DNA from: Stenotrophomonas sp. ESTM1D_MKCIP4_1
Lineage (GTDB): Bacteria > Pseudomonadota > Gammaproteobacteria > Xanthomonadales > Xanthomonadaceae
Assembly: GCF_003086895.1 (NCBI RefSeq)
Contig: NZ_CP026004.1
Span: 3,988,684 to 4,052,683 of the forward strand
DNA length: 64,000 nucleotides
Direction: 5' to 3'
Shown: piece after piece, positions 1-64,000 of the stretch
How the letters are laid out: each line of letters starts with the position of its first letter
Numbering within the stretch: the stretch's first letter is position 1
Translations under genes and position numbers: made by a program
The notes under the pieces: generated by a model
Seen by the model: only the letters and a program-made list of their open reading frames with translations
What the model was told of the DNA's origin: nothing
The model's database searches: none

Positions 1-3000
1 GGAGCAGTGCCCTGCACGCTCCAGGTCGAACCGGCCGGCAGGTTGTCGTTGCCGGCCACCGTGTTGACCAGCTGCTGCCCGGCCTGCACCGAGAAGGCAT
101 CGGCCTGCGGCGTCGGGCTGACCACCACGGTGACGCTGGCGGTATCGCAGTTGTTGGCAGCCGCGGCTTCGCACAGCTGGTATGTCAGCGTGGTGCTGCC
201 CGACACCACACCGCTGCCGACGCTGAGCGTGCCATCCGGGTTCAGCGTAAAGCCGGCCGGTGCGCCGACCAGCGACAGGCGTACATCGGCTGCCGGCGCC
301 GGGCTGGCGCCGTTGAGGCGATCATTGGCCAGCACGCTGGCTGCCGAAGTGCCGCCCGCTACCACGCCAGTGATGACGTCATCGCCAGCCACCAGGTCGC
401 CGTTGTTGATGTTGAGGGTGAAGGTGGTGGTCGCGCACAGCGCCGCGTCCGGTGCCGGCAGGCAGGCCTGGTAGGTCACCGTGATCGGCCCGGCGGTGCC
501 GGCAGGCGGCGCATAGGTGAAGCTGCCATCGGCGTTGAAGCTCAGCCCGGCCGGTGCGGTGCCCTGCAGGCTCCAGCTCGAACCCGTCGGCAGGTTGTCG
601 TTGCCGGCCACACTGCCGGCCAGCGTTGCACCGGCCTGCACCGCGAACGCATCGGGCTGCGGTGCAGGACTGACCACGATCCGCACGCTGGCGGTGTCGC
701 AGTTGGCCGGCGAGGCCACCTCGCAGATCCGGTAGGTCAGCGTGGTCAGGCCGGACTGCACGCCCGTGCCCACCGTGATCAGGCCATCGGCGCTGATCGA
801 GAAGCCGGCCGGTGCACCCACCAGGGCCAGCGTCACCGTACCGGCAGCCGGCGGCGACACGCCGTTGAGCGAATCGTTGGCCAGCACACTGGTGCCGACG
901 GTGCTGCCGGGCGCGATGTTGCTGAAGCTGTCGTCACCGGCCACCAGGGTGCCGTTGTTGATGGTGATGGTCGCCGTGGTGGAACCGCAGACCGCGGCGT
1001 TCGGCGCCGGCAGGCACACCTGGTAATCGAAGGTGACCACGCCCAGCCGGCCCGGCGGCGGCGTATAGGTGAAGGCACCGGTCGCGGTGAGCAGCAGGCC
1101 ATCGGGCGCGGTGCCCTGCACGCTGTACTGCGCACCCGGCGGCACGCTGTCGTTTCCGGCCACGCTGGCCGACAGCGTCTGCCCGACCTGCACGGCGAAG
1201 GCATCCGGCTGCGGCGAAGGACTGACCACCACGGTGACGCTGGCGGTATCGCAGTTGTTGGCCGCCGCCGCTTCGCAGATCTGGTAGGTCAGGACGACCG
1301 GACCGGACACCGCCGTGGACGGCACGCTGATGGTGCCCTGCGGGGTGATCGCATAGCCGGCCGGCGCGCCGACTAGGCTCAGCACCACCGAGGAACCAGC
1401 CGGCGGCGAGTTGCCATTGAGCGAATCATTGGCCAGCACGCTGGCGCTGGAAGTGGTGCCGGCAGCGACGCCGGACAGGGTGTCATCGGCCGCGACCAGG
1501 GCGCCGTTGTTGATGTTGAGGGTCAGCGTGGCGGTGCCGCACAGATTGGCATTGGGTGCCGGCAGGCAGACCTGGTAGGCCACCACCACCGGGCCGCTGG
1601 TACCGGCCGGCGGAGCGTAGGTGTAGCTGCCATCGGCAGAGAAGCTGAAGCCGGCCGTCGGCGTGCCCGGCAGGCTCCAGCTGGAGCCGGCCGGCATGTT
1701 GTCGTTGCTGGCCACGCTGGCGCTGAGGCTCTGCCCCACCTGCACGGCGGCAGCATCGTCCTGCGGTGCCGGGTTGACCACCACGGTGACACTGGCAGTG
1801 ACGCAGTTGCCTGGCGCCACCGCTTCGCAGATCTGGTAGGTCAGCGTGGTCGGGCCGGACATCGCGCCGCTGCCGGCGGTGATGGTGCCGTCCGGATTGA
1901 GGGTGAACGTCGCAGGTGCACCGACCAGGCTCAGCACCACGTCGCCCGGCGCAGGCGGGCTGACGCCATTGAGCGAATCATTGGCCAGCACACTGGCGGC
2001 GGAGGTACCGCCCGGGGCGATGCCGGCCAGCGTGTCGTCGCCGGCCAGCAAGGTGCCGTTGGCCACGTTCAGCGTCACCTGCGCGGTCGCGCACGTGCTG
2101 GCATTGGGCGCCGCCAGGCAGGTCTGGTAGCTGAAGGTCACCGCACCCGTGGTGCCGGTCGGCGGGGTGTAGCTGAAGCTGCCATCGGCATTGAACTGCA
2201 GCCCTGCCGGCGCAGCGCCCTGCAGCGTCCAGCTGGCGCCGGCCGGCATGTTGTCGTTGCCGGCCACGCTGGCCGACAGCACCTGGCCGGCCTGCACGTT
2301 GAAGGCGTCGTTCTGCGGTGCCGGCAGGATCACCAGCGCGATGCTGGCGGTATCGCAGTTGCCGCTCGCCGCCGCTTCGCAGGCCTGGTAGGTCAGCGTC
2401 AGCGGACCGGACACGATGCCGGCAGGCACGGTCAGCACGCCGTCGGCGTCGAGCACCACGCCGGCCGGCGCGCCGACCAGATTGACCAGCACGGTCCCTG
2501 CGGCCGGCGGCGAAACGCCGTTGAGCGAATCGTTGGCCAGCACGCTGGTCGTGGCGCTGCCACCCGGGGCAACCGTGAAGCTGTCATCCACCGCCACCAG
2601 CGTGCCGTCATTGATGTTGAGCGTCACCGTGGCGGTGCCACACAGCGCCGCATCCGGTGCAGGCAGGCAGGCCTGGTAGGTGAAGGTCACCGGGCTGGGA
2701 GTGTTGGCCGGCGCGGTGTAGGTGAAGCTGCCATCGGCACTGAAGTTCAGCCCGGCAGGTACCGCCCCTGGCAGCGAGAACAGCGAGCCAGCCGGCATGT
2801 TGTCGTTGGCGGCCACGTTGCCGTTGCTGATCGTGCCTGCGGCCAGCACCGAATACGCATCGGGCTGCGGCGACGGCGTGATGACCAGGGCCACCGTGGC
2901 GGTATCGCAGTTGCTGGGCACGGCGGTTTCGCAGATCTGGTAAGTCAGCGTGGTCGCACCGGAAAGCACGCCGGTCGGCACCGCCACCGTGCCATCGGCA

Positions 3001-6000
3001 TTGATGACGAAGCCGGCCGGTGCGCCGACCAGGCTGAGCTGCACGCTGGCCGCTGCCGGCGGCGTGACGCCATTGAGGCTGTCGTTGGCCAGCACGCTCG
3101 GCGTGGTGCCACCGCCTGCGATGCCGCTGTAACTGTCATCCGCCGCCACCAGCGTGCCGGTATTGACGTTGATGGTGGCCGTCGCCGTGCCGCACACCGC
3201 GTTGTCCGGTGCCGGCAGGCAGGCCTGGTAGGTGAAGGTGACCGCGCCGGTGGTGCCCACCGGCGGCGTGTAGCTGAAGCTGCCATCGGCATTGAACGCC
3301 AGGCCGGCGGGCGGCGTGCCCTGCACGGCCCAGCTGGAACCGGCCGGCAGATTGTCGTTGGTCGCCACGCTGGCACCGGTCAGGCTCGCACCGGCCTGCA
3401 CGGCGAATGCATCGGCCTGCGGTGCCGGGGTGACGACGAAGGCGATGGCTGCGGTGGCGCAGTTGGTCGGCGAGGCGGTCTCGCACAGCTGGTAGGTCAG
3501 CGTGGTCGCCCCTGCCGCCGCGCTGGCGGGAATCTGCACGCTGCCATCGTTGTTGATGACGAAGCCGGTCGGCGCCGCCACCAGCAGCAGCTGCACCGCT
3601 GCGGACGGCGGCGGGGTGACGCCGTTGAGCACGTCGTTGGCCAGCACGCTGGGCGTGACCGAGCCGGCCGTCAGCGGCGCGGCAAAGGTATCGTCATTGG
3701 CGACGATGGCACTGACCGCGATGGTGAGGGTGGCCGTGGCGGTGCCGCACACGGCGGCATCCGGCGCGGGCAGGCAGGCCTGGTAGCTGAAGGTGACCGG
3801 GCCGAGGGTGCCGGCCGGCGGCGTGTAGGTGAAGCTGCCGTTGGCGTTGAACACCAGGCCCTGCGGCGGCGACGGCACGCTCCAGCTGGAGCCGGCAGGC
3901 ATCGCGTCATTGCCGGCGACATTGCCGGTGTTGGCCTGCCCGGCCTGCACGCTGATCGTGTCGTTCACCGGCGTCGGCCGTACCACCAGCGCGATGCTGG
4001 CGGTGGCGCAGTTGTTGGCCGCCGCCGTTTCGCACACCTGGTAGGTGAGCGTGGTGGCGCCACTGGCGGCATCGGCCGGTACCGTCACCGTACCAGTGGG
4101 GCTGATGATGAAGCCGGCCGGTGCACCCACCAGCGACAGCGCCACGTTGGCCGGCGCCGGCGGACTGAGGCCGTTGAGGGTGTCGTTGGCCAGCACGCTG
4201 GCGGTGACGGCGCCCGGCGCGACCGCACCGAAGCTGTCGTTGTTTGCCACCAGCGCGCCGTTGTTGATGTTCAGCGTGACCGTGGCGGTGCCGCACACCG
4301 CGGCGTTCGGCGCGGGCAGGCAGGCCTGGTAGACGAAGCTGGCCGGGCTGGTGGTACCGGCCGGCGGCGCATAGGTGAAGCTGCCGTCGGCATTGAAGGT
4401 GACCCCGGCCGGCGGCGTGCCCTGCACGCTGAAGGTCGAGCCGACCGGCATGCCGTCATTGCCGGCCACGTTGGCGGTGACCGACAGGCCCGCCTGCACC
4501 GCAAAGGCGTCGTTGGCCGGTGCCGGTGCAACCACCAGGGCCACGTTGGCCGTGGCGCAGTTGGTCGTCGCTGCCGCTTCACAGACCTGGTAGGTCAGGG
4601 TGACCGCGCCGGAGGCGGTGCCGGTGGCCACGGCGATCGTGCCATCGGCGGCGATCGAGAAGCCCGAAGGCGCGCCCACCAGGCTCAGTACCACCGCATC
4701 CGCGGCCGGCGTCGCGCCGTTGAGCGTGTCGTTGCCCAGTACGCTGGGCGTAGCACCACCGCCCGCAACCGGCGCAGCAACGCTGTCGTCCACCGCGACC
4801 AGAGTGCCGCTGTTGACGTTGATCGTGGCCGTTGCCGTGGCGCAGATGCCGCTGTCAGGCGCCGCCAGGCACACCTGGTAGCTGAAAGTGACCGCACCGC
4901 TGAAGCCCGCCGCGGGGGTGTAGACGAAACCACCATCGGCAGCGAAGACCAGCCCGGCCGGTGCCGTGCCGACCACGCTGAACTGCGCGCCGCTGCCCAC
5001 GTTGTCGTTGCCCGCCACCGAGCCGGTCAGCGCCACGCCGGCCGGCGTGGACAGTGCATCGTCAATGGCCGACGGCGCGACCACCAGACGCAGGCTGGCG
5101 TTGGCGCAGTTGCCCGGTGCCGCGGCTTCGCACAGCTGGTAGGTCAACGTGCGGCCACCGGCCGGCACGCCGGCGGCAACGCTCACCGTGCCGTCCGGGT
5201 TGAGGCTGATGCCTGCCGGTGCACCGGCCAGGCTCAGCAGCACGTCCGCCGCGGCCGGCGGCGTGCTGCCGTTCAGCGCATCGTTGAGCAGCACCGACGC
5301 GGTGCTGCCACCGGTCACCGGATTGACCGGCGCGCTGCTGAAGTCATCGTCATTGGCGGCCAGGCTGCCGACCGTGATGTTGATGCTGGCCGTGGCGGTC
5401 GCGCACAGCGCGCTGTCCGGCGCCGGCAGGCAGACCTGGTAGGTGAAGCTGACCGGGCTGACCGCATTGACCGGCGGCACGTAGGTGAAGCTGCCACCGC
5501 CACCGAAGCTCAGCCCGGCAGGCGTGGTGCCGACGAGGGTGAACACCGCACCGGCCGGCACGTTGTCGTTGTCACCGACGCTGCCATTCAACGGCTGGCC
5601 CGCTGCAGTGGAATAGCTGTCGTTCTGCGCCGACGGCGTCACCACCAGGCGGATGCTGGCACTGGCGCAGTTGCTGGGGGCAGCGAGTTCGCAGACCTGG
5701 TAGTTCAGCACCGTGGCACCGGCAGCGGCGCTGGCAGGCACCTGCAGCAGGCCTGCAGCGGTCAGCGCATAGCCCGACGGCGCGCCCACCAGGGCCAGGC
5801 TGACACTGCCGGCGGGCGGCGGCTCGCTGCCATTGAGGCTGTCGTTGGCCAGCACGCTGGTGCTGCTGCTCGACCCCGGCGCCAGCGGCGTGGCGGTGAA
5901 GTCGTCGTCCATCGCCTGCAGCGTGCCCGCGTTGACATTGATGGTCGCGCCCGCGGTACTGCACAGCGCACTGTCCGGCGCCGGCAGGCAGGTCTGGTAG

Positions 6001-9000
6001 CTGAAGCTCACCGGCCCGGTGAATCCCGCTGGCGGTGTGTACTGGAAGCTGCCATCACGGCCCAGCTGCAGGCCATCCGGCGTGGTGCCCGATACGGTGA
6101 ACACCGCACCGACCGGCGCGTTGTCATTGCTGGCTACGCTGCCCGACAGCAGCTGCCCGGCCGGCGTGGAGAACACGTCGGCCACGGCAGTGGGCGAGAC
6201 TACCAGCAGGATCTGTGCGGAATCGCAGTTGCTGGGCAACGCGGTTTCGCACAGCTGGTAGGTCAGCGTCAGCGCGCCGGACGGCACGCCCGCGTCGACG
6301 TTCAGCACGCCATTGGCATCCAGGGTGAAGCCCGACGGCGCGCCCACCAGGCCCAGCAGCACGTCGGCCGATGCCGGCGGCTGGGTGCCATTGAGGCTGT
6401 CGTTGAGCAGCACCGACAGGGTGCTGCCGCCACCAGCGCCGATCGGCGTGGCGCGGAAGTCATCATCGGCGGCGGCCAAGGTGCCGGCGTTGACGTTCAC
6501 GGTGACCGTCGCGCCCGAGCACACGCTGGCATCCGGCGCAGGCAGACAGGCCTGGTAGGCGAACGTGACCACGCCCTGGGTTCCTGCCGGCGGCGTGTAG
6601 GTGAACGCACCACCGGCGGCCAGCACCAGGCCCGCAGGCGCGGTGCCGGTGACGCTGAAGGTGGCACCGGCCGGCACATTGTCGTTGCTGCCGACATTGC
6701 CGCTGACCGGCACGCCCACGGCCGTGCTGACGTTGTCGTTCACCGCCACCGGTGCCAGCAGCAGCTGCACCGCGCCGTCATCGCAGTTGCTCGGCAGCGC
6801 CGCCTCGCACAGGCGGTAGCCGAAGCTGACCGCACCCGCAGCGGCACCGCCAGGTACGGAGATGGTGCCGTTGGCATTGAGTACATAGCCGCCCGGCGCA
6901 CCCAGCAGGCTCAGGATCACCTCGGCCGGGGCCGGCGGGATCGCGCCGTTGATGGTGTCATTGGCCAGCACGCTGATGGTGGTGCCACCAGTGGCGGGAT
7001 TCAGCAGGCTGCTGCGGAAGTCATCATCGTTGGCGACCAGCGTGCCGGCGTTGACATTGAGGGTCACCGTGGCGGTGCTGCAGGCGCTGGTGTACGGCGC
7101 TGCCAGGCACGCCTGGTAGCTGAAGGTCGTGGTGCCGGTGTACTGCGCCGGTGGCGTGTAGGTGAAGCTGCCATCGCCGTTGAACACCAGCCCCGGCGGT
7201 GGGGTGCCGGTGACCACATAGGTCGTACCGGCCGCGACACGATCATTCACCCCGACATTGCCACCGACCGGGCGCCCGACCTGGGTGCTGAAGCTGTCGG
7301 CCACCGCCTGCGGCGCGATCACCACCGCGATGGTGGCCGTGGCGCAGTTGCTGGTTCCGGCCTGGCACAGCTGGTAGGTCAGGCTCAGCGGGCCCGCCGG
7401 CGATCCTGCAGGCACCTGCAGTTCGCCCGTCGGCGCCAGGGTGAAGCCGGCCGGCGGCGCATTGATCAGCGACAGGCTGGCCTGTGCGGGGTCGATCGCC
7501 ACGCCATTGAGGGTGTCGTTGGCCAGCACGCTGGCCGTGCTGCCGCCGGTGCCCGGCACGGGCGCCGCAGTGAAGTCATCATTGCCGGCCACGACCGCAG
7601 CCACGGCGACGTTCAAGGTCACCGTCGCGGCATCGCAGATGCCGCCATTGGGCGCCGGCAGGCAGACCTGGTAGCGGAAGCTGTCCGCACCGGCATACGT
7701 GCCCTGCGCGGTATAGCTGAAGCTGCCATCGGCATTGACGCTGACGGTGCCGTGCGCAGCACCGGCCAGCAGGCTGAACTGCGAACCCGCAGGCACGTTG
7801 TCATTGCCGGCCACGGTATTGGCCAGCGCCACGCCCGCCGTCGCGGCGAAGCTGTCATCTACCGCATCGGGGGCGATGACCAGCTGCACGTTGGCAGTGG
7901 CGCAGTTGCTGCCGCCCGGCAATTCGCAGATCTGGTAGGTGAACGCATAGGCGCCCGCTGCAGCGCCCGCTGCGATCTGCAGCTGCCCGGCGGCGTTGGT
8001 GGTGATGCTGGCCGGTGCACCGGTCAGTGCCAGGCTGACACCGGCGGGCGCCACGGCGGTGCCATTGAGCGTGTCATTGCCGAGCAGGCTGATCGCAGTG
8101 GTGGTACCCGGCTGCAGCGGCGTGGCGAACAGATCGTCGGCGGCGGCCAGCTGGTTGTCGGCCACGGTCACGCTCACTGTGGCGGTGTCGCAGACGCTGG
8201 CGTTGGGTGCCGGCAGGCACAGCTGGTAGGTGAAGGTATCGGGCCCGGTGTTGGCATTGGCCGGGGTGTAGGTGAAGGTGCCATCGGCACTGACCACGGC
8301 GGTGCCGCGGGTGCCCTGGGTGCCCAGGCTGAAGACCGCGCCACTGGGGAAGTTGTCATTGCCGGCCAGGGTGCCGGTCACGGGTCGGCCGCCGCCCGGG
8401 GTGCTCACTGCATCGTTCACGGCATCCGGGCTGACCAGCAGGTTGGCGGTTGCCGTGGCGCAGTTGCTCGGCGCGGCGTTGTCGCAGAACCGGTAGGTGA
8501 GCGACAGCGCACCGGCCGCAGCGCTGGCCGGCACGACGAGGGTGCCGTCGGGGTTGATCGAGAAACCGGCGGGGGCGCCGACCAGGCTGAGCGTCACGCT
8601 GGCTGGCGGCACCGGGTTGCCATCGTAGGTATCGTTGCCCAGCACGCTGGGCGTGGTGCCCCCCGCGCCCGGCGGCAACGGCGCGGTGAAGGTGTCATCG
8701 GTGGCGACCAGCACGTTGGCGTCAACCAGCACCGACGCCGTGGCGGTGGCGCAGACACTGCCATTGGGTGCCGGCAGGCACACCTGGTAGGGAATCGAGG
8801 CCGGCTGCGTGATGCCGCCGGTCGGCGCGTAGGTGAGCGTACCGGTGCTGCTGATGGTGGCACCCGCGACCGGCGTACCGGACGCACTGAACGTCGCGCC
8901 GGCCGGTGCGTTGTCGTTGGCGGCCAGGTTGCCGCTGATCGTGGCGGCACCGGCCAGCGCGTTGAAGCTGTCGTTCAGCGCGGTGGGCGCGATGATCAGG

Positions 9001-9240
9001 CTCGCGGTCGCGGTGGCGCAGTTGGTCGGTGAAGCGTTCTCGCAGATCTGGTAACCGATCGATGTTGCGCCCGCCGCGGCGCCGGCCGGTACCGCGATCA
9101 CGCCCGCGCTGTTGATGGTGAAGCCCGCAGGTGCGTTCTGCAGCGAAATGATCAGGTTGCTGCCGACCACGGGCGAACCATTCAACGTGTCATTGCCCAG
9201 CACGGTCGGCGTGCTGCCGCCGCTGGTGGAGGAAATGGGC
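1..9240 (-). repeat. Coding tandem repeats, about 17 units of 549-560 bp
   Basis: The codons for YQ-x-C-E recur (plus-strand positions) near 171, 722, 1275, 1827, 2379, 2931, 3481, 4031, 4580, 5130, 5690, 6247, 6807, 7365, 7925, 8484 and 9042: 17 copies at near-constant spacing. The codons for YQ-x-C-LPAP alternate with them near 460, 1015, 1565, 2115, 2665, 3220, 3770, 4320, 4867, 5430, 5990, 6545, 7105, 7660, 8215 and 8785. The period grows slightly from about 550 bp at the left to about 560 bp near the N-terminus. Copies are diverged rather than identical, so the array is not freshly amplified. Confidence 0.9.
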
Positions 9241-9893
9241 GTGGCGAAGCTGTCGTTCACGGCGACCAGTGCATTGGCCTGCACGGGTACCGCCGGCGTG
9301 GTGGCCGTGTTGTCGCCCGGGGTCGGGTCGGTGGTACCCGACGGCAGCACCAGCGACACGGTGTTGGCCGGCACCGTGGCCGGTGTTGCGGCCGGGGCGG
9401 TGCCGTTCACCAGCAGCACCACGCTGTCGCCCACGCCAACGCTGACCAGCACGTTCACCGCGTTGCCGCTGCCGCTGGGCTGCGCACAGGACGAGGCCGC
9501 CGTGGTCGGCTGGCAGGTCCAGGTCACATTGGTCAGCAGCGAGGACACCGTATCGACCACGCCGACGCCGCTGGCTGCCGACGGCCCCGCATTGTTGACC
9601 TGGATGCGGTACTGCACCGGGCCACCGGCCGCCACCGGGCTGGCGCTGACCAGCGTCTTGCTTACGCTCAGCTGCGCCTGCAGGGCCAGCGCATTGGTGT
9701 CGGTCGCGCTGTTGTTGCCCGGTGTGGGATCGGCCACGTCGGTCGGCGCGGTCACCGTGGCGGTGTTGTTCAGCGGGTTCGGATAGCTCTGTGCCAGCAG
9801 CGGCGGTGGCAGCAGCAATGCCAGCATGGCCACGGCATGCGCGATGCCGGCCGAAGCCCTGCCTGCCCTGCCCTGCCTGTCCGTTGCTGCCAT
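1..9893 (-). CDS. Giant secreted repeat protein: DUF11-type domain then tandem Ig-like repeats (C-terminus outside window)
   Basis: At least 3297 codons stay in one frame from the start to the left edge; the register was sampled at several points and held. The chosen ATG (9893) gives an N-terminus with a hydrophobic core and AQS cleavage-like end, a Sec signal peptide. An in-frame ATG at 9941 with a GGGGAAGGAC-type ribosome site is an alternative start. After the signal comes one DUF11-like domain (about residues 60-190, motif VNNAGPSA), then about 17 units of about 184 residues. Each unit has a first half with LANDSLNG, GAPAGF and YQ(I/L)CE motifs, and a second half with GNDN, FTYAPPAG and YQACLPAP motifs, resembling the Big_9/tandem-95 class. 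It is probably a surface adhesin or fibre. The C-terminal anchor or export signal is not visible, so the secretion route is unknown. Confidence 0.85.
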   Translation of the reverse strand, partial: MAATDRQGRAGRASAGIAHAVAMLALLLPPPLLAQSYPNPLNNTATVTAPTDVADPTPGNNSATDTNALALQAQLSVSKTLVSASPVAAGGPVQYRIQVNNAGPSAASGVGVVDTVSSLLTNVTWTCQPTTAASSCAQPSGSGNAVNVLVSVGVGDSVVLLVNGTAPAATPATVPANTVSLVLPSGTTDPTPGDNTATTPAVPVQANALVAVNDSFATPISSTSGGSTPTVLGNDTLNGSPVVGSNLIISLQNAPAGFTINSAGVIAVPAGAAAGATSIGYQICENASPTNCATATASLIIAPTALNDSFNALAGAATISGNLAANDNAPAGATFSASGTPVAGATISSTGTLTYAPTGGITQPASIPYQVCLPAPNGSVCATATASVLVDANVLVATDDTFTAPLPPGAGGTTPSVLGNDTYDGNPVPPASVTLSLVGAPAGFSINPDGTLVVPASAAAGALSLTYRFCDNAAPSNCATATANLLVSPDAVNDAVSTPGGGRPVTGTLAGNDNFPSGAVFSLGTQGTRGTAVVSADGTFTYTPANANTGPDTFTYQLCLPAPNASVCDTATVSVTVADNQLAAADDLFATPLQPGTTTAISLLGNDTLNGTAVAPAGVSLALTGAPASITTNAAGQLQIAAGAAAGAYAFTYQICELPGGSNCATANVQLVIAPDAVDDSFAATAGVALANTVAGNDNVPAGSQFSLLAGAAHGTVSVNADGSFSYTAQGTYAGADSFRYQVCLPAPNGGICDAATVTLNVAVAAVVAGNDDFTAAPVPGTGGSTASVLANDTLNGVAIDPAQASLSLINAPPAGFTLAPTGELQVPAGSPAGPLSLTYQLCQAGTSNCATATIAVVIAPQAVADSFSTQVGRPVGGNVGVNDRVAAGTTYVVTGTPPPGLVFNGDGSFTYTPPAQYTGTTTFSYQACLAAPYTSACSTATVTLNVNAGTLVANDDDFRSSLLNPATGGTTISVLANDTINGAIPPAPAEVILSLLGAPGGYVLNANGTISVPGGAAAGAVSFGYRLCEAALPSNCDDGAVQLLLAPVAVNDNVSTAVGVPVSGNVGSNDNVPAGATFSVTGTAPAGLVLAAGGAFTYTPPAGTQGVVTFAYQACLPAPDASVCSGATVTVNVNAGTLAAADDDFRATPIGAGGGSTLSVLLNDSLNGTQPPASADVLLGLVGAPSGFTLDANGVLNVDAGVPSGALTLTYQLCETALPSNCDSAQILLVVSPTAVADVFSTPAGQLLSGSVASNDNAPVGAVFTVSGTTPDGLQLGRDGSFQYTPPAGFTGPVSFSYQTCLPAPDSALCSTAGATINVNAGTLQAMDDDFTATPLAPGSSSSTSVLANDSLNGSEPPPAGSVSLALVGAPSGYALTAAGLLQVPASAAAGATVLNYQVCELAAPSNCASASIRLVVTPSAQNDSYSTAAGQPLNGSVGDNDNVPAGAVFTLVGTTPAGLSFGGGGSFTYVPPVNAVSPVSFTYQVCLPAPDSALCATATASINITVGSLAANDDDFSSAPVNPVTGGSTASVLLNDALNGSTPPAAADVLLSLAGAPAGISLNPDGTVSVAAGVPAGGRTLTYQLCEAAAPGNCANASLRLVVAPSAIDDALSTPAGVALTGSVAGNDNVGSGAQFSVVGTAPAGLVFAADGGFVYTPAAGFSGAVTFSYQVCLAAPDSGICATATATINVNSGTLVAVDDSVAAPVAGGGATPSVLGNDTLNGATPAADAVVLSLVGAPSGFSIAADGTIAVATGTASGAVTLTYQVCEAAATTNCATANVALVVAPAPANDAFAVQAGLSVTANVAGNDGMPVGSTFSVQGTPPAGVTFNADGSFTYAPPAGTTSPASFVYQACLPAPNAAVCGTATVTLNINNGALVANNDSFGAVAPGAVTASVLANDTLNGLSPPAPANVALSLVGAPAGFIISPTGTVTVPADAASGATTLTYQVCETAAANNCATASIALVVRPTPVNDTISVQAGQANTGNVAGNDAMPAGSSWSVPSPPQGLVFNANGSFTYTPPAGTLGPVTFSYQACLPAPDAAVCGTATATLTIAVSAIVANDDTFAAPLTAGSVTPSVLANDVLNGVTPPPSAAVQLLLVAAPTGFVINNDGSVQIPASAAAGATTLTYQLCETASPTNCATAAIAFVVTPAPQADAFAVQAGASLTGASVATNDNLPAGSSWAVQGTPPAGLAFNADGSFSYTPPVGTTGAVTFTYQACLPAPDNAVCGTATATINVNTGTLVAADDSYSGIAGGGTTPSVLANDSLNGVTPPAAASVQLSLVGAPAGFVINADGTVAVPTGVLSGATTLTYQICETAVPSNCDTATVALVITPSPQPDAYSVLAAGTISNGNVAANDNMPAGSLFSLPGAVPAGLNFSADGSFTYTAPANTPSPVTFTYQACLPAPDAALCGTATVTLNINDGTLVAVDDSFTVAPGGSATTSVLANDSLNGVSPPAAGTVLVNLVGAPAGVVLDADGVLTVPAGIVSGPLTLTYQACEAAASGNCDTASIALVILPAPQNDAFNVQAGQVLSASVAGNDNMPAGASWTLQGAAPAGLQFNADGSFSYTPPTGTTGAVTFSYQTCLAAPNASTCATAQVTLNVANGTLLAGDDTLAGIAPGGTSAASVLANDSLNGVSPPAPGDVVLSLVGAPATFTLNPDGTITAGSGAMSGPTTLTYQICEAVAPGNCVTASVTVVVNPAPQDDAAAVQVGQSLSASVASNDNMPAGSSWSLPGTPTAGFSFSADGSYTYAPPAGTSGPVVVAYQVCLPAPNANLCGTATLTLNINNGALVAADDTLSGVAAGTTSSASVLANDSLNGNSPPAGSSVVLSLVGAPAGYAITPQGTISVPSTAVSGPVVLTYQICEAAAANNCDTASVTVVVSPSPQPDAFAVQVGQTLSASVAGNDSVPPGAQYSVQGTAPDGLLLTATGAFTYTPPPGRLGVVTFDYQVCLPAPNAAVCGSTTATITINNGTLVAGDDSFSNIAPGSTVGTSVLANDSLNGVSPPAAGTVTLALVGAPAGFSISADGLITVGTGVQSGLTTLTYRICEVASPANCDTASVRIVVSPAPQPDAFAVQAGATLAGSVAGNDNLPTGSSWSLQGTAPAGLSFNADGSFTYAPPAGTAGPITVTYQACLPAPDAALCATTTFTLNINNGDLVAGDDVITGVVAGGTSAASVLANDRLNGASPAPAADVRLSLVGAPAGFTLNPDGTLSVGSGVVSGSTTLTYQLCEAAAANNCDTASVTVVVSPTPQADAFSVQAGQQLVNTVAGNDNLPAGSTWSVQGTA

Positions 9894-10001
9894 GCGTCCG
9901 TCCTCGATTACGCGCCTTGGCCTGCTGCAGGCATCCGGCATCGGTAGCGCTGTCCTTCCCCCGCGCAGGGCAACCCCGCGCGCACTGCACCGCACCGCGC
10001 G

Positions 10002-12158
10002 CTAGTAGGCGCCCGGGTTGTTGCTGAAGCTGACCGGCACGCTGATCGTGGCCTGCCCGCCATTGACCAGGTTCACGCCCACGTTCACCGCATTGCCGCC
10101 CACCGCGCCGCCACTGGCAGCCGCGCAGGTGCTGCCGCTGGTTGCGCTGCACGTCCACGCACCGCGCAACGTCGCACCGTTGGGCAAGGTGTCGGTGACC
10201 GTCGCATTGGTCACCGCATCGGGCCCGTTGTTGATCACCTGCAACGTGTAGGTCGCGGTACCGCCGGGCGTGTAGGTGCCGCTGCCATCACTCTTGGTGA
10301 TCGACAGATCGGCCTGCCGCGTGCGGTTGGTGATGCGGCACACCAGGGTGGTGGCGGTGGCGGTCATCGCCGGCGCCTGCAGGGTGAAGCTGCCACCACT
10401 GCCGGACGACACCACGGTGTTGTTCTGGTCGGTGCACTGCCATGTGCTGGCATAGCGGGTCAGCGTGGTGCCGGCCGCCGCGGCCTCGGCCAGCGCGTAG
10501 CTGCCCCCCGGCACGGTGATGATCGCGGCGGTGGCGCCGTTGTTGCCGACGTTGCTGGCCGAGCCCACCGTGCTGCCGTTGTAGGTGATGGAAAGATTGA
10601 AGCGGCCGGTATCACTGGTCGGCTGCAGATCCTTCACCAGCTGCAGGGTGGCCGCGCAGGCCTGGGTCACGCCTTCCACGGTGAACACCGCCTGGCCCAC
10701 GCGGATGCCGAGCAGGCCCAGCAGGTTGTCGACCACGCCCCCCAGCACGGCGGTCAGCACCGGCGTCACCAGCGCATTGACCAGCGTGCGTACCGGCGTC
10801 AGCAGCGTGTTGACGATGCCGTTGACCAGATCGGCCACGGGCAGCGGTAATGACAGCGAACCCAGCAGCGTCACCTGCGGGTTGCCACTGGTGAGCTGGA
10901 TGCTGAGCGAATTGACCAGTGTCGAGACCAGCGTGGCCGCGCTGACCGTACCGGCACTGAGCGTGCGTGTCTGCGGGTAGGGCCCGGTGAAGCTGGCGCT
11001 CTGCAGGCCCGGCGTCGCCGTGGCGTAGCCGCGGATGCTGACCGCAATCGGGATCGTGATATCGGCCACCGGCACGATGGAGCCCAGCACGTTCACGCCC
11101 ACCCGCACCTTCACGCTGAGGTTGGTCAGGGTGGCGGCGGACAGCGCGGTGTCGGTCAGCACTGTGCTGCGGTTGAAGAAGGTGGCATCGCTGATCTGGC
11201 CGACGTACAGATTGACCAGGCCAGGGCGCGCCTGCAGGGTCACTGCATTGCCGACCAGGTTCACCGCCGAGATCGAACCCTCGGCACGTGCCACGTCTGC
11301 GTAGACCTGCAGGTGCAGCACATCGGCGCTGACGCTGGTGTTGGACAGCGATACACCCAGCAGGTTCAGGCCGTTCAACGCGGCAGTCAGGGTGCCGGTG
11401 TTCAGGCCCTGCACCAGGTCCATGTCCAGCTTGATGCGGATCGCTGCGCTGTGGAACGCCGCGCCCACCGTGCCGCAGTTGTAGCTCGGTGGTTCGATCA
11501 CCTGCGCCCACAGGCGCACGTTGGCCACGCCATTGAGACCCAGTGCAGCGGTGTTCACCGCGATCGGCGTGGGCGTGGTCAGCACGTTGCGGAAGTTGTA
11601 GAGCTGCACGCCGCCGGTCAGCAGGTCCAGTACATTCAGGCGTACTGTGGTGAGCGAGCCGGTGGGCAGCGACACCTGCAGGATATCGGCCAGGCGGATG
11701 CTGCCCGACGTGCCGGCCACGCCCAGCGGCAGCGCGTTCAGCACGTTGGCGGCGGCGGTCTGGCCGTCGGCCTGCAGCACCTGCACCATCGCTGCGCGCA
11801 GCTGGCCCAGGGTGATGTTGGTGTTGAGCACCTGGCTGGGATCGCTGACGGTGACACCGCCGTTGAGCTGGGTCAGCAGCGCGTTGAGGTTGACGTTGGC
11901 GCCGGCCAGGCTGTTCCAGTCGGCCACGCTGAGGTTGAGGCTGGTGCCCGGCAGCAGCGCGCCGAACAGCAGGTTGAGGATCGGGCTCTGGGTGGAATCC
12001 ACCGAGACCAGGCGCGGCCCGGCACTGACACAGGCGCCGGATGTACAGGCGGACTGTGCATGCGCACGGCCCAGGCTGGAGAGCAGTACCAGAACGACAA
12101 GCAGCACCATTGCCGGCCAGCGCAATGACGATGCTTTCACGCTCTTCACATTAACCAT
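10002..12158 (-). CDS. Secreted surface protein with C-terminal DUF11-like domain
   Basis: 718 residues. The N-terminus has a clear signal peptide (hydrophobic run ending RAHAQS). Residues about 40-480 form a Leu/Val/Asn-rich region with many short hydrophobic stretches, unlike a simple globular enzyme and reminiscent of TadG-like surface proteins. Residues about 490-610 look like an Ig-like fold with Cys pairs. The last about 110 residues form a DUF11 domain (LSITKSDGSGTYTPGG, VINNGPDAV). It ends with SNNPGAY and an amber stop. The giant repeat gene starts 108 bp later in the same reading frame and opens with sequence that would normally follow such a domain end. The pair is probably one transcription unit building a surface structure. 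Exact function not recognised. Confidence 0.8.
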   Translation of the reverse strand: MVNVKSVKASSLRWPAMVLLVVLVLLSSLGRAHAQSACTSGACVSAGPRLVSVDSTQSPILNLLFGALLPGTSLNLSVADWNSLAGANVNLNALLTQLNGGVTVSDPSQVLNTNITLGQLRAAMVQVLQADGQTAAANVLNALPLGVAGTSGSIRLADILQVSLPTGSLTTVRLNVLDLLTGGVQLYNFRNVLTTPTPIAVNTAALGLNGVANVRLWAQVIEPPSYNCGTVGAAFHSAAIRIKLDMDLVQGLNTGTLTAALNGLNLLGVSLSNTSVSADVLHLQVYADVARAEGSISAVNLVGNAVTLQARPGLVNLYVGQISDATFFNRSTVLTDTALSAATLTNLSVKVRVGVNVLGSIVPVADITIPIAVSIRGYATATPGLQSASFTGPYPQTRTLSAGTVSAATLVSTLVNSLSIQLTSGNPQVTLLGSLSLPLPVADLVNGIVNTLLTPVRTLVNALVTPVLTAVLGGVVDNLLGLLGIRVGQAVFTVEGVTQACAATLQLVKDLQPTSDTGRFNLSITYNGSTVGSASNVGNNGATAAIITVPGGSYALAEAAAAGTTLTRYASTWQCTDQNNTVVSSGSGGSFTLQAPAMTATATTLVCRITNRTRQADLSITKSDGSGTYTPGGTATYTLQVINNGPDAVTNATVTDTLPNGATLRGAWTCSATSGSTCAAASGGAVGGNAVNVGVNLVNGGQATISVPVSFSNNPGAY

Positions 12159-12473
12159 GCACCCGTCTCCGCCGAATTGAGGCAGAGAGATCCCGCGGCG
12201 ACGGCAATCAGCGCGTCGTCCTGGCCTAATCCCTCTGCCGGTGTCGCTGCCCGTTCCGGGCGGCGTTCATTGCCGGTTCGATGTGATTAATGCGAGGCAA
12301 CGAAATACCGTCAAACACGACGGCGTGAAATCAGGGGGAAGAGGCGCTTACCCGCGTGCAGGACGCACGTGCAGGCCTCTGGCAGTGCAGAAAGGGACAG
12401 CAATGCTGTACACGCAGAAAAAGTATTGCTGTCAGGGAAGCAGCGCTTACCGAACATGGAGAGGGGGTGAAAA
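12159..12473. other. Divergent intergenic region between surface-protein locus and XRE gene
   Basis: 315 bp. It must hold the divergent promoters of the 718-residue surface gene and the XRE regulator. Visible elements are a 9-bp inverted repeat at 12396-12433 and two copies of GCGCTTACC at about 12344 and 12443. A GGTTCGA stretch near 12277 resembles a tRNA T-loop but no cloverleaf can be formed around it. No other gene seen. Confidence 0.6.
12396..12433. promoter_or_regulatory. Candidate operator for the XRE regulator (inverted repeat)
   Basis: Perfect 9-bp arms GACAGCAAT (12396-12404) and ATTGCTGTC (12425-12433) separated by 20 bp, 40 bp upstream of the XRE start codon. Position and symmetry suit autoregulation; assignment is inference. 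Confidence 0.4.
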
Positions 12474-12836
12474 ATGCAGGTCATGTGCGACAGAATCCGG
12501 CGAGCCCGACTAACGGCTGGCCTGTCCCAAATGCAGTTGGCGTTGCACTGCGGCGTTCGGCGAAGCGCCGTCGCTCAATGGGAACGTGACGGAGGTACCG
12601 TTCCTAGTGTGCAGCATCTCTCACAAATTGCCATCGTGACGCAGGTCCATTTTGAATGGCTCGCCACGGGCCGCGGCCCCGGACGTCCCGAGGACGGCGA
12701 GCTGGTCGCTCCGGAATCTGTCGCAATCGACCCGGCACGCAGCACCCAGGAAAGCGCGATCCTGTCGTTGCTGCGGCGCCTGCCACCGCGCAAGCGGCAG
12801 GTCGCCCACGCCATCATCGAAATGCTGACCGAGTAA
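12474..12836 (+). CDS. XRE-family transcriptional regulator
   Basis: 120 residues. Residues about 6-62 form a Cro/CI-type helix-turn-helix (IRRARLTAGLSQMQLA, then SAVAQWERD), followed by a WLATGRG segment common in single-domain XRE repressors. The C-terminal about 55 residues end in a basic helix (PPRKRQVAHAIIEML). GGAGAGGGGGTG lies just upstream of the chosen ATG; a second Met four codons in is less well placed. It stands alone between the divergent surface-protein genes and convergent ung. No toxin or phage partner is adjacent. Targets are unknown; the adjacent inverted repeat suggests autoregulation. Confidence 0.85.
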   Translation: MQVMCDRIRRARLTAGLSQMQLALHCGVRRSAVAQWERDGGTVPSVQHLSQIAIVTQVHFEWLATGRGPGRPEDGELVAPESVAIDPARSTQESAILSLLRRLPPRKRQVAHAIIEMLTE

Positions 12837-12852
12837 GGTCGGGCGCGTGCCG

Positions 12853-13566
12853 TCAGAGCGTGGCGCGCGGTGGCAGTGACCAGTCGATCGGCGCCTGGCC
12901 CTGGCGCTGCAGGTACTCGTTGGCCATCGAAAAATGGCGGCAGCCGAGGAAGCCCCGATGCGCCGACAAGGGCGAGGGATGCGGCGACTTCAGTACGCGG
13001 TGGCGGCGGCTGTCGATCACCTTGCCTTTCTTCTGCGCGTAAGCGCCCCACAGCATGAACACCAGACCCTCGCGCTCGCGGTTGAGCACGTCCACCACGT
13101 GGTCGGTGAAACCTTCCCAGCCACGCCCCTGGTGCGCGCCGGCCTGGCCCTCTTCCACTGTCAGCACCGCATTGAGCAGCAGCACGCCGCGCTGCGCCCA
13201 GGGCACCAGGCAGCCGTGGTCGGGGCGGGCAATGCCGAGGTCGCCCTCGATTTCCTTGTAGATGTTCAGCAGCGAAGGCGGCACGGGCACGCCCGGGGCC
13301 ACCGAGAAACTCAGGCCATGGGCCTGGCCACGGCCGTGGTACGGGTCCTGGCCGAGGATCACCACTTTCACCTGCTCGAACGGCGTGGCGTCGAAGGCGG
13401 CGAAGATCTGCGGGCCCGGCGGGAACACCGCCGCCCCTGCTGCCTTTCGCTGGCGCAGGAACGTGGACAGCTCGCGCATCTGCGGCTGCAACAGGTAATC
13501 ACCGACATGCTGCTTCCAGCTCGGTTCCAGCTGGATCGTCGGGGTGTCCACTACTTCATCAATCAT
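12853..13566 (-). CDS. ung: Uracil-DNA glycosylase, family 1
   Basis: 237 residues, normal family length. It removes uracil from DNA as the first step of base excision repair. Motif A GQDPYHG carries the water-activating Asp (about residue 74), and the second motif [10 protein letters not shown] near residue 197 carries the catalytic His. The start MIDEVVD is preferred: 10 bp after the upstream response-regulator stop, and close to where family members begin. An upstream in-frame ATG at 13596 would overlap that gene by 20 bp. Last gene of the ftsE-ftsX-regulator-ung string, convergent with the XRE gene. Confidence 0.97.
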
Positions 13567-13576
13567 CGCGCCACTT

Positions 13577-14419
13577 CTATCGCAACAGGGGTCCATCGTT
13601 CAAACGCGCCAGCCGCAGCTGGAACAGCACCTTGGTCACCAGCAGACGCTCCTCGATCGGCTTGAGCACCAGATCGTTGGCACCGGCCTGCAGCAGCCCG
13701 GTCTGGTTGTGCGGGTTGCCGTCGCCGGTCATCACCAGCACCGGCAGGCGCCGCTTGCCGTAGCCGAAGTCCACGCGCACGCGCTGCACCACATCGCGGC
13801 CGCTCAACTCACCTTTCAGGGTGACGTCGGTCAGCACCAGGTCGATGCGGTGGCGGCTGCGGCCCAGCGATTCGGCGGTGAGCAGGGTGAACGCTTCTTC
13901 GGCGCTGACCACGTGCAGCACGTTCAGCTGCTGCCGCTCAAGCATGCGCTTGGTCGCCTCGGCCACCACCCGGCTGTCCTCGACGTACAGGATGGTGGCA
14001 CCGGGAATCGTCTGCGGCTGCACGTAGCCACGGATGAACGTCGCCAGCGCTTCATGGCCGAGTGATTTGTCGAAGTAATCGGTGACGAACTCGGTGAAGC
14101 GGCGCTGTTCCAGGTGCTGCTGCGCATCGCCGGACACCACGATGACCGGCACGTAGGCCTGGCCGGCCGCTTCGCGCACGCGCTTGGCCAGTGCCAGGCC
14201 GTCGCCATCGCGCAGGGTCAGCGACGTGGTCACCAGGTCCACCGGCCCCTGTGCGAGCGCTTCCTGCGCCTCCTCGATGCTGTCGCAGCCGATCACCTCC
14301 ACGCCCGGCAGGTCGCGCTGCAGGACATCGGCAATCAGCTTGCGCACCAGCTTGGAACCATCGACCACCATCACCCGCGTCGCGGGCCCTTCAAGGTGCT
14401 TCAACGCTTGCGGTCGCAT
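13577..14419 (-). CDS. Response regulator with two tandem receiver domains, first one degenerate
   Basis: 280 residues, two CheY-like receivers and no output domain. Receiver 2 (about residues 141-270) has the acidic pair E147-D148, phosphoacceptor D198 (LVLTDVTL), the Thr of VMTGDG and the Lys of LVLKP, so it looks phosphorylatable. Receiver 1 (about 15-130) keeps the Ser of VVSGD and Lys of FDKS, but has Ser66 where the phosphoacceptor Asp belongs (DLVTTSLTL) and VDGS instead of an acidic pair, so it is probably a pseudo-receiver. No kinase is encoded nearby. The start is 7 bp after ftsX and the stop 10 bp before ung, so it is co-transcribed with both. Output and partner kinase are unknown. 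Confidence 0.9.
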
Positions 14420-14426
14420 GCCGGTC

Positions 14427-15374
14427 TCAGGTGTCGGTGGGGCGGGTCTGGCGGAGGAAGTGGCCGGTCACCAGCCAGGCGCCCAGCCAGCCCAGCAGCA
14501 GCGTGCCGAGCAGCACCAGGCTGCCGTGCAGCAGGTCCAGGCCGTGCAGGACGAACGGGCTGCCGTAGCTGCGCGACAGTTCGGCCAGCGGCGCGCGCAG
14601 GGCGGCACCGGCCACGCCGATCAGGGCCAGCGCAACCGCACCGGCCCCCAGGCCATACCAAGCGCCCAGGTACAGGAACGGGCGGCGGATGAAGCCATCG
14701 CTGGCGCCCAGCAGCTGCAGCACGCCGATTTCCTCGCGGCGGGCCTGGATGTCCAGGCGCACGGTGTTGCCGACCACCAGCGCCGCACCGGCGCCGAGCA
14801 GGGCCGACAGCACCTGCACCAGGCGGGCGCCGAACGCCAGCCAGGCATCCAGGCGTTGCCGCCACAGGGCGTCGTGCTGCACCAGGTCGGCACCGGGCAG
14901 GCTTTCCAGCGCGCGCGCCAGGCGCGCGTCATCCTGGCCCTGGCCGGGGGTGACCACCAGCAGCGAGGGCAGCGGATTGTCATTCAGTGCGTCGATGGCC
15001 TCACCGAGGCCGGCATCGCGCAGTTCCTGCAGGCCCTGTTCGGGCGTGCGCACGGTCACGTTGGCCACATCCTGGCGGTCCCGCAGTTCGCCGGCCAGAC
15101 GCAGCGCGCCGGGGCCATCCACATCGGCCTTCAGGAACACATTGATGTCGCGCGACTGCTGCACGCTGCCGGCGAACTGCTTGAGGTTGTCCAGGGCGAT
15201 GGACAGGCCCAGCGGCAACGCCAGCGCCAGGGCCATGACCAGCACCGTCAGCAGGGTGGCCCAGGGCTTGCGGCAGGCGCGGCCCAGGCTGAACACCACG
15301 CTGTGCGCGTGGTGGTGGAACCACACGCCCAGGCGCGAGGGTGCGGCGGCTTCGCTGTTTTCGTTCTTGGCCAT
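14427..15374 (-). CDS. ftsX: Cell-division ABC transporter permease FtsX
   Basis: 315 residues with the FtsX layout: cytoplasmic N-terminus, TM1 at about 35-60, a periplasmic domain of about 110 residues, then three more membrane helices at about 180-205, 230-255 and 275-300. With FtsE it couples the divisome to activation of septal peptidoglycan hydrolases in the inner membrane. It begins 3 bp after the ftsE stop, so the pair is translationally coupled. In many gammaproteobacteria rpoH follows ftsX; here a double-receiver response regulator does. Confidence 0.96.
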   Translation of the reverse strand: MAKNENSEAAAPSRLGVWFHHHAHSVVFSLGRACRKPWATLLTVLVMALALALPLGLSIALDNLKQFAGSVQQSRDINVFLKADVDGPGALRLAGELRDRQDVANVTVRTPEQGLQELRDAGLGEAIDALNDNPLPSLLVVTPGQGQDDARLARALESLPGADLVQHDALWRQRLDAWLAFGARLVQVLSALLGAGAALVVGNTVRLDIQARREEIGVLQLLGASDGFIRRPFLYLGAWYGLGAGAVALALIGVAGAALRAPLAELSRSYGSPFVLHGLDLLHGSLVLLGTLLLGWLGAWLVTGHFLRQTRPTDT

Positions 15375-15377
15375 GGG

Positions 15378-16064
15378 TTACTCCGCCAGGTCCTGCGGCG
15401 AAATGTCATCCACCAGCCGGCCGTGGTCGAGGATCAGCACGCGCTTGCGCATGCGGCGCAGCAGCGGCAGGTCGTGGCTGACCACCAGCACGCTGGTGCC
15501 GCGCGAAGGCAGTTCGGCGAACAGGGCCATGATCTCCGCTGCCAGCGTGGGGTCGAGGTTGCCGGTCGGCTCATCGGCCACCAGCAGCTTGGGTTCGCCG
15601 ACGATCGCGCGGGCGATGCCGACGCGTTGCTGCTCACCGGCTGACAGCTGCGAGGGCAGCGCCTTTTCGCGGTGCCCCAGGCCCATGCGTTCCAGCACCG
15701 AACGCACGCGCTTGCCGATGTCACCGCGGCGGGTGCCGCGCAGGATCAGCGGCAGGGCCACGTTCTCGGCGATGGAGCGGTCCATCAGCAGCCGGTGATC
15801 CTGGTAGACCGCGCCGACCGCGCGCCGATGGCGCGGGATGTCACCGCCGCGCACCTTCAGCAGGTTGCGATCATCGAAGACCACGGCACCGCGGCTGGGC
15901 CGCTCGTCCAGATGGATCAACCGGAGCAGCGTGCTCTTGCCCGCCCCGGAATGACCGGTGACGAACAGCATCTCGCCGGGAGCGACCTCGAAGCTGACAT
16001 CGGTCAGGGCTTCGTGGCCACCGGCGTACTGTTTGCTGACATTGTCGAAGCGCAGGACACTCAT
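15378..16064 (-). CDS. ftsE: Cell-division ABC transporter ATPase FtsE
   Basis: 228 residues, the standard FtsE length when translation starts at MSVLRFDNVSK; an in-frame extension upstream runs into REP sequence and is rejected. Walker A GHSGAGKST, signature LSAGEQQRV and Walker B LLVADEPTGNLD are all present. It is the cytoplasmic ATPase partner of FtsX at the septum. First gene of the ftsE-ftsX-regulator-ung string; the block upstream holds REP repeats and the end of rhlB on the same strand. Confidence 0.97.
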   Translation of the reverse strand: MSVLRFDNVSKQYAGGHEALTDVSFEVAPGEMLFVTGHSGAGKSTLLRLIHLDERPSRGAVVFDDRNLLKVRGGDIPRHRRAVGAVYQDHRLLMDRSIAENVALPLILRGTRRGDIGKRVRSVLERMGLGHREKALPSQLSAGEQQRVGIARAIVGEPKLLVADEPTGNLDPTLAAEIMALFAELPSRGTSVLVVSHDLPLLRRMRKRVLILDHGRLVDDISPQDLAE

Positions 16065-16115
16065 GCCTCGATTATGCAGGAGCGGCGCGACGTCGTGGAG
16101 ATGGCCGCACGAACG

Positions 16116-16278
16116 GTAGTGCCGGCCGCTGGCCGGCACGCCCTGCCATGCCACCCGACCAACGGTCGGGTGCTACCGGTTTGATCACCCGACCAACGGT
16201 CGGGTGCTACCGGTTTGATCACCCGACCAACGGTCGGGTGCTACCGGTTTGATCACCCGACCAGCGGTCGGGTGCTAC
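16116..16278. repeat. SMAG-type REP cluster including four head-to-tail 34-bp units
   Basis: One plus-oriented element GTAGTGCCGGCCGCTGGCC... at 16116-16139, then four minus-oriented copies (GTAG followed by CACCCGACC-NN-GGTCGGGT) at 16153-16176, 16187-16210, 16221-16244 and 16255-16278. The period is exactly 34 bp. GTAG at one tip plus a stem is the hallmark of SMAG REPs. The array lies between the rhlB stop and ftsE. Confidence 0.85.
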
Positions 16279-16282
16279 CGGA

Positions 16283-18007
16283 TCAGTTGCCCGACAGCAT
16301 CCGGCGGATCTTGCGGCCGATGCGGGTCAGGAACGAATCGCCGGTGTCGGCGGCGGTTCGCACCGGCTTGGCCACCACCTGCACCGGGGTGACCGGGCTG
16401 GCGCCGTTGCCGGCCGCGTTCTGCACGCCCTCGGCACCTTCGACCGGACGGCCGTGGCGACGACGACGACGCTTGCGCGGCTTGTGCTCGCCGTCCACCA
16501 CCGCATCCGGCGCGCCTTCGGCACGTGGCGGGCGCGGCGGACGCGGGGCCTGGGCAGTTGCGCCTTCGGCAGCGGCGGCGGCCGGCGCGGCAGCACCCTG
16601 CTCGCCTTCCACGCGCGGCTTGCGCGGGCCACGCGGACGGCGTTCGCCGCTGCGCTCACCCTCACGGCCACCACGGCCACCGCCGCCGGAGCGACCGCCA
16701 CTGCGGCCACCACCACGACGCTCTTCCTCGGCAGCGCGGGCTTCGCGCGCTTCACGGAAGATCTGGCCGACGCTTTCGTTGTCCTCGCCTTCCTCGCCTG
16801 CGGCCGGGGCCGGGCGTTCCGGGCGCGGCAGCGGGGTCATCAGTTCCTTGGTGACCGGCTCGGACGGAATCTTCTGCTCGATGTACGCCTCGATGTCCGG
16901 CAGGCCCATCGCATAGCGCTCGCAGGCGAAGCTGATGGCATCACCCTCTTCGCCCAGGCGCGCGGTACGGCCGATGCGGTGCACGTAATCTTCGGCGTCG
17001 AACGGCAGATCGTAGTTGTAGACGTACTTGATGCCGTCGATGTGCAGGCCGCGGGCGGCCACGTCAGTGGCCACCAGGATTTCCAGCTGGCCCTTCTGGA
17101 AGCGGTTGAGCAGGCTCTCGCGCTTCTTCTGCGGCACGTCGCCGGACAGCACGCCGACGCGGTAGCCGGCCTTTTCCAGCGAGCGGGCCACACGTTCGAC
17201 GAACACCTTGGTGTTGACGAAGACCATGGTGCGCGCGCCTTCGCTGCGCGACAGCAGGCCCAGCAGCAGCGGGATCTTCTCGTCGTCGGCCGGGAAGTAG
17301 ATGCGCTGGCGCACGCGCGCGGCGGTGATGGTCTCGGCTTCAACCACCAGCTTCTGCGGCTCGTTCATGTGCTCGTAGGCCAGCTCCAGCACGCGGTGGC
17401 TGAGGGTGGCGCTGAACAGCAGGGTCTGGCGGGTGGTGCGCTCGGGCATGCGGCGCAGCAGGAAGCGGATGTCCTTGATGAAGCCCAGGTCGAACATGCG
17501 GTCGGCTTCGTCCAGCACGCAGATCTCGCAGGCGTGCAGCGACACCACCTTGTGCTGCTTCACGTAGTCGATCAGGCGGCCCGGGGTGGCGATGATGACG
17601 TCCACGCCCTGCTGCAGCAGTTCACGCTGCTTGTCGTAATCCACGCCGCCGTAGACCAGGGCGAAACGCAGGCCCAGGTCCGAACCGAACTTCACTGCAT
17701 CCTTGTGGATCTGGATGGCCAGTTCGCGGGTCGGCGCGAGGATCAGGGCGCGCGGATCTTCCGGCTTGCGATCGGCCAGCGCCGGGCGCGTCAGCAGGCG
17801 GTTTACGACAGCGACCAGGAAGGCCAGGGTCTTGCCGGTGCCCGTCTGGGCCTGGCCGGCAACATCACCGCCGGGCAGCGCGACCGGAAGGGTCAGCGCC
17901 TGGATCGGGGTGCAGCGGGTGAATCCGGCTCCTTCAAGGCCCGCCTGCAGGGCCGGATGCAGCTCGAAGGAGGAAAAGGTCAAATCGGTCAGCGGTTTGT
18001 CGCTCAT
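16283..18007 (-). CDS. rhlB: DEAD-box ATP-dependent RNA helicase RhlB
   Basis: 574 residues. Helicase core about 1-420 with the motifs in order: AQTGTGKT (I), PTRELA (Ia), TPGR (Ib), DEAD (II), SAT (III), ATDVAARG (V) and [10 protein letters not shown] (VI). It is an RNA-unwinding component linked in relatives to RNase E/degradosome-type decay. The last about 150 residues are a disordered Arg-Gly, Arg-Pro and Lys-Arg-rich tail ([17 protein letters not shown] type), much longer than in the E. coli protein (about 421 residues). The start MSDKPLTD was chosen because ten upstream residues are not family-like. Divergent from trxA-rho, the arrangement also seen in enterobacteria, which supports rhlB over other DEAD-box paralogues. 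Confidence 0.92.
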
Positions 18008-18528
18008 GAGTCCGTCTTGGTATGGCCGCCGGCCCACGGGGCGGCTGGCACTTCAGCGTCTAGGGGCACCGTCGCAAACTGCGGCCCCTGCGGCGGGTTG
18101 GCAGGCGGGGACCCTCCGGTCCGCACGCCGCACAATGCCCCAGTTTAACGCACTCGGGCCGGCAAACCGGAATCACCCGTCTCACAACCCAGGGAGACAG
18201 GTCTTGCGGCGCGTCTTCACCGACCCGGACGCCACTTGAATGGACTGCCGGCGCCCACTGGCCCCGTCGGGCTGCCATCCCCATGTTCTCCGGGACAGTG
18301 AAATGCGGCACCTACCGGGCCGGGACACGATCACGATACGCTGGGTTCCAACCAGCAACTGTCCCCGCCGCGCGATAGGGGTACACTGCCGGCCGTGAGC
18401 GTCCAGGCATCCCGCCGAACGCACCGCGGCATCCCGCCGCGAGGCAACGACGAGGGTCGCGCCACCGGGCATGGCCCAGTTCACCCACCTCCGGCCTGGC
18501 CGGGTGCAATCCAAGACGAGAAACCAAG
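18008..18528. other. rhlB-trxA divergent intergenic region
   Basis: 521 bp holding the divergent promoters of rhlB and trxA. A TACACT hexamer at 18382-18387 could be a -10 for trxA, but no convincing -35 sits before it. No conserved ORF, RNA gene or REP element seen. Long for this compact genome, so an untranslated leader or small RNA remains possible. Confidence 0.4.
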
Positions 18529-18858
18529 ATGAGCGACAAGGTTGTACACGTCGGCGATGCCGACTTTGATAGCGCCGTACTGAATTCCAAGGAACCGGTG
18601 CTGGTCGATTTCTGGGCCGAGTGGTGTGGCCCCTGCAAGATGATCGCCCCCGCGCTGGACGAACTGGCCGACGCCTACCAGGGCCGCGCCAAGATCGCCA
18701 AGGTCAACGTCGACAACAACCGCGCACTGGCGGCCAAGTACCACGTGCGTTCCATCCCGTACCTGGTGGTCTTCAAGGACGGTGAAAAGGTCGGCGAGCA
18801 GATCGGTGCGGTGGGCAAGGCCCAGCTGGCCGGCCTGCTGGACAAGGCCCTGGCCTGA
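18529..18858 (+). CDS. trxA: Thioredoxin 1
   Basis: 109 residues, typical TrxA length, with the redox motif WCGPCK (C33, C36), the buried Asp of VDFWAEW and the cis-Pro of RSIPYL. It is the general cytoplasmic protein-disulfide reductant, recharged by thioredoxin reductase, supplying ribonucleotide reductase and others. Lies 227 bp upstream of rho on the same strand, as in E. coli. A 10-bp stem-loop without a T-run follows the stop. Confidence 0.98.
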
Positions 18859-18871
18859 TCCCGCTGTTCCA

Positions 18872-18896
18872 CGGCAGCCGCTGACCGCGGCTGCCG
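18872..18896 (+). terminator. GC stem-loop after trxA without U-tract
   Basis: CGGCAGCCGC pairs perfectly with GCGGCTGCCG around a 5-nt loop, 13 nt after the trxA stop. No T-run follows, so it is more likely an mRNA 3'-end or processing stem than a classical intrinsic terminator. Confidence 0.35.
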
Positions 18897-18938
18897 CTGG
18901 GCGCCCCGCGCCCGCATGAATGTCATTTCCGGTGACCC

Positions 18939-18966
18939 TTGCAAGGCGCCGCAGGCCGATGATAGT
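18939..18966 (+). promoter_or_regulatory. Candidate sigma-70 promoter for rho
   Basis: TTGCAA, 16-bp spacer, GATAGT, about 120 bp upstream of the rho start. Each hexamer matches the consensus at four of six positions; inference only. Confidence 0.3.
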
Positions 18967-19085
18967 GTCGGCATATCCGGCCGCGTTCGCGTGCCGCACC
19001 CTCTGGACGCAGTTTCTTCCAGACCCATTCCCAACGTTCGCCGCCCCAGCCGGGCGCTCGCACCTTCAAGCGAGGAATAACGCTC

Positions 19086-20837
19086 TTGTCCGATCACACT
19101 TCCGAAACCGGCAGCGCTGATGCGCCCGCCGAAAAGCGCGTGCGCAAGCCCCGCGTGAGCAAGGCCGCCGCTCCGGCAGCCGCCGAAACCAGCGCTGCCC
19201 CCGCGCAGCCGACCCTGCCGCTGGCAGCCGCGCCTGAAGCGCCGGCACCGGCCGCAGCCGCCCCCGCGCCGAGCGCGCCCGCCGCTGAAGCCCCCGCCTC
19301 CGGCGGCGGTGATGCCGGCGAAGGCCGCGAATCCGGCCAGCCGCGCCAGCAGAACCACCAGGGTGGTCAGGGCGGTGGCCAGAACCAGGGCCAGAACAAC
19401 AACCCGTACAACCAGAATGGCCAGCAGGGCCAGGGCAACCGCCGCGACCGCTTCCGCAACCGTCGCGACCGTGACCGCAACCGCGGTGGCCGCGATGACG
19501 GCATGCCGCAGGACGGCGGCGAGCAGCAGCCCTTCGTGCCGCGCCCGCACGCCAACGTGCCGGAAGGCTTCCCGGTCTATTCGCTGAGCGACCTCAAGCG
19601 CATGCCGGCGCAGAAGCTGCTGGAAATCGCCGAGCAGCTGCAGATCTCCGAAGGCGTCGCCCGCGCCCGCAAGCAGGACGTCATCTTCGCCCTGCTGAAG
19701 GTGCTGACCCGCCATGGTGACGGCGTCGCCGCCGACGGCGTGCTGGAAATCCTGCCCGACGGCTTCGGCTTCCTGCGCGCGGCCGAGGCCAGCTACCTGG
19801 CCGGCCCGGACGACACCTACATCTCGCCCAGCCAGATCCGCCGCTTCAACCTGCGCACCGGCGACCACATCTCCGGCCGCATCCGCTTCCCGAAGGACGG
19901 CGAACGCTACTTCGCGCTGAACATCGTCGACACCATCAACGGTGAGCCGATCGAAGCATCGAAGAACAAGGTGCTGTTCGAGAACCTGACCCCGCTGTTC
20001 CCGCGTCGCCGCTTCACCCTGGAGCGCGGCAATGGTTCGTCGGAAGACATCACCGGCCGCATCCTCGACCTGATGGCCCCGCAGGGCAAGGGCCAGCGCT
20101 CGCTCATCGTGTCCCAGCCGAAGGCGGGCAAGACGATGATGATGCAGCAGGTGGCCACCGCCATCACCACCAACCACCCGGACGTGCACCTGATCGTGCT
20201 GCTGATCGACGAGCGCCCGGAAGAAGTGACCGAAATGCAGCGCACCGTGCGCGGCGAGGTCATCAGCTCGACCTTCGACGAGCCGGCCGCGCGCCACGTA
20301 CAGGTGGCCGAAATGGTCATCGAGCGTGCCAAGCGCCTGGTCGAGCACAAGAAGGACGTGGTGATCCTGCTGGACTCCATCACCCGCCTGGCCCGTGCCT
20401 ACAACAACGTGGTGCCGAGCTCGGGCAAGGTGCTGACCGGTGGTGTGGACGCCAACGCCCTGCACCGCCCGAAGCGCTTCTTCGGTGCGGCCCGCAACGT
20501 GGAAGAAGGCGGCAGCCTGACCATCATCGCCACCGCGCTGGTCGACACCGGCTCGAAGATGGACGAGGTGATCTACGAAGAGTTCAAGGGCACCGGCAAC
20601 AGCGAAGTGCACCTGAGCCGTCGCATCGCTGAAAAGCGCGTGTTCCCGGCCATCGACATCAACCGTTCGGGCACCCGCCGCGAAGACCTGCTGATCGAAC
20701 CGGAGCTGCTGCAGAAGATCTGGATCCTGCGCAAGCTGCTGCATCCGATGGATGAAATGGCCGCGATGGAATTCCTGCTGGACAAGATGAAGAACACCAA
20801 GTCCAACGATGAGTTCTTCGGTTCCATGAAGCGATAA
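19086..20837 (+). CDS. rho: Transcription termination factor Rho
   Basis: 583 residues versus about 419 in E. coli. It is an RNA-dependent hexameric helicase that ends transcription at Rho-dependent sites. The RNA-binding domain begins at about residue 165 ([19 protein letters not shown]). Walker A SQPKAGKT lies near residue 345, followed by [10 protein letters not shown] and the [20 protein letters not shown]- and R-loop region. The first about 155 residues are low complexity: Ala/Pro-rich, then Gln/Asn/Gly/Arg-rich. Translation begins at TTG, with GAGGAA about 10 bp upstream; no ATG fits. A strong intrinsic terminator follows. Confidence 0.97.
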
Positions 20838-20840
20838 GAG

Positions 20841-20867
20841 AAAAGCCCCGCATTGCGGGGCTTTTTT
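20841..20867 (+). terminator. Intrinsic terminator of rho
   Basis: Stem AGCCCCGC/GCGGGGCT with a 3-4-nt loop followed by six T, starting 4 bp after the rho stop. Confidence 0.92.
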
Positions 20868-20885
20868 CTGCCTTCGCGGCGGCCG

Positions 20886-20909
20886 CATCCACGCATGGCG
20901 TGGATCTAC
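20886..20909 (-). repeat. SMAG-type REP, CATCCACGC family
   Basis: Reads GTAGATCCACGCCATGCGTGGATG on the minus strand; the same sequence occurs four times at 61565-61687. Lies between the rho terminator and the convergent hypothetical gene. Confidence 0.8.
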
Positions 20910-20942
20910 TGCGTTCGCCGGTCCATGCCCGGCGGAATGCAT

Positions 20943-22046
20943 CTACGCGCAAACCTGCCGCGGGTCCAGTTCCAGGTCACGACAGACGCGATCATGTACC
21001 AGGTGCGCTGCTCGATGCCTGAGGCCGACGGCACCCAGCCAGCCGGGAACCGGGGGCGTCAGCATCTCCCAGACGTCAGCCTGCAATCGTCCTTTCAGCG
21101 TGGTCAGCAGCAGCCGGGCCTCATCCTTCGCACCCGCGAAGTACGCTGCAAACGCAAATGTCTCCATGCAGATGCCGTGATAGCTGTCGCCCTGGTGGGA
21201 GGCGATGTCCTGCAGACGATCCTGCAAGGTCTCCGGAACCGCATCTGCCCATTTGAGGATCGCGCGGCGCAGCCAGGCAGCCGTCTCCCCGTCGCCGAGC
21301 TGACCGGCGATCCCACGCATCGTGTGGTTGTCATCTTCCCCAGCAACGGTCAGCGCGTCATCCAGTACCGCCTGTGCAGCCACGATGTGGGAGCAGCTGC
21401 CGGCAGGCGCCTGCTGCACGACCCATTCGGCGAACCGGACATGTTCATCGTATTCCCCACCCCACCGCGGCAGCGTGCCACGCGCATACTGGTAAATGGC
21501 CGGAGTGTGGAATCCGCTGGTCGCCAGCACTTGGTTCAACCACTCGGTCCGCTTTCCCTCACCTGCACCCACTACGATGTTGCAGTGGATAAGCCCGGCC
21601 AGTGCCATCGCATCTGCCGGGTTCCGTTCAACGATGCAGGTGAACTTCTCGTACGCCTTCGTCATGATCTTCGGATACCGACGCCGACGCAGGAAGGGAA
21701 TGTCGTTGGCATAGGTTTCCCCGCGTACCGCCCAGGCGTCGACCACATCGCCGTACGCAGCGATCAGTGGCGGATGGGGAGATGTCGGCATGGCGCCTGA
21801 CCACGCCTGCAGCCTAAGGCGCGCGTGGCGGCTCGATGCCAGCCGCCACACGAGGGGTTCGTAGGTTTCGGCCGGCAGCGTGGCCATCCAGCCATCAAGC
21901 AAGGCGAAGTCCCCGTTCTTCAGCGCAGCCAACGCCCGCGAAACATGCAGCTCGATGAAGTGCGACCGGTGCATCGCACAGGGAATCACCCGAAGGGTCT
22001 GGAGAAAGCGTCGCATGATGGAATGACCTTGGCCAAAGTCATCCAT
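20943..22046 (-). CDS. Hypothetical protein
   Basis: 367 residues from the start MDDFGQGHS, which has AGAGGCGGAAG upstream; an earlier in-frame ATG would extend into REP sequence. No signal peptide or membrane segment. The sequence is helical and Trp/Ala-rich, with segments such as YEPLVWRLASSRHARLRLQAW, LIAAYGDVVDAWAVRG and an Asp-Ala-Met-Ala-Leu-Ala-Gly helix that suggest helical-repeat architecture, possibly a DUF4034-like protein. I do not recognise the family. Downstream of the GH3 gene on the same strand, but 88 bp away and separated by a REP palindrome, so co-regulation is uncertain. Confidence 0.65.
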   Translation of the reverse strand: MDDFGQGHSIMRRFLQTLRVIPCAMHRSHFIELHVSRALAALKNGDFALLDGWMATLPAETYEPLVWRLASSRHARLRLQAWSGAMPTSPHPPLIAAYGDVVDAWAVRGETYANDIPFLRRRRYPKIMTKAYEKFTCIVERNPADAMALAGLIHCNIVVGAGEGKRTEWLNQVLATSGFHTPAIYQYARGTLPRWGGEYDEHVRFAEWVVQQAPAGSCSHIVAAQAVLDDALTVAGEDDNHTMRGIAGQLGDGETAAWLRRAILKWADAVPETLQDRLQDIASHQGDSYHGICMETFAFAAYFAGAKDEARLLLTTLKGRLQADVWEMLTPPVPGWLGAVGLRHRAAHLVHDRVCRDLELDPRQVCA

Positions 22047-22103
22047 CGTCTTCCGCCTCTGGCCCCTACGCCATCGGACAAGTTGTAAAACGTGCCGGGA
22101 AAA

Positions 22104-22126
22104 CGCCGGGCATGGCCCGGCGCTAC
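22104..22126 (-). repeat. SMAG-type REP after the GH3 gene
   Basis: GTAG followed by CGCCGGGCC-AT-GCCCGGCG on the minus strand, 8 bp downstream of the GH3 stop and followed by GTTTTCC. It could double as a transcript-end hairpin. Confidence 0.8.
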
Positions 22127-22134
22127 CGTGTGGC

Positions 22135-24666
<2,532 letters not shown>

Positions 24667-25007
24667 TGGGCTCTACCTCCGTGGATGAAGTTCCTGGCGT
24701 GCGCAGCTGCGACGGCACGTCGGCGTGGGCGCCTGCGCGCCGCTCCTGACAGCGCTGTCATATAAGCCTGCCCACGCACTGTCAATCGTTGATCGCATGC
24801 ACTGGGGTGCGCGTCCCGCAACAGCGGGCCCCGGCGCTTCCACCGTGTGCTGCACGGGCCTGCGGGTGCTGCAATGCGACAAGAAATCCGCACGTGCCAG
24901 CGCCCCTCATGTCGTGGCAACATCCGCCTGCTTCGGCAACATCGACCGGGCACGCGCGACCTACCATCGGCACGTGCCCGCCGCCTTCCAGGAGGAACCA
25001 TCGCCCC
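24667..25007. other. GH3-lacI divergent control region
   Basis: 341 bp between divergent start codons. Contains the palindromic operator at 24746-24761 and a half-site-like ACTGTCAA at about 24778-24785. No gene seen; several open frames here are out-of-frame readings. Confidence 0.6.
24746..24761. promoter_or_regulatory. LacI-family operator upstream of GH3 gene
   Basis: Contains the perfect 14-bp palindrome TGACAGCGCTGTCA (24747-24760) with the CG centre typical of LacI operators. Three near-matches precede the TonB receptor gene. Confidence 0.75.
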
Positions 25008-26015
25008 ATGCGCAGTCGAATCGAGGATGTCGCCGCCGTTGCCGGGGTATCGATCAAGACCGTGTCCCGCGTGCTCAACCACGAGCCCAACGTGCGCGAG
25101 CAGACGCGCGAGCGCGTGCTGGCGGCCGTGGCGCGGCTGGGCTACAAGCCCAACCTGTCGGCACGCAGCCTGGCCGGCCAGCGCTCGTATGCACTGGCGC
25201 TGGTCTACAACAATCCCTCGCGCAATTATCTGATGGAAATCCAGAGCGGCATGCTGGAGGCCTGTCATGCGCAGCACTACAACCTGATCCTGGGCCCGGT
25301 CGGGATCGGCCGCCGCACCCTGCCCGACCTGGCCGCGCTGTTCGAGAACTCGCGCCCGGACGGGGTGGTGCTGATCCCACCCCTGACCGATGACGAGGTG
25401 GTGCTGTCCTACCTGGAAGAGCACGGGATTCCCTTCGCGTGCATCGCCCCGCGACATCCGGAAGGCCGGATCGGCGTGCGCATGGACGAGACCACCGCCG
25501 TGGTCGAACTGATCGGTCACCTGGTCGCGCAGGGCCATCGACGCATCGGCCATATCAAGGGCCCGCGCGCGCACGGTGCCTGCCAGTGGCGCCACGCCGG
25601 CTACCGGCAGGCGCTGCGCGAGGCCGGCATCGCCTACGATCCGTCGCTGGTGGTCAACGGCCAGTTCTCGTTCGAGTCGGGCGTGGATGCGGCCAATGCC
25701 CTGCTGGATCTGGATGACCCGCCGACCGCGATCTTCGCCGCAAACGACGACATGGCCGCTGCGGTCTATCGCGTGGCTGGCGAACGTGGCCTGCGCGTGC
25801 CGCGCGATCTGTCGGTGTGCGGCTTCGATGACACCCCGATTGCCGGCCACATCTACCCTGCCCTGACCACCGTGCGCCAGCCGACCGCGCAGATGGGCCG
25901 GCTGGCCACCGAGCAGCTGATCGAGCACATCCGTGCCGATGCCGCCGGGCGCATGATCACGGTCGAGCACGCGGTACTGGAACGCGAATCGACCGCGCCG
26001 CCGCGGCGACGCTGA
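25008..26015 (+). CDS. LacI-family transcriptional repressor of the carbohydrate locus
   Basis: 335 residues. N-terminal LacI helix-turn-helix (IEDVAAVAGVSIKTVSRVLN) and hinge helix (NLSARSLAG), then a periplasmic-binding-protein-like sensor domain (about 60-330) with the FAANDDMA and CGFDDTP motifs. It should release DNA when it binds a sugar. The start MRSRIED is set by AGGAGG 14 bp upstream; longer in-frame starts lack family similarity. It lies between the divergent GH3 gene and the TonB receptor gene, both with TTGACAGCGCTGTCAA-type sites, so it most likely controls both. Confidence 0.93.
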   Translation: MRSRIEDVAAVAGVSIKTVSRVLNHEPNVREQTRERVLAAVARLGYKPNLSARSLAGQRSYALALVYNNPSRNYLMEIQSGMLEACHAQHYNLILGPVGIGRRTLPDLAALFENSRPDGVVLIPPLTDDEVVLSYLEEHGIPFACIAPRHPEGRIGVRMDETTAVVELIGHLVAQGHRRIGHIKGPRAHGACQWRHAGYRQALREAGIAYDPSLVVNGQFSFESGVDAANALLDLDDPPTAIFAANDDMAAAVYRVAGERGLRVPRDLSVCGFDDTPIAGHIYPALTTVRQPTAQMGRLATEQLIEHIRADAAGRMITVEHAVLERESTAPPRRR

Positions 26016-26023
26016 CCCGCGCC

Positions 26024-26050
26024 GGCGCCGGCACTCGCAGCCGGCGCCTT
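26024..26050 (+). terminator. Stem-loop after lacI gene
   Basis: GGCGCCGGC pairs with GCCGGCGCC around a 7-nt loop, 9 bp after the stop, followed only by TTCC. Weak as an intrinsic terminator. Confidence 0.4.
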
Positions 26051-26216
26051 CCATGCCACCTCGACACTGAAAGGACGTGAAGCATCTGCGCGCGGGCACG
26101 GCGCCGTGCTGCGCGTGATGTCCACTGACGGCTGTTCCCGTGTCCGGTCGCTGTCCTCATGACCCGTGACTCAAGCCATAGATCGGTCACGCGCGACAGG
26201 CCGCATCGCGCCTGGT

Positions 26217-26232
26217 TGTCCAGCGCTGTCAA
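26217..26232. promoter_or_regulatory. Operator-like half-palindrome 1 of TonB receptor leader
   Basis: TGTCCAGCGCTGTCAA matches 13 of 16 positions of TTGACAGCGCTGTCAA; the right half is perfect. Confidence 0.5.
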
Positions 26233-26318
26233 CGCGCTGCGAAGACGCCCCGACGGCATTCTCTCCCTGCATCCGCGCAGTTCCGTTCTGCACCGCACAA
26301 CACTCCCTGGTAGCTGGA

Positions 26319-26334
26319 TTGGCAGCGCTGTCAT
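26319..26334. promoter_or_regulatory. LacI-type operator 2 of TonB receptor leader
   Basis: TTGGCAGCGCTGTCAT matches 14 of 16 positions of the palindrome shared with the GH3 control region. Confidence 0.6.
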
Positions 26335-26454
26335 CCCTGAAAAAGCGCCGCAGGCGCCGCCATCAAAGGCAATTCATCGACATGAGTGGACGCATGGCAA
26401 CGGTTACATCGCGACGCGCACCACGGCGCGCAGGGCGCGCTTGATGGCAGTTTG

Positions 26455-26470
26455 TTGACAACGCTGTCAA
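26455..26470. promoter_or_regulatory. LacI-type operator 3, proximal to TonB receptor gene
   Basis: TTGACAACGCTGTCAA matches 15 of 16 positions of the shared palindrome, 88 bp upstream of the receptor start codon. Confidence 0.65.
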
Positions 26471-26557
26471 CCGTGGCTCCAATCCGGCCACGTGCACAAC
26501 CCGCGATCAAGACAACGCCGCAACGACACCACCGAATTCCCTGGGGAGGGAGCTTCC

Positions 26558-29545
26558 ATGAAGACGTACAAGGCAGTACCTCGCAAGACGATGCTCACTT
26601 CCGCGCTGCTGGCAGCGCTCGCTGCACCGGCCTGGGCGCAGGATGCACCGGCCGGCGAAACGCCGGACCCGGCCACGCTGGACACGGTGCAGGTCACCGG
26701 CATCCGCGGCAGCCTGCAGTCCTCGATGAACCTCAAGCGCGACAGCCAAGGCGTGGTCGATGGCATCGTTGCCGAGGACATCGGCAAGTTCCCGGACACC
26801 AACCTCGCTGAATCACTGCAGCGCATCAGCGGTGTATCGATCGACCGCACGTCCAGCGGCGAAGGTTCCAAGGTGACCGTGCGCGGCATCGGCCCGGACT
26901 ACAACCTGGTGCTGCTGAACGGACGGCAGATGCCGGCCTCCAACCTCGGCAATGGCGGCGGTGGCCTCAACGGTTCGCGCTCCTTCGACTTCGCCAACCT
27001 CGCCTCCGAATCGATATCGGCGGTGGAGGTGTACAAGACCAGCCGCGCCGACAATCCGGCCGGTGGCATCGGCGCCACCATCAACATCAAGACGCTGCGG
27101 CCGCTGGAATCGGAGCCGGTGATCAGCCTGGGCCTGAAGGCGGTCAACGATTCGTCCAACGACAACCTGCCGCGCACGCTGCAGGGCTCGAACATCACCG
27201 GCGAACTGTCGGGCATCTTCAGCCAGCGCTATGCGGACGACCGTTTCGGCGTGGCCTTCAGCGCCAGCCACCAGGAGCGTGATTCGGGCTTCAACCAGGC
27301 CACCGTGGCCGAGGGTTGGGCCACCATGTACGGCAACGACACCACGGATTGGCGCGCCCTGCCACAGCCGGGCCAGGGCTATTCGGACCGCATCACCAAC
27401 CGGCCCGGCCCGAACGATGTGTACGGCCGGCCGCAGAACACCGCCTACAACGTCAACGGCGTGCAGCGCCAGCGCACCAATGCGCAGGCCACGTTCCAGT
27501 GGAAGCCGGCCGACAATGTCACCACCACGCTGGATTACACCTATGTCGAGAACAAGGTGCAGCAGCAGCGCAGCGAACTGTCGGTGTGGTTCAACTACGG
27601 CCCGGGCGACAGCACCTGGACCAACGGGCCGGTGTCCGCGCCGATCATCTACAGCGAAGACATGACCAATTCGGACGTGTCGATGGGCGGCGCGCGGCTG
27701 GCCACCAAGACCGGCATGCACTCGCTGGGCTTCAACGTGGACTGGGAAGTGAACGACGCACTGGACCTGTCGTTCGATGCGCACAACTCCACCGCCGAAT
27801 CGCAGCCGGACAGCCCGTACGGTTCGGCCGGCGTGCTCGGCGTGGCCGCCTTCGTGCGCGGCAAGACCACCGTCGATTACAGCGGCGACCTGCCGATCAT
27901 CAACATCGCGTTGCCGCCGGGCGGCGTGCAGGCGTCCGATGCACTGGTCACCGGCTCGGTGTTCCAGAACAGCTACAACAAGTCCGAGGTGCAGCAGTAC
28001 CAGGGCCGCGGTACGTTCCGCTTCGCCGACTATTCGGCGCTGGACTTCGGCATCGGCCACAGCCAGGTGGAGAACCGCTCGGCCTCGGCCATCATGCAGC
28101 GCAATACCTGGGGCGGCCTGGGCTCGCCATCCGACTATGCCGATGACATCTGGTATGCGGACAACATGGCCAAGTACTTCAAGGCGTTCTCCGGGCACAG
28201 CGATCCGCGCCTGACCGGCCAGTTCCTGGTGTTCGATTTCGACCGCCTGATCGACCGCGCCGCCCAGGTAGGCACCGCCTCCGACCCGGCCTGCCCGACC
28301 TGCTACTACGCGCCCACCGAATACTCCGAGGACATCCGCACCACCGAGAAGACGCGCAGCGCGTACCTGCAGTACCGCACCACCTTCGACTGGTCGATGC
28401 CGCTGCACGTGGCCGCCGGCGTGCGCTACGAGCAGACCGAAGTGGAATCCAGTGCGATGGTGCGCGTGCCGACCGGCATCAGCTGGGGCTCGGCCAACGA
28501 GCTGAACATCGTCTACGCGCCGGAAAGCAGCTTCGTCGGTGGTCGTGGCAAGTACGACTACGTGCTGCCCAACGTCGACCTGAAGCTGGACCTGAGCGAA
28601 TCACTGGCGCTGCGCGGCAGCTACAGCCGCACGCTGGGCCGCCCGAGCTGGACGCAGATCCAGAGCGGCCAGTCGCTGGCGGACATCGTGCGTACCCAGG
28701 GTGGCAGCGGCAGCCGCGGCAATCCCAGCCTGGAGCCACTGATCTCGGACAACTTCGATCTTTCGCTGGAGTGGTACTACGGCGAAGCCAGCTACGCCTC
28801 GGCCGGCTTCTTCCGCAAGAACATCAAGAACTTCATCAGTGACACCGTGGTGCGCGAGAACAGCGGCAACCTGCACACGCCGGTCGGCGGCGCCTACTGG
28901 AATGAAGCGCTGGCGTCCTGCGGTGGCACCGACATGCCCTGCATCCGCGATTACATCTTCACCAACCACGCGGGCGATCCGGGCGTGAACTTCACCGGCG
29001 TCAACTCGGCCGGCCAGCTGACCGGCACCATCGAAGGCCTGCCGACCGACCCGATCGCCGGCTTCGACATCACCGTGCCGGCCAACCAGCATTCGGACCA
29101 CCTGGATGGCTGGGAAGTAGCGGTGCAGCACCTGTTCGGCCAATCCGGCTTCGGCGTTGCCGCCAACTACACCAAAGTGAAGTCCGGGCTGACCTTCAAC
29201 AATCTCAGCCTGGGTGACCAGTACCCGATGATCGGCCTGAGCGACTCGGCCAACCTGGTTGCGTTCTACGACAGGAACGCGTGGCAGATCCGTGCGGCGT
29301 ACAACTGGCGCGACAAGTTCCTCAACGGCATCGGCGGCCAGGGCCCGAACCCGAACTACACCGCGGCCTACGGCCAGCTCGATCTGAACATCAGCTACGC
29401 GGTGAGCGAGCAGCTCTCCCTGAGCCTGGAAGCGATCAACCTGACCGACGAGACCATGCGCACCTACTCGCGCCACACCAACATGCTGCGCTACGCCACC
29501 CAGACCGGGCCGCGCTACATGTTCGGCGTGCGTTACAAGTTCTGA
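26558..29545 (+). CDS. TonB-dependent outer-membrane receptor, Xanthomonas/Caulobacter type (probable oligosaccharide uptake)
   Basis: 995 residues. Signal peptide ends APAWAQ. TonB-box-like LDTVQVTG follows, then a plug domain (about 50-190: EDIGKFPDTNLAESLQRISGVS, VTVRGIGPDYNLVLLNGRQ) and a 22-strand-type barrel ending in FGVRYKF with the expected terminal aromatic. The plug wording matches the large TIGR01782-like family that imports sugars in Xanthomonadaceae and Caulobacter. The start MKTYKAV has GGGGAGGGAGC upstream. Downstream of three operator-like sites and next to a GH3 enzyme and LacI regulator, it probably imports the oligosaccharide cleaved by the GH3 enzyme. Substrate is inferred. 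Confidence 0.93.
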   Translation: MKTYKAVPRKTMLTSALLAALAAPAWAQDAPAGETPDPATLDTVQVTGIRGSLQSSMNLKRDSQGVVDGIVAEDIGKFPDTNLAESLQRISGVSIDRTSSGEGSKVTVRGIGPDYNLVLLNGRQMPASNLGNGGGGLNGSRSFDFANLASESISAVEVYKTSRADNPAGGIGATINIKTLRPLESEPVISLGLKAVNDSSNDNLPRTLQGSNITGELSGIFSQRYADDRFGVAFSASHQERDSGFNQATVAEGWATMYGNDTTDWRALPQPGQGYSDRITNRPGPNDVYGRPQNTAYNVNGVQRQRTNAQATFQWKPADNVTTTLDYTYVENKVQQQRSELSVWFNYGPGDSTWTNGPVSAPIIYSEDMTNSDVSMGGARLATKTGMHSLGFNVDWEVNDALDLSFDAHNSTAESQPDSPYGSAGVLGVAAFVRGKTTVDYSGDLPIINIALPPGGVQASDALVTGSVFQNSYNKSEVQQYQGRGTFRFADYSALDFGIGHSQVENRSASAIMQRNTWGGLGSPSDYADDIWYADNMAKYFKAFSGHSDPRLTGQFLVFDFDRLIDRAAQVGTASDPACPTCYYAPTEYSEDIRTTEKTRSAYLQYRTTFDWSMPLHVAAGVRYEQTEVESSAMVRVPTGISWGSANELNIVYAPESSFVGGRGKYDYVLPNVDLKLDLSESLALRGSYSRTLGRPSWTQIQSGQSLADIVRTQGGSGSRGNPSLEPLISDNFDLSLEWYYGEASYASAGFFRKNIKNFISDTVVRENSGNLHTPVGGAYWNEALASCGGTDMPCIRDYIFTNHAGDPGVNFTGVNSAGQLTGTIEGLPTDPIAGFDITVPANQHSDHLDGWEVAVQHLFGQSGFGVAANYTKVKSGLTFNNLSLGDQYPMIGLSDSANLVAFYDRNAWQIRAAYNWRDKFLNGIGGQGPNPNYTAAYGQLDLNISYAVSEQLSLSLEAINLTDETMRTYSRHTNMLRYATQTGPRYMFGVRYKF

Positions 29546-29554
29546 TCGGCTGCA

Positions 29555-29590
29555 GTAGTGTGGAGCAGAGCCCAGGCCCGGCTCCACACT
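29555..29590 (+). repeat. GTAG-tipped stem-loop between receptor and cupin genes
   Basis: GTAG tip, then AGTGTGGAGC and its perfect complement GCTCCACACT around a 14-nt loop. Looks like a SMAG-type REP inside the putative operon; it could reduce downstream expression relative to the receptor. Confidence 0.6.
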
Positions 29591-29607
29591 GCCCCGGATA
29601 CCCGCGC

Positions 29608-30624
29608 ATGCTGCCCCAGCCCCGCCCCATTGAAGAGATCCACGGCCTGGACCCGGCGCAGCTGCCCACCCAGCTGCCCACCTGGACCACGCCGAAGGTG
29701 ATCCGGGGGCTGGTGGCGCACTGGCCGCTGGTCAGCGCAGCACGCCGGTCCGCCGCCGAGGCCGTCGCCCACCTGGCCCGCTTCGACCACGGGCAGATGC
29801 CGGTGACGGCGACGACGACGGCGCCGGATACGCACGGCCGGCTGTTCTACAACGAGGACATGAGCGGCTTCAATTTCCGCCGCGAGCAGATACCGCTGAA
29901 GGTGGTGCTGGCCACACTGCTGAAGTACGCCCCCGATCCGGCGCCACCGTCGATCTACGTGGCCTCGACCACGCTGGACAGTTTCCTGCCCGGCTTCAGC
30001 CAGGCCAACCCGCTGCAGCTGGGCGTGGCCGAGCCCCTGGCCAGCATCTGGATCGGCAACCGCTCGCGCATCGCCGCCCACCAGGACGTGCCGGACAACC
30101 TGGCCTGCGTGGCCGCCGGCCGCCGCCGGGTCACGCTGTTCCCGCCGCAGCAGATCGACAACCTGTATGTGGGGCCGCTGGATTTCACCCCGGCTGGCCA
30201 GGCCATCAGCCTGGTGGATTTCCACGCCCCTGACCTGCAGCGCTTCCCGCGTTTCGCGCAGGCGCTGGAACATGCGTTGGTGGCCGAGCTGGAACCCGGC
30301 GATGCGGTGTTCATTCCCTCGCTGTGGTGGCACCACATGGAAGGGCTGGAGGCGTTCAACGTGCTGGTCAACAGCTGGTGGCGACCGGTGCCGGCCTGGA
30401 TGGATTCGCCGATGAACGCGCTGATGCTGGCCATCCTCGCCCTGCGCGACCTGCCACCGGAACAGCGCACGCACTGGCGCGTGATGCTTGACCACTATGT
30501 GTTCGATGCCGGCGAGCATACGGCAGCGCACGTGCCGCAGGACGCACGTGGCGTGCTGGCGCCGCTGGACGCTGCGGGCGCCGAACGCGTGCGCGACACC
30601 TTGCGGCGGCGCCTGCAGCGCTGA
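29608..30624 (+). CDS. Cupin_8/JmjC-like protein
   Basis: 338 residues with the cupin_8 (transcription factor jumonji-like) fold. The iron-binding HxD is H158-x-D160 (AAHQDVPDN), the distal His lies in SLWWHHMEG (about 242-243), and GDAVFIP sits just before it. Such proteins are expected to be Fe(II)/2-oxoglutarate oxygenases. In Xanthomonadaceae they often follow sugar TonB receptors, as here (62 bp downstream), but their substrate is unknown. The start MLPQPRP is chosen because upstream frame overlaps the receptor and the REP stem. No strong ribosome site is visible. Confidence 0.85.
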   Translation: MLPQPRPIEEIHGLDPAQLPTQLPTWTTPKVIRGLVAHWPLVSAARRSAAEAVAHLARFDHGQMPVTATTTAPDTHGRLFYNEDMSGFNFRREQIPLKVVLATLLKYAPDPAPPSIYVASTTLDSFLPGFSQANPLQLGVAEPLASIWIGNRSRIAAHQDVPDNLACVAAGRRRVTLFPPQQIDNLYVGPLDFTPAGQAISLVDFHAPDLQRFPRFAQALEHALVAELEPGDAVFIPSLWWHHMEGLEAFNVLVNSWWRPVPAWMDSPMNALMLAILALRDLPPEQRTHWRVMLDHYVFDAGEHTAAHVPQDARGVLAPLDAAGAERVRDTLRRRLQR

Positions 30625-30732
30625 CACCGGGAGACCGTACTTAACCCCAGGGCAAGCGAATGTGCCCATAATGGCGGTTCCCCCACCCTCCGTGCGAGGC
30701 AGCGCCCCCGCTGCGCTGCGCACCGCCGCCGC

Positions 30733-32307
30733 ATGCCGCCGATCTCCAACCGCCTCAACCTGGGCAAGCTGATCCTAGCGCTGGCCCTGCTCAGCACGCT
30801 CATCGCCCTGGCCAATACCCTGCTGGCCAGCTACCGCGTGCAGCGCGACCAGCTGGTGAGCAACACCCTGGAAGCCAACCGCGTCTACACCAGCAAGCTG
30901 GCCGAGACGACGCAGACCTTCCTGCTGTCGGCGCAGCAGCAACTGGCCTACGCCGCCACCCGCCTGGGCGAGACCGGGCTGGAGCCGGGCCAGGCACAGC
31001 GCGAAGCCAGCCGCCTGCAGCTGCAATCGAGCAGCTTCAACTCATCGCTGGTGGTGAACGTGGATGGCCTGGTCATCGCCACGTCGCCGCAGACACTGCA
31101 GCTGCAGGGCGAAGTGCTGAAGAGCGTAGGCAGCCAGATGGCGCTGGCACGACGCCAGCCGCTGATCACCGATCCCTACCAGTCGGCCACCGGCAAGCTG
31201 CTGATCTCGCTGTCCCACCCCATCTTCGACCGCAAGGGCGACTACCTGGGCTACGTCAGCGGCACCCTGTACCTGCGCCAGCGCAGTGCGCTGCATACGC
31301 TGCTGGGCAAGCACTACTACCGCGATGGTTCCTACCTGTACGTGGTCGACCACAACGGTCGCATCATCTACCACAACAATCCGAAGGAAGTGGGCACCTA
31401 CGCGCTGGACAATCCGGCGGTGAAAGCCGTGATGGCCGGTCGTTCCGGCAGCCAGCAACTGGTCAACAACCATGGCGTGGCGCAGCTGTCCGGCTATGCG
31501 CCGGTACCCGCCACCGGCTGGGGCATCATCGCCCAGCGCCCGACCGAAGCCACGCTGCAGCCGCTGTCACGCCTGATGACGTCGGTCATCTGGAACGCCA
31601 TTCCGCTGGCGGTACTCTCCCTGCTCATCACCTGGTGGTTCGCGCGGCGCATTTCGATGCCGCTGTGGCAGCTGGCGCGCAATGTGCAGGAAGGCGAAGA
31701 CACCGGCAATGCGATCAACCACGTCACCGGCATCCGCGCCTGGTACTTTGAAGTCGCGCAGCTGAAGCAGGCCGTGCTGTACAGCTTCAATGCGCTGCAG
31801 GACCGCATCGGCACCCTCAACCGCGCCAGCCGTACCGACCCGATGACCGGGCTGCTGAACCGCCGCGGCCTGCAGCATGCGCTGGAAATACTGCAGGCGC
31901 AGGGCCTGCCATTTGCGATCGTGGCGCTGGACATCGATCGCTTCAAATCGATCAACGATGGCCACGGCCATGACGTCGGCGATGCCGCCATCGTACATAT
32001 CGCCGAACAGATGCGCCGCCATTCGCGCGAAACCGATGTGCTGTGCCGCGCCGGTGGCGAGGAATTCCTGGTGCTGCTGCCGGGCGTCACCGTGGCCGCG
32101 GCCGAGCAGACCGCCGAACGGCTGCGCCAGGCCATCGCCAGCGAGCCGTTCGCGCCGATCGGCACCATCACCGTGTCGCTGGGCGTGGCCCACTTCCCGA
32201 CCTTCCATGCCGACGTCGAGCAGGCGCTGCGCCTGGCCGACAAGGCGCTGTATCTGGCCAAGGAACAAGGCCGCAACCGCGTGGTGGTCTACCCGCACGC
32301 GGATTGA
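30733..32307 (+). CDS. Membrane diguanylate cyclase with extracytoplasmic Cache-like sensor
   Basis: 524 residues. TM1 at about 12-30; a periplasmic region (about 35-275) with dCache-like features (YLGYVSGTLYLR, YLYVVDHNGRIIYHNN); TM2 at about 283-303; a short linker; and a GGDEF domain (about 350-522). The active-site motif is AGGEEF at 440-445. The RxxD inhibitory site R432-E-T-D435 lies five residues before it, so the enzyme is probably active and feedback-inhibited. It makes cyclic di-GMP in response to an external ligand. No EAL domain. Independent of its neighbours; 108 bp separates it from the cupin gene. Confidence 0.93.
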   Translation: MPPISNRLNLGKLILALALLSTLIALANTLLASYRVQRDQLVSNTLEANRVYTSKLAETTQTFLLSAQQQLAYAATRLGETGLEPGQAQREASRLQLQSSSFNSSLVVNVDGLVIATSPQTLQLQGEVLKSVGSQMALARRQPLITDPYQSATGKLLISLSHPIFDRKGDYLGYVSGTLYLRQRSALHTLLGKHYYRDGSYLYVVDHNGRIIYHNNPKEVGTYALDNPAVKAVMAGRSGSQQLVNNHGVAQLSGYAPVPATGWGIIAQRPTEATLQPLSRLMTSVIWNAIPLAVLSLLITWWFARRISMPLWQLARNVQEGEDTGNAINHVTGIRAWYFEVAQLKQAVLYSFNALQDRIGTLNRASRTDPMTGLLNRRGLQHALEILQAQGLPFAIVALDIDRFKSINDGHGHDVGDAAIVHIAEQMRRHSRETDVLCRAGGEEFLVLLPGVTVAAAEQTAERLRQAIASEPFAPIGTITVSLGVAHFPTFHADVEQALRLADKALYLAKEQGRNRVVVYPHAD

Positions 32308-32319
32308 GCCGTGCAGGCC

Positions 32320-32340
32320 GGCGCCGGGATACCCGGCGCC
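32320..32340. terminator. Bidirectional-looking stem-loop between convergent genes
   Basis: GGCGCCGGG-ATA-CCCGGCGCC, a perfect 9-bp stem between the convergent diguanylate cyclase and TonB-C-like genes. No T-run on either side, so termination is uncertain. Confidence 0.4.
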
Positions 32341-32353
32341 GTTGCGGTACCGG

Positions 32354-33226
32354 TCAGCCCAGCGGGGTCAGCAGGCGCGGGCCGTCGTTGCGGCCGACCA
32401 TGTAGACGCCGCCTTCGGGCAGCAGGTCGGTACCGGTGGCATTGGCGTCTTCGCCTGTCCTCCACGGCGCCTGCTGGCGCGGGCCCGGGATGTAGGCCGA
32501 CCAGCGGCCGTAACGCTCTTCCCGCTTGGAGAAGTCGTAGCGCACCGGCACCCGCACGGTCCAGAAAGCATCGTCCTTGTTCGCTCCGGTGGTCGGCGGA
32601 TTGAACGTCCAGCTGCGGGCCGTGCTCACACTGGCCTTGGCCAGCACATCACGCAACATCTGCATCTGCCGTTCCGGAGCCACCACCGTCAGGTTGGTGC
32701 GCTCGGCGATCACGTCGGCCACCTTGCCATCGCGCCCGACCTTGACCAGCAGCAATACCTCGCCCTGCCCACGGATGGCTGCGGCGCGTTCCGGGTAGGC
32801 CGGCGCGCGCATCTTCAATCCCCTGACGTCATCGCTGGAGAGCCTGTTCTCATCGCTGACCGGGCCAAAGTTCGCATCCGCCACGCGGATCTGCATGGTG
32901 GTGCCGGTCAGGCTGTCGGCCAGCAGGCGCAGGCGGACTTCGGTGCGGGCCGGCACGGCCTTGCCGTCGACCCGCACCGGCTCGAAGCGCCAGCTCCTGA
33001 CCGTGCCGTCGACCATCGACGCGACGTCGGCGGCCACCTTGTCACGACCATCCAGCTGGAAGTCCTCGACCTGGCCCTCACGGCCGATGTTGATGACGCC
33101 GCTGAGCGTCATGCTGGCCTCCATCTGCTTGCGCACCTCGCGCACGGTCTGTGCGTCGGCGCTGCCGATGCAGGTAGCACCACTGCCGAGGGCCAAGGCC
33201 AGGGCCAGGAAAAGGGAAGATCGCAT
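32354..33226 (-). CDS. Secreted TonB C-terminal-like protein, copy 2
   Basis: 290 residues with signal peptide (cleavage near ADAQ). Two TonB-C-like segments: about 30-100 (SGVINIGREGQVEDFQLDG, WRFEPV) and about 125-220 (YPERAAAIRGQGEVLLLVKVGRDGKVADV, WTFNPP). No N-terminal TM anchor or Pro-rich spacer, so it is not an energy transducer like TonB itself. Closely related to the adjacent gene upstream, 61 bp away. Start MRSSLFL fixed by GGAG 8 bp upstream. Periplasmic; function unknown. Confidence 0.8.
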   Translation of the reverse strand: MRSSLFLALALALGSGATCIGSADAQTVREVRKQMEASMTLSGVINIGREGQVEDFQLDGRDKVAADVASMVDGTVRSWRFEPVRVDGKAVPARTEVRLRLLADSLTGTTMQIRVADANFGPVSDENRLSSDDVRGLKMRAPAYPERAAAIRGQGEVLLLVKVGRDGKVADVIAERTNLTVVAPERQMQMLRDVLAKASVSTARSWTFNPPTTGANKDDAFWTVRVPVRYDFSKREERYGRWSAYIPGPRQQAPWRTGEDANATGTDLLPEGGVYMVGRNDGPRLLTPLG

Positions 33227-33287
33227 TGCACACACTCCGTTGTATTGAATTGTCCAGCATCTGACGCGGCTTGCCGCCGGTCGGGAA

Positions 33288-34172
33288 TCAGTCTTTGGCC
33301 AGAGGCGTCAGCAGACGCAGGCCACGATTGGCGCTGTCGACCATGTAGACACCGCCGGCGGGCAGCAGGTCACTGCCCTGCTGGGCAGCATCGCGCTGGT
33401 GCCACGGCGCCGACTGGCGCGGTCCTGGAATGAAGGCCTTCCAGACGCCATACGCCTCTGCGGATGACTTCGAGCGGCCGCCGATGGCGAACGAGACCGG
33501 CACCCGCACGGTCCAGTCCGCGCGATCCTTGTCCGGGCCGGTGGTCGGTGGCGTGAAGGTCCATTTGCGGGCGGCAGAGACGCTGGCCTGCGAGAACAGA
33601 TCACGCAGCTGGTCCATGGTCCGGCCGGGTGCCACCACGCCGAGGTTCACCTGTTCGGCGATGACGTCGGCCACGTTGCCATCGCGCCCGACCTTGACCA
33701 GAAGCAACACGTCGCCCTGGGCACCCGCACGGAAGGCCGCCACGGGATAGCGCGGTGGCACCATCCTGCCGATGGTGACCCCATCGGTGGCATCCGGGCT
33801 GTATTCACTGAAGTCCACGCTGGTCATGCGCACCTGCATGCTGCCATCGCTGGAGGGCTTGCCCAGCAGGCGCACGCGCAGCGGGGCGTGCATCGCAACC
33901 GCCTCTCCGTCGCGCAGCGTGGGCTGGAAGCGCCAGCCACTGATCGTGTCGTCGACGAAGCTGGCCATGGCCGGCGACAGGGCCGCACGCTGGTCCAGCA
34001 CCACGCGGCTGACCGAACCGTCGGCGGCCACGTCCAGGGTACCGGTCAGGACCATGCTGAGTTCGGCGGTGGCCCGCACGGCCGACGCGGTCTGTGCCGC
34101 GGCATCGGGCGCAATGGCGGCGGCACCGCCACCGATGGCAAGTGCCAGGGCCAGAAACAGGGTTGATCGCAT
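33288..34172 (-). CDS. Secreted TonB C-terminal-like protein, copy 1
   Basis: 294 residues, same architecture as the downstream gene: signal peptide (cleavage near AAAQ), DVAADGSVSRVVLDQ and WRFQP in the first module, then YPVAAFRAGAQGDVLLLVKVGRDG and WTFTPP in the second, and a shared ending IPGPRQSAPW...GSDLLPAGGVYMV...LLTPL. The two genes are a tandem duplication that has diverged moderately. They probably form one operon. Nothing adjacent (no ExbBD) points to a transport role. Confidence 0.8.
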   Translation of the reverse strand: MRSTLFLALALAIGGGAAAIAPDAAAQTASAVRATAELSMVLTGTLDVAADGSVSRVVLDQRAALSPAMASFVDDTISGWRFQPTLRDGEAVAMHAPLRVRLLGKPSSDGSMQVRMTSVDFSEYSPDATDGVTIGRMVPPRYPVAAFRAGAQGDVLLLVKVGRDGNVADVIAEQVNLGVVAPGRTMDQLRDLFSQASVSAARKWTFTPPTTGPDKDRADWTVRVPVSFAIGGRSKSSAEAYGVWKAFIPGPRQSAPWHQRDAAQQGSDLLPAGGVYMVDSANRGLRLLTPLAKD

Positions 34173-34241
34173 CACACTCACTCCTTGTGCTCAGAATGCA
34201 AGCCTACCCCACTTGGGTTGGCGATGTTGACCGCCCGCCGA

Positions 34242-35972
34242 TCATGCCAGGCGGTGATCGGCGGCATAGGGCGGCGTGTCAGGGTAGTCACCACTGGCGA
34301 AACGGGCCTGCAGGCCCTGCCACCAGGCCGGATCGAACAGGTGGCGGTAGTGCTCGCGTACTGCGGCCAGTTCCTGCGCCGGCAGCCCCATGAACGGGCC
34401 GAAGCGCTCGGGGAACACATCACGCGGGCCGACATGGAACCACGGCTCATCGGCAAGCGCCTCTTCCGGCGTGCGCGGCTGTGGCCAGGCGCGGAACACG
34501 CAGTCGCTGACCAGGCACAGCTCGTCGTAGTCGTAGAAGACGGCGCGGCCATGCCGCGAAACACCGAAATTCTTCGGCAGCATGTCGCCCGGGAAAATGT
34601 TGTTGCGGGCCATGTCGGTGATCGCCTGCGCATAGTCCAGTACCGCCGCACGCACGGCCGGTGCGCCCTGTTCGCGCAGATACAGGTTCAACGGGCGAAA
34701 GCGTCGCTGCACGTAGCACAGCGCAATCTCGATCTCGTCGCCCTGCACGCGCACGCTCTGCGCGCACTGCTGCAGCAGCTCATCCAGCAGCGCCGGAGCG
34801 AAGCGTTCGCGCGGGAAGCGCAGGTGGCGATAAGGCTGTGCATCGAGCAGGCGGCCGACACGGTCCAGGTTGAAGACCAGTGCGTACTTCTCTTCCACCT
34901 GCATCCGCGACATCGCCTTGGGCCAGGCAAAGCGATCGCGGATCAGTTTGAACACCAGCGGATAGCTGGGCAGGGTGAACACCGCCATGACCATGCCCGG
35001 CGTGCCCTCGGCATGCACCAGGCGCTCGTGCGGATACTCGCCGAAGTGGCGGAAGAACGTGCGGTAACGTTCGGTTTTTCCCTGTTTGGCGCGGCCGAGC
35101 ACTGTGTAGATTTCATCGATCGGCTTGCCTGGCAGCAGGCTGCGCAGGAACACGACGGCGTCACCGACGGTGGCCAGGTCGGCCTGGAAGTAGCTGCGCG
35201 ACACCCCGAACAGATGGGCGACATCGCGGCGGCGGGTCAGCACCGCATCGGCACGCAGGCCCTGCTCGTCGTTGACCAGCGCGATGACGCAGGGCGAGAA
35301 GCGATGTTCGCCGAACACGCGGCCGACCAGGTAGGCGCGACGCTCGCGGTAGAACACGGTGTCGAGCAGTTCGATGCTGCGCACCGGGGTGTCGCCCCAG
35401 TGGGCAAGGTCATCCTGCAGGCGGATGGCGATTGCCGCCGCGCAGCGCAGCTGGTGGGCATAGGGCACATCGAAGCGGTAATCGGCCAGCACCCGCTGCA
35501 ACGCCTCCACCGGGCGCGTGGGCGACACCGCATAGGTGTGGCGTGCCACCGGGTGGGTTATCGCATCGGACGGTTCGATGTCGAAAGCGATGAATTCCAG
35601 TGCCGGGTCGACACCCCGGGTGGCGAACAGACGGCGCGCCAGGGTGTTGTAGAAGGTCTTGTACAGTTCGGCGTCGATCAGCCCCTGCAGCATCGCGCTG
35701 TAGTGCGCGTGCACCTGCAGCCACAGCGCGCGTGCGCCGATGGCATCGCCGGCCAGGCGCCGCAGCGCGTCCATGCGCTCGGCGATGCACAGGTCGTAGA
35801 GTGCGATGCGTTCGACCGCATCCTGCCGCGCCGCAGCCCAGTCACGCTGCTCGAAGCGCAGCTTGGCCCGTGCGGTGATTCCGGCAAAACGGGCGTGGTA
35901 ATCCTCGAAGCCATCGCGGATGGCCGCGGCGATGCGGGGTGCCAGATCAGCGGCGATGGCAGGCGGAGACAT
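34242..35972 (-). CDS. aceK: Isocitrate dehydrogenase kinase/phosphatase AceK
   Basis: 576 residues, matching the family (about 578). The N-terminal regulatory domain is followed by the kinase-like domain with [29 protein letters not shown] (glycine-rich loop and Lys), the [16 protein letters not shown] segment and [15 protein letters not shown] (catalytic Asp and Asn). AceK reversibly phosphorylates NADP-isocitrate dehydrogenase to divert isocitrate into the glyoxylate shunt. Start [10 protein letters not shown] chosen; the upstream in-frame extension is REP sequence. It follows a GTPase/Roadblock operon, with icd further upstream on the same strand. No aceA or aceB in the window. Confidence 0.93.
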
Positions 35973-36038
35973 GCACGGCCCGGCAGGGAGACGAGCATCC
36001 ACCATACGCCGGCGTGTGCGATGCCGTCGAGCGCGATG

Positions 36039-36114
36039 GTAGTGCCGGCCGCTGGCCGGCAGCCACCGCATGGCCGGTCGATCCATGCCGATGCCGGCCA
36101 GCGGCCGGCACTAC
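36039..36114. repeat. Inverted pair of SMAG-type REPs
   Basis: GTAGTGCCGGCCGCTGGCC... at 36039-36061 and its inverted copy at 36092-36114, with GTAG tips outward. Lies between the Roadblock gene stop and aceK and can fold into one long hairpin. Confidence 0.9.
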
Positions 36115-36118
36115 CGTC

Positions 36119-36478
36119 TCAGATCGCCAGCTCGGACTCCACGTCCTGCACCTTGCGCCGGGCCAGGGCCAGGTTGCTCTTCGCGCGGTCCAGCACGATG
36201 TAGAAGAACAGGCCCTTCTTCTTCGCCACCGGCCGCATGATGTGGTACGCCCGGCCCAGCGAGATGAGGATGTCCTCGATGCCGTCATTGAGGTTCAGCG
36301 AAGCCGCCGTCTTCATCTTGGCGCGGATCACTTCGGTGTTGCCTGCAGCGGCGACTTCCATGTCCATGCCCGCGCCGGCCTCCCCCAGCAGCATGCCGCT
36401 CTCGTAATCAACCAGCGCCACGGCCTGTGCGCCGTCGATACCCATCAGTGCGTTCAACGATTCGGTCAGTCCAGCCAC
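36119..36478 (-). CDS. Roadblock/LC7-like protein B of GTPase operon
   Basis: 119 residues. Roadblock-like alternation: short helix, VALVDYESGMLLGEAG hairpin, EVIRAKMKTAAS helix, EDILISLGRAYHIMRPV and LFFYIVLDRAKSNLALAR. It probably dimerises and binds the GTPase encoded upstream. GTG start with AAGGGGA upstream; 54 bp after the first Roadblock gene. Last gene of the four-gene operon. Confidence 0.8.
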   Translation of the reverse strand: MAGLTESLNALMGIDGAQAVALVDYESGMLLGEAGAGMDMEVAAAGNTEVIRAKMKTAASLNLNDGIEDILISLGRAYHIMRPVAKKKGLFFYIVLDRAKSNLALARRKVQDVESELAI

Positions 36479-36532
36479 GTCGTATCCCCTTGTCGGTGTT
36501 GGTTCGAGCCCCTCGTTCCCCTGCGGTCGGGC

Positions 36533-36949
36533 TCACGATCCGCCGAGTTCGGCCAGGATCGCCTGGCCACATTCCCTGCTCTGCCACAGCACCTGGCCGA
36601 TCACGCTGCGCTGGTCGCAGGCCGCCATCAGCAGCAGCGGCGGCCGTCCTTCGGCCTGGATCGCCAGCATCAGCACCTTGCCGCCCAGTGCTTCCAGCAT
36701 CAGTGTCTGCAGGTCGCCCAGCGCCAGTTCCCGGCCGACCGCGGCGGCCAGCGCCAGCATCGCGCTGGTCATCGCGGCCAGGCGTTCGCCACGGCCTTCG
36801 GCACCGGCGCTGACCAGGGCGAAGCCGTCGACACTGGCCAGCACCACCGTGCGCACCCCTTCCACCCGCCGTTGCAGGTCCTGCAGCAGCGGCTGCAGGC
36901 GTTCGCGCTGGCCGGCATCGGGGAGGGTCGCCACCTGTCCATCAGCCAT
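36533..36949 (-). CDS. Roadblock/LC7 protein A (MglB-like)
   Basis: 138 residues. Canonical Roadblock/LC7 domain (about 20-130): GVRTVVLASVDGFALVSAG, helix AAMTSAMLALAAAVGREL, LMLEALGGKVLMLAI and LLLMAACD. Such proteins are GTPase-activating or scaffold partners of small Ras-like GTPases (MglB for MglA). The start MADGQVA is fixed by an 8-bp overlap with the GTPase stop, which implies translational coupling. Confidence 0.88.
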   Translation of the reverse strand: MADGQVATLPDAGQRERLQPLLQDLQRRVEGVRTVVLASVDGFALVSAGAEGRGERLAAMTSAMLALAAAVGRELALGDLQTLMLEALGGKVLMLAIQAEGRPPLLLMAACDQRSVIGQVLWQSRECGQAILAELGGS

Positions 36950-37490
36950 GCAGGCCCACCAGTGCATGCGCTTCCATTTCGCTCATCAACACATCCATCA
37001 GCAGCAGCCCCTGTCCGCGGTCACGCGCGTCGATCGGCAGCAGCGGCAGCGGCTGGTCGTCCAGGCAGGCGCGGTTGGCCCAGTCCTCCAGCTGCGCGTC
37101 AGGTATCTGGTCAAGGTGGGTCACGGCCACCACCACCGCCAGCGTGCCGGCGAACGGTCGCAGCGCCTGCAGGTAGGCATCGAGTTCGCCAGCGAGGCCG
37201 GCGCGGCGCGCATCCAGCAGCAGCACCGCGCCGCGTGCGCCCTGCAGCAGGATCGGCCACAGGAAGTCGAAACGCTGCTGGCCGGGGGTGCCGTACAGGC
37301 GCAGGCGCTCGCCGTTGGGCAGGTCGATATCGGCGTAATCCAGCGCGACCGTGGTCGAGGCCTTGTCCGCGCCACGGCGGTCACTGTTGGCGACATCGGT
37401 GTCGATGACCGCCCCGGCCGCGATGCTGCGTACCAGGGTGGACTTGCCGCTGCCCATGCCGCCAAGCACCACCACCTTGTGTTCACGCAT
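36942..37490 (-). CDS. Small Ras-like GTPase (MglA/conservon type)
   Basis: 182 residues. P-loop GGMGSGKST (residues 10-18), switch-II-like YGTPGQQRF in place of DxxG, and a G4-like THLDQ. The start MREHKVV overlaps the upstream gene stop by 8 bp and the stop overlaps the Roadblock gene start by 8 bp, so the three are tightly coupled. The family works as a GTP-switched polarity or signalling protein with Roadblock partners. Target process here is unknown; polarity, pili or motility are plausible by analogy. Confidence 0.87.
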   Translation of the reverse strand: MREHKVVVLGGMGSGKSTLVRSIAAGAVIDTDVANSDRRGADKASTTVALDYADIDLPNGERLRLYGTPGQQRFDFLWPILLQGARGAVLLLDARRAGLAGELDAYLQALRPFAGTLAVVVAVTHLDQIPDAQLEDWANRACLDDQPLPLLPIDARDRGQGLLLMDVLMSEMEAHALVGLHG

Positions 37491-38427
37491 TGCGCTCGCT
37501 CCCGCGCAGGCTGCGCCAGAGGCGTGCCAGCAGGCCGTGCTCGGCGCTGTTGCCGCGCGCCTCGGCAGCGATCGGCGCTGCGCTCTGCAGCTGCGCATAA
37601 CCACACAGATAGGCGGCATGGATGAAATCGCGTACGGCAGCTGGCGGCAGCTCCAGCAGCATCGCGCACTCGTCCACCGTGCACGCGCGCTTGAGCAGCA
37701 GCGAGCACAGGCGGAAGCCATCATGGTCATGGCCCAGCACACGGAAGTCGGGCCAGCGCAGCAGCTTCACCGCGGCACTGCGCAGGCGCTCGTCCAGGGC
37801 CTGCCAGTGGCGGCTGCGCTGCGCCCATTGCCACAGCAGCGGCCGCAGCGGCTGGCGCGCACGGTTGCCCGCCAGGACCTGGAACTGCGCTGCCGTCAGC
37901 GCGTCCAGATACAGATGTTCAAAGCCCTGTGCCAGACGCTCCACCAATGCCGCGGCCGGCTCCTGCAGCAGTACCGCCTGGTCCTGCTCCATATCCAGAA
38001 GCAGCAGCGGCTGCCCACGCTCGCCCAGCAGCGCGTGCCCCTGGCGCAGGGGCAGGCGTTCGCGCAGCAGGCGGGTGATGGCATGGGCACCGTCGGCCAG
38101 GCGCACCGGCGCCGGGTCGGCGTGCCCCTGCATGCCACGCAGCGCGCGGCCAATGGCCCCGTCGTCGAGCACATCCTGGCGGCCATGGCCTTCGCGCAGC
38201 TGACCGCCGCTGCCTTCGATCCAGCACTGCAGGCGCGGCCGCTGCTCGCGCATGCGCAGCGCGGCGTTGCGCAGTGCCGGCGTATCGCGCACCACCAGCA
38301 GATCGCAATCGTCCAGATCCTGGCTGCGGCACACCTGCCCGTCGGGCAGGGCCGACGCCACGCGCAGCCGCTGCAGCAGGGCCTGTTCGCCCTGGATATC
38401 GGTTCCCACCACCAGCACGCGTGCCAT
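37483..38427 (-). CDS. Receiver-like and winged-helix-like protein heading GTPase operon
   Basis: 314 residues from MARVLVVGTD. The first about 75 residues have a receiver-like pattern (ARVLVVGTDIQGEQALLQRL, DDCDLLVVRDTPALRN) without a clear phosphoacceptor site. A middle region is not recognised. Residues about 235-295 (LGHDHDGFRLCSLLLKRACTVDECAMLLELPPAAVRDFIHAAYLCGY) look like a winged helix, similar in pattern to DUF742 proteins of actinobacterial conservons. First gene of the operon, overlapping the GTPase gene. Gene is certain; the domain assignments are pattern-based inference. Confidence 0.7.
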   Translation of the reverse strand: MARVLVVGTDIQGEQALLQRLRVASALPDGQVCRSQDLDDCDLLVVRDTPALRNAALRMREQRPRLQCWIEGSGGQLREGHGRQDVLDDGAIGRALRGMQGHADPAPVRLADGAHAITRLLRERLPLRQGHALLGERGQPLLLLDMEQDQAVLLQEPAAALVERLAQGFEHLYLDALTAAQFQVLAGNRARQPLRPLLWQWAQRSRHWQALDERLRSAAVKLLRWPDFRVLGHDHDGFRLCSLLLKRACTVDECAMLLELPPAAVRDFIHAAYLCGYAQLQSAAPIAAEARGNSAEHGLLARLWRSLRGSERNA

Positions 38428-38630
38428 TCGTGTTCCCCGGGGCGACCGCCTCCCCGGCGGTCTCGCGTCCACAAGGCTAGGGCATCGCTGCGCGCGTCGG
38501 TCGTGATCGACTGCTCAGATCGATGGCGACCGCGACGACGCATTGACCCGTTCTGCGACGGCCATCGTGGGCAAGTTTCATGCCGTTTTGACGGCGTGCG
38601 GGATGGGGTCAGACCCCGGCGGGAAACGAT

Positions 38631-38670
38631 GGGGTCGGATCCCTTCTGCGCGCAGAAGGGCTCTGACCCC
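38631..38670. repeat. GGGGTC-type 40-bp palindrome, copy 1
   Basis: Ends GGGGTCGGATCCC and GGGCTCTGACCCC with an inner arm pair TTCTGCG/CGCAGAA. Related copies lie at 53005-53044, 53057-53094 and 61514-61552. A partial GGGGTCAGACCCC lies just before, at 38615-38627. Confidence 0.8.
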
Positions 38671-38680
38671 GCCAGACCCG

Positions 38681-38713
38681 GAAAAGAGAAAACCCGCGCC
38701 GAAGCGCGGGTTT
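38681..38713 (-). terminator. Intrinsic terminator of icd
   Basis: On the minus strand AAACCCGCGC-TTCG-GCGCGGGTTTT followed by CTCTTTTCC, 29 bp downstream of the icd stop. Confidence 0.88.
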
Positions 38714-38741
38714 CCATGTATCACATGCTGCGGGCGCTGGA

Positions 38742-41281
<2,540 letters not shown>

Positions 41282-41791
41282 TTACTTGACCTCGAACTCC
41301 TGCGGCGTTCCGGCCGCCTTGCCATCCACCATGACCTCGGCGCGGTACTTGCCGGCCGGCCAGCCATTGGCATTCTTGAAGGTGACGTTGGTGGTTTCGG
41401 CACCGCTGGCATTGAGCGTGTCGCTCTGCTCACCGGCCACCTGGCCATCCTGGAAGGTCAATTTGGCACCGATGCTGACGTTGCTGGCCGCACCATCGGT
41501 CTTGACCGAAACAATGATGTCGTCCTTCGGCGCGAACAGCGCGGTCGGGGCGACCGACTTGTCAGCAGCGGCGGTCTTGCCGACGGTGACCGAGGCGACA
41601 TTGACGGCAGCAGCGGCGGCCATCGGCGGCGGCGCGCCCGTCATCGGTGCCGGTGCCGGCTCAGCGGGCGTGGTCGCGGCCGGGGCGGCGTTGTTGTCCA
41701 CGGATTCTTCGTTCTTCTTGCAACCCACCAGGGCAACGCTGCCCAGCAGGGCGGCGATCATGGCGGTCTGAAGCGGATTGGTCTTGATCAT
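41282..41791 (-). CDS. Small lipoprotein of unknown function
   Basis: 169 residues. Lipobox ALVGC at about 20-24 indicates a lipid-modified, envelope-anchored protein. A Pro/Ala-rich linker (about 30-65) leads to a C-terminal beta-rich domain (ISVKTDG, KLTFQDGQV, GKYRAEVMVDGK) resembling chaperone-usher-unrelated beta-sandwich domains found in DUF-type lipoproteins. The gene has its own terminator. 60 bp downstream of the LysM gene, possibly co-transcribed. Function not recognised. Confidence 0.8.
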   Translation of the reverse strand: MIKTNPLQTAMIAALLGSVALVGCKKNEESVDNNAAPAATTPAEPAPAPMTGAPPPMAAAAAVNVASVTVGKTAAADKSVAPTALFAPKDDIIVSVKTDGAASNVSIGAKLTFQDGQVAGEQSDTLNASGAETTNVTFKNANGWPAGKYRAEVMVDGKAAGTPQEFEVK

Positions 41792-41851
41792 TCGGGTGTT
41801 CCTCCCAGGAATTGTCGGACGGCCGTGTGCACGGTTCGTGCGCGGGCCGGC

Positions 41852-42142
41852 TTACTTCGGTGGCAGCTTCAGGGTCTGGCCCGGAAAAATCTTGTCCGGG
41901 TCGTCGAGCACATCGCGGTTGGCCTCGAAGATCTTCTTCCAGGCATTGGCATCACCGAGGTGCTGCTTGGCGATCTTCGACAGCGAATCGCCTTTCTGCA
42001 CGGTATAGGTGCCGTCGACGCGCTCGGCAGTGCTGTCCACCGAGGCCGTGACGCCGGAGAAGTCCGCCTTGGGAACCTTCTCGGCGGTACTGTCGACACT
42101 GGCGGTGACGCCGGAGAAATCGGCCTTCTTCTCGGTACTCAT
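41852..42142 (-). CDS. Small LysM-domain protein
   Basis: 96 residues. Two consecutive 18-19-residue copies of ADFSGVTASVDSTAE at the N-terminus, then a C-terminal LysM domain (TYTVQKGDSLSKIAKQHLG, FPGQTLKLPP) of about 50 residues, similar in layout to the YgaU/BON-LysM class but without a BON domain. No signal peptide. LysM binds peptidoglycan-type glycans, so a cytoplasmic location would be unusual. The start MSTEKK has GGGAG upstream; an ATG two codons earlier is less well spaced. Confidence 0.85.
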   Translation of the reverse strand: MSTEKKADFSGVTASVDSTAEKVPKADFSGVTASVDSTAERVDGTYTVQKGDSLSKIAKQHLGDANAWKKIFEANRDVLDDPDKIFPGQTLKLPPK

Positions 42143-42255
42143 CCACACACTCCCGTCTGCATGACTGCGTGGGTGTCACGGTGACACGGCAGTTGTTAAA
42201 TGGGGATGGTGCAGATGTGAAGCCGGCCCGGGGGCGGGCCAACAATCGTGAGGGT

Positions 42256-42414
42256 GGTGGTGCCGGCCGTTGGCCGGCGTTGCGACGCAGGGAGGGTTCC
42301 CTGCGCTTGCCGGCCAGCGGCCGGCACTACCTGCGCCAATTTCTTCGCTTGCCGGCCAGCGGCCGGCACTACCTGCACCAATTTCTGCGCTTGCCGGCCA
42401 GCGGCCGGCACTAC
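42256..42414. repeat. SMAG-type REP cluster (one inverted, three direct)
   Basis: A degenerate plus copy (GTGG tip) at 42256-42279 and three minus copies with GTAG tips at 42308-42330, 42350-42372 and 42392-42414 (period 42 bp). They fill the 292-bp gap between the LysM and queF genes. Confidence 0.88.
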
Positions 42415-42434
42415 CCCGTAACCGCCTGCGGCGG

Positions 42435-43253
42435 TTACTGGCGCAGTTCGCGGAAGGTGGCGGCGGGGCCGGCGATGCCGTGGCTGGCGCGCCAGGGGTT
42501 GATGTCCAGGCCGCCACGGCGGGTGTAGCGCGCTTCCACTTCCAGCCATTGCGGCTGGCAGCGCGCGGATACCTCGCTGAAAATGCGCTCCACGCACTGC
42601 TCGTGGAACTCGGCGTGCTCGCGGTAGCTGACCAGATAGCGCAGCAGGCCGGCGCGGTCGATCTTCGGGCCGCGATACCGAACGCTGACCGTGGCCCAGT
42701 CCGGCTGGCCGGTGACCGGGCAGTTGGATTTCAGCAGGGCCGAGACCAGGGTCTCTTCCACCAGCTGGCCGGCATCTGCCGAGAGGAAATCGGCCTGCGG
42801 CGGGCCATAGCAGTCGATTGCCACGTCCAGGCCATCAATGGATTCGCCCAGCGGTGCCTCGGCGAGCGGCGGCAGGCCGAACTGCACCTGCACCGGCGCG
42901 CCCGCGCACGCGGACAGGTCGGTCACCAGGCGCTCGCGCAGTGCTTCGGCCGTGTCGACACGGGTGCTGTTGAGGGAGTTCAGGTACAGCTTGAACGACT
43001 TCGATTCGATCAATCGCGGCGAGGTGCACGGTACCTGCACGGTGGCCACGGCCACCTGGGGCTTGCCGCGCGGGTCGAGCCAGCTCAGTTCGAAGGCGTG
43101 CCAGCGGTCGTGGCCGACGAACGGCAGCGCGGCGTCATCGAGGCCGATCTCGGCGCGGGCGCCGATACGGGGGATGGGAAACAGCAGGCCGGGATCGTAC
43201 TGCGACGGGTAACTGACCTCGCGACCGAGGCTGGAGTCCTGGGGGGTGTTCAT
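42435..43253 (-). CDS. queF: NADPH-dependent 7-cyano-7-deazaguanine reductase
   Basis: 272 residues, the long two-domain (YqcD) form. Reduces preQ0 to preQ1 in queuosine tRNA modification. The thioimide-forming Cys lies in [12 protein letters not shown]; the [13 protein letters not shown] motif (QueF signature with substrate-binding Glu) is present. The start MNTPQDSS fits family length; a longer in-frame reading runs into the structured repeat upstream. Stands alone, flanked by REP-rich spacers. Confidence 0.96.
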
Positions 43254-43346
43254 GGTGCTTATTGTATCGCGCGGAGGGCGGGCCTTCGGCCGGGTCGGCC
43301 AACGGCGGAGCCCCTCCGTGGTGGTCAAGAGCAGTATCTCGGGGTT

Positions 43347-43450
43347 GGCCGGGAGGGTGGCTTGGCTGGGGGACGCCGTGAATCCGTCCATGGAGGCTCG
43401 GTCGCCGCATCCATGCGGCTCACGCCCCCAGCCAACCCACCCTCCCGGCC
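43347..43450 (+). repeat. Structured 104-bp element, copy 1
   Basis: Arms of 26 bp (43347-43372 and 43425-43450) are complementary at 25 of 26 positions and enclose a 52-bp core beginning ACGCCGTGAATCCGTCCATG and containing the inner hairpin GCCGCATCCATGCGGC. Confidence 0.85.
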
Positions 43451-43534
43451 ACGGACAGTCTCCCGTGCCACCCCGGGAAAGATCAGGAAAATCAAAATCA
43501 AAAGCCGATCCTTCAGACGTTCATGACGCCTGCC

Positions 43535-43555
43535 GTGCCGACCAACGGTCGGCAC
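43535..43555. repeat. Degenerate SMAG-like palindrome
   Basis: GTGCCGACC-AAC-GGTCGGCAC followed by CGAC instead of the usual CTAC tip. Confidence 0.55.
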
Positions 43556-43602
43556 CGACCAAAGCAGAAGGCCGTTCCGACAGATCGCGGAAGTCTGTCG
43601 AA

Positions 43603-43704
43603 GGCGGGGTGGGTCCGGTTGAGGGGGTGTGAGCGGCATGGATGCCGCGACCAAGCCTCCAGGGACGGATTCACGGCGTCCCCCTCAACCGGACCCACCC
43701 CGCC
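43603..43704 (-). repeat. Structured 102-bp element, copy 2 (inverted)
   Basis: Perfectly complementary 25-bp arms (43603-43627 and 43680-43704), unrelated in sequence to the arms of copy 1, enclose a 52-bp core that on the minus strand matches the copy 1 core at 47 of 52 positions. The inner hairpin is GCGGCATCCATGCCGC here. Confidence 0.85.
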
Positions 43705-43780
43705 ATCCCACGGCAAGCCAGCTTTTGACGTTAACGTTGATCTGCAGCAGGTGCAGGGCTGCAAGCCCTGCCGGAAACCC

Positions 43781-45100
43781 TCACCCCGCCGGAGTGCCAG
43801 CACCGTTCAAGTAATCCAGGCTCACCTGCATCAACGCCCGGAACCCGACATCCAGCGCCTTCTCATCCAGCAGGAACTTCGGCGAATGATTCGCCGGCGC
43901 CGTCGCCGGGTCGATGCCCACGCTGGTGGAACCGACGAAGAAGAAGATGCCCGGCACTTCCTTCGCGTACAGCGAGAAATCCTCCGCTCCCATCTGCAGC
44001 GGAGGCTCGTACACATTGTCCTTGCCCACCACCGCCTGCAGGCTGGGCAGCATCTTCGCCGTCAGCGCCGGGTCGTTCACCGTCGCCGGGTTGCCTTCGG
44101 CCTCATAGATATCGGTCACTGCCTTGGCACCATGCGCAGCAGCGGTGTGCTCGGCCACGTTGCGCAGGTCGGCGAAGATCTGCTGGCGCATGCCTTCGTC
44201 GAAGGTGCGGATGGTGCCCACCATCTCCACTTCATCGGGAATGATGTTGTAGCGGATGCCGCCGTTGATGGCGCCGAAGGTCAGCACCGCCGGCTGCTTG
44301 GACAGGTTGGTGCGACGGCTGACGATGGTCTGCGCGGTACCGATCAGGTCGGCGGTCGCCACGATCGGGTCCACACCATTCCACGGTGCCGAACCATGGG
44401 TCTGGCGACCGATCACCTTGATGCCGAAACGATCCGAGGCCGCCATCAGCGGGCCGCCGCGCACCGCGATCTGGCCCGCCTGCACGCTGGAGAACACATG
44501 CAGGCCGAACACCGCCTCCGGCTTGAAATCGGCGAACAGGCCCTCCTTCAGCATCAGCGCGGCACCACCCTCCTCCGGCGGCGGCGCACCCTCTTCGGAC
44601 GGCTGGAAGATCAGCATCACCTGGCCCGGCAGGTCCTTCTTCATCGCCACCAGCGCCTGCGCCACGCCCAGCAGGGTCGCGGTGTGCGCGTCATGGCCGC
44701 AGGCATGCATCACCCCCACGGTCTGGCCGCGGTACTGCGCGGTGGCTTTGGAAGCAAACGGCAGGCCGGTCTGTTCGGTCACCGGCAACGCATCCATGTC
44801 CGCACGCAGCGCGATCTTCGGGCCGGGTTTGCCGCCCTCGATGATCGCCACCACGCCGTGGTGGGCGATGCCGGTCTTCGGCTTCAGGCCCATGGCGCGC
44901 AGGCGCTTGGCGACTTCGGCCGAGGTGCGCTCCTCGCGGTTGGACAGTTCCGGGTGCTGGTGGAAATCCCGGCGCCACTCCACCACCTGGGCCTGCAGGC
45001 GCTGCGCGGCAGCGGTCACCTCCGGGCGCTCGGCCTGCTGGGCATGGGCAAGGGCCGGCAGGGCCAGCAGAAGGGCGGACAGCAACAGCGAACGGCGCAT
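43781..45100 (-). CDS. Secreted M20 family amidohydrolase
   Basis: 439 residues. Signal peptide (MRRSLLLSALLLALPALAHAQ), then an M20D metallopeptidase/amidohydrolase: DFHQHPELSN, RADMDALPV, MHACGHDAHTA (metal ligands) and QPSEEG (catalytic Glu). The dimerisation lid is about 220-330 and MGAEDFSLYA supplies a late ligand. The family hydrolyses N-acyl amino acids or hippurate-like amides; the signal peptide places it in the periplasm or outside. An upstream in-frame extension is rejected. Divergent from the smeI gene. Substrate unknown. Confidence 0.92.
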   Translation of the reverse strand: MRRSLLLSALLLALPALAHAQQAERPEVTAAAQRLQAQVVEWRRDFHQHPELSNREERTSAEVAKRLRAMGLKPKTGIAHHGVVAIIEGGKPGPKIALRADMDALPVTEQTGLPFASKATAQYRGQTVGVMHACGHDAHTATLLGVAQALVAMKKDLPGQVMLIFQPSEEGAPPPEEGGAALMLKEGLFADFKPEAVFGLHVFSSVQAGQIAVRGGPLMAASDRFGIKVIGRQTHGSAPWNGVDPIVATADLIGTAQTIVSRRTNLSKQPAVLTFGAINGGIRYNIIPDEVEMVGTIRTFDEGMRQQIFADLRNVAEHTAAAHGAKAVTDIYEAEGNPATVNDPALTAKMLPSLQAVVGKDNVYEPPLQMGAEDFSLYAKEVPGIFFFVGSTSVGIDPATAPANHSPKFLLDEKALDVGFRALMQVSLDYLNGAGTPAG

Positions 45101-45287
45101 CGGGTGGGCTCCACGCAAGGGGTCTGCAGCTGAATGTAGGCCAACACCGCCGCCACGGGAACCTCTCCGGCGGCCACCGGTCTTAGCGCCCGTCCCATAC
45201 GTCATGCAGGAAACGTAGCGGGCCGCAGGTATGCTTTGCGCATAGCCACCCGGGGTCCGCCCCGACCAGCCCTCTTGGAGTCCTTGA

Positions 45288-46529
45288 ATGTCACGTGTTT
45301 GGAAGATCGTGCTGCTGGTCGTTGCAGTGCTGGTACTGGCGGTGGTGGGCGTACGCGTCCTCGGTGGCGGCAAGGACAAGGCCGGTGGCCAGGCCGCAGC
45401 CGCGCGCCAGGGCGGTGAGGATCCCGATGCCGGCCCGGTGCCGGTGACCGTGGTCGAGGCCACGCACCAGGACGTGCCGGTATATGCCAGTGCGCTCGGC
45501 ACGGTCACCGCGATGAACACGGTGACGGTCAGCCCGCAGGTCGGCGGCCAGCTGATGAGCATCAATTTCCGCGAGGGCCAGGAAGTGAAGCAGGGGGACC
45601 TGCTGGCACAGATCGACCCGCGCAGCGCCCAGGCCAGCTACGACCAGGCCGTGGCGGCCAAGCGCCAGAACGAGGCGCTGCTGGCCACCGCCCGCTCCAA
45701 CTACCAACGCTCCAACGCGCCGGAGTACCGCCAGTTCGTCGCCAAGACCGATCTGGATACACAGCGAAACCAGGTGGCACAGTACGAAAGCGCCGTGGCA
45801 GCCAACGAAGCCAGCGCGCGCGCCGCACAGGTGCAGCTGCAGTACACCCGCATCACCGCGCCCATCTCGGGCATCGCCGGTATCCGCGCGGTCGACGCCG
45901 GCAACGTGGTCAGTGCCGGCACCGCGCTGGTCACGCTGACCCAGATCCACCCGATCCACGTGCTGTTCAACCTGCCCGAACGCCAGCTCGGCGACGTGCG
46001 CCAGGCGCAGTCCGCCGGCAAGGTGCCGGTGGCGGCGCTGGACCGCGCCGATTCGCACGTGCTGTCCGGTGACGGCACCCTGGACGTGGTCGACAACCTG
46101 ATCAGCGCCGACAGCGGCACGTTCAAGGCGCGGGCGATCTTCGACAACACCGACAACGGCCTGTGGCCGGGCCAGTTCGTCAATGTGCGCATGCAGCTGC
46201 GCACGATCGGCGGCGGCGTGGTCATCCCCACCCAGGCGGTGCTGCGTGGCCCGGACGGCGAGTACGTCTATATCGTGCAGGGCGACAACACGGTGAAGAT
46301 GCAGACCGTGCGCAGCGGCGTGGAAGTGGGCGACAGCCAGGTGCAGATCGCCGAGGGCCTGAAAGGCGGCGAGCGTGTGGTCAGCGAAGGGCAGTTCCGC
46401 CTGAAGCCGGGCAGCAAGGTCACCGCGCTGAAGCCGGGTGAAACCCCGGCGGCACCGACCGAGGCCGAACTGAAGGCCGCAGAACAGAAGAGTGGCGGCG
46501 GTGGCCGTCGTGGTGGTGGCCCGCGCTGA
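45288..46529 (+). CDS. smeI: RND efflux periplasmic adaptor (SmeI/MdtA-like)
   Basis: 413 residues. N-terminal membrane anchor (about 5-25), barrel-sandwich hybrid (SPQVGGQLMSINFREGQEVKQGDLLAQID), a helical hairpin about 100-160, the YTRITAPISGIAG segment, and a membrane-proximal domain ending in a Gly-Arg-rich tail (SGGGGRRGGGPR). It connects the inner-membrane pump to an outer-membrane channel. First gene of a three-gene operon with two RND pumps and no outer-membrane factor, the layout of mdtABC and of S. maltophilia smeIJK. Symbol rests on that match. Confidence 0.85.
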   Translation: MSRVWKIVLLVVAVLVLAVVGVRVLGGGKDKAGGQAAAARQGGEDPDAGPVPVTVVEATHQDVPVYASALGTVTAMNTVTVSPQVGGQLMSINFREGQEVKQGDLLAQIDPRSAQASYDQAVAAKRQNEALLATARSNYQRSNAPEYRQFVAKTDLDTQRNQVAQYESAVAANEASARAAQVQLQYTRITAPISGIAGIRAVDAGNVVSAGTALVTLTQIHPIHVLFNLPERQLGDVRQAQSAGKVPVAALDRADSHVLSGDGTLDVVDNLISADSGTFKARAIFDNTDNGLWPGQFVNVRMQLRTIGGGVVIPTQAVLRGPDGEYVYIVQGDNTVKMQTVRSGVEVGDSQVQIAEGLKGGERVVSEGQFRLKPGSKVTALKPGETPAAPTEAELKAAEQKSGGGGRRGGGPR

Positions 46530-46603
46530 GCGCAGGCCACCCTTTCCTTCCGCGCCGGCCTCGATGCCGGCGCTGCCATTGAAGCGCCAGCAAGGATCAG
46601 TCC

Positions 46604-49600
46604 GTGGGCTTTTCGACGATCTTCATCCGCCGTCCCATCGCTACCTCGCTGTTGATGGCGGGTCTGTTGCTGCTGGGCATCCTCGGTTACCGCAAGCTGC
46701 CGGTGTCGGCGCTGCCGGAAATCGATGCGCCCAGCCTGGTGGTCACCACCCAGTACCCGGGTGCCAACGCGACCACCATGGCCTCGCTGGTGACCACGCC
46801 GCTGGAGCGCCAGTTCGGGCAGATTTCCGGCCTGGAACTGATGACCTCCGACTCCTCGGCGGGCTTGTCGACCATCATCCTGCAGTTCTCGATGGACCGG
46901 GACATCGACATCGCCGCACAGGACGTGCAGGCGGCGATCCGCCAGGCCACCCTGCCCTCCTCGCTGCCCTACCAGCCGGTCTACAACCGGGTGAACCCGG
47001 CCGATGCGGCCATCGTCACCCTCAAGCTGACCTCGGACACGCGCCCGCTGCGCGAGGTCAACAACTACGCCGATTCCATCCTCGCCCAGCGCCTGTCGCA
47101 GGTGCAGGGCGTGGGCCTGGTGTCGATCGCCGGCAACGTGCGCCCGGCCGTGCGCATCCAGGTGAACCCGGCGCAGCTGTCCAACATGGGCCTGACCATG
47201 GAGGAGCTGCGCAGCGCGCTCACCCAGGCCAATGTCAACGCGCCGAAGGGTTCGTTGAACGGCAAGACCCAGTCCTACAGCATCGGTACCAACGATCAGC
47301 TGGCCAGTGCCGCCGAGTACCGCGACACCATCATCAGCTACAAGAACGGCCGCCCGGTGCGGCTGTCCGATGTGGCCGAGGTGGTGGACGGCGTGGAGAA
47401 CGACCAGCTGGCCGCATGGGCCGATGGCAAGCCGGCCGTGCTGCTGGAAGTGCGCCGCCAGCCGGGCGCCAACATCGTGCAGACCGTCGAACGCATCCGC
47501 GCCATCCTGCCGCAGCTGCAGGGCGTGCTGCCGGCCGACGTGCACCTGGATGTCTTCAACGACCGCACCGAGACCATCCGCGCCTCGGTGCATGAAGTGC
47601 AGTTCACCCTGATCCTCACCATCGGCCTGGTGGTGGCGGTCATCTTCGTGTTCCTGCGCCGGTTCTGGGCCACCATCATTCCGTCGGTGGCGGTGCCGCT
47701 GTCACTGGCCGGCACGTTTGCGGTGATGGCCTTCGCCGGCATGTCGCTGGACAACCTCTCGCTGATGGCGCTGGTGGTGGCCACCGGCTTCGTTGTGGAC
47801 GATGCGATCGTGATGATCGAGAACATCGTCCGCTACATCGAGCAGGGCAAGAGTGGCAAGGAAGCGGCCGAGATCGGTGCACGCCAGATCGGCTTCACCG
47901 TGCTGTCGCTGACCGTATCGCTGGTGGCGGTGTTCCTGCCGCTGCTGCTGATGCCCGGCGTCACCGGCCGCCTGTTCCATGAGTTCGCCTGGGTGCTGAG
48001 CATCGCCGTCGTGCTGTCGATGCTGATCTCGCTGACGCTGACCCCGATGATGTGCGCCTATCTGCTCAAGCCCGACGCCCTGCCCGAGGGCGAGGATGCG
48101 CATGAGCGCGCAGCGGCGGCCGGCAAGCAGAACCTGTGGACGCGCACCGTGGGCCTGTACGAGCGCAGCCTGGACTGGGTGCTGGACCACCAGCGCATGA
48201 CCCTGGCCGTGGCCGGCGGCGCCCTGGTGCTGACCGTGCTGCTGTACGTGCTGATTCCCAAGGGCCTGCTGCCCGAACAGGACACCGGCCTGATCACCGG
48301 CGTGGTGCAGGCCGACCAGAACATCGCCTTCCCGCAGATGGAACAGCGTACCAAGCAGGTGGCCGAAGCCCTGCGCCAGGACCCGGACGTGACCGGCGTG
48401 TCGGCCTTCATCGGCGCCGGCAGCATGAACCCCACGCTCAACCAGGGCCAGCTGTCGATCGTGCTGAAGGAACGCGGCGAGCGTGACGGCCTGGATGAGA
48501 TCCTGCCGCGCCTGCAGAAGGCGGTGGCCGGCATCCCCGGCGTGGCGCTGTACCTGAAGCCGGTGCAGGACGTGACCCTGGACACCCGCGTGGCCGCCAC
48601 CGAGTACCAGTACTCGCTGTCGGACGTGGATCCGGCGACCGTGGCCACCCAGGCCACGCGCCTGACCGAGGCACTGCGCAAGCGCCCGGAACTGGCCGAC
48701 GTGGACAACAACCTGTCCAATCAGGGCCGTGCCCTGGAACTGAACATCGACCGCGACAAGGCCAGCGTGCTGGGCGTGCCGATGCAGACCATCGATGACA
48801 CGCTCTACGATGCGTTCGGCCAGCGCCAGATCTCCACCATCTTCACCGAACTCAACCAGTACCGCGTCGTGCTGGAAGTGGCGCCGGAGTTCCGCACCAG
48901 CACCGCGCTGATGGAACAGCTGGCGGTGGCCTCCAACGGTGCCGGTGCCCTCACCGGTACCAACGCCACCAGCTTCGGCCAGGTCACTTCGTCCAACTCC
49001 TCCACGGCCACCGGCATCGGTGCGCAGAACACCGGCATCACCGTCGGCGCGGGCAACATCATCCCGCTGTCGGCGCTGGCCGACAGCAAGGTCACCAGCG
49101 CACCGCTGGTGGTCAGCCACCAGCAGCAGCTGCCGGCGGTGACGGTGTCGTTCAACATCGCCCCGGGCTATTCGCTGTCTGATGCGGTCAAGGCCATCGA
49201 GGAGACCAAGGACAGCTTGGACATGCCGGCCCACCTGCATGCCGAGTTCATCGGCAAGGCCGCCGAGTTCACCGGCAGCCAGACCGATGTGGTGTGGCTG
49301 CTGCTGGCCTCGCTGGTGGTCATCTACATCGTGCTGGGCGTGCTGTACGAGAGCTACATCCACCCGATCACCATCATCTCCACCCTGCCACCGGCCGGCG
49401 TCGGCGCGCTGCTGGCGCTGATGGTGTGCGGGCTCAGCCTGTCGGTGGACGGCATCGTCGGCATCGTGCTGCTCATCGGCATCGTCAAGAAAAACGGCAT
49501 CATGATGGTGGACTTCGCCATCGAGGCGCGCCGTGCCGGTGCCAACGCGCACGAGGCGATCCGCCGCGCGTGCCTGCTGCGCTTCCGCCCGATCATGATG

Positions 49601-49837
49601 ACCACGGCCGCGGCCATGCTCGGCGCGCTGCCGCTGGCACTGGGCACCGGCATCGGTTCGGAACTGCGTCGTCCGCTGGGCATCGCCATCGTCGGCGGCC
49701 TGCTGCTGTCGCAGCTGGTCACGCTGTACACCACGCCGGTGATCTACCTGTACATGGAACGCTTCTCCGAGTGGCTGGCGCGCCGCCGCGAGCAGCGCGC
49801 CCTGCGCAACGGCACGCTGCAGGAGCCGCAGGCATGA
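46604..49837 (+). CDS. smeJ: RND efflux inner-membrane pump (SmeJ/MdtB-like)
   Basis: 1077 residues, 12 membrane helices and two large periplasmic loops expected from the HAE1/RND fold. The TM4 proton-relay Asp pair is in GFVVDDAIVMIEN, and the second-half counterpart GIVKKNGIMMVDFA is present. GTG start with AAGGA upstream, 74 bp after smeI. Acts with SmeK as a probable hetero-oligomeric pump, as MdtB and MdtC do. SmeIJK has been linked in the literature to drug resistance and envelope integrity in S. maltophilia. Confidence 0.88.
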   Translation: MGFSTIFIRRPIATSLLMAGLLLLGILGYRKLPVSALPEIDAPSLVVTTQYPGANATTMASLVTTPLERQFGQISGLELMTSDSSAGLSTIILQFSMDRDIDIAAQDVQAAIRQATLPSSLPYQPVYNRVNPADAAIVTLKLTSDTRPLREVNNYADSILAQRLSQVQGVGLVSIAGNVRPAVRIQVNPAQLSNMGLTMEELRSALTQANVNAPKGSLNGKTQSYSIGTNDQLASAAEYRDTIISYKNGRPVRLSDVAEVVDGVENDQLAAWADGKPAVLLEVRRQPGANIVQTVERIRAILPQLQGVLPADVHLDVFNDRTETIRASVHEVQFTLILTIGLVVAVIFVFLRRFWATIIPSVAVPLSLAGTFAVMAFAGMSLDNLSLMALVVATGFVVDDAIVMIENIVRYIEQGKSGKEAAEIGARQIGFTVLSLTVSLVAVFLPLLLMPGVTGRLFHEFAWVLSIAVVLSMLISLTLTPMMCAYLLKPDALPEGEDAHERAAAAGKQNLWTRTVGLYERSLDWVLDHQRMTLAVAGGALVLTVLLYVLIPKGLLPEQDTGLITGVVQADQNIAFPQMEQRTKQVAEALRQDPDVTGVSAFIGAGSMNPTLNQGQLSIVLKERGERDGLDEILPRLQKAVAGIPGVALYLKPVQDVTLDTRVAATEYQYSLSDVDPATVATQATRLTEALRKRPELADVDNNLSNQGRALELNIDRDKASVLGVPMQTIDDTLYDAFGQRQISTIFTELNQYRVVLEVAPEFRTSTALMEQLAVASNGAGALTGTNATSFGQVTSSNSSTATGIGAQNTGITVGAGNIIPLSALADSKVTSAPLVVSHQQQLPAVTVSFNIAPGYSLSDAVKAIEETKDSLDMPAHLHAEFIGKAAEFTGSQTDVVWLLLASLVVIYIVLGVLYESYIHPITIISTLPPAGVGALLALMVCGLSLSVDGIVGIVLLIGIVKKNGIMMVDFAIEARRAGANAHEAIRRACLLRFRPIMMTTAAAMLGALPLALGTGIGSELRRPLGIAIVGGLLLSQLVTLYTTPVIYLYMERFSEWLARRREQRALRNGTLQEPQA

Positions 49838-49868
49838 TCCACGCCCCGCTGCTGCGGGGGGCCGCACG

Positions 49869-52800
49869 ATGAACCTGTCCGGTCCCTTCATCCGCCGCCC
49901 GATCGGCACCGCCCTGCTGGCCATCGGCCTGTTCATGATCGGCCTGATCTGCTATCTGCGGCTGGGCGTGTCGGCGCTGCCCAATGTCGAGATCCCGGTG
50001 ATCTTCGTGCATGCCAACCAGGCCGGCGCGGATGCGGCAACCATGGCCTCCACGGTGACCGCGCCGCTGGAACGCCACCTCGGCCAGCTGCCGGGCATCG
50101 ACCGCATGCGCTCGTCGAGCTCGGAGGGCAGCTCGCTGGTGTTCATGATCTTCCAGTCCGACCGCAACATCGATTCGGCCGCACTGGATGTACAGACCGC
50201 GATCAATTCAGCACAGGCCGACCTGCCCTCCGGGCTGGGGTCGCCGATGTACCAGAAGGCGAATCCGAACGACGATCCGGTCATCGCCATCGCCCTGACC
50301 TCGCAGACGCAGTCGGCCGATGAGCTGTACAACGTCGCCGATTCGCTGCTGGCCCAGCGCATCCGCCAGATCAGCGGCGTGGCCTCGGTGGATATTGCCG
50401 GTGCCTCGACGCCGGCCGTGCGCGTGGACGTCAACCTGCGCCTGATGAACGCCCTCGGCCTGACCGCCGATGATCTGCGCAATGCCGTGCGTGCGGCCAA
50501 CGTGACCTCGCCCACCGGCTTCCTCAGCGACGGCAACACCACCACGGCGATCATCGCCAACGATTCGGTGGCGCGCGCCGCCGATTTCGCCGAGCTGGTG
50601 GTCAAGACCCAGGGCGATGGCCGGGTGATCCGCCTGAAGGACATCGCCAACGTCTACGACGGCCAGCAGGATGCCTACCAGGCCGCGTGGTTCAACCACA
50701 AACCGGCCGTGGTGATGTACGTGTTCACCCGTGCCGGCGCCAACATCGTCGAAACCGTGGACCGGGTGAAAGCGCAGATTCCCGCGCTGCGCGACTACCT
50801 GCAGCCCGGCACCACGATGACGCCGTACTTCGACCGCACACCAACCATCCGCTCGTCGCTGCATGAAGTGCAGATCACCCTGCTGATCAGCCTGGCGATG
50901 GTGGTGCTGACCATGGCGCTGTTCCTGCGCCGGCTGGCGCCCACGCTGATCGCCGCGGTCACCGTGCCGCTGTCGCTGGCCGGTGCCGCGCTGGTGATGT
51001 ACGCGCTGGGCTTCACCCTCAACAACCTCAGCCTGCTGGCCCTGGTGATCGCGATCGGCTTTGTCGTGGACGATGCGATCGTGGTCATCGAGAACATCAT
51101 GCGCCACCTCGACGAGGGCATGCCACGCCTGCAGGCGGCCTTCACCGGTGCGCGCGAGATCGGCTTCACCATCGTCTCGATCACCGCCTCGCTGGTGGCG
51201 GTGTTCATTCCGCTGCTGTTCGCCAGCGGCATGATGGGCGCGTTCTTCCGCGAGTTCACCGTGACCCTGGTGGCGGCCATCGTGGTCTCGATGATCGTCT
51301 CGCTCACCCTGACTCCGGCGCTGTGCAGCCGCTTCCTCAGCGCCCACGACCACACCGCCGCCCCGTCGCGCTTCGGCCGCTGGCTCGATGCCGGGCATGA
51401 CCGCATGCTGCGCATCTACACGGTGTTCCTGGACTTCTCGCTGCGCCACGCGCTGCTGCTGTCGCTCACCCCGCTCATCCTGATCGGCGTCACCATCTTC
51501 CTGTTCGGGGCGGTGAAGAAGGGCGCGTTCCCGCCGCAGGACACCGGCCTGATCTGGGGCCGCGCCAATTCCAGCGCCACGGTGTCCTTCGAGGACATGG
51601 TGTCGCGCCAGCGCCGCATCACCGACATGCTGATGGCCGACCCGGCGGTGAAGACCGTGGGCGTGCGCCTGGGCAGCGGCCGCCAGGGCTCCAGCGCGCA
51701 GTTCAACGTCGAGCTGAAGTCGCGCAAGGATGGCCGCCGCGAAACCACCGCCCATGCGCTGGCACGCCTGAGTGCCAAGGCCGACCGCTACCCCGACCTG
51801 CAGCTGCGCCTGCGTGCGATCCAGGATCTGCCCAGCAACGACGGCGGCGGCACCAGCCAGGGCGCGCAGTACCGCATCTCGCTGCAGGGCAACGACCTGG
51901 CCGCGCTGCAGGAATGGCTGCCCAAGCTGCAGGCCGCACTGAAGAAGAACCCGAAGCTGCGTGATGTCGGCACCGATGTCGACAACGCCGGCCTGCGCCA
52001 GAACATCGAGATCGACCGCGCCAAGGCCGCACGCCTGGGTATTTCCGTCGGTGCCATCGATGGTGCGCTGTACGGTGCGTTCGGTCAGCGCCAGATCTCC
52101 ACGATCTACTCGGACATCAACCAGTACAGCGTGGTGGTGAACGCGCTGCCGTCGCAGACCGCCACCCCGGCTGCACTGGACGAGGTGTACGTGAAGGCGC
52201 GCAGCGGCGAGATGGTGCCGATCACCGCGGTGGCCCGCCAGGCGCCGGGGCTGGCGCCGTCGCAGATCACCCACGAAAACCAGTACACGACGATGGACCT
52301 GAGCTACAACCTCGCACCGGGCGTCAGCGCAGGCGAGGCCAAGGCGATCATCGACGCGACGGTGGCGGGCATGCGCATGCCGGGGGACATCCGCCTGGCC
52401 GACGATGCGGGCTTCGGGTTCAATTCCGATCCCAGCGACATGCTGATCCTGGTGCTGGCCGCGATCCTGACCGTCTACCTGGTGCTGGGCATGCTGTACG
52501 AAAGCCTGATCCATCCGGTCACGATCCTGTCCACCCTGCCGGCGGCGGGTGTGGGCGCATTGCTGGCCCTGTTCGGTACCAACACCGAGCTGTCGGTCAT
52601 TTCCATGATCGCGCTGGTGCTGCTGATCGGCATCGTCAAGAAGAACGCGATCATGATGATCGACTTCGCCCTGGTGGCGCAGCGCGAGCACGGCCTGGCC
52701 CCGCGCGAAGCAGCGCGCGAGGCCAGCATCGTGCGCTTCCGTCCGATCATGATGACCACGATGGTGGCGATCCTGGCGGCGGTGCCGCTGGCGATCGGCC

Positions 52801-52991
52801 TGGGTGAAGGCTCCGAGCTGCGTCGCCCGCTGGGCATCGCGATGATCGGCGGCCTGCTGTTCTCGCAGAGCCTGACCCTGCTGAGCACCCCGGCGCTGTA
52901 CGTGATCTTCTCGTGCCTGGCCGAACGCTGGCGGGCGCGCCGCGCGCGCAAGCGCGAAGCGAAGCTGCTCAAGCGCGCACAGCGCGCGTGA
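49869..52991 (+). CDS. smeK: RND efflux inner-membrane pump (SmeK/MdtC-like)
   Basis: 1040 residues, second RND pump of the operon, starting 31 bp after smeJ. Same fold: GFVVDDAIVVIENIM carries the TM4 Asp pair and GIVKKNAIMMIDFAL the second-half motif. Clearly paralogous to smeJ but diverged (N-terminus MNLSGPFIRRPIGTALL). Ends with a basic cytoplasmic tail. No outer-membrane channel gene follows, so a channel encoded elsewhere must be used. Two GGGGTC palindromes follow the stop. Confidence 0.88.
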   Translation: MNLSGPFIRRPIGTALLAIGLFMIGLICYLRLGVSALPNVEIPVIFVHANQAGADAATMASTVTAPLERHLGQLPGIDRMRSSSSEGSSLVFMIFQSDRNIDSAALDVQTAINSAQADLPSGLGSPMYQKANPNDDPVIAIALTSQTQSADELYNVADSLLAQRIRQISGVASVDIAGASTPAVRVDVNLRLMNALGLTADDLRNAVRAANVTSPTGFLSDGNTTTAIIANDSVARAADFAELVVKTQGDGRVIRLKDIANVYDGQQDAYQAAWFNHKPAVVMYVFTRAGANIVETVDRVKAQIPALRDYLQPGTTMTPYFDRTPTIRSSLHEVQITLLISLAMVVLTMALFLRRLAPTLIAAVTVPLSLAGAALVMYALGFTLNNLSLLALVIAIGFVVDDAIVVIENIMRHLDEGMPRLQAAFTGAREIGFTIVSITASLVAVFIPLLFASGMMGAFFREFTVTLVAAIVVSMIVSLTLTPALCSRFLSAHDHTAAPSRFGRWLDAGHDRMLRIYTVFLDFSLRHALLLSLTPLILIGVTIFLFGAVKKGAFPPQDTGLIWGRANSSATVSFEDMVSRQRRITDMLMADPAVKTVGVRLGSGRQGSSAQFNVELKSRKDGRRETTAHALARLSAKADRYPDLQLRLRAIQDLPSNDGGGTSQGAQYRISLQGNDLAALQEWLPKLQAALKKNPKLRDVGTDVDNAGLRQNIEIDRAKAARLGISVGAIDGALYGAFGQRQISTIYSDINQYSVVVNALPSQTATPAALDEVYVKARSGEMVPITAVARQAPGLAPSQITHENQYTTMDLSYNLAPGVSAGEAKAIIDATVAGMRMPGDIRLADDAGFGFNSDPSDMLILVLAAILTVYLVLGMLYESLIHPVTILSTLPAAGVGALLALFGTNTELSVISMIALVLLIGIVKKNAIMMIDFALVAQREHGLAPREAAREASIVRFRPIMMTTMVAILAAVPLAIGLGEGSELRRPLGIAMIGGLLFSQSLTLLSTPALYVIFSCLAERWRARRARKREAKLLKRAQRA

Positions 52992-53004
52992 TGGGCCGAA
53001 GCCC

Positions 53005-53094
53005 GGGGTCAGATCCCTTTTGCCAGCAAAAGGGCTCTGACCCCTGATCCGGTCCTGGGGTCAGAACCCTCGCTGCGCGAGGGATCTGACCCCC
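53005..53094. repeat. Two GGGGTC-type palindromes in tandem
   Basis: 53005-53044 has inner arms TTTTGC/GCAAAA; 53057-53094 has inner arms CTCGC/GCGAG. Both share GGGGTCAGA...TCTGACCCC ends. They sit 14 bp after the smeK stop and may end its transcript. Confidence 0.82.
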
Positions 53095-53129
53095 ATGCGA
53101 CGGTCACGGTTTGACGCGCCGTAACGAAA

Positions 53130-53145
53130 AGAGAACAATTCTCAT
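53130..53145. promoter_or_regulatory. Fur-box-like site upstream of siderophore receptor
   Basis: On the minus strand ATGAGAATTGTTCTC fits the 7-1-7 Fur pattern TGATAAT-n-ATTATCA at about 10 of 14 positions. It lies about 140 bp before the receptor start, where iron repression would be expected. Confidence 0.5.
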
Positions 53146-53283
53146 CCAGCCATGGTCCTGCGCCGCTTCCCCCAGCGGCGCCCCGCTGCCGGTTCCCGGC
53201 ACGCCTGCGTGATCCCAGCCACTGCCCTTTCCCCCCAACCATGGGTGGATGGCCCGTGGCCGTCCGCCGAGGATCCCAGACCG

Positions 53284-55341
53284 ATGCTGTCCACCCGTTC
53301 CCCCCGCCTGGCCGTGCTGGCCATCGCCCTGTCGGCCGCCTGCGCCGCCCATGCCGAGGCTCCGGCCGACACCCGCAGCGCCACCGACCTGGATGCGGTC
53401 AAGGTCACCGCCGAACGCACCCATACCGAAGCCGGCGCCCTCGGTGACCGCGCCCTGCGCGACACTCCGTTCGCCATCACTGCGGTGGGCCGTGAGCAGA
53501 TCGAGCAGCGCCAGGTCGTTTCGCTGGGCGAAGTGTTCCTGTTCGATCCGTCGGTCACCACCCAGGTCAGCGCCTACGCCAGTGGCTGGAGCTCGCCGAT
53601 CCGCAATCGCGGCATCGATCTGAACTACGACAGCTACCGCGTCAACGGCCTGCAGGTGTCCTCGTGGGGTACCGAATGGCCGCTGGAAGTGATGGAGCAG
53701 GTGGACCTGCTGAAAGGCCCCGGCGGCTTCCTGTACGGCTTCGGCGCACCGGGCGGCATCGTCAACTACATCACCAAGAAGCCGACCGACACCCCCACCT
53801 TCGGCGCCCAGGCGGGCTGGCGCGAACAGGGCATCGTCAGTGGCGGCGTGGATGCCGGCGGCCGCTTCGGCAACGAGCAGATGTTCGGCTACCGCTTCAA
53901 CGCGTACCAGGAAAAGGGCGAAACCTTCAACGGCGGCCACGTCGACCGCAAGGTCGGTGCGCTGTCGCTGGATGCGCGCCTGAGCGATGCGCTCACCTGG
54001 ACCTTCGATGGCGTGTTCCAGTCGCGCGACCTGAGCGAGGAATCCCCCCAGTACTACTTCATCGGCCTGACCACGCTGCCGCGCCCGATCGCCGGTGACG
54101 TCGACAACAGCGTGCCGGGCACCTACTACGACACCCGTTCCAGCCTGCTGTCGACCGCGCTGAACTGGCAGATCAACAGCGACTGGAAGGCCAGCCTCAG
54201 CTACGGCGTCACCACCTCGTGGAACGACGTCAACAAGATCTTCGCCTACATCGACGATGTGAACGGCGACTACGACGTCAACGTCTACGAGCTGGGCGGC
54301 AAGAGCGAGTGGAAGCTGGCCCAGGCGCTGGTGCAGGGCAGCTTCCGCACGGGCCCCCTGCAGCACCAGCTGGTGGCCGGCGTCAGCCACCAGACCGGGC
54401 TGGGCTGGGACCGCCCCTACGAGTGGAACAACATCGGCCGCGCCAACCTGTACCAGCGCTCGACCATCCGCCACAACGCGGTGGGCTCGCGTGTCATGAC
54501 CCGCGGCGACGAAACCGTGCAGCAGGCCGTGTTCGCCAGCGATACCGTGGACTTCGGCGGCGGTTGGTCGGTGCTGGCCGGCTGGCGCTACAACGACTTC
54601 GAGACCAAGGGCAGCTACCACACCTACCCGGTCACCCCGACCTACGCGGTGATGTACAAGCCCAGCGATGCGGTGACCCTGTATGCCAGCTACATCGAAT
54701 CGCTGGAAGCCGGCAGCCGCGTGGGCAACACCTACATCAATGCCGGCGATGTGCTGGACCCGACCATCAGCAAGCAGTACGAGATCGGCGCGAAGGTGGA
54801 AGCACCGCGCTGGAACGCGAACGTGGCTGCGTTCCGTCTGGAACGGGGCGCCAACATCGACCTGCTGACCAACGCCGGCAAGTACCTGGTGCAGGATGGC
54901 GTCACCCTGTATGAAGGCGTGGAAGCCAGCGCCGACGTACACGTGGGCGATGCACTGACCGTCGGTGGCGGCGTCACCTGGCTGGACCCGACCTACGACA
55001 AGCTGTCGCCGGCCAGTGCATCGCAGGAAGGCAACCGCACGGCCGGTGCGGCGCGCTGGAGCGGTGTACTGCACGCCAATTACCAGCTGCCCTGGGTAGA
55101 CGGGCTGGAGGCCTACGCGGCCGTGCGCTACTACGGCGATGTCTGGTACGACGCCGACAACACCTTGAAGCTGCCCGACTACACCCTGGTGAACGCGGGC
55201 GTGGGCTACCACCTGGTCGCCTCGGGCCACCCTGTCATCCTGCGCGCCAGCGTGGAAAACCTGGGCAACCGCAAGTACTGGTCCAACGCAGGCGTCGGCC
55301 TGCCGCGCACCTTCGCCGTGAGCGTGCGCTGGGAGATGTAA
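53284..55341 (+). CDS. TonB-dependent siderophore receptor
   Basis: 685 residues. Signal peptide ends CAAHAEA. A TonB-box-like DLDAVKVTAE precedes the plug (about 50-170: TPFAITAVGREQIEQRQVVSLGEV, IRNRGIDLNYDSYRVNGLQ, GPGGFLYGFGAPGGIVNYITKKP), then the barrel ends LPRTFAVSVRWEM. The plug motifs are typical of FhuA/FpvA-type ferric-siderophore receptors without an N-terminal signalling domain. The start MLSTRSP has GAGGA upstream; the longer frame is not signal-like. Monocistronic, with a Fur-like box. Which siderophore it imports is not visible. Confidence 0.92.
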   Translation: MLSTRSPRLAVLAIALSAACAAHAEAPADTRSATDLDAVKVTAERTHTEAGALGDRALRDTPFAITAVGREQIEQRQVVSLGEVFLFDPSVTTQVSAYASGWSSPIRNRGIDLNYDSYRVNGLQVSSWGTEWPLEVMEQVDLLKGPGGFLYGFGAPGGIVNYITKKPTDTPTFGAQAGWREQGIVSGGVDAGGRFGNEQMFGYRFNAYQEKGETFNGGHVDRKVGALSLDARLSDALTWTFDGVFQSRDLSEESPQYYFIGLTTLPRPIAGDVDNSVPGTYYDTRSSLLSTALNWQINSDWKASLSYGVTTSWNDVNKIFAYIDDVNGDYDVNVYELGGKSEWKLAQALVQGSFRTGPLQHQLVAGVSHQTGLGWDRPYEWNNIGRANLYQRSTIRHNAVGSRVMTRGDETVQQAVFASDTVDFGGGWSVLAGWRYNDFETKGSYHTYPVTPTYAVMYKPSDAVTLYASYIESLEAGSRVGNTYINAGDVLDPTISKQYEIGAKVEAPRWNANVAAFRLERGANIDLLTNAGKYLVQDGVTLYEGVEASADVHVGDALTVGGGVTWLDPTYDKLSPASASQEGNRTAGAARWSGVLHANYQLPWVDGLEAYAAVRYYGDVWYDADNTLKLPDYTLVNAGVGYHLVASGHPVILRASVENLGNRKYWSNAGVGLPRTFAVSVRWEM

Positions 55342-55417
55342 CCCCGCACGGGGTGGGCGCGGACCGCACGGGGTGGGTGTGGACCACCCAAGGTGGGTGC
55401 GGACCGTTGGTCCGCAC
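55342..55417. repeat. SMAG-related palindrome and degenerate tandem copies
   Basis: Perfect palindrome GTGCGGACCGTTGGTCCGCAC at 55397-55417, the same stem as in the array at 57668-57826. It is preceded by about three degenerate GTGGGTG-CGGACC units from 55344. Fills the gap between the receptor and FUSC genes. Confidence 0.7.
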
Positions 55418-55480
55418 ATTGCCCCCCCCATTTCACGCGCGCACCGCAATAATGGGGGGCATCCCGCCCCCCGAGCCTGC

Positions 55481-57661
55481 ATGTCCACCCGCGAATCCCG
55501 CTTCACCCGCCTGTGGGCCCACGAAAAGGCCAGCTATGGCCTGCGCGTCTTCATCGCCCTGAGCACCGCGCTGGGCGTGTGCTGGCACCTGGACGCGCTG
55601 CCGGCCCTGCCCGGCGTGTTCCTCGGCATCATCGCCAGCGCCATCGCCGAGACGGACGACAACTGGTGGGGCCGGACCAAGGCGGTGCTGCTCTCGCTTG
55701 TATGCTTCTGCATCGCCGCCGCTTCGGTCATCTGGCTGTTCCCGCTGCCGTGGGTGTTCATCGGCGCACTGGCGTTGTCCACGTTCTGCCTGACCCTGCT
55801 GGGCGCGCTGGGCGAGCGCTACGCGTCCATTGCCCAGGCCACGGTCACGCTGGCCATCTACACCATGATCGGGCTGGAACAGCATGGCGGCGCCGGCAAT
55901 CTGTCCCTCGCCCTGGATGCGGCCAGCCACCTGCTGGTGGGTGCGGTCTGGTACGGCCTGCTGTCGATCCTGTGGACGGCGCTGTTCGCCAACCGCCCGG
56001 TGCGCGAACGCGTGGCCCGCCTGTACGTGGAACTGGGCCGCTATCTGCAGCTGAAGGCCACGCTGTTCGAGCCGGTGCGCGAAACCGACCTGCAGCGCCG
56101 CCAGCTGGACCTGGCCGAACAGAACCGGCGCGTGGTCGGCGCCCTGAACGAAGCGAAGGCTGCGATCCTGGCGCGCTTCGGCCGCTCCGGCCGACCGGGC
56201 GTCAATTCCGGCCTGTACCTGCGCCTGTACTACATGGCGCAGGACTTCCACGAACGCGCCAGCTCTTCGCACTACCCCTATGGCGCGCTGGTCGATGCGT
56301 TCTTCCACAGTGACGTGCTGTACCGCTGCCAGCGCCTGCTCGACCTGCAGGGCCAGGCCTGTGCGCGCCTGGGTGAGGCGATCCGCCTGCGCCGCCCGTT
56401 CGTGTACGGCGAGAGCAACCAGCAGGCCGGGCGCGATCTGGCCGATGCGCTGGCCTACCTGCGTGACCAGCAGCGCCCACAGTGGCAGCGCCTGTTGGGT
56501 TCTTTGGACCTGCTGGTGCACAACCTGCGCAGCATCGAACGCCGCCTGCTCGACGCCGAGCGTTCCGAAGCCAGCCTGGACAACGTCGATACCCGCCTGC
56601 GCGACAGCAACCCGCACACCCTGCGCGAAATGGGCGTGCGCGTCCGCCAGCAGCTCACGCCGGGGTCGGTGCTGTTCCGCCACGGCCTGCGCATGGCCCT
56701 GGCGCTGATCGCCGGCTTCCTTGCCGTCCGCCTGTTGGACGCACAGCATGGCTCGTGGGTGCTGCTGACCATCGTGTTCGTGTGCCGGCCCAACTTTGGC
56801 GCCACCCGCCAACGCCTGGCCCAGCGCGTGGTGGGCACCCTGGCCGGCCTGGTGTTCACCTGGGCGCTGCTGCAGCTGTTCCCGCAGCTGCATGTGCAGC
56901 TGCTGATCGCCCTGCTGTCGGCACTGGTGTTCTTCTACAACCGTACCGATCGCTACCTGGTCGCCTCGGCAGCCATCACGGTGATGGCGCTGACCTGCTT
57001 CAACCTGATCGGCGATGGCTTCGTGCTGATCGTCCCGCGCATGGTCGATACGGTGCTGGGCTGTGCCATCGCCGCCGCCGCAGCGTTCCTCATCCTGCCG
57101 GACTGGCAGGGGCGTCAGCTGCACCGGGTGCTGGCGCGCGTGCTGGATACCGCCGCGCGCTACCTCGAATCGGTACTGGACCAGTACCGCAGCGGCATGC
57201 GCGATGACCTTGCTTACCGCATCGCCCGCCGCGACATGCACAACGCCGATGCCGCCCTGTCCACGGCGCTGTCGAACATGCTGCGCGAGCCTGGCCACGT
57301 GCGTCGCAACCTTGATGCCGGCTTCCACTTCCTGGCCTTGTCCAACACGCTGCTGGGCCATCTGTCGGCACTGGGTGCGCACCGCGACCAGGTGGACAGC
57401 TACGCCGGCGATCCACTGGCCCTGGCCGCCGGTGAACGCGTGCGCAAGGCGCTGCAGCAGCTGGCCGCGGCGCTCACCGCGCAGCAGCCCGTAAGCGAGG
57501 ACGACAACGATGCCGACCGTGCGGTGGCCGCCGAACTGGAACAGATCGAGGAGGCGATGCCACCGAAGCTGCAGCTGATCCGCACACAGATGGCGCTGGT
57601 GCTGCGGCTGCTGCCGAAGGTGCGCGCGGCGGCGAACCAGGCGGTGGCCACGTTGACCTGA
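55481..57661 (+). CDS. FUSC-family inner-membrane protein (YccS-like)
   Basis: 726 residues. Two membrane bundles, about 20-165 and about 395-530, each followed by a large cytoplasmic helical domain, the pattern of YccS/YhfK/FUSC proteins related to aromatic-acid exporters. Typical segments are GVFLGIIASAIAETDDNWWGR and LLTIVFVCRPNFGATRQRLAQRVVGTLAG. The start MSTRESR follows YccS alignment; ribosome site weak. Flanked by REP repeats on both sides, so it is transcriptionally isolated. Substrate unknown. Confidence 0.87.
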   Translation: MSTRESRFTRLWAHEKASYGLRVFIALSTALGVCWHLDALPALPGVFLGIIASAIAETDDNWWGRTKAVLLSLVCFCIAAASVIWLFPLPWVFIGALALSTFCLTLLGALGERYASIAQATVTLAIYTMIGLEQHGGAGNLSLALDAASHLLVGAVWYGLLSILWTALFANRPVRERVARLYVELGRYLQLKATLFEPVRETDLQRRQLDLAEQNRRVVGALNEAKAAILARFGRSGRPGVNSGLYLRLYYMAQDFHERASSSHYPYGALVDAFFHSDVLYRCQRLLDLQGQACARLGEAIRLRRPFVYGESNQQAGRDLADALAYLRDQQRPQWQRLLGSLDLLVHNLRSIERRLLDAERSEASLDNVDTRLRDSNPHTLREMGVRVRQQLTPGSVLFRHGLRMALALIAGFLAVRLLDAQHGSWVLLTIVFVCRPNFGATRQRLAQRVVGTLAGLVFTWALLQLFPQLHVQLLIALLSALVFFYNRTDRYLVASAAITVMALTCFNLIGDGFVLIVPRMVDTVLGCAIAAAAAFLILPDWQGRQLHRVLARVLDTAARYLESVLDQYRSGMRDDLAYRIARRDMHNADAALSTALSNMLREPGHVRRNLDAGFHFLALSNTLLGHLSALGAHRDQVDSYAGDPLALAAGERVRKALQQLAAALTAQQPVSEDDNDADRAVAAELEQIEEAMPPKLQLIRTQMALVLRLLPKVRAAANQAVATLT

Positions 57662-57667
57662 TGGGGC

Positions 57668-57826
57668 GTGCGGACCAACGGTCCGCACCTACCGATGCCT
57701 TGTTCGGACCAACGGTCCGCACCTGCCGATGCCTTGTGCGGACCAACGGTCCGCACCTACCGATGCCTTGTGCGGACCAACGGTCCGCACCTGCCGATGC
57801 CTTGTGCGGACCAACGGTCCGCACCC
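57668..57826 (-). repeat. Five-copy 34-bp array of SMAG-type REPs
   Basis: Copies begin at 57668, 57702, 57736, 57770 and 57804. Minus-strand unit is GTAG (two copies; GCAG or GCGG in others) then GTGCGGACCGTTGGTCCGCAC. Intervening AAGGCATCG spacers are nearly identical, which rules out CRISPR. Confidence 0.88.
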
Positions 57827-57882
57827 GCCGCATCCCTGCCTGACAGGCAGGGATGCTAGGCTGCGCCGGTCAAGGAGGTTCC

Positions 57883-59769
57883 ATGTCCGGTCACAACCAG
57901 TTCGCTCTGCTGCGCCAGCGCCGTTTCCTGCCGTTCTTCATCGTGCAGTCGCTGGGCGCCTTCAACGACAACGTGTACCGGCAGGCCATCATCGGCCTGC
58001 TGTTCTACCTGGGGGTGTCCGAGGCCGAGCGTTCGCTGTACACCAACCTGGCACCGGCCATCTTCATCCTGCCCTACTTCCTGTTCTCGGCCCTGGCCGG
58101 GCAGATTGCTGACAAGCTGGAAAAATCGCGGCTGATCGTGATCACCACCACCATGGAGATCGTGATCATGTCGCTGGCCGGCATCGGCTTCTTCACCCAG
58201 CACATGGGCGTGCTGCTGGTGGCCCTGTTCTGCACCGGCCTGCAGTCCACCCTGTTCGGGCCGGTGAAATATTCGGTGCTGCCATCGGTACTGCGCCCTG
58301 AAGAGCTGACCGGTGGCAACGGTCTGGTGGAAATGGGGACCTCGCTGTCCATCCTCACCGGCATGATCTTCGGTGGCCTCATCTTCACTCTGGCCGGCAG
58401 CCACGGGCCCACCGTCGCCGCGACCGCGGTGGTGATCCTGGCCGTCTGCGGCAACATGGCCGCGCGCATGATCCCACGCGTCGATGCAGGCGCGCCGGAT
58501 CTGAAGATCAACTGGAACCCGCTGCCCGAATCACTGGCCGTGCTGCGCATGGCGCGCAAGCAGAAGGCGGTGCGCAACGCCATCCTCGGCGTGTCCTGGT
58601 TCTGGTTCGTCGGCACCATCCTCACCTCGCAGCTGCCCAGCTACGCGGTGGTCAACCTCGGCGGCGAACCCACGCTGTACATCTTCGCCCTGGCCCTGTT
58701 CTCGGTCGGCACCGGGGTCGGTTCGCTGCTGTGCGAAAAGCTGTCGGCGCGCACCGTGGAAATCGGCCTGGTGCCACTGGGTGCGTTCGGCATGACCGCT
58801 TTCCTGCTCGACCTGTACTTCGCCCGCGCCGGCGTGGCCACGGCGCAGGGGCTGTCGCTGTCGCAGTTCGTGCACGCGCCGGGAAGCATCCGCATCATCA
58901 TCGATCTTGTGGGTATCGGCCTGTTTACCGGCTTCTTCGTGGTGCCCCTGTTCGCCCTCATCCAGAGCCGTACGCCGAAGGCGGAGATGTCCCGCGTGTT
59001 CGCCGCGCTGAACATCCAGAACTCCGGTTTCATCGTGGCCGCAGCGCTGATCGGGCTGGCCGCCAGCAAGCTGGGCGTCACCATCCCGCAGTTGTTCCTT
59101 GGCCTGGCCATCGCCAATGCCATCGTGGCGATCTACATCTTCACCATCGTCCCCGAATTCCTGATGCGTTTCCTCAGCTGGGTGATGGTGCGCACGCTGT
59201 ACCGGCTGCGCCCGCACGGCATCGAGGCCAACGTGCCCGATGAAGGCGCCGCATTGCTGGTCTGCAACCACGTCAGCTACATGGATGCGCTCATCCTGTC
59301 GGCGACGATCCCGCGCCCGGTACGTTTCGTCATGTACTACCGGATCTTCAACATTCCGGTGATGCGCTGGATCTTCCGCACGGCCAAGGCCATTCCCATC
59401 GCCGGGGCACGCGAAGACCCCGCGCTGATGCAGCGCGCGTTCGACGAGATCGATGCCGCGCTGGCCGAAGGCGAACTGGTGTGCATCTTCCCCGAAGGCG
59501 CGCTGACCAAGGATGGCAGCATGGCGCCGTTCAAATCCGGCGTGGAAAAAATCCTGGAACGGCGCCCGGTGCCGGTGGTGCCGATGGCCCTGCGTGGCAT
59601 GTGGTCGAGCATGTGGAGCCGGCGCGATACCCGCCTGGGCCGCATGCGCGTGCCACGGCGCTTCCGCGCCACGGTGGAGGTGGTGGCCGCCGCGCCGGTG
59701 GATGGCCACAACACTGATGCAGCCACGCTGGAAGCGCAGGTGCGCGCCCTGCGTGGCGACCACGCCTGA
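57883..59769 (+). CDS. LplT-type MFS transporter fused to PlsC-type acyltransferase
   Basis: 628 residues. Residues 1-about 415 form an MFS transporter of the lysophospholipid flippase class (FFIVQSLGAFNDNVYRQA, GLQSTLFGPVKYSVLP). Residues about 430-628 are a 1-acylglycerophosphate-type acyltransferase with the NHVSYMD (HxxxxD) and FPEGALTKDG motifs. Domain logic: import of lysophospholipid, then re-acylation at the inner face. In E. coli these are LplT and the first half of Aas, whose second half is an acyl-ACP synthetase; that domain is absent here. The start MSGHNQ has a full AAGGAGGTT ribosome site. Confidence 0.9.
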   Translation: MSGHNQFALLRQRRFLPFFIVQSLGAFNDNVYRQAIIGLLFYLGVSEAERSLYTNLAPAIFILPYFLFSALAGQIADKLEKSRLIVITTTMEIVIMSLAGIGFFTQHMGVLLVALFCTGLQSTLFGPVKYSVLPSVLRPEELTGGNGLVEMGTSLSILTGMIFGGLIFTLAGSHGPTVAATAVVILAVCGNMAARMIPRVDAGAPDLKINWNPLPESLAVLRMARKQKAVRNAILGVSWFWFVGTILTSQLPSYAVVNLGGEPTLYIFALALFSVGTGVGSLLCEKLSARTVEIGLVPLGAFGMTAFLLDLYFARAGVATAQGLSLSQFVHAPGSIRIIIDLVGIGLFTGFFVVPLFALIQSRTPKAEMSRVFAALNIQNSGFIVAAALIGLAASKLGVTIPQLFLGLAIANAIVAIYIFTIVPEFLMRFLSWVMVRTLYRLRPHGIEANVPDEGAALLVCNHVSYMDALILSATIPRPVRFVMYYRIFNIPVMRWIFRTAKAIPIAGAREDPALMQRAFDEIDAALAEGELVCIFPEGALTKDGSMAPFKSGVEKILERRPVPVVPMALRGMWSSMWSRRDTRLGRMRVPRRFRATVEVVAAAPVDGHNTDAATLEAQVRALRGDHA

Positions 59770-59944
59770 ACCTGGTCGGCGCTGACACAGCGCTGGCCGG
59801 ACGTGCTGGCGTACAGCGCCAGCCCAGGCGTGGCGGGCATGTAAACGCATACATACGGCGTCGCTTGCGGTAGATTACCCACCCAAAGGGGGGAGGTCCG
59901 CCCTGCGCGCTGCAGGCCGACCACCAAGGGAATGGAGTCTTGCT

Positions 59945-60232
59945 TTGAATCAACCACCACCGCTCAGCCGTCCGGTCTACATCCCCAACCATCTGGTCTG
60001 GGCGATTCTGACCACGCTGTTCTGCTGCCTGCCGCTGGGCGTGGTGTCGATCGTGTATGCCTCCCAGGTCGACGGCCTGCGTGCCGCTGATGATCTGCCA
60101 GGGGCCTATGCGGCATCGCGCAAGGCGGGCTGGTGGGCCGTGGCATCTGCTGTCGCCCTGCCGGTCCTGTTTCTGTTGTGGCTCGGGCTGTTCGGCGGTC
60201 TCGCCGTGCTGGGCGCTCTTTCCGGACATTGA
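59945..60232 (+). CDS. Dispanin/CD225-like small membrane protein 1
   Basis: 95 residues. Two membrane helices with the dispanin/CD225 pattern: YIPNHLVWAILTTLFCCLPLG-VVSIVYASQVDGL in the first, then a GAYAASRKAGWWAVAS cytosolic loop and a second helix. TTG start with GGAG upstream; no ATG fits. Bacterial members have no settled function; eukaryotic relatives (IFITM) modulate membranes. 33 bp upstream of a paralogue. Confidence 0.85.
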   Translation: MNQPPPLSRPVYIPNHLVWAILTTLFCCLPLGVVSIVYASQVDGLRAADDLPGAYAASRKAGWWAVASAVALPVLFLLWLGLFGGLAVLGALSGH

Positions 60233-60265
60233 TTCACTACCACCACCCAACGAGGAATCCGCACC

Positions 60266-60544
60266 ATGAACACCACCACCCCGTACATTCCGAACAACCT
60301 GGTCTGGGCCATCCTGTCCACCATCCTCTGCTGCCTGCCGCTCGGCATCGTGTCGATCGTCTACGCCGCACAGGTCAACGGCAAGCTGGCCGCCGGTGAC
60401 ACCGCCGGTGCCCAGGAATCGGCGGACAAGGCCAAGAAGTGGGCGATGTGGTCGGCCATTGCGTGGCTGATCCTGGTCGTCCTGTATGTGCTGTTCTTTG
60501 TTGTCATGGGCGGCATCGGCGCCATGAGCAGCGGCAGCTACTGA
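60266..60544 (+). CDS. Dispanin/CD225-like small membrane protein 2
   Basis: 92 residues, closely similar to the gene before it: YIPNNLVWAILSTILCCLPLGIVSIVYAAQV, a loop AAGDTAGAQESADKAKKWA and a second membrane helix. ATG start with GAGGA upstream. Tandem duplication with the previous gene. 43 bp before the DUF2752 gene, so the three likely form an operon. Confidence 0.9.
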   Translation: MNTTTPYIPNNLVWAILSTILCCLPLGIVSIVYAAQVNGKLAAGDTAGAQESADKAKKWAMWSAIAWLILVVLYVLFFVVMGGIGAMSSGSY

Positions 60545-60587
60545 TGCAGTCCACGGGATCCGGCCGACCGCCGGATCCCGGCCCCGC

Positions 60588-61013
60588 ATGTCCGCCACTC
60601 CCGTTCAATCACGCCTGGCCCGCTGGGCGCCGCTGCTGGCCGCGTCCGGGCTGGCTGCCGGCGCTGCGGTGGTGCTGCGCCACGTCAACCCTTACGTCGC
60701 CGGCAACCCGTTGCCGAGCTGCCCGCTGTACGCGCTGACCGGCTTCTACTGCCCCGGCTGCGGCAGCACGCGCTGCCTGTACTCCCTGGTCCACTTCGAC
60801 CTGCCCGGCGCCATGGCAATGAACCCGCTGATGGTCATTGTCCTGCCCCTTCTGTTTCTGATGCTGCTGCACACGGCCGGCGTGCGCCCCAAGGTGCTCG
60901 ACCCGCTGATGCGGCTGCTGGCCAATCCGAAATTCTGGCTGTGGGTGCTGCCGGGGTATGCGCTGCTGCGCAACCTGCCGTGGGCGCCGTTCACCCTGCT
61001 GGCCCCGGTGTAG
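60588..61013 (+). CDS. DUF2752 membrane protein
   Basis: 141 residues. The hallmark CPLYALTGFYCPGCGSTR (C-P-x-C-G-x-T-R) lies at about 45-62, with membrane helices at about 12-32, 80-100 and 112-130. DUF2752 proteins commonly sit beside dispanin or TM2-type small proteins in bacteria; function unknown. Follows the two dispanin genes on the same strand. Confidence 0.9.
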   Translation: MSATPVQSRLARWAPLLAASGLAAGAAVVLRHVNPYVAGNPLPSCPLYALTGFYCPGCGSTRCLYSLVHFDLPGAMAMNPLMVIVLPLLFLMLLHTAGVRPKVLDPLMRLLANPKFWLWVLPGYALLRNLPWAPFTLLAPV

Positions 61014-61063
61014 GTAGAGCCGACGGTCAGTCGCCTGGCGCTTTGCTCGGCTATGCTGCTGCG

Positions 61064-61504
61064 ATGACTGATCGACGTGCTGGTTTGACCGCTGCCATGA
61101 AGGCGGCAGGCTGTGGCGATCCCCACAGCTGGGTGAACAGCGAACTGGGCGAGGACCTGCCGCAGTTCGCGCGTTTTCTGATGCTGCGCGATGTGCACGC
61201 GCTGGCCGATGATGTGGACGGCGCGATGTCCGAGGCGTTGTTTGATCGCCCGGAACTGGAACAGACGCTGGCGACGCTGCGCGGGGCGGTGAACCCGCAG
61301 GCCCTGCACGCGCTGCTGCGTGCCTACGGCAAGGCGCTCGGCAACAGCTTCGTGATGGCCGTGGACGAAGGTCCGGCGATGCGCGAAGACGGCATGCCGG
61401 GCTGGGTGCTGATGGAAACCGGCGCCGACGACGAACCGACCGGCCGCCTGGTGCAGGGCCTGCACGAGGATTACCTGGATTTCGAGGACAGCGGCGCGGC
61501 GTAG
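61064..61504 (+). CDS. Hypothetical protein
   Basis: 146 residues, soluble and acidic, no signal peptide. Helical N-terminal half (LTAAMKAAGCGDPHSW, LPQFARFLMLRDVHALADDV) and a C-terminal part ending ETGADDEPTGRLVQGLHEDYLDFED. I do not recognise the family; it could be an immunity-like or small regulatory protein, but nothing shows that. The start MTDRRAG is chosen because the region before it holds a degenerate REP. 50 bp after the DUF2752 gene. Confidence 0.6.
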   Translation: MTDRRAGLTAAMKAAGCGDPHSWVNSELGEDLPQFARFLMLRDVHALADDVDGAMSEALFDRPELEQTLATLRGAVNPQALHALLRAYGKALGNSFVMAVDEGPAMREDGMPGWVLMETGADDEPTGRLVQGLHEDYLDFEDSGAA

Positions 61505-61513
61505 CACAGAAAA

Positions 61514-61552
61514 GGGGTCGGATCCCTTTGCGCAGCAAAGGGCTCTGACCCC
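61514..61552. repeat. GGGGTC-type 39-bp palindrome, copy 4
   Basis: GGGGTCGGATCCC ends with inner arms TTTGCG/CGCAAA; 9 bp after the hypothetical gene stop. Confidence 0.8.
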
Positions 61553-61564
61553 ATCCACGGACCC

Positions 61565-61687
61565 CATCCACGCATGGCGTGGATCTACTGCCCTACGCAT
61601 CCACGCATGGCGTGGATCTACTGCCCTACGCATCCACGCATGGCGTGGATCTCCTGCCCTACGCATCCACGCATGGCGTGGATCTAC
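61565..61687 (-). repeat. Four-copy 33-bp array of SMAG-type REPs
   Basis: CATCCACGC-ATG-GCGTGGATCTAC copies at 61565, 61598, 61631 (CTCC tip) and 61664, GTAG on the minus strand, with CTGCCCTACG spacers. The last copy's GTAG supplies the ampE stop codon. Same unit as 20886-20909. Confidence 0.88.
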
Positions 61688-62571
61688 GTCACCCAGCCGG
61701 CAATGACCAGCAGCGCCAGTATGGCCAGCCACAGCAGCAGCATCCGCCACACCAGGCTCATCGCGTCGCGCAGGTCCGGCAACCGCTGCCATACCGGCAA
61801 CAAGCCGGCCTCGGTGTAGTCATGCGCTTCTTCGCGCAGCTCGGCGTTCACGCTGGCCCGCGCCACCGCGCCGAGGAAGCCGATGCCCCCGGCCAGGCGC
61901 TCGCCATGCGCCTGCCGCCACGCCTTCCACGCCGTGTCGAAGTTGCCGACCAGCGCCATCGAGAAGGCCATGACCTGAGCCACCGGCCATTCAATCCAGG
62001 CCAGCACGCGCTGTGCCAACGCCAGCGGCTCCACCGGCACGCGCGCGCGCATCGGGCTTTCGGCCATCAGTGCCAGCAGGCGATAGCCCAGTGCGCCAAC
62101 CGGGCCCAGAAGCAGGAACCAGAACAGCACCGCAAACCAGCGCCGCAGTGCATTGAGCACCGTCGCTTCGACCAGTGACGGCACGTCCTCGCGCAGGCTG
62201 CCACCGGCAGCCTGCAGGTGGCGCACCGCCGCCTGGCGGCTGGCCACCTCATCGGCATCAATGATCGCTTCGATATCGCGGTCCAGGTCGCGCGGCCCCC
62301 AGCACCAGGCCAGCACCGCCACGCCCAGCAACAGGCCCGGCAGGCCGAACAGCACCCCACGCAGCAACCAGGCCAGAAGCGCCATCAGCAACAGCGGCGG
62401 CACGAGCGCCAGCGCGATGCCGGCCGGCCCCTGCCATGCCCGTCCGCCATGCGCGTCCAGCCAGCCCAGCCAGCGCCGGAAGCCGTCGAAACGGCGCAGC
62501 GAGGCGGCAGCAGCCGGGGCAACGTGGCCCAGGGCCAGCGCCACCAACACGGCGACCAGGGTGGTGAACAT
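61684..62571 (-). CDS. ampE: AmpE-family inner-membrane protein
   Basis: 295 residues. Predicted membrane helices at about 4-22, 53-72, 75-90, 140-165 and 270-293, with a conserved-looking RDLDRDIEAIIDADE loop and FAVLFWFLLLGPVGALGYRLL, matching AmpE (CobD/CbiB-related), a protein tied to beta-lactamase regulation beside AmpD in enterobacteria. No ampD is visible here. The start MFTTLVAV has GGGAGA upstream. Its TAG stop lies within the REP array. Confidence 0.82.
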   Translation of the reverse strand: MFTTLVAVLVALALGHVAPAAAASLRRFDGFRRWLGWLDAHGGRAWQGPAGIALALVPPLLLMALLAWLLRGVLFGLPGLLLGVAVLAWCWGPRDLDRDIEAIIDADEVASRQAAVRHLQAAGGSLREDVPSLVEATVLNALRRWFAVLFWFLLLGPVGALGYRLLALMAESPMRARVPVEPLALAQRVLAWIEWPVAQVMAFSMALVGNFDTAWKAWRQAHGERLAGGIGFLGAVARASVNAELREEAHDYTEAGLLPVWQRLPDLRDAMSLVWRMLLLWLAILALLVIAGWVT

Positions 62572-62715
62572 GGCAGGTCTCCCGACGAACAAGCGTTCTG
62601 CGCCGCTACCTTACCTGCCGCAGCGGTGCGTTCAGCAGTGAACCCGACTCTAACCCGACGCGTGTTCAGGTGGCGGCAATGCTGCCACCGTCTTGCCGTG
62701 GCACGGCAGCGGCGA

Positions 62716-63621
62716 TCACCCCTGCTGCTGCCGGTACCAGTGCTCGATGAGCCCGCGCGAGATCGAGATCGGCGGCGACAGGCGGATGCCTTCACCATCG
62801 TCCTCGACGTCACGGGCCAACGCGGCCCCGACCTCGTCGGCGGTGAACCAGCGCGCATCTTCCAGTTCGCCGTTGACGGTGGGCACATCGTCCTGCGCCT
62901 GGGCACGGAAGCCCACCATCAACGCGCCGGGGAACGGCCACGGCTGCGAGCCGAGGTACTGGCAGGCGGTCACCCGCACCTTGCTCTCCTCGTGCACCTC
63001 GCGCACCACGGTCTGCTCGAACGTCTCGCCGGGCTCGACGAAGCCGGCCAGCACCGAGTAACGGCGCGGCGCCCAGTTCGACTGGCGGCCCAGCAGCAGG
63101 CGACCCTGGTTTTCCACCGCCACGATCACGGCCGGATCGACCCGCGGGTAGTGCTCGGTGGAACATTGCGGGCAGCGGCCGACGAAACCACCTCGGGCAA
63201 ACGCCACCGCACCGCCGCACACCCCGCAGAAGCGGGTGCGCGAATGCCAGTAGGACATGCCGCGGGCATAGCTGAACGCGGTAGCATCGGCCACGCTCCA
63301 CAGCAGCGCGGCCTGGCGCAGGTCCAGCCTGCGCGGTGCGGTCTGGCTGACGTTGGCGGCTTCGACGGAGAACCAGGCCTGGCCCGCACGCAGGCCAAGG
63401 AAGATGGCCGCACCGGGGCCACCGCCGACATCGGCACCGGACAGTGCGATCGGCTGGTCGTCCTCACCCGTGAAGGCAGTGCCATCCTGGTCCAGGACAA
63501 GAATGCGCGCATCCGGCCACAGGCGTGCCAGGGCATCGGCATCATCGCGCAGGGCATCGGCGCGCTCCAGCGGCTCGGCCACGAAGGCAAAACCGGAAAG
63601 CGGCGAAGGAGTATTGAGCAT
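62716..63621 (-). CDS. nudC: NADH/NAD(+) pyrophosphatase and RNA-deNADding enzyme NudC
   Basis: 301 residues. Zinc ribbon FCGVCGG...RCPQC (two CxxC) at about 130-155, Nudix domain about 165-290 with GFVEPGETFEQTVVREVHEES, and the NudC tag SQPWPFP. Cleaves NAD(H) to NMN and AMP and, in relatives, removes NAD caps from RNA. The Nudix box has Lys where a Gly usually follows EES, but catalytic Glu residues remain. 144 bp downstream of it begins ampE; 107 bp upstream ends erpA. Confidence 0.95.
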   Translation of the reverse strand: MLNTPSPLSGFAFVAEPLERADALRDDADALARLWPDARILVLDQDGTAFTGEDDQPIALSGADVGGGPGAAIFLGLRAGQAWFSVEAANVSQTAPRRLDLRQAALLWSVADATAFSYARGMSYWHSRTRFCGVCGGAVAFARGGFVGRCPQCSTEHYPRVDPAVIVAVENQGRLLLGRQSNWAPRRYSVLAGFVEPGETFEQTVVREVHEESKVRVTACQYLGSQPWPFPGALMVGFRAQAQDDVPTVNGELEDARWFTADEVGAALARDVEDDGEGIRLSPPISISRGLIEHWYRQQQG

Positions 63622-63728
63622 CCGACAAGCCTGCCGACAATTGCCGCAGGTGGCAAGGTCGGCGCTGTGCGCAATCGGTCGGCGTCGCGCACAACCGTCG
63701 CGCAGGGCATCAGCCCCGCGCCCGGCAA

Positions 63729-64000
63729 TTACATGCTGAAGCTGCTGCCGCAGCCGCAGGTGGTCTTCGCGTTCGGGTTGCGGATCACGAACTGCGCACC
63801 GGTCAGGCTTTCGGTGTAATCCACCTCGGCGCCCATCAGGTACTGCAGGCTGAGCGGATCGACCAGCAGGGTGACCCCGCTGGTCTGTACCGCCAGGTCG
63901 TCCTCGGCGCGGTTCTCGTCGAACTCGAACCCGTACTGGAACCCGGAACAGCCACCGCCCTCGATGTACACGCGCAGGGCCAGGTCGGGGTTGCCCTCGT
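63729..64000 (-). CDS. erpA: Iron-sulfur cluster insertion protein ErpA (C-terminal part; start outside window)
   Basis: About 90 C-terminal residues visible, reading into the right edge. A-type scaffold motifs are [14 protein letters not shown] and the terminal CGCGSSFSM, giving the three cluster-binding Cys. The sequence [19 protein letters not shown] and the lack of other isc genes nearby favour ErpA over IscA. Transfers Fe-S clusters to apo-enzymes. First residues lie beyond 64000, so promoter and start are not seen. Confidence 0.9.

Follow-up and report, generated by a model that had tools for sequence, protein, structure and literature searches.

A dispersed, mostly outward-paired repeat of Gammaproteobacteria with twin candidate RsmA/CsrA-binding RNA hairpins

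The window that we analysed is a stretch of 64,000 nucleotides from the single-contig genome (4.476 Mb) of Stenotrophomonas sp. ESTM1D_MKCIP4_1. It contains two copies of a structured repeat: element 1 at 43347-43450 (arms and core of 26+52+26 nucleotides) and element 2, inverted, at 43603-43704 (25+52+25). A first-pass annotation had described this pair from the sequence, and its description of the locus held up. On recounting, 47 of the 52 core positions are identical between the copies, the arms form Watson-Crick pairs at 25 of 26 positions in element 1 and at 25 of 25 in element 2, and the compensated change in a core hairpin (GCCGC/GCGGC in one copy, GCGGC/GCCGC in the other) is real. A repeat search with the window copies gave inverted arms of 27 and 28 nucleotides at 96%. 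Mononucleotide shuffling of 16 pieces of the window, each of 4 kb, gave no arm pair at the same spacing that matched at more than 18 of 25 positions; of the 16 unshuffled pieces, the runner-up reached 19, against 25 pairs at this locus.

Both elements carry two hairpins with GGA in the loop, and every one of these loops is closed by a C-G pair. In element 1 they lie on the minus strand, with the loop of hairpin P3 (AUGGAU) at 43409-43414 and that of hairpin P2 (AUGGAC) at 43386-43391; the strand is assigned from the mismatch bias and from the strand of the Rfam matches to sister copies (see below). In element 2 the functional strand is the plus strand, with the P3 loop (AUGGAU) at 43638-43643 and the P2 loop (AGGGAC) at 43661-43666. 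Element 2 scores 110.6 bits with R1, the covariance model that we built from 81 copies in this genome, element 2 among them. Between the two functional strands, which have their 5' ends towards each other, lies the spacer (43451-43602, no strand assigned). A GACAG-type motif adjoins each element within the spacer, as it does in many other pairs. The spacer also holds a REP-like palindrome, GTGCCGACC..GGTCGGCAC (43535-43555, no strand), which we presume to be akin to the SMAG repeats (see also PMC2613905, as far as its text was available to us).

Outside the pair are two further modules, neither with a strand assigned. Beyond element 2, a CAACGT-type repeat is followed by the hairpin GCAGGGC-TGCAA-GCCCTGC (43705-43771, with the hairpin at 43753-43771), and beyond element 1 there is a module of the CCAACGGCGGAGCCCCTCCGTGG type (43299-43321). 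A transcript of the genes on the minus strand would carry element 1, which ends about 93 nucleotides ahead of the presumed start codon (43253-43251) of the next gene, taken to be queF; the ORF list gives a longer frame for this gene (42435-43391).

The first-pass annotation expected further copies of the core elsewhere, and this was borne out. A degenerate pattern for the core matched the genome 94 times (45 forward and 49 reverse) and the reversed control pattern never matched; a looser scan of 60 fetched stretches raised the count to 96 copies. The arms of 85 of these copies pair at 21 or more of 25 positions, and those of the remaining 11 at 9-20 of 25. By these counts, neither of the two refutation tests set by the first-pass annotation (a core confined to this place, or flanks elsewhere that fail to pair) went against it. 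That arms lack similarity to each other is correct for the two window copies and fails genome-wide, where, by eye, there are a few recurring arm classes plus unique ones.

Copies come mostly in pairs. There are 36 pairs of neighbours closer than 1.5 kb, and in the orientation used by the first-pass annotation 34 of them are plus/minus, two are minus/minus (from one tandem triple) and none is minus/plus. The plus/minus pairs account for 68 of the 96 copies and for 34 of the 60 loci. Of the other 28 copies, several are in fact paired too, but an indel or a loop insertion hid their partner from the scan, as happens beside 3269717, 1672894, and 3215705. Same-strand tandem arrays occur as well: three copies repeat every 341 bp in this genome (G000 C1:2436951-2437737), and six repeat about every 227 bp in another (L209, G601 C1:94419-95654).

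By pattern matching, an outer hairpin of the GCAGGGC..GCCCTGC type stands beside 46 of the 96 copies, CAACGT-like repeats beside 71, and a CCAACGG..GCCCC type beside 19. We noticed that outer flanks with CAACGT tandem hexamers and the GCAGGGC..GCCCTGC hairpin stand near gene stop codons. With neighbouring genes taken from GC3-heuristic calls instead of annotation, and 118 of 120 sides counted, the element cluster lies 60-110 bp away in 44 of 70 cases where the neighbour presents its 3' end and in 10 of 48 cases where it presents its start.

Read on the strand opposite to copy 1, the element forms a three-way junction: stem P1 (25 bp), P3, a single A, P2, and the return of P1. P3 has up to 10 bp and the loop AUGGAU, while P2 consists of 3 bp, a 5-nucleotide bulge, another 3 bp, and a loop of the form ANGGAY. 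We aligned 81 of the 83 eligible copies among the 96, leaving out two with arm indels. In this alignment, 96.4% of 3240 cells are paired and 36 of the 40 base pairs have two-sided changes, which none of 500 shuffles equalled; sliding the partner by one column reduced the pairing to 42%. A second alignment, of 37 matches from other genomes, gave 97.1% of 1467 cells paired and two-sided changes in 40 of 40 pairs (again 0 of 500 shuffles), even with P1 highly diverged in sequence. The idea that the arms are constrained in structure and not in sequence is thus confirmed, both within this genome and beyond it. Two P3 positions are non-standard in 43 and 42 of the 81 copies, and we read them as tandem G·A. 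The folds are very stable (z = -7 to -9). Folding by energy does not by itself recover the core: for element 1, the minimum-free-energy structure of the functional strand has no twin hairpins, and for element 2 it has P3 with a four-base loop and lacks P2, whose upper stem is only 3 bp.

Mismatches in the arms indicate which strand is selected. Selection on double-stranded DNA or on a cruciform should leave A·C and G·T mismatches equally frequent, whichever strand is read. In the 87 of 96 copies with at least 17 Watson-Crick arm pairs, the mismatches, read on the GGA strand, are G·U 50 times and A·C 8 times; by copy, the count is 36 versus 4 (p = 2e-7), and by distinct mismatch events it is 31 versus 8 (p = 3e-4). 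Across all pairs of 33 elements from 30 other genomes there are 31 G·U and 9 A·C (15 rows versus 1, with 17 ties), although the model-based selection of this set may lean slightly towards G·U. (These 33, also used for the loop counts below, are the first rows of the second alignment; the four left out are three opposite-strand matches and one distant match.) The bias favours RNA, or single-stranded DNA, of the GGA strand. Given the excess of G·U on the strand opposite to copy 1, selection probably acts on RNA of that strand, and the first-pass annotation probably gave copy 1 in the reverse of its functional orientation. Overall, there is strong evidence that this is a structured, strand-specific, and class-wide repeat.

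The two loops resemble known binding sites of a protein. Both are C-G closed loops of the ANGGAN type (C-ANGGAN-G). In the 81 copies from this genome, the loop CANGGANG is kept in 80 for P3 and in 78 for P2; the P3 loop is AUGGAU in 79, and most P2 loops are ANGGAY with a free second base. In the 33 elements from other genomes, CANGGANG is kept in 30 for P3 and in 32 for P2, with both N positions free. In the alignment, the two GGA sequences are 23 nucleotides apart, start to start. According to the accessible portion of PMC7652899, the SELEX consensus for CsrA is RUACARGGAUGU with the hexaloop ANGGAN, 44 of 55 ligands had six-nucleotide loops, and one CsrA dimer can bridge sites that are 10-63 nucleotides apart; the same source cautions that very stable stems may be unfavourable. 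The element thus has ANGGAN hexaloops at bridging distance. We see a good case from the loop sequences that these are CsrA-type sites, and each loop looks like a candidate docking site for the global regulator RsmA/CsrA.

The R1 model (whose E-values are rough, as its calibration was short) matches 28 of the 37 genomes of the genus, including this one, and 4 of 24 others in the order. Nine of the 37 have no R1 match, so the element is dispensable. In a sample of the class, R1 matches 73 of 369 genomes, or 61 of 314 high-quality genomes, and 64 of 271 genera. Ten candidates per genome were scored, and at E ≤ 0.01 a few of these positives could have arisen by chance; for seven the best E lies between 1e-4 and 5e-3, and none was dropped. 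In a sample of the phylum, 19 of 249 genomes match, and all 19 belong to the same class as our genome (the share of the 249 that lies outside the class was not given). An out-of-register version of the core pattern matches two named records, a Sedimenticola MAG and Xanthomonas pisi. Outward-facing neighbours on opposite strands are seen elsewhere too (L166, L193, L197, L198, L211, L212, L213, and the viral contig L222), as are same-strand neighbours (L209, L212, and L213).

CsrA (PF02599) has a match in 60 of the 61 high-quality genomes with R1 matches and in 220 of the 253 others (p = 0.006); over all class genomes, the counts are 68 of 73 and 245 of 296. Our genome has one CsrA. The R1-positive genomes in which CsrA is not among the matches listed, which is how absence is defined here and for Y1 below, are G255 (98% complete, in 270 contigs) and four genomes of 67-88% completeness; three of these five (G068, G255, and G401) supply elements with conserved loops to the second alignment.

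The closest Rfam family is TwoAYGGAY (RF01731; Weinberg 2010, PMC2864571), which is listed for human gut, Gammaproteobacteria, and Clostridiales in the part of that paper at hand. As in our repeat, a weakly conserved outer stem bears a pair of hairpins whose loops read AYGGAY, and one stem contains a tandem G·A (reported in the accessible text of PMC4333381), which about half of the copies of our repeat also have. A search of our genome with RF01731 at E ≤ 10, with 150 of 276 candidates scored, gave 12 matches, all of them on elements and on the strand that we inferred; the best scored 34.4 bits, below the cut-off of 43. One of 14 control genomes had a match at this threshold. A search of our genome with stricter filters found no match at E ≤ 0.001. 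RF01731 matched 13 of 15 other genomes that we chose and exceeded its cut-off only in G042 (three places) and G052 (five places), both from a different family within the order. In the class sample of 369 genomes, 23 match RF01731 at E ≤ 0.001 and 15 exceed the cut-off, versus 0 of 14 controls; of the 23, five are R1-positive and 18 are R1-negative. Conversely, R1 finds seven of eight RF01731 loci above the cut-off (L214-L218, L220, and L221; L219 was missed), at the same place and on the same strand, with E from 6e-14 to 0.03 in 23.6 kb. A cmscan of 20 R1-positive loci from other genomes gave no RF01731 match at E ≤ 0.01. From these comparisons we conclude that our repeat is a related, diverged group beside TwoAYGGAY and not a certified member of it.

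Certified TwoAYGGAY members elsewhere are also multi-copy and often form outward pairs (G042, G052, G218, G328, and G421); same-strand RF01731 neighbours occur in G150, and G052 has one inward-facing pair of neighbours, plus/minus with a gap of 498 bp (251415 to 251913). In G042, three RF01731-type elements (L160, about 613-1600) surround a gene that resembles, and that we take to be, the RNase P RNA gene. Two genomes of the genus without R1 matches do match RF01731 at E ≤ 10, G004 three times (best 4e-4) and G018 twice (best 1e-4); these matches perhaps represent a second, more divergent subfamily within the genus. Direct Rfam scans of both window copies returned weak matches, mostly to microRNA models and none to RF01731, which we rejected as generic to long hairpins. 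We rejected Ysr224 for the same reason (32.9 bits for the window copies and 38 for the 20 loci from other genomes, with a cut-off of 70).

Comparisons with relatives suggest that these elements come and go, as the first-pass annotation had supposed in likening them to mobile hairpins. Among 18 other genomes of the genus, the window locus has the pair in 7, both flanks with no R1 match between them in 6, and a rearrangement or a single flank in 5. The orthologous pairs differ in subtype and arms, which implies rapid turnover or conversion in place. We also compared 14 loci across five relatives and found at least 61 cases with both flanks, of which at least 8, at four loci, are element-free (three at L066, one at L089, two at L107, and two at L085). 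Most cases were called by script, on size; those for L085 in G005, G008, and G011 and for L098 in G011 were added by hand. The insert content was read for the 8 element-free cases and the window locus, and the 8 sites have no R1 match in their sequence. Two of them (L107 in G005 and L089 in G017) consist of a single simple hairpin; where L107 and L089 are filled, a unit of about 500-540 bp begins and ends with a hairpin of this sort. In L085 of G005 and G008, other palindromes occupy the element's place.

These element-free sites, along with the high copy number, the inverted pairs, and the REP palindromes in the spacers, are what would be expected of selfish hairpin DNA (REP/REPIN or MITE-like) that is moved in trans by a transposase such as Y1/RAYT, with the GGA loops either incidental or recognised by the enzyme. 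Y1 transposases (PF01797, which does not tell RAYT apart from other Y1) have five matches in our genome and are commoner in element-bearing genomes (52 of the 61 high-quality R1-positives versus 165 of 253 others, p = 0.002), but 9 of the 61 have no Y1 match, and the first-pass suggestion of a hairpin moved by a transposase lacks support. The association with CsrA is no stronger than that with Y1, and both may reflect lineage or genome size. Other observations fit selfish DNA poorly: only 3 of the 96 copies have P1 ends with the GTAG/CTAC foot and 8 with CGTC/GACG, a symmetric DNA hairpin does not explain the strand-biased G·U mismatches or the CANGGANG loops, and blastn of the pair found nothing among 72,556 records of plasmids and 50,697 of phages. 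(One outward pair lies on a contig classed as viral, L222, IMGVR_UViG_2924561020_000002, 7445-7874, the only viral-contig match of the exact pattern.) We therefore think that purely selfish DNA is unlikely, though it deserves serious consideration. A role as bidirectional terminators or as mRNA-stabilising 3' hairpins, strand-symmetric and without a protein-specific function, would suit the stable fold, the distance of about 60-110 bp from gene 3' ends, and the two empty sites that hold a simple hairpin with T/A runs. We consider it quite improbable, as P1 is not followed by a run of T in either window copy, the distance to gene 3' ends is also set by the separate outer modules, and a terminator has no need to keep two GGA hexaloops over 30 genomes while the stem drifts.

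The first-pass annotation leaned towards attC-like sites, that is, folded single strands used in recombination. The long folded arms under structural constraint, the same-strand tandem arrays in our genome and in G601, and a strand bias that fits single-stranded DNA too would all be compatible with this. But the copies are scattered over the chromosome as outward pairs, the spacers mostly hold REPs and not gene cassettes (two long spacers contain a gene-sized frame), and the loops match the RNA site of a protein. Because of the lack of cassettes and the CsrA-type loops, we set this reading aside as highly improbable; the mismatch bias towards one strand and the likeness of the loops to CsrA/RsmA sites suggest RNA instead.

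We propose, as the probable explanation though with real room for doubt, that these elements form a scattered family with mobile-like behaviour, in which each copy is an RNA module with twin binding sites for RsmA/CsrA and acts as a decoy in 3'UTRs or as a cis site. The selected product would be an RNA that folds into a stem P1 of about 25 bp, whose sequence is free to drift, bearing two side-by-side C-ANGGAN-G hairpins. The distance of 23 nucleotides between the GGAs would suit a single RsmA/CsrA dimer that bridges both candidate loops. Read-through or 3'UTR transcripts of adjacent genes would carry the modules and could bind RsmA. As the pairs face outward, transcription from either side would yield one GGA-strand module. 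The modules may titrate RsmA, forming a sponge spread over some 60 loci and about 96 copies, or they may instead mark their host mRNAs. The pair makes up, with its outer hairpin modules, a unit of about 500 bp that is either there or missing as a whole. Four points of this picture are what we infer: that the modules are transcribed, that RsmA binds them (for which the evidence is indirect), that they act as a sponge or in cis, and how they move.

If this is correct, then the free concentration of RsmA/CsrA would be set in part by a repeat family that is scattered over the genome, and the spread of the repeat would be a route for rewiring the post-transcriptional network. The orphan family TwoAYGGAY would gain a setting in the genome and a partner that can be tested, and the repeat might explain how RsmA is counteracted in Xanthomonadaceae. 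According to the available part of PMC7694677, Xanthomonas genomes have no homologues of the classic Rsm sRNAs. The full proposition is a mobile repeat of Gammaproteobacteria whose cargo is twin RsmA/CsrA-binding RNAs, in outward pairs at gene 3' ends, with about 190 candidate RsmA sites per genome, acting as a distributed sponge or rewiring regulons in hosts in which few dedicated Rsm sponges are known. We offer this tentatively, and we would sooner expect some part of it to fail.

Several known systems share features with the repeat. RsmZ, RsmY, and CsrB-type sequestering sRNAs also have ANGGAN hairpin loops at dimer-bridging distance, but they are encoded by one or a few dedicated genes, whereas our repeat has two candidate sites per copy at some 60 loci. 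In a related genus, RsmU is a precedent for an RsmA sponge derived from a 3'UTR, although we liken it by its description and not by its sequence: the portions of PMC7694677 available to us describe an sRNA in Xanthomonas that is processed from a 3'UTR and binds and sequesters RsmA. It is encoded at one locus that, by that account, occurs only in Xanthomonas, and four GGA motifs are predicted in it; RNA with changed GGA motifs still bound RsmA in vitro. SMAG/REP, BIME, and REPIN elements are, like our repeat, intergenic palindromes in inverted pairs at high copy number, and SMAG-like REPs lie within its spacers; unlike them, our repeat is a three-way junction of about 102 nucleotides with a strand-specific structural constraint and a class-wide core.

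Going by the text of it that we had, PMC4333381 has already put forward TwoAYGGAY as an RNA that CsrA would bind. In the accessible parts of PMC2864571 and PMC4333381, TwoAYGGAY is not described as a dispersed paired repeat, and the repeat family is unreported in the portions available to us of the literature on TwoAYGGAY and on CsrA together with repeats, Stenotrophomonas, or Xanthomonas (including PMC3733652, PMC2613905, and PMC2267715). As far as this literature shows, the dispersed and paired nature of the repeat, the pair rule, the evidence on strand, and the class-wide extent are new.

We also note that some copies have an extra palindromic insert in or near the P3 loop, which adds AGGA and AGGACA hairpin loops and leaves the GGA loops in place. 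These include the orthologue of the window locus in G010 (L136) and three copies in our genome (about 448727-448775, 652964-653010, and 1829074-1829120). Another type of insert, in the P2 loop, is found near 3215704 and 3266008.
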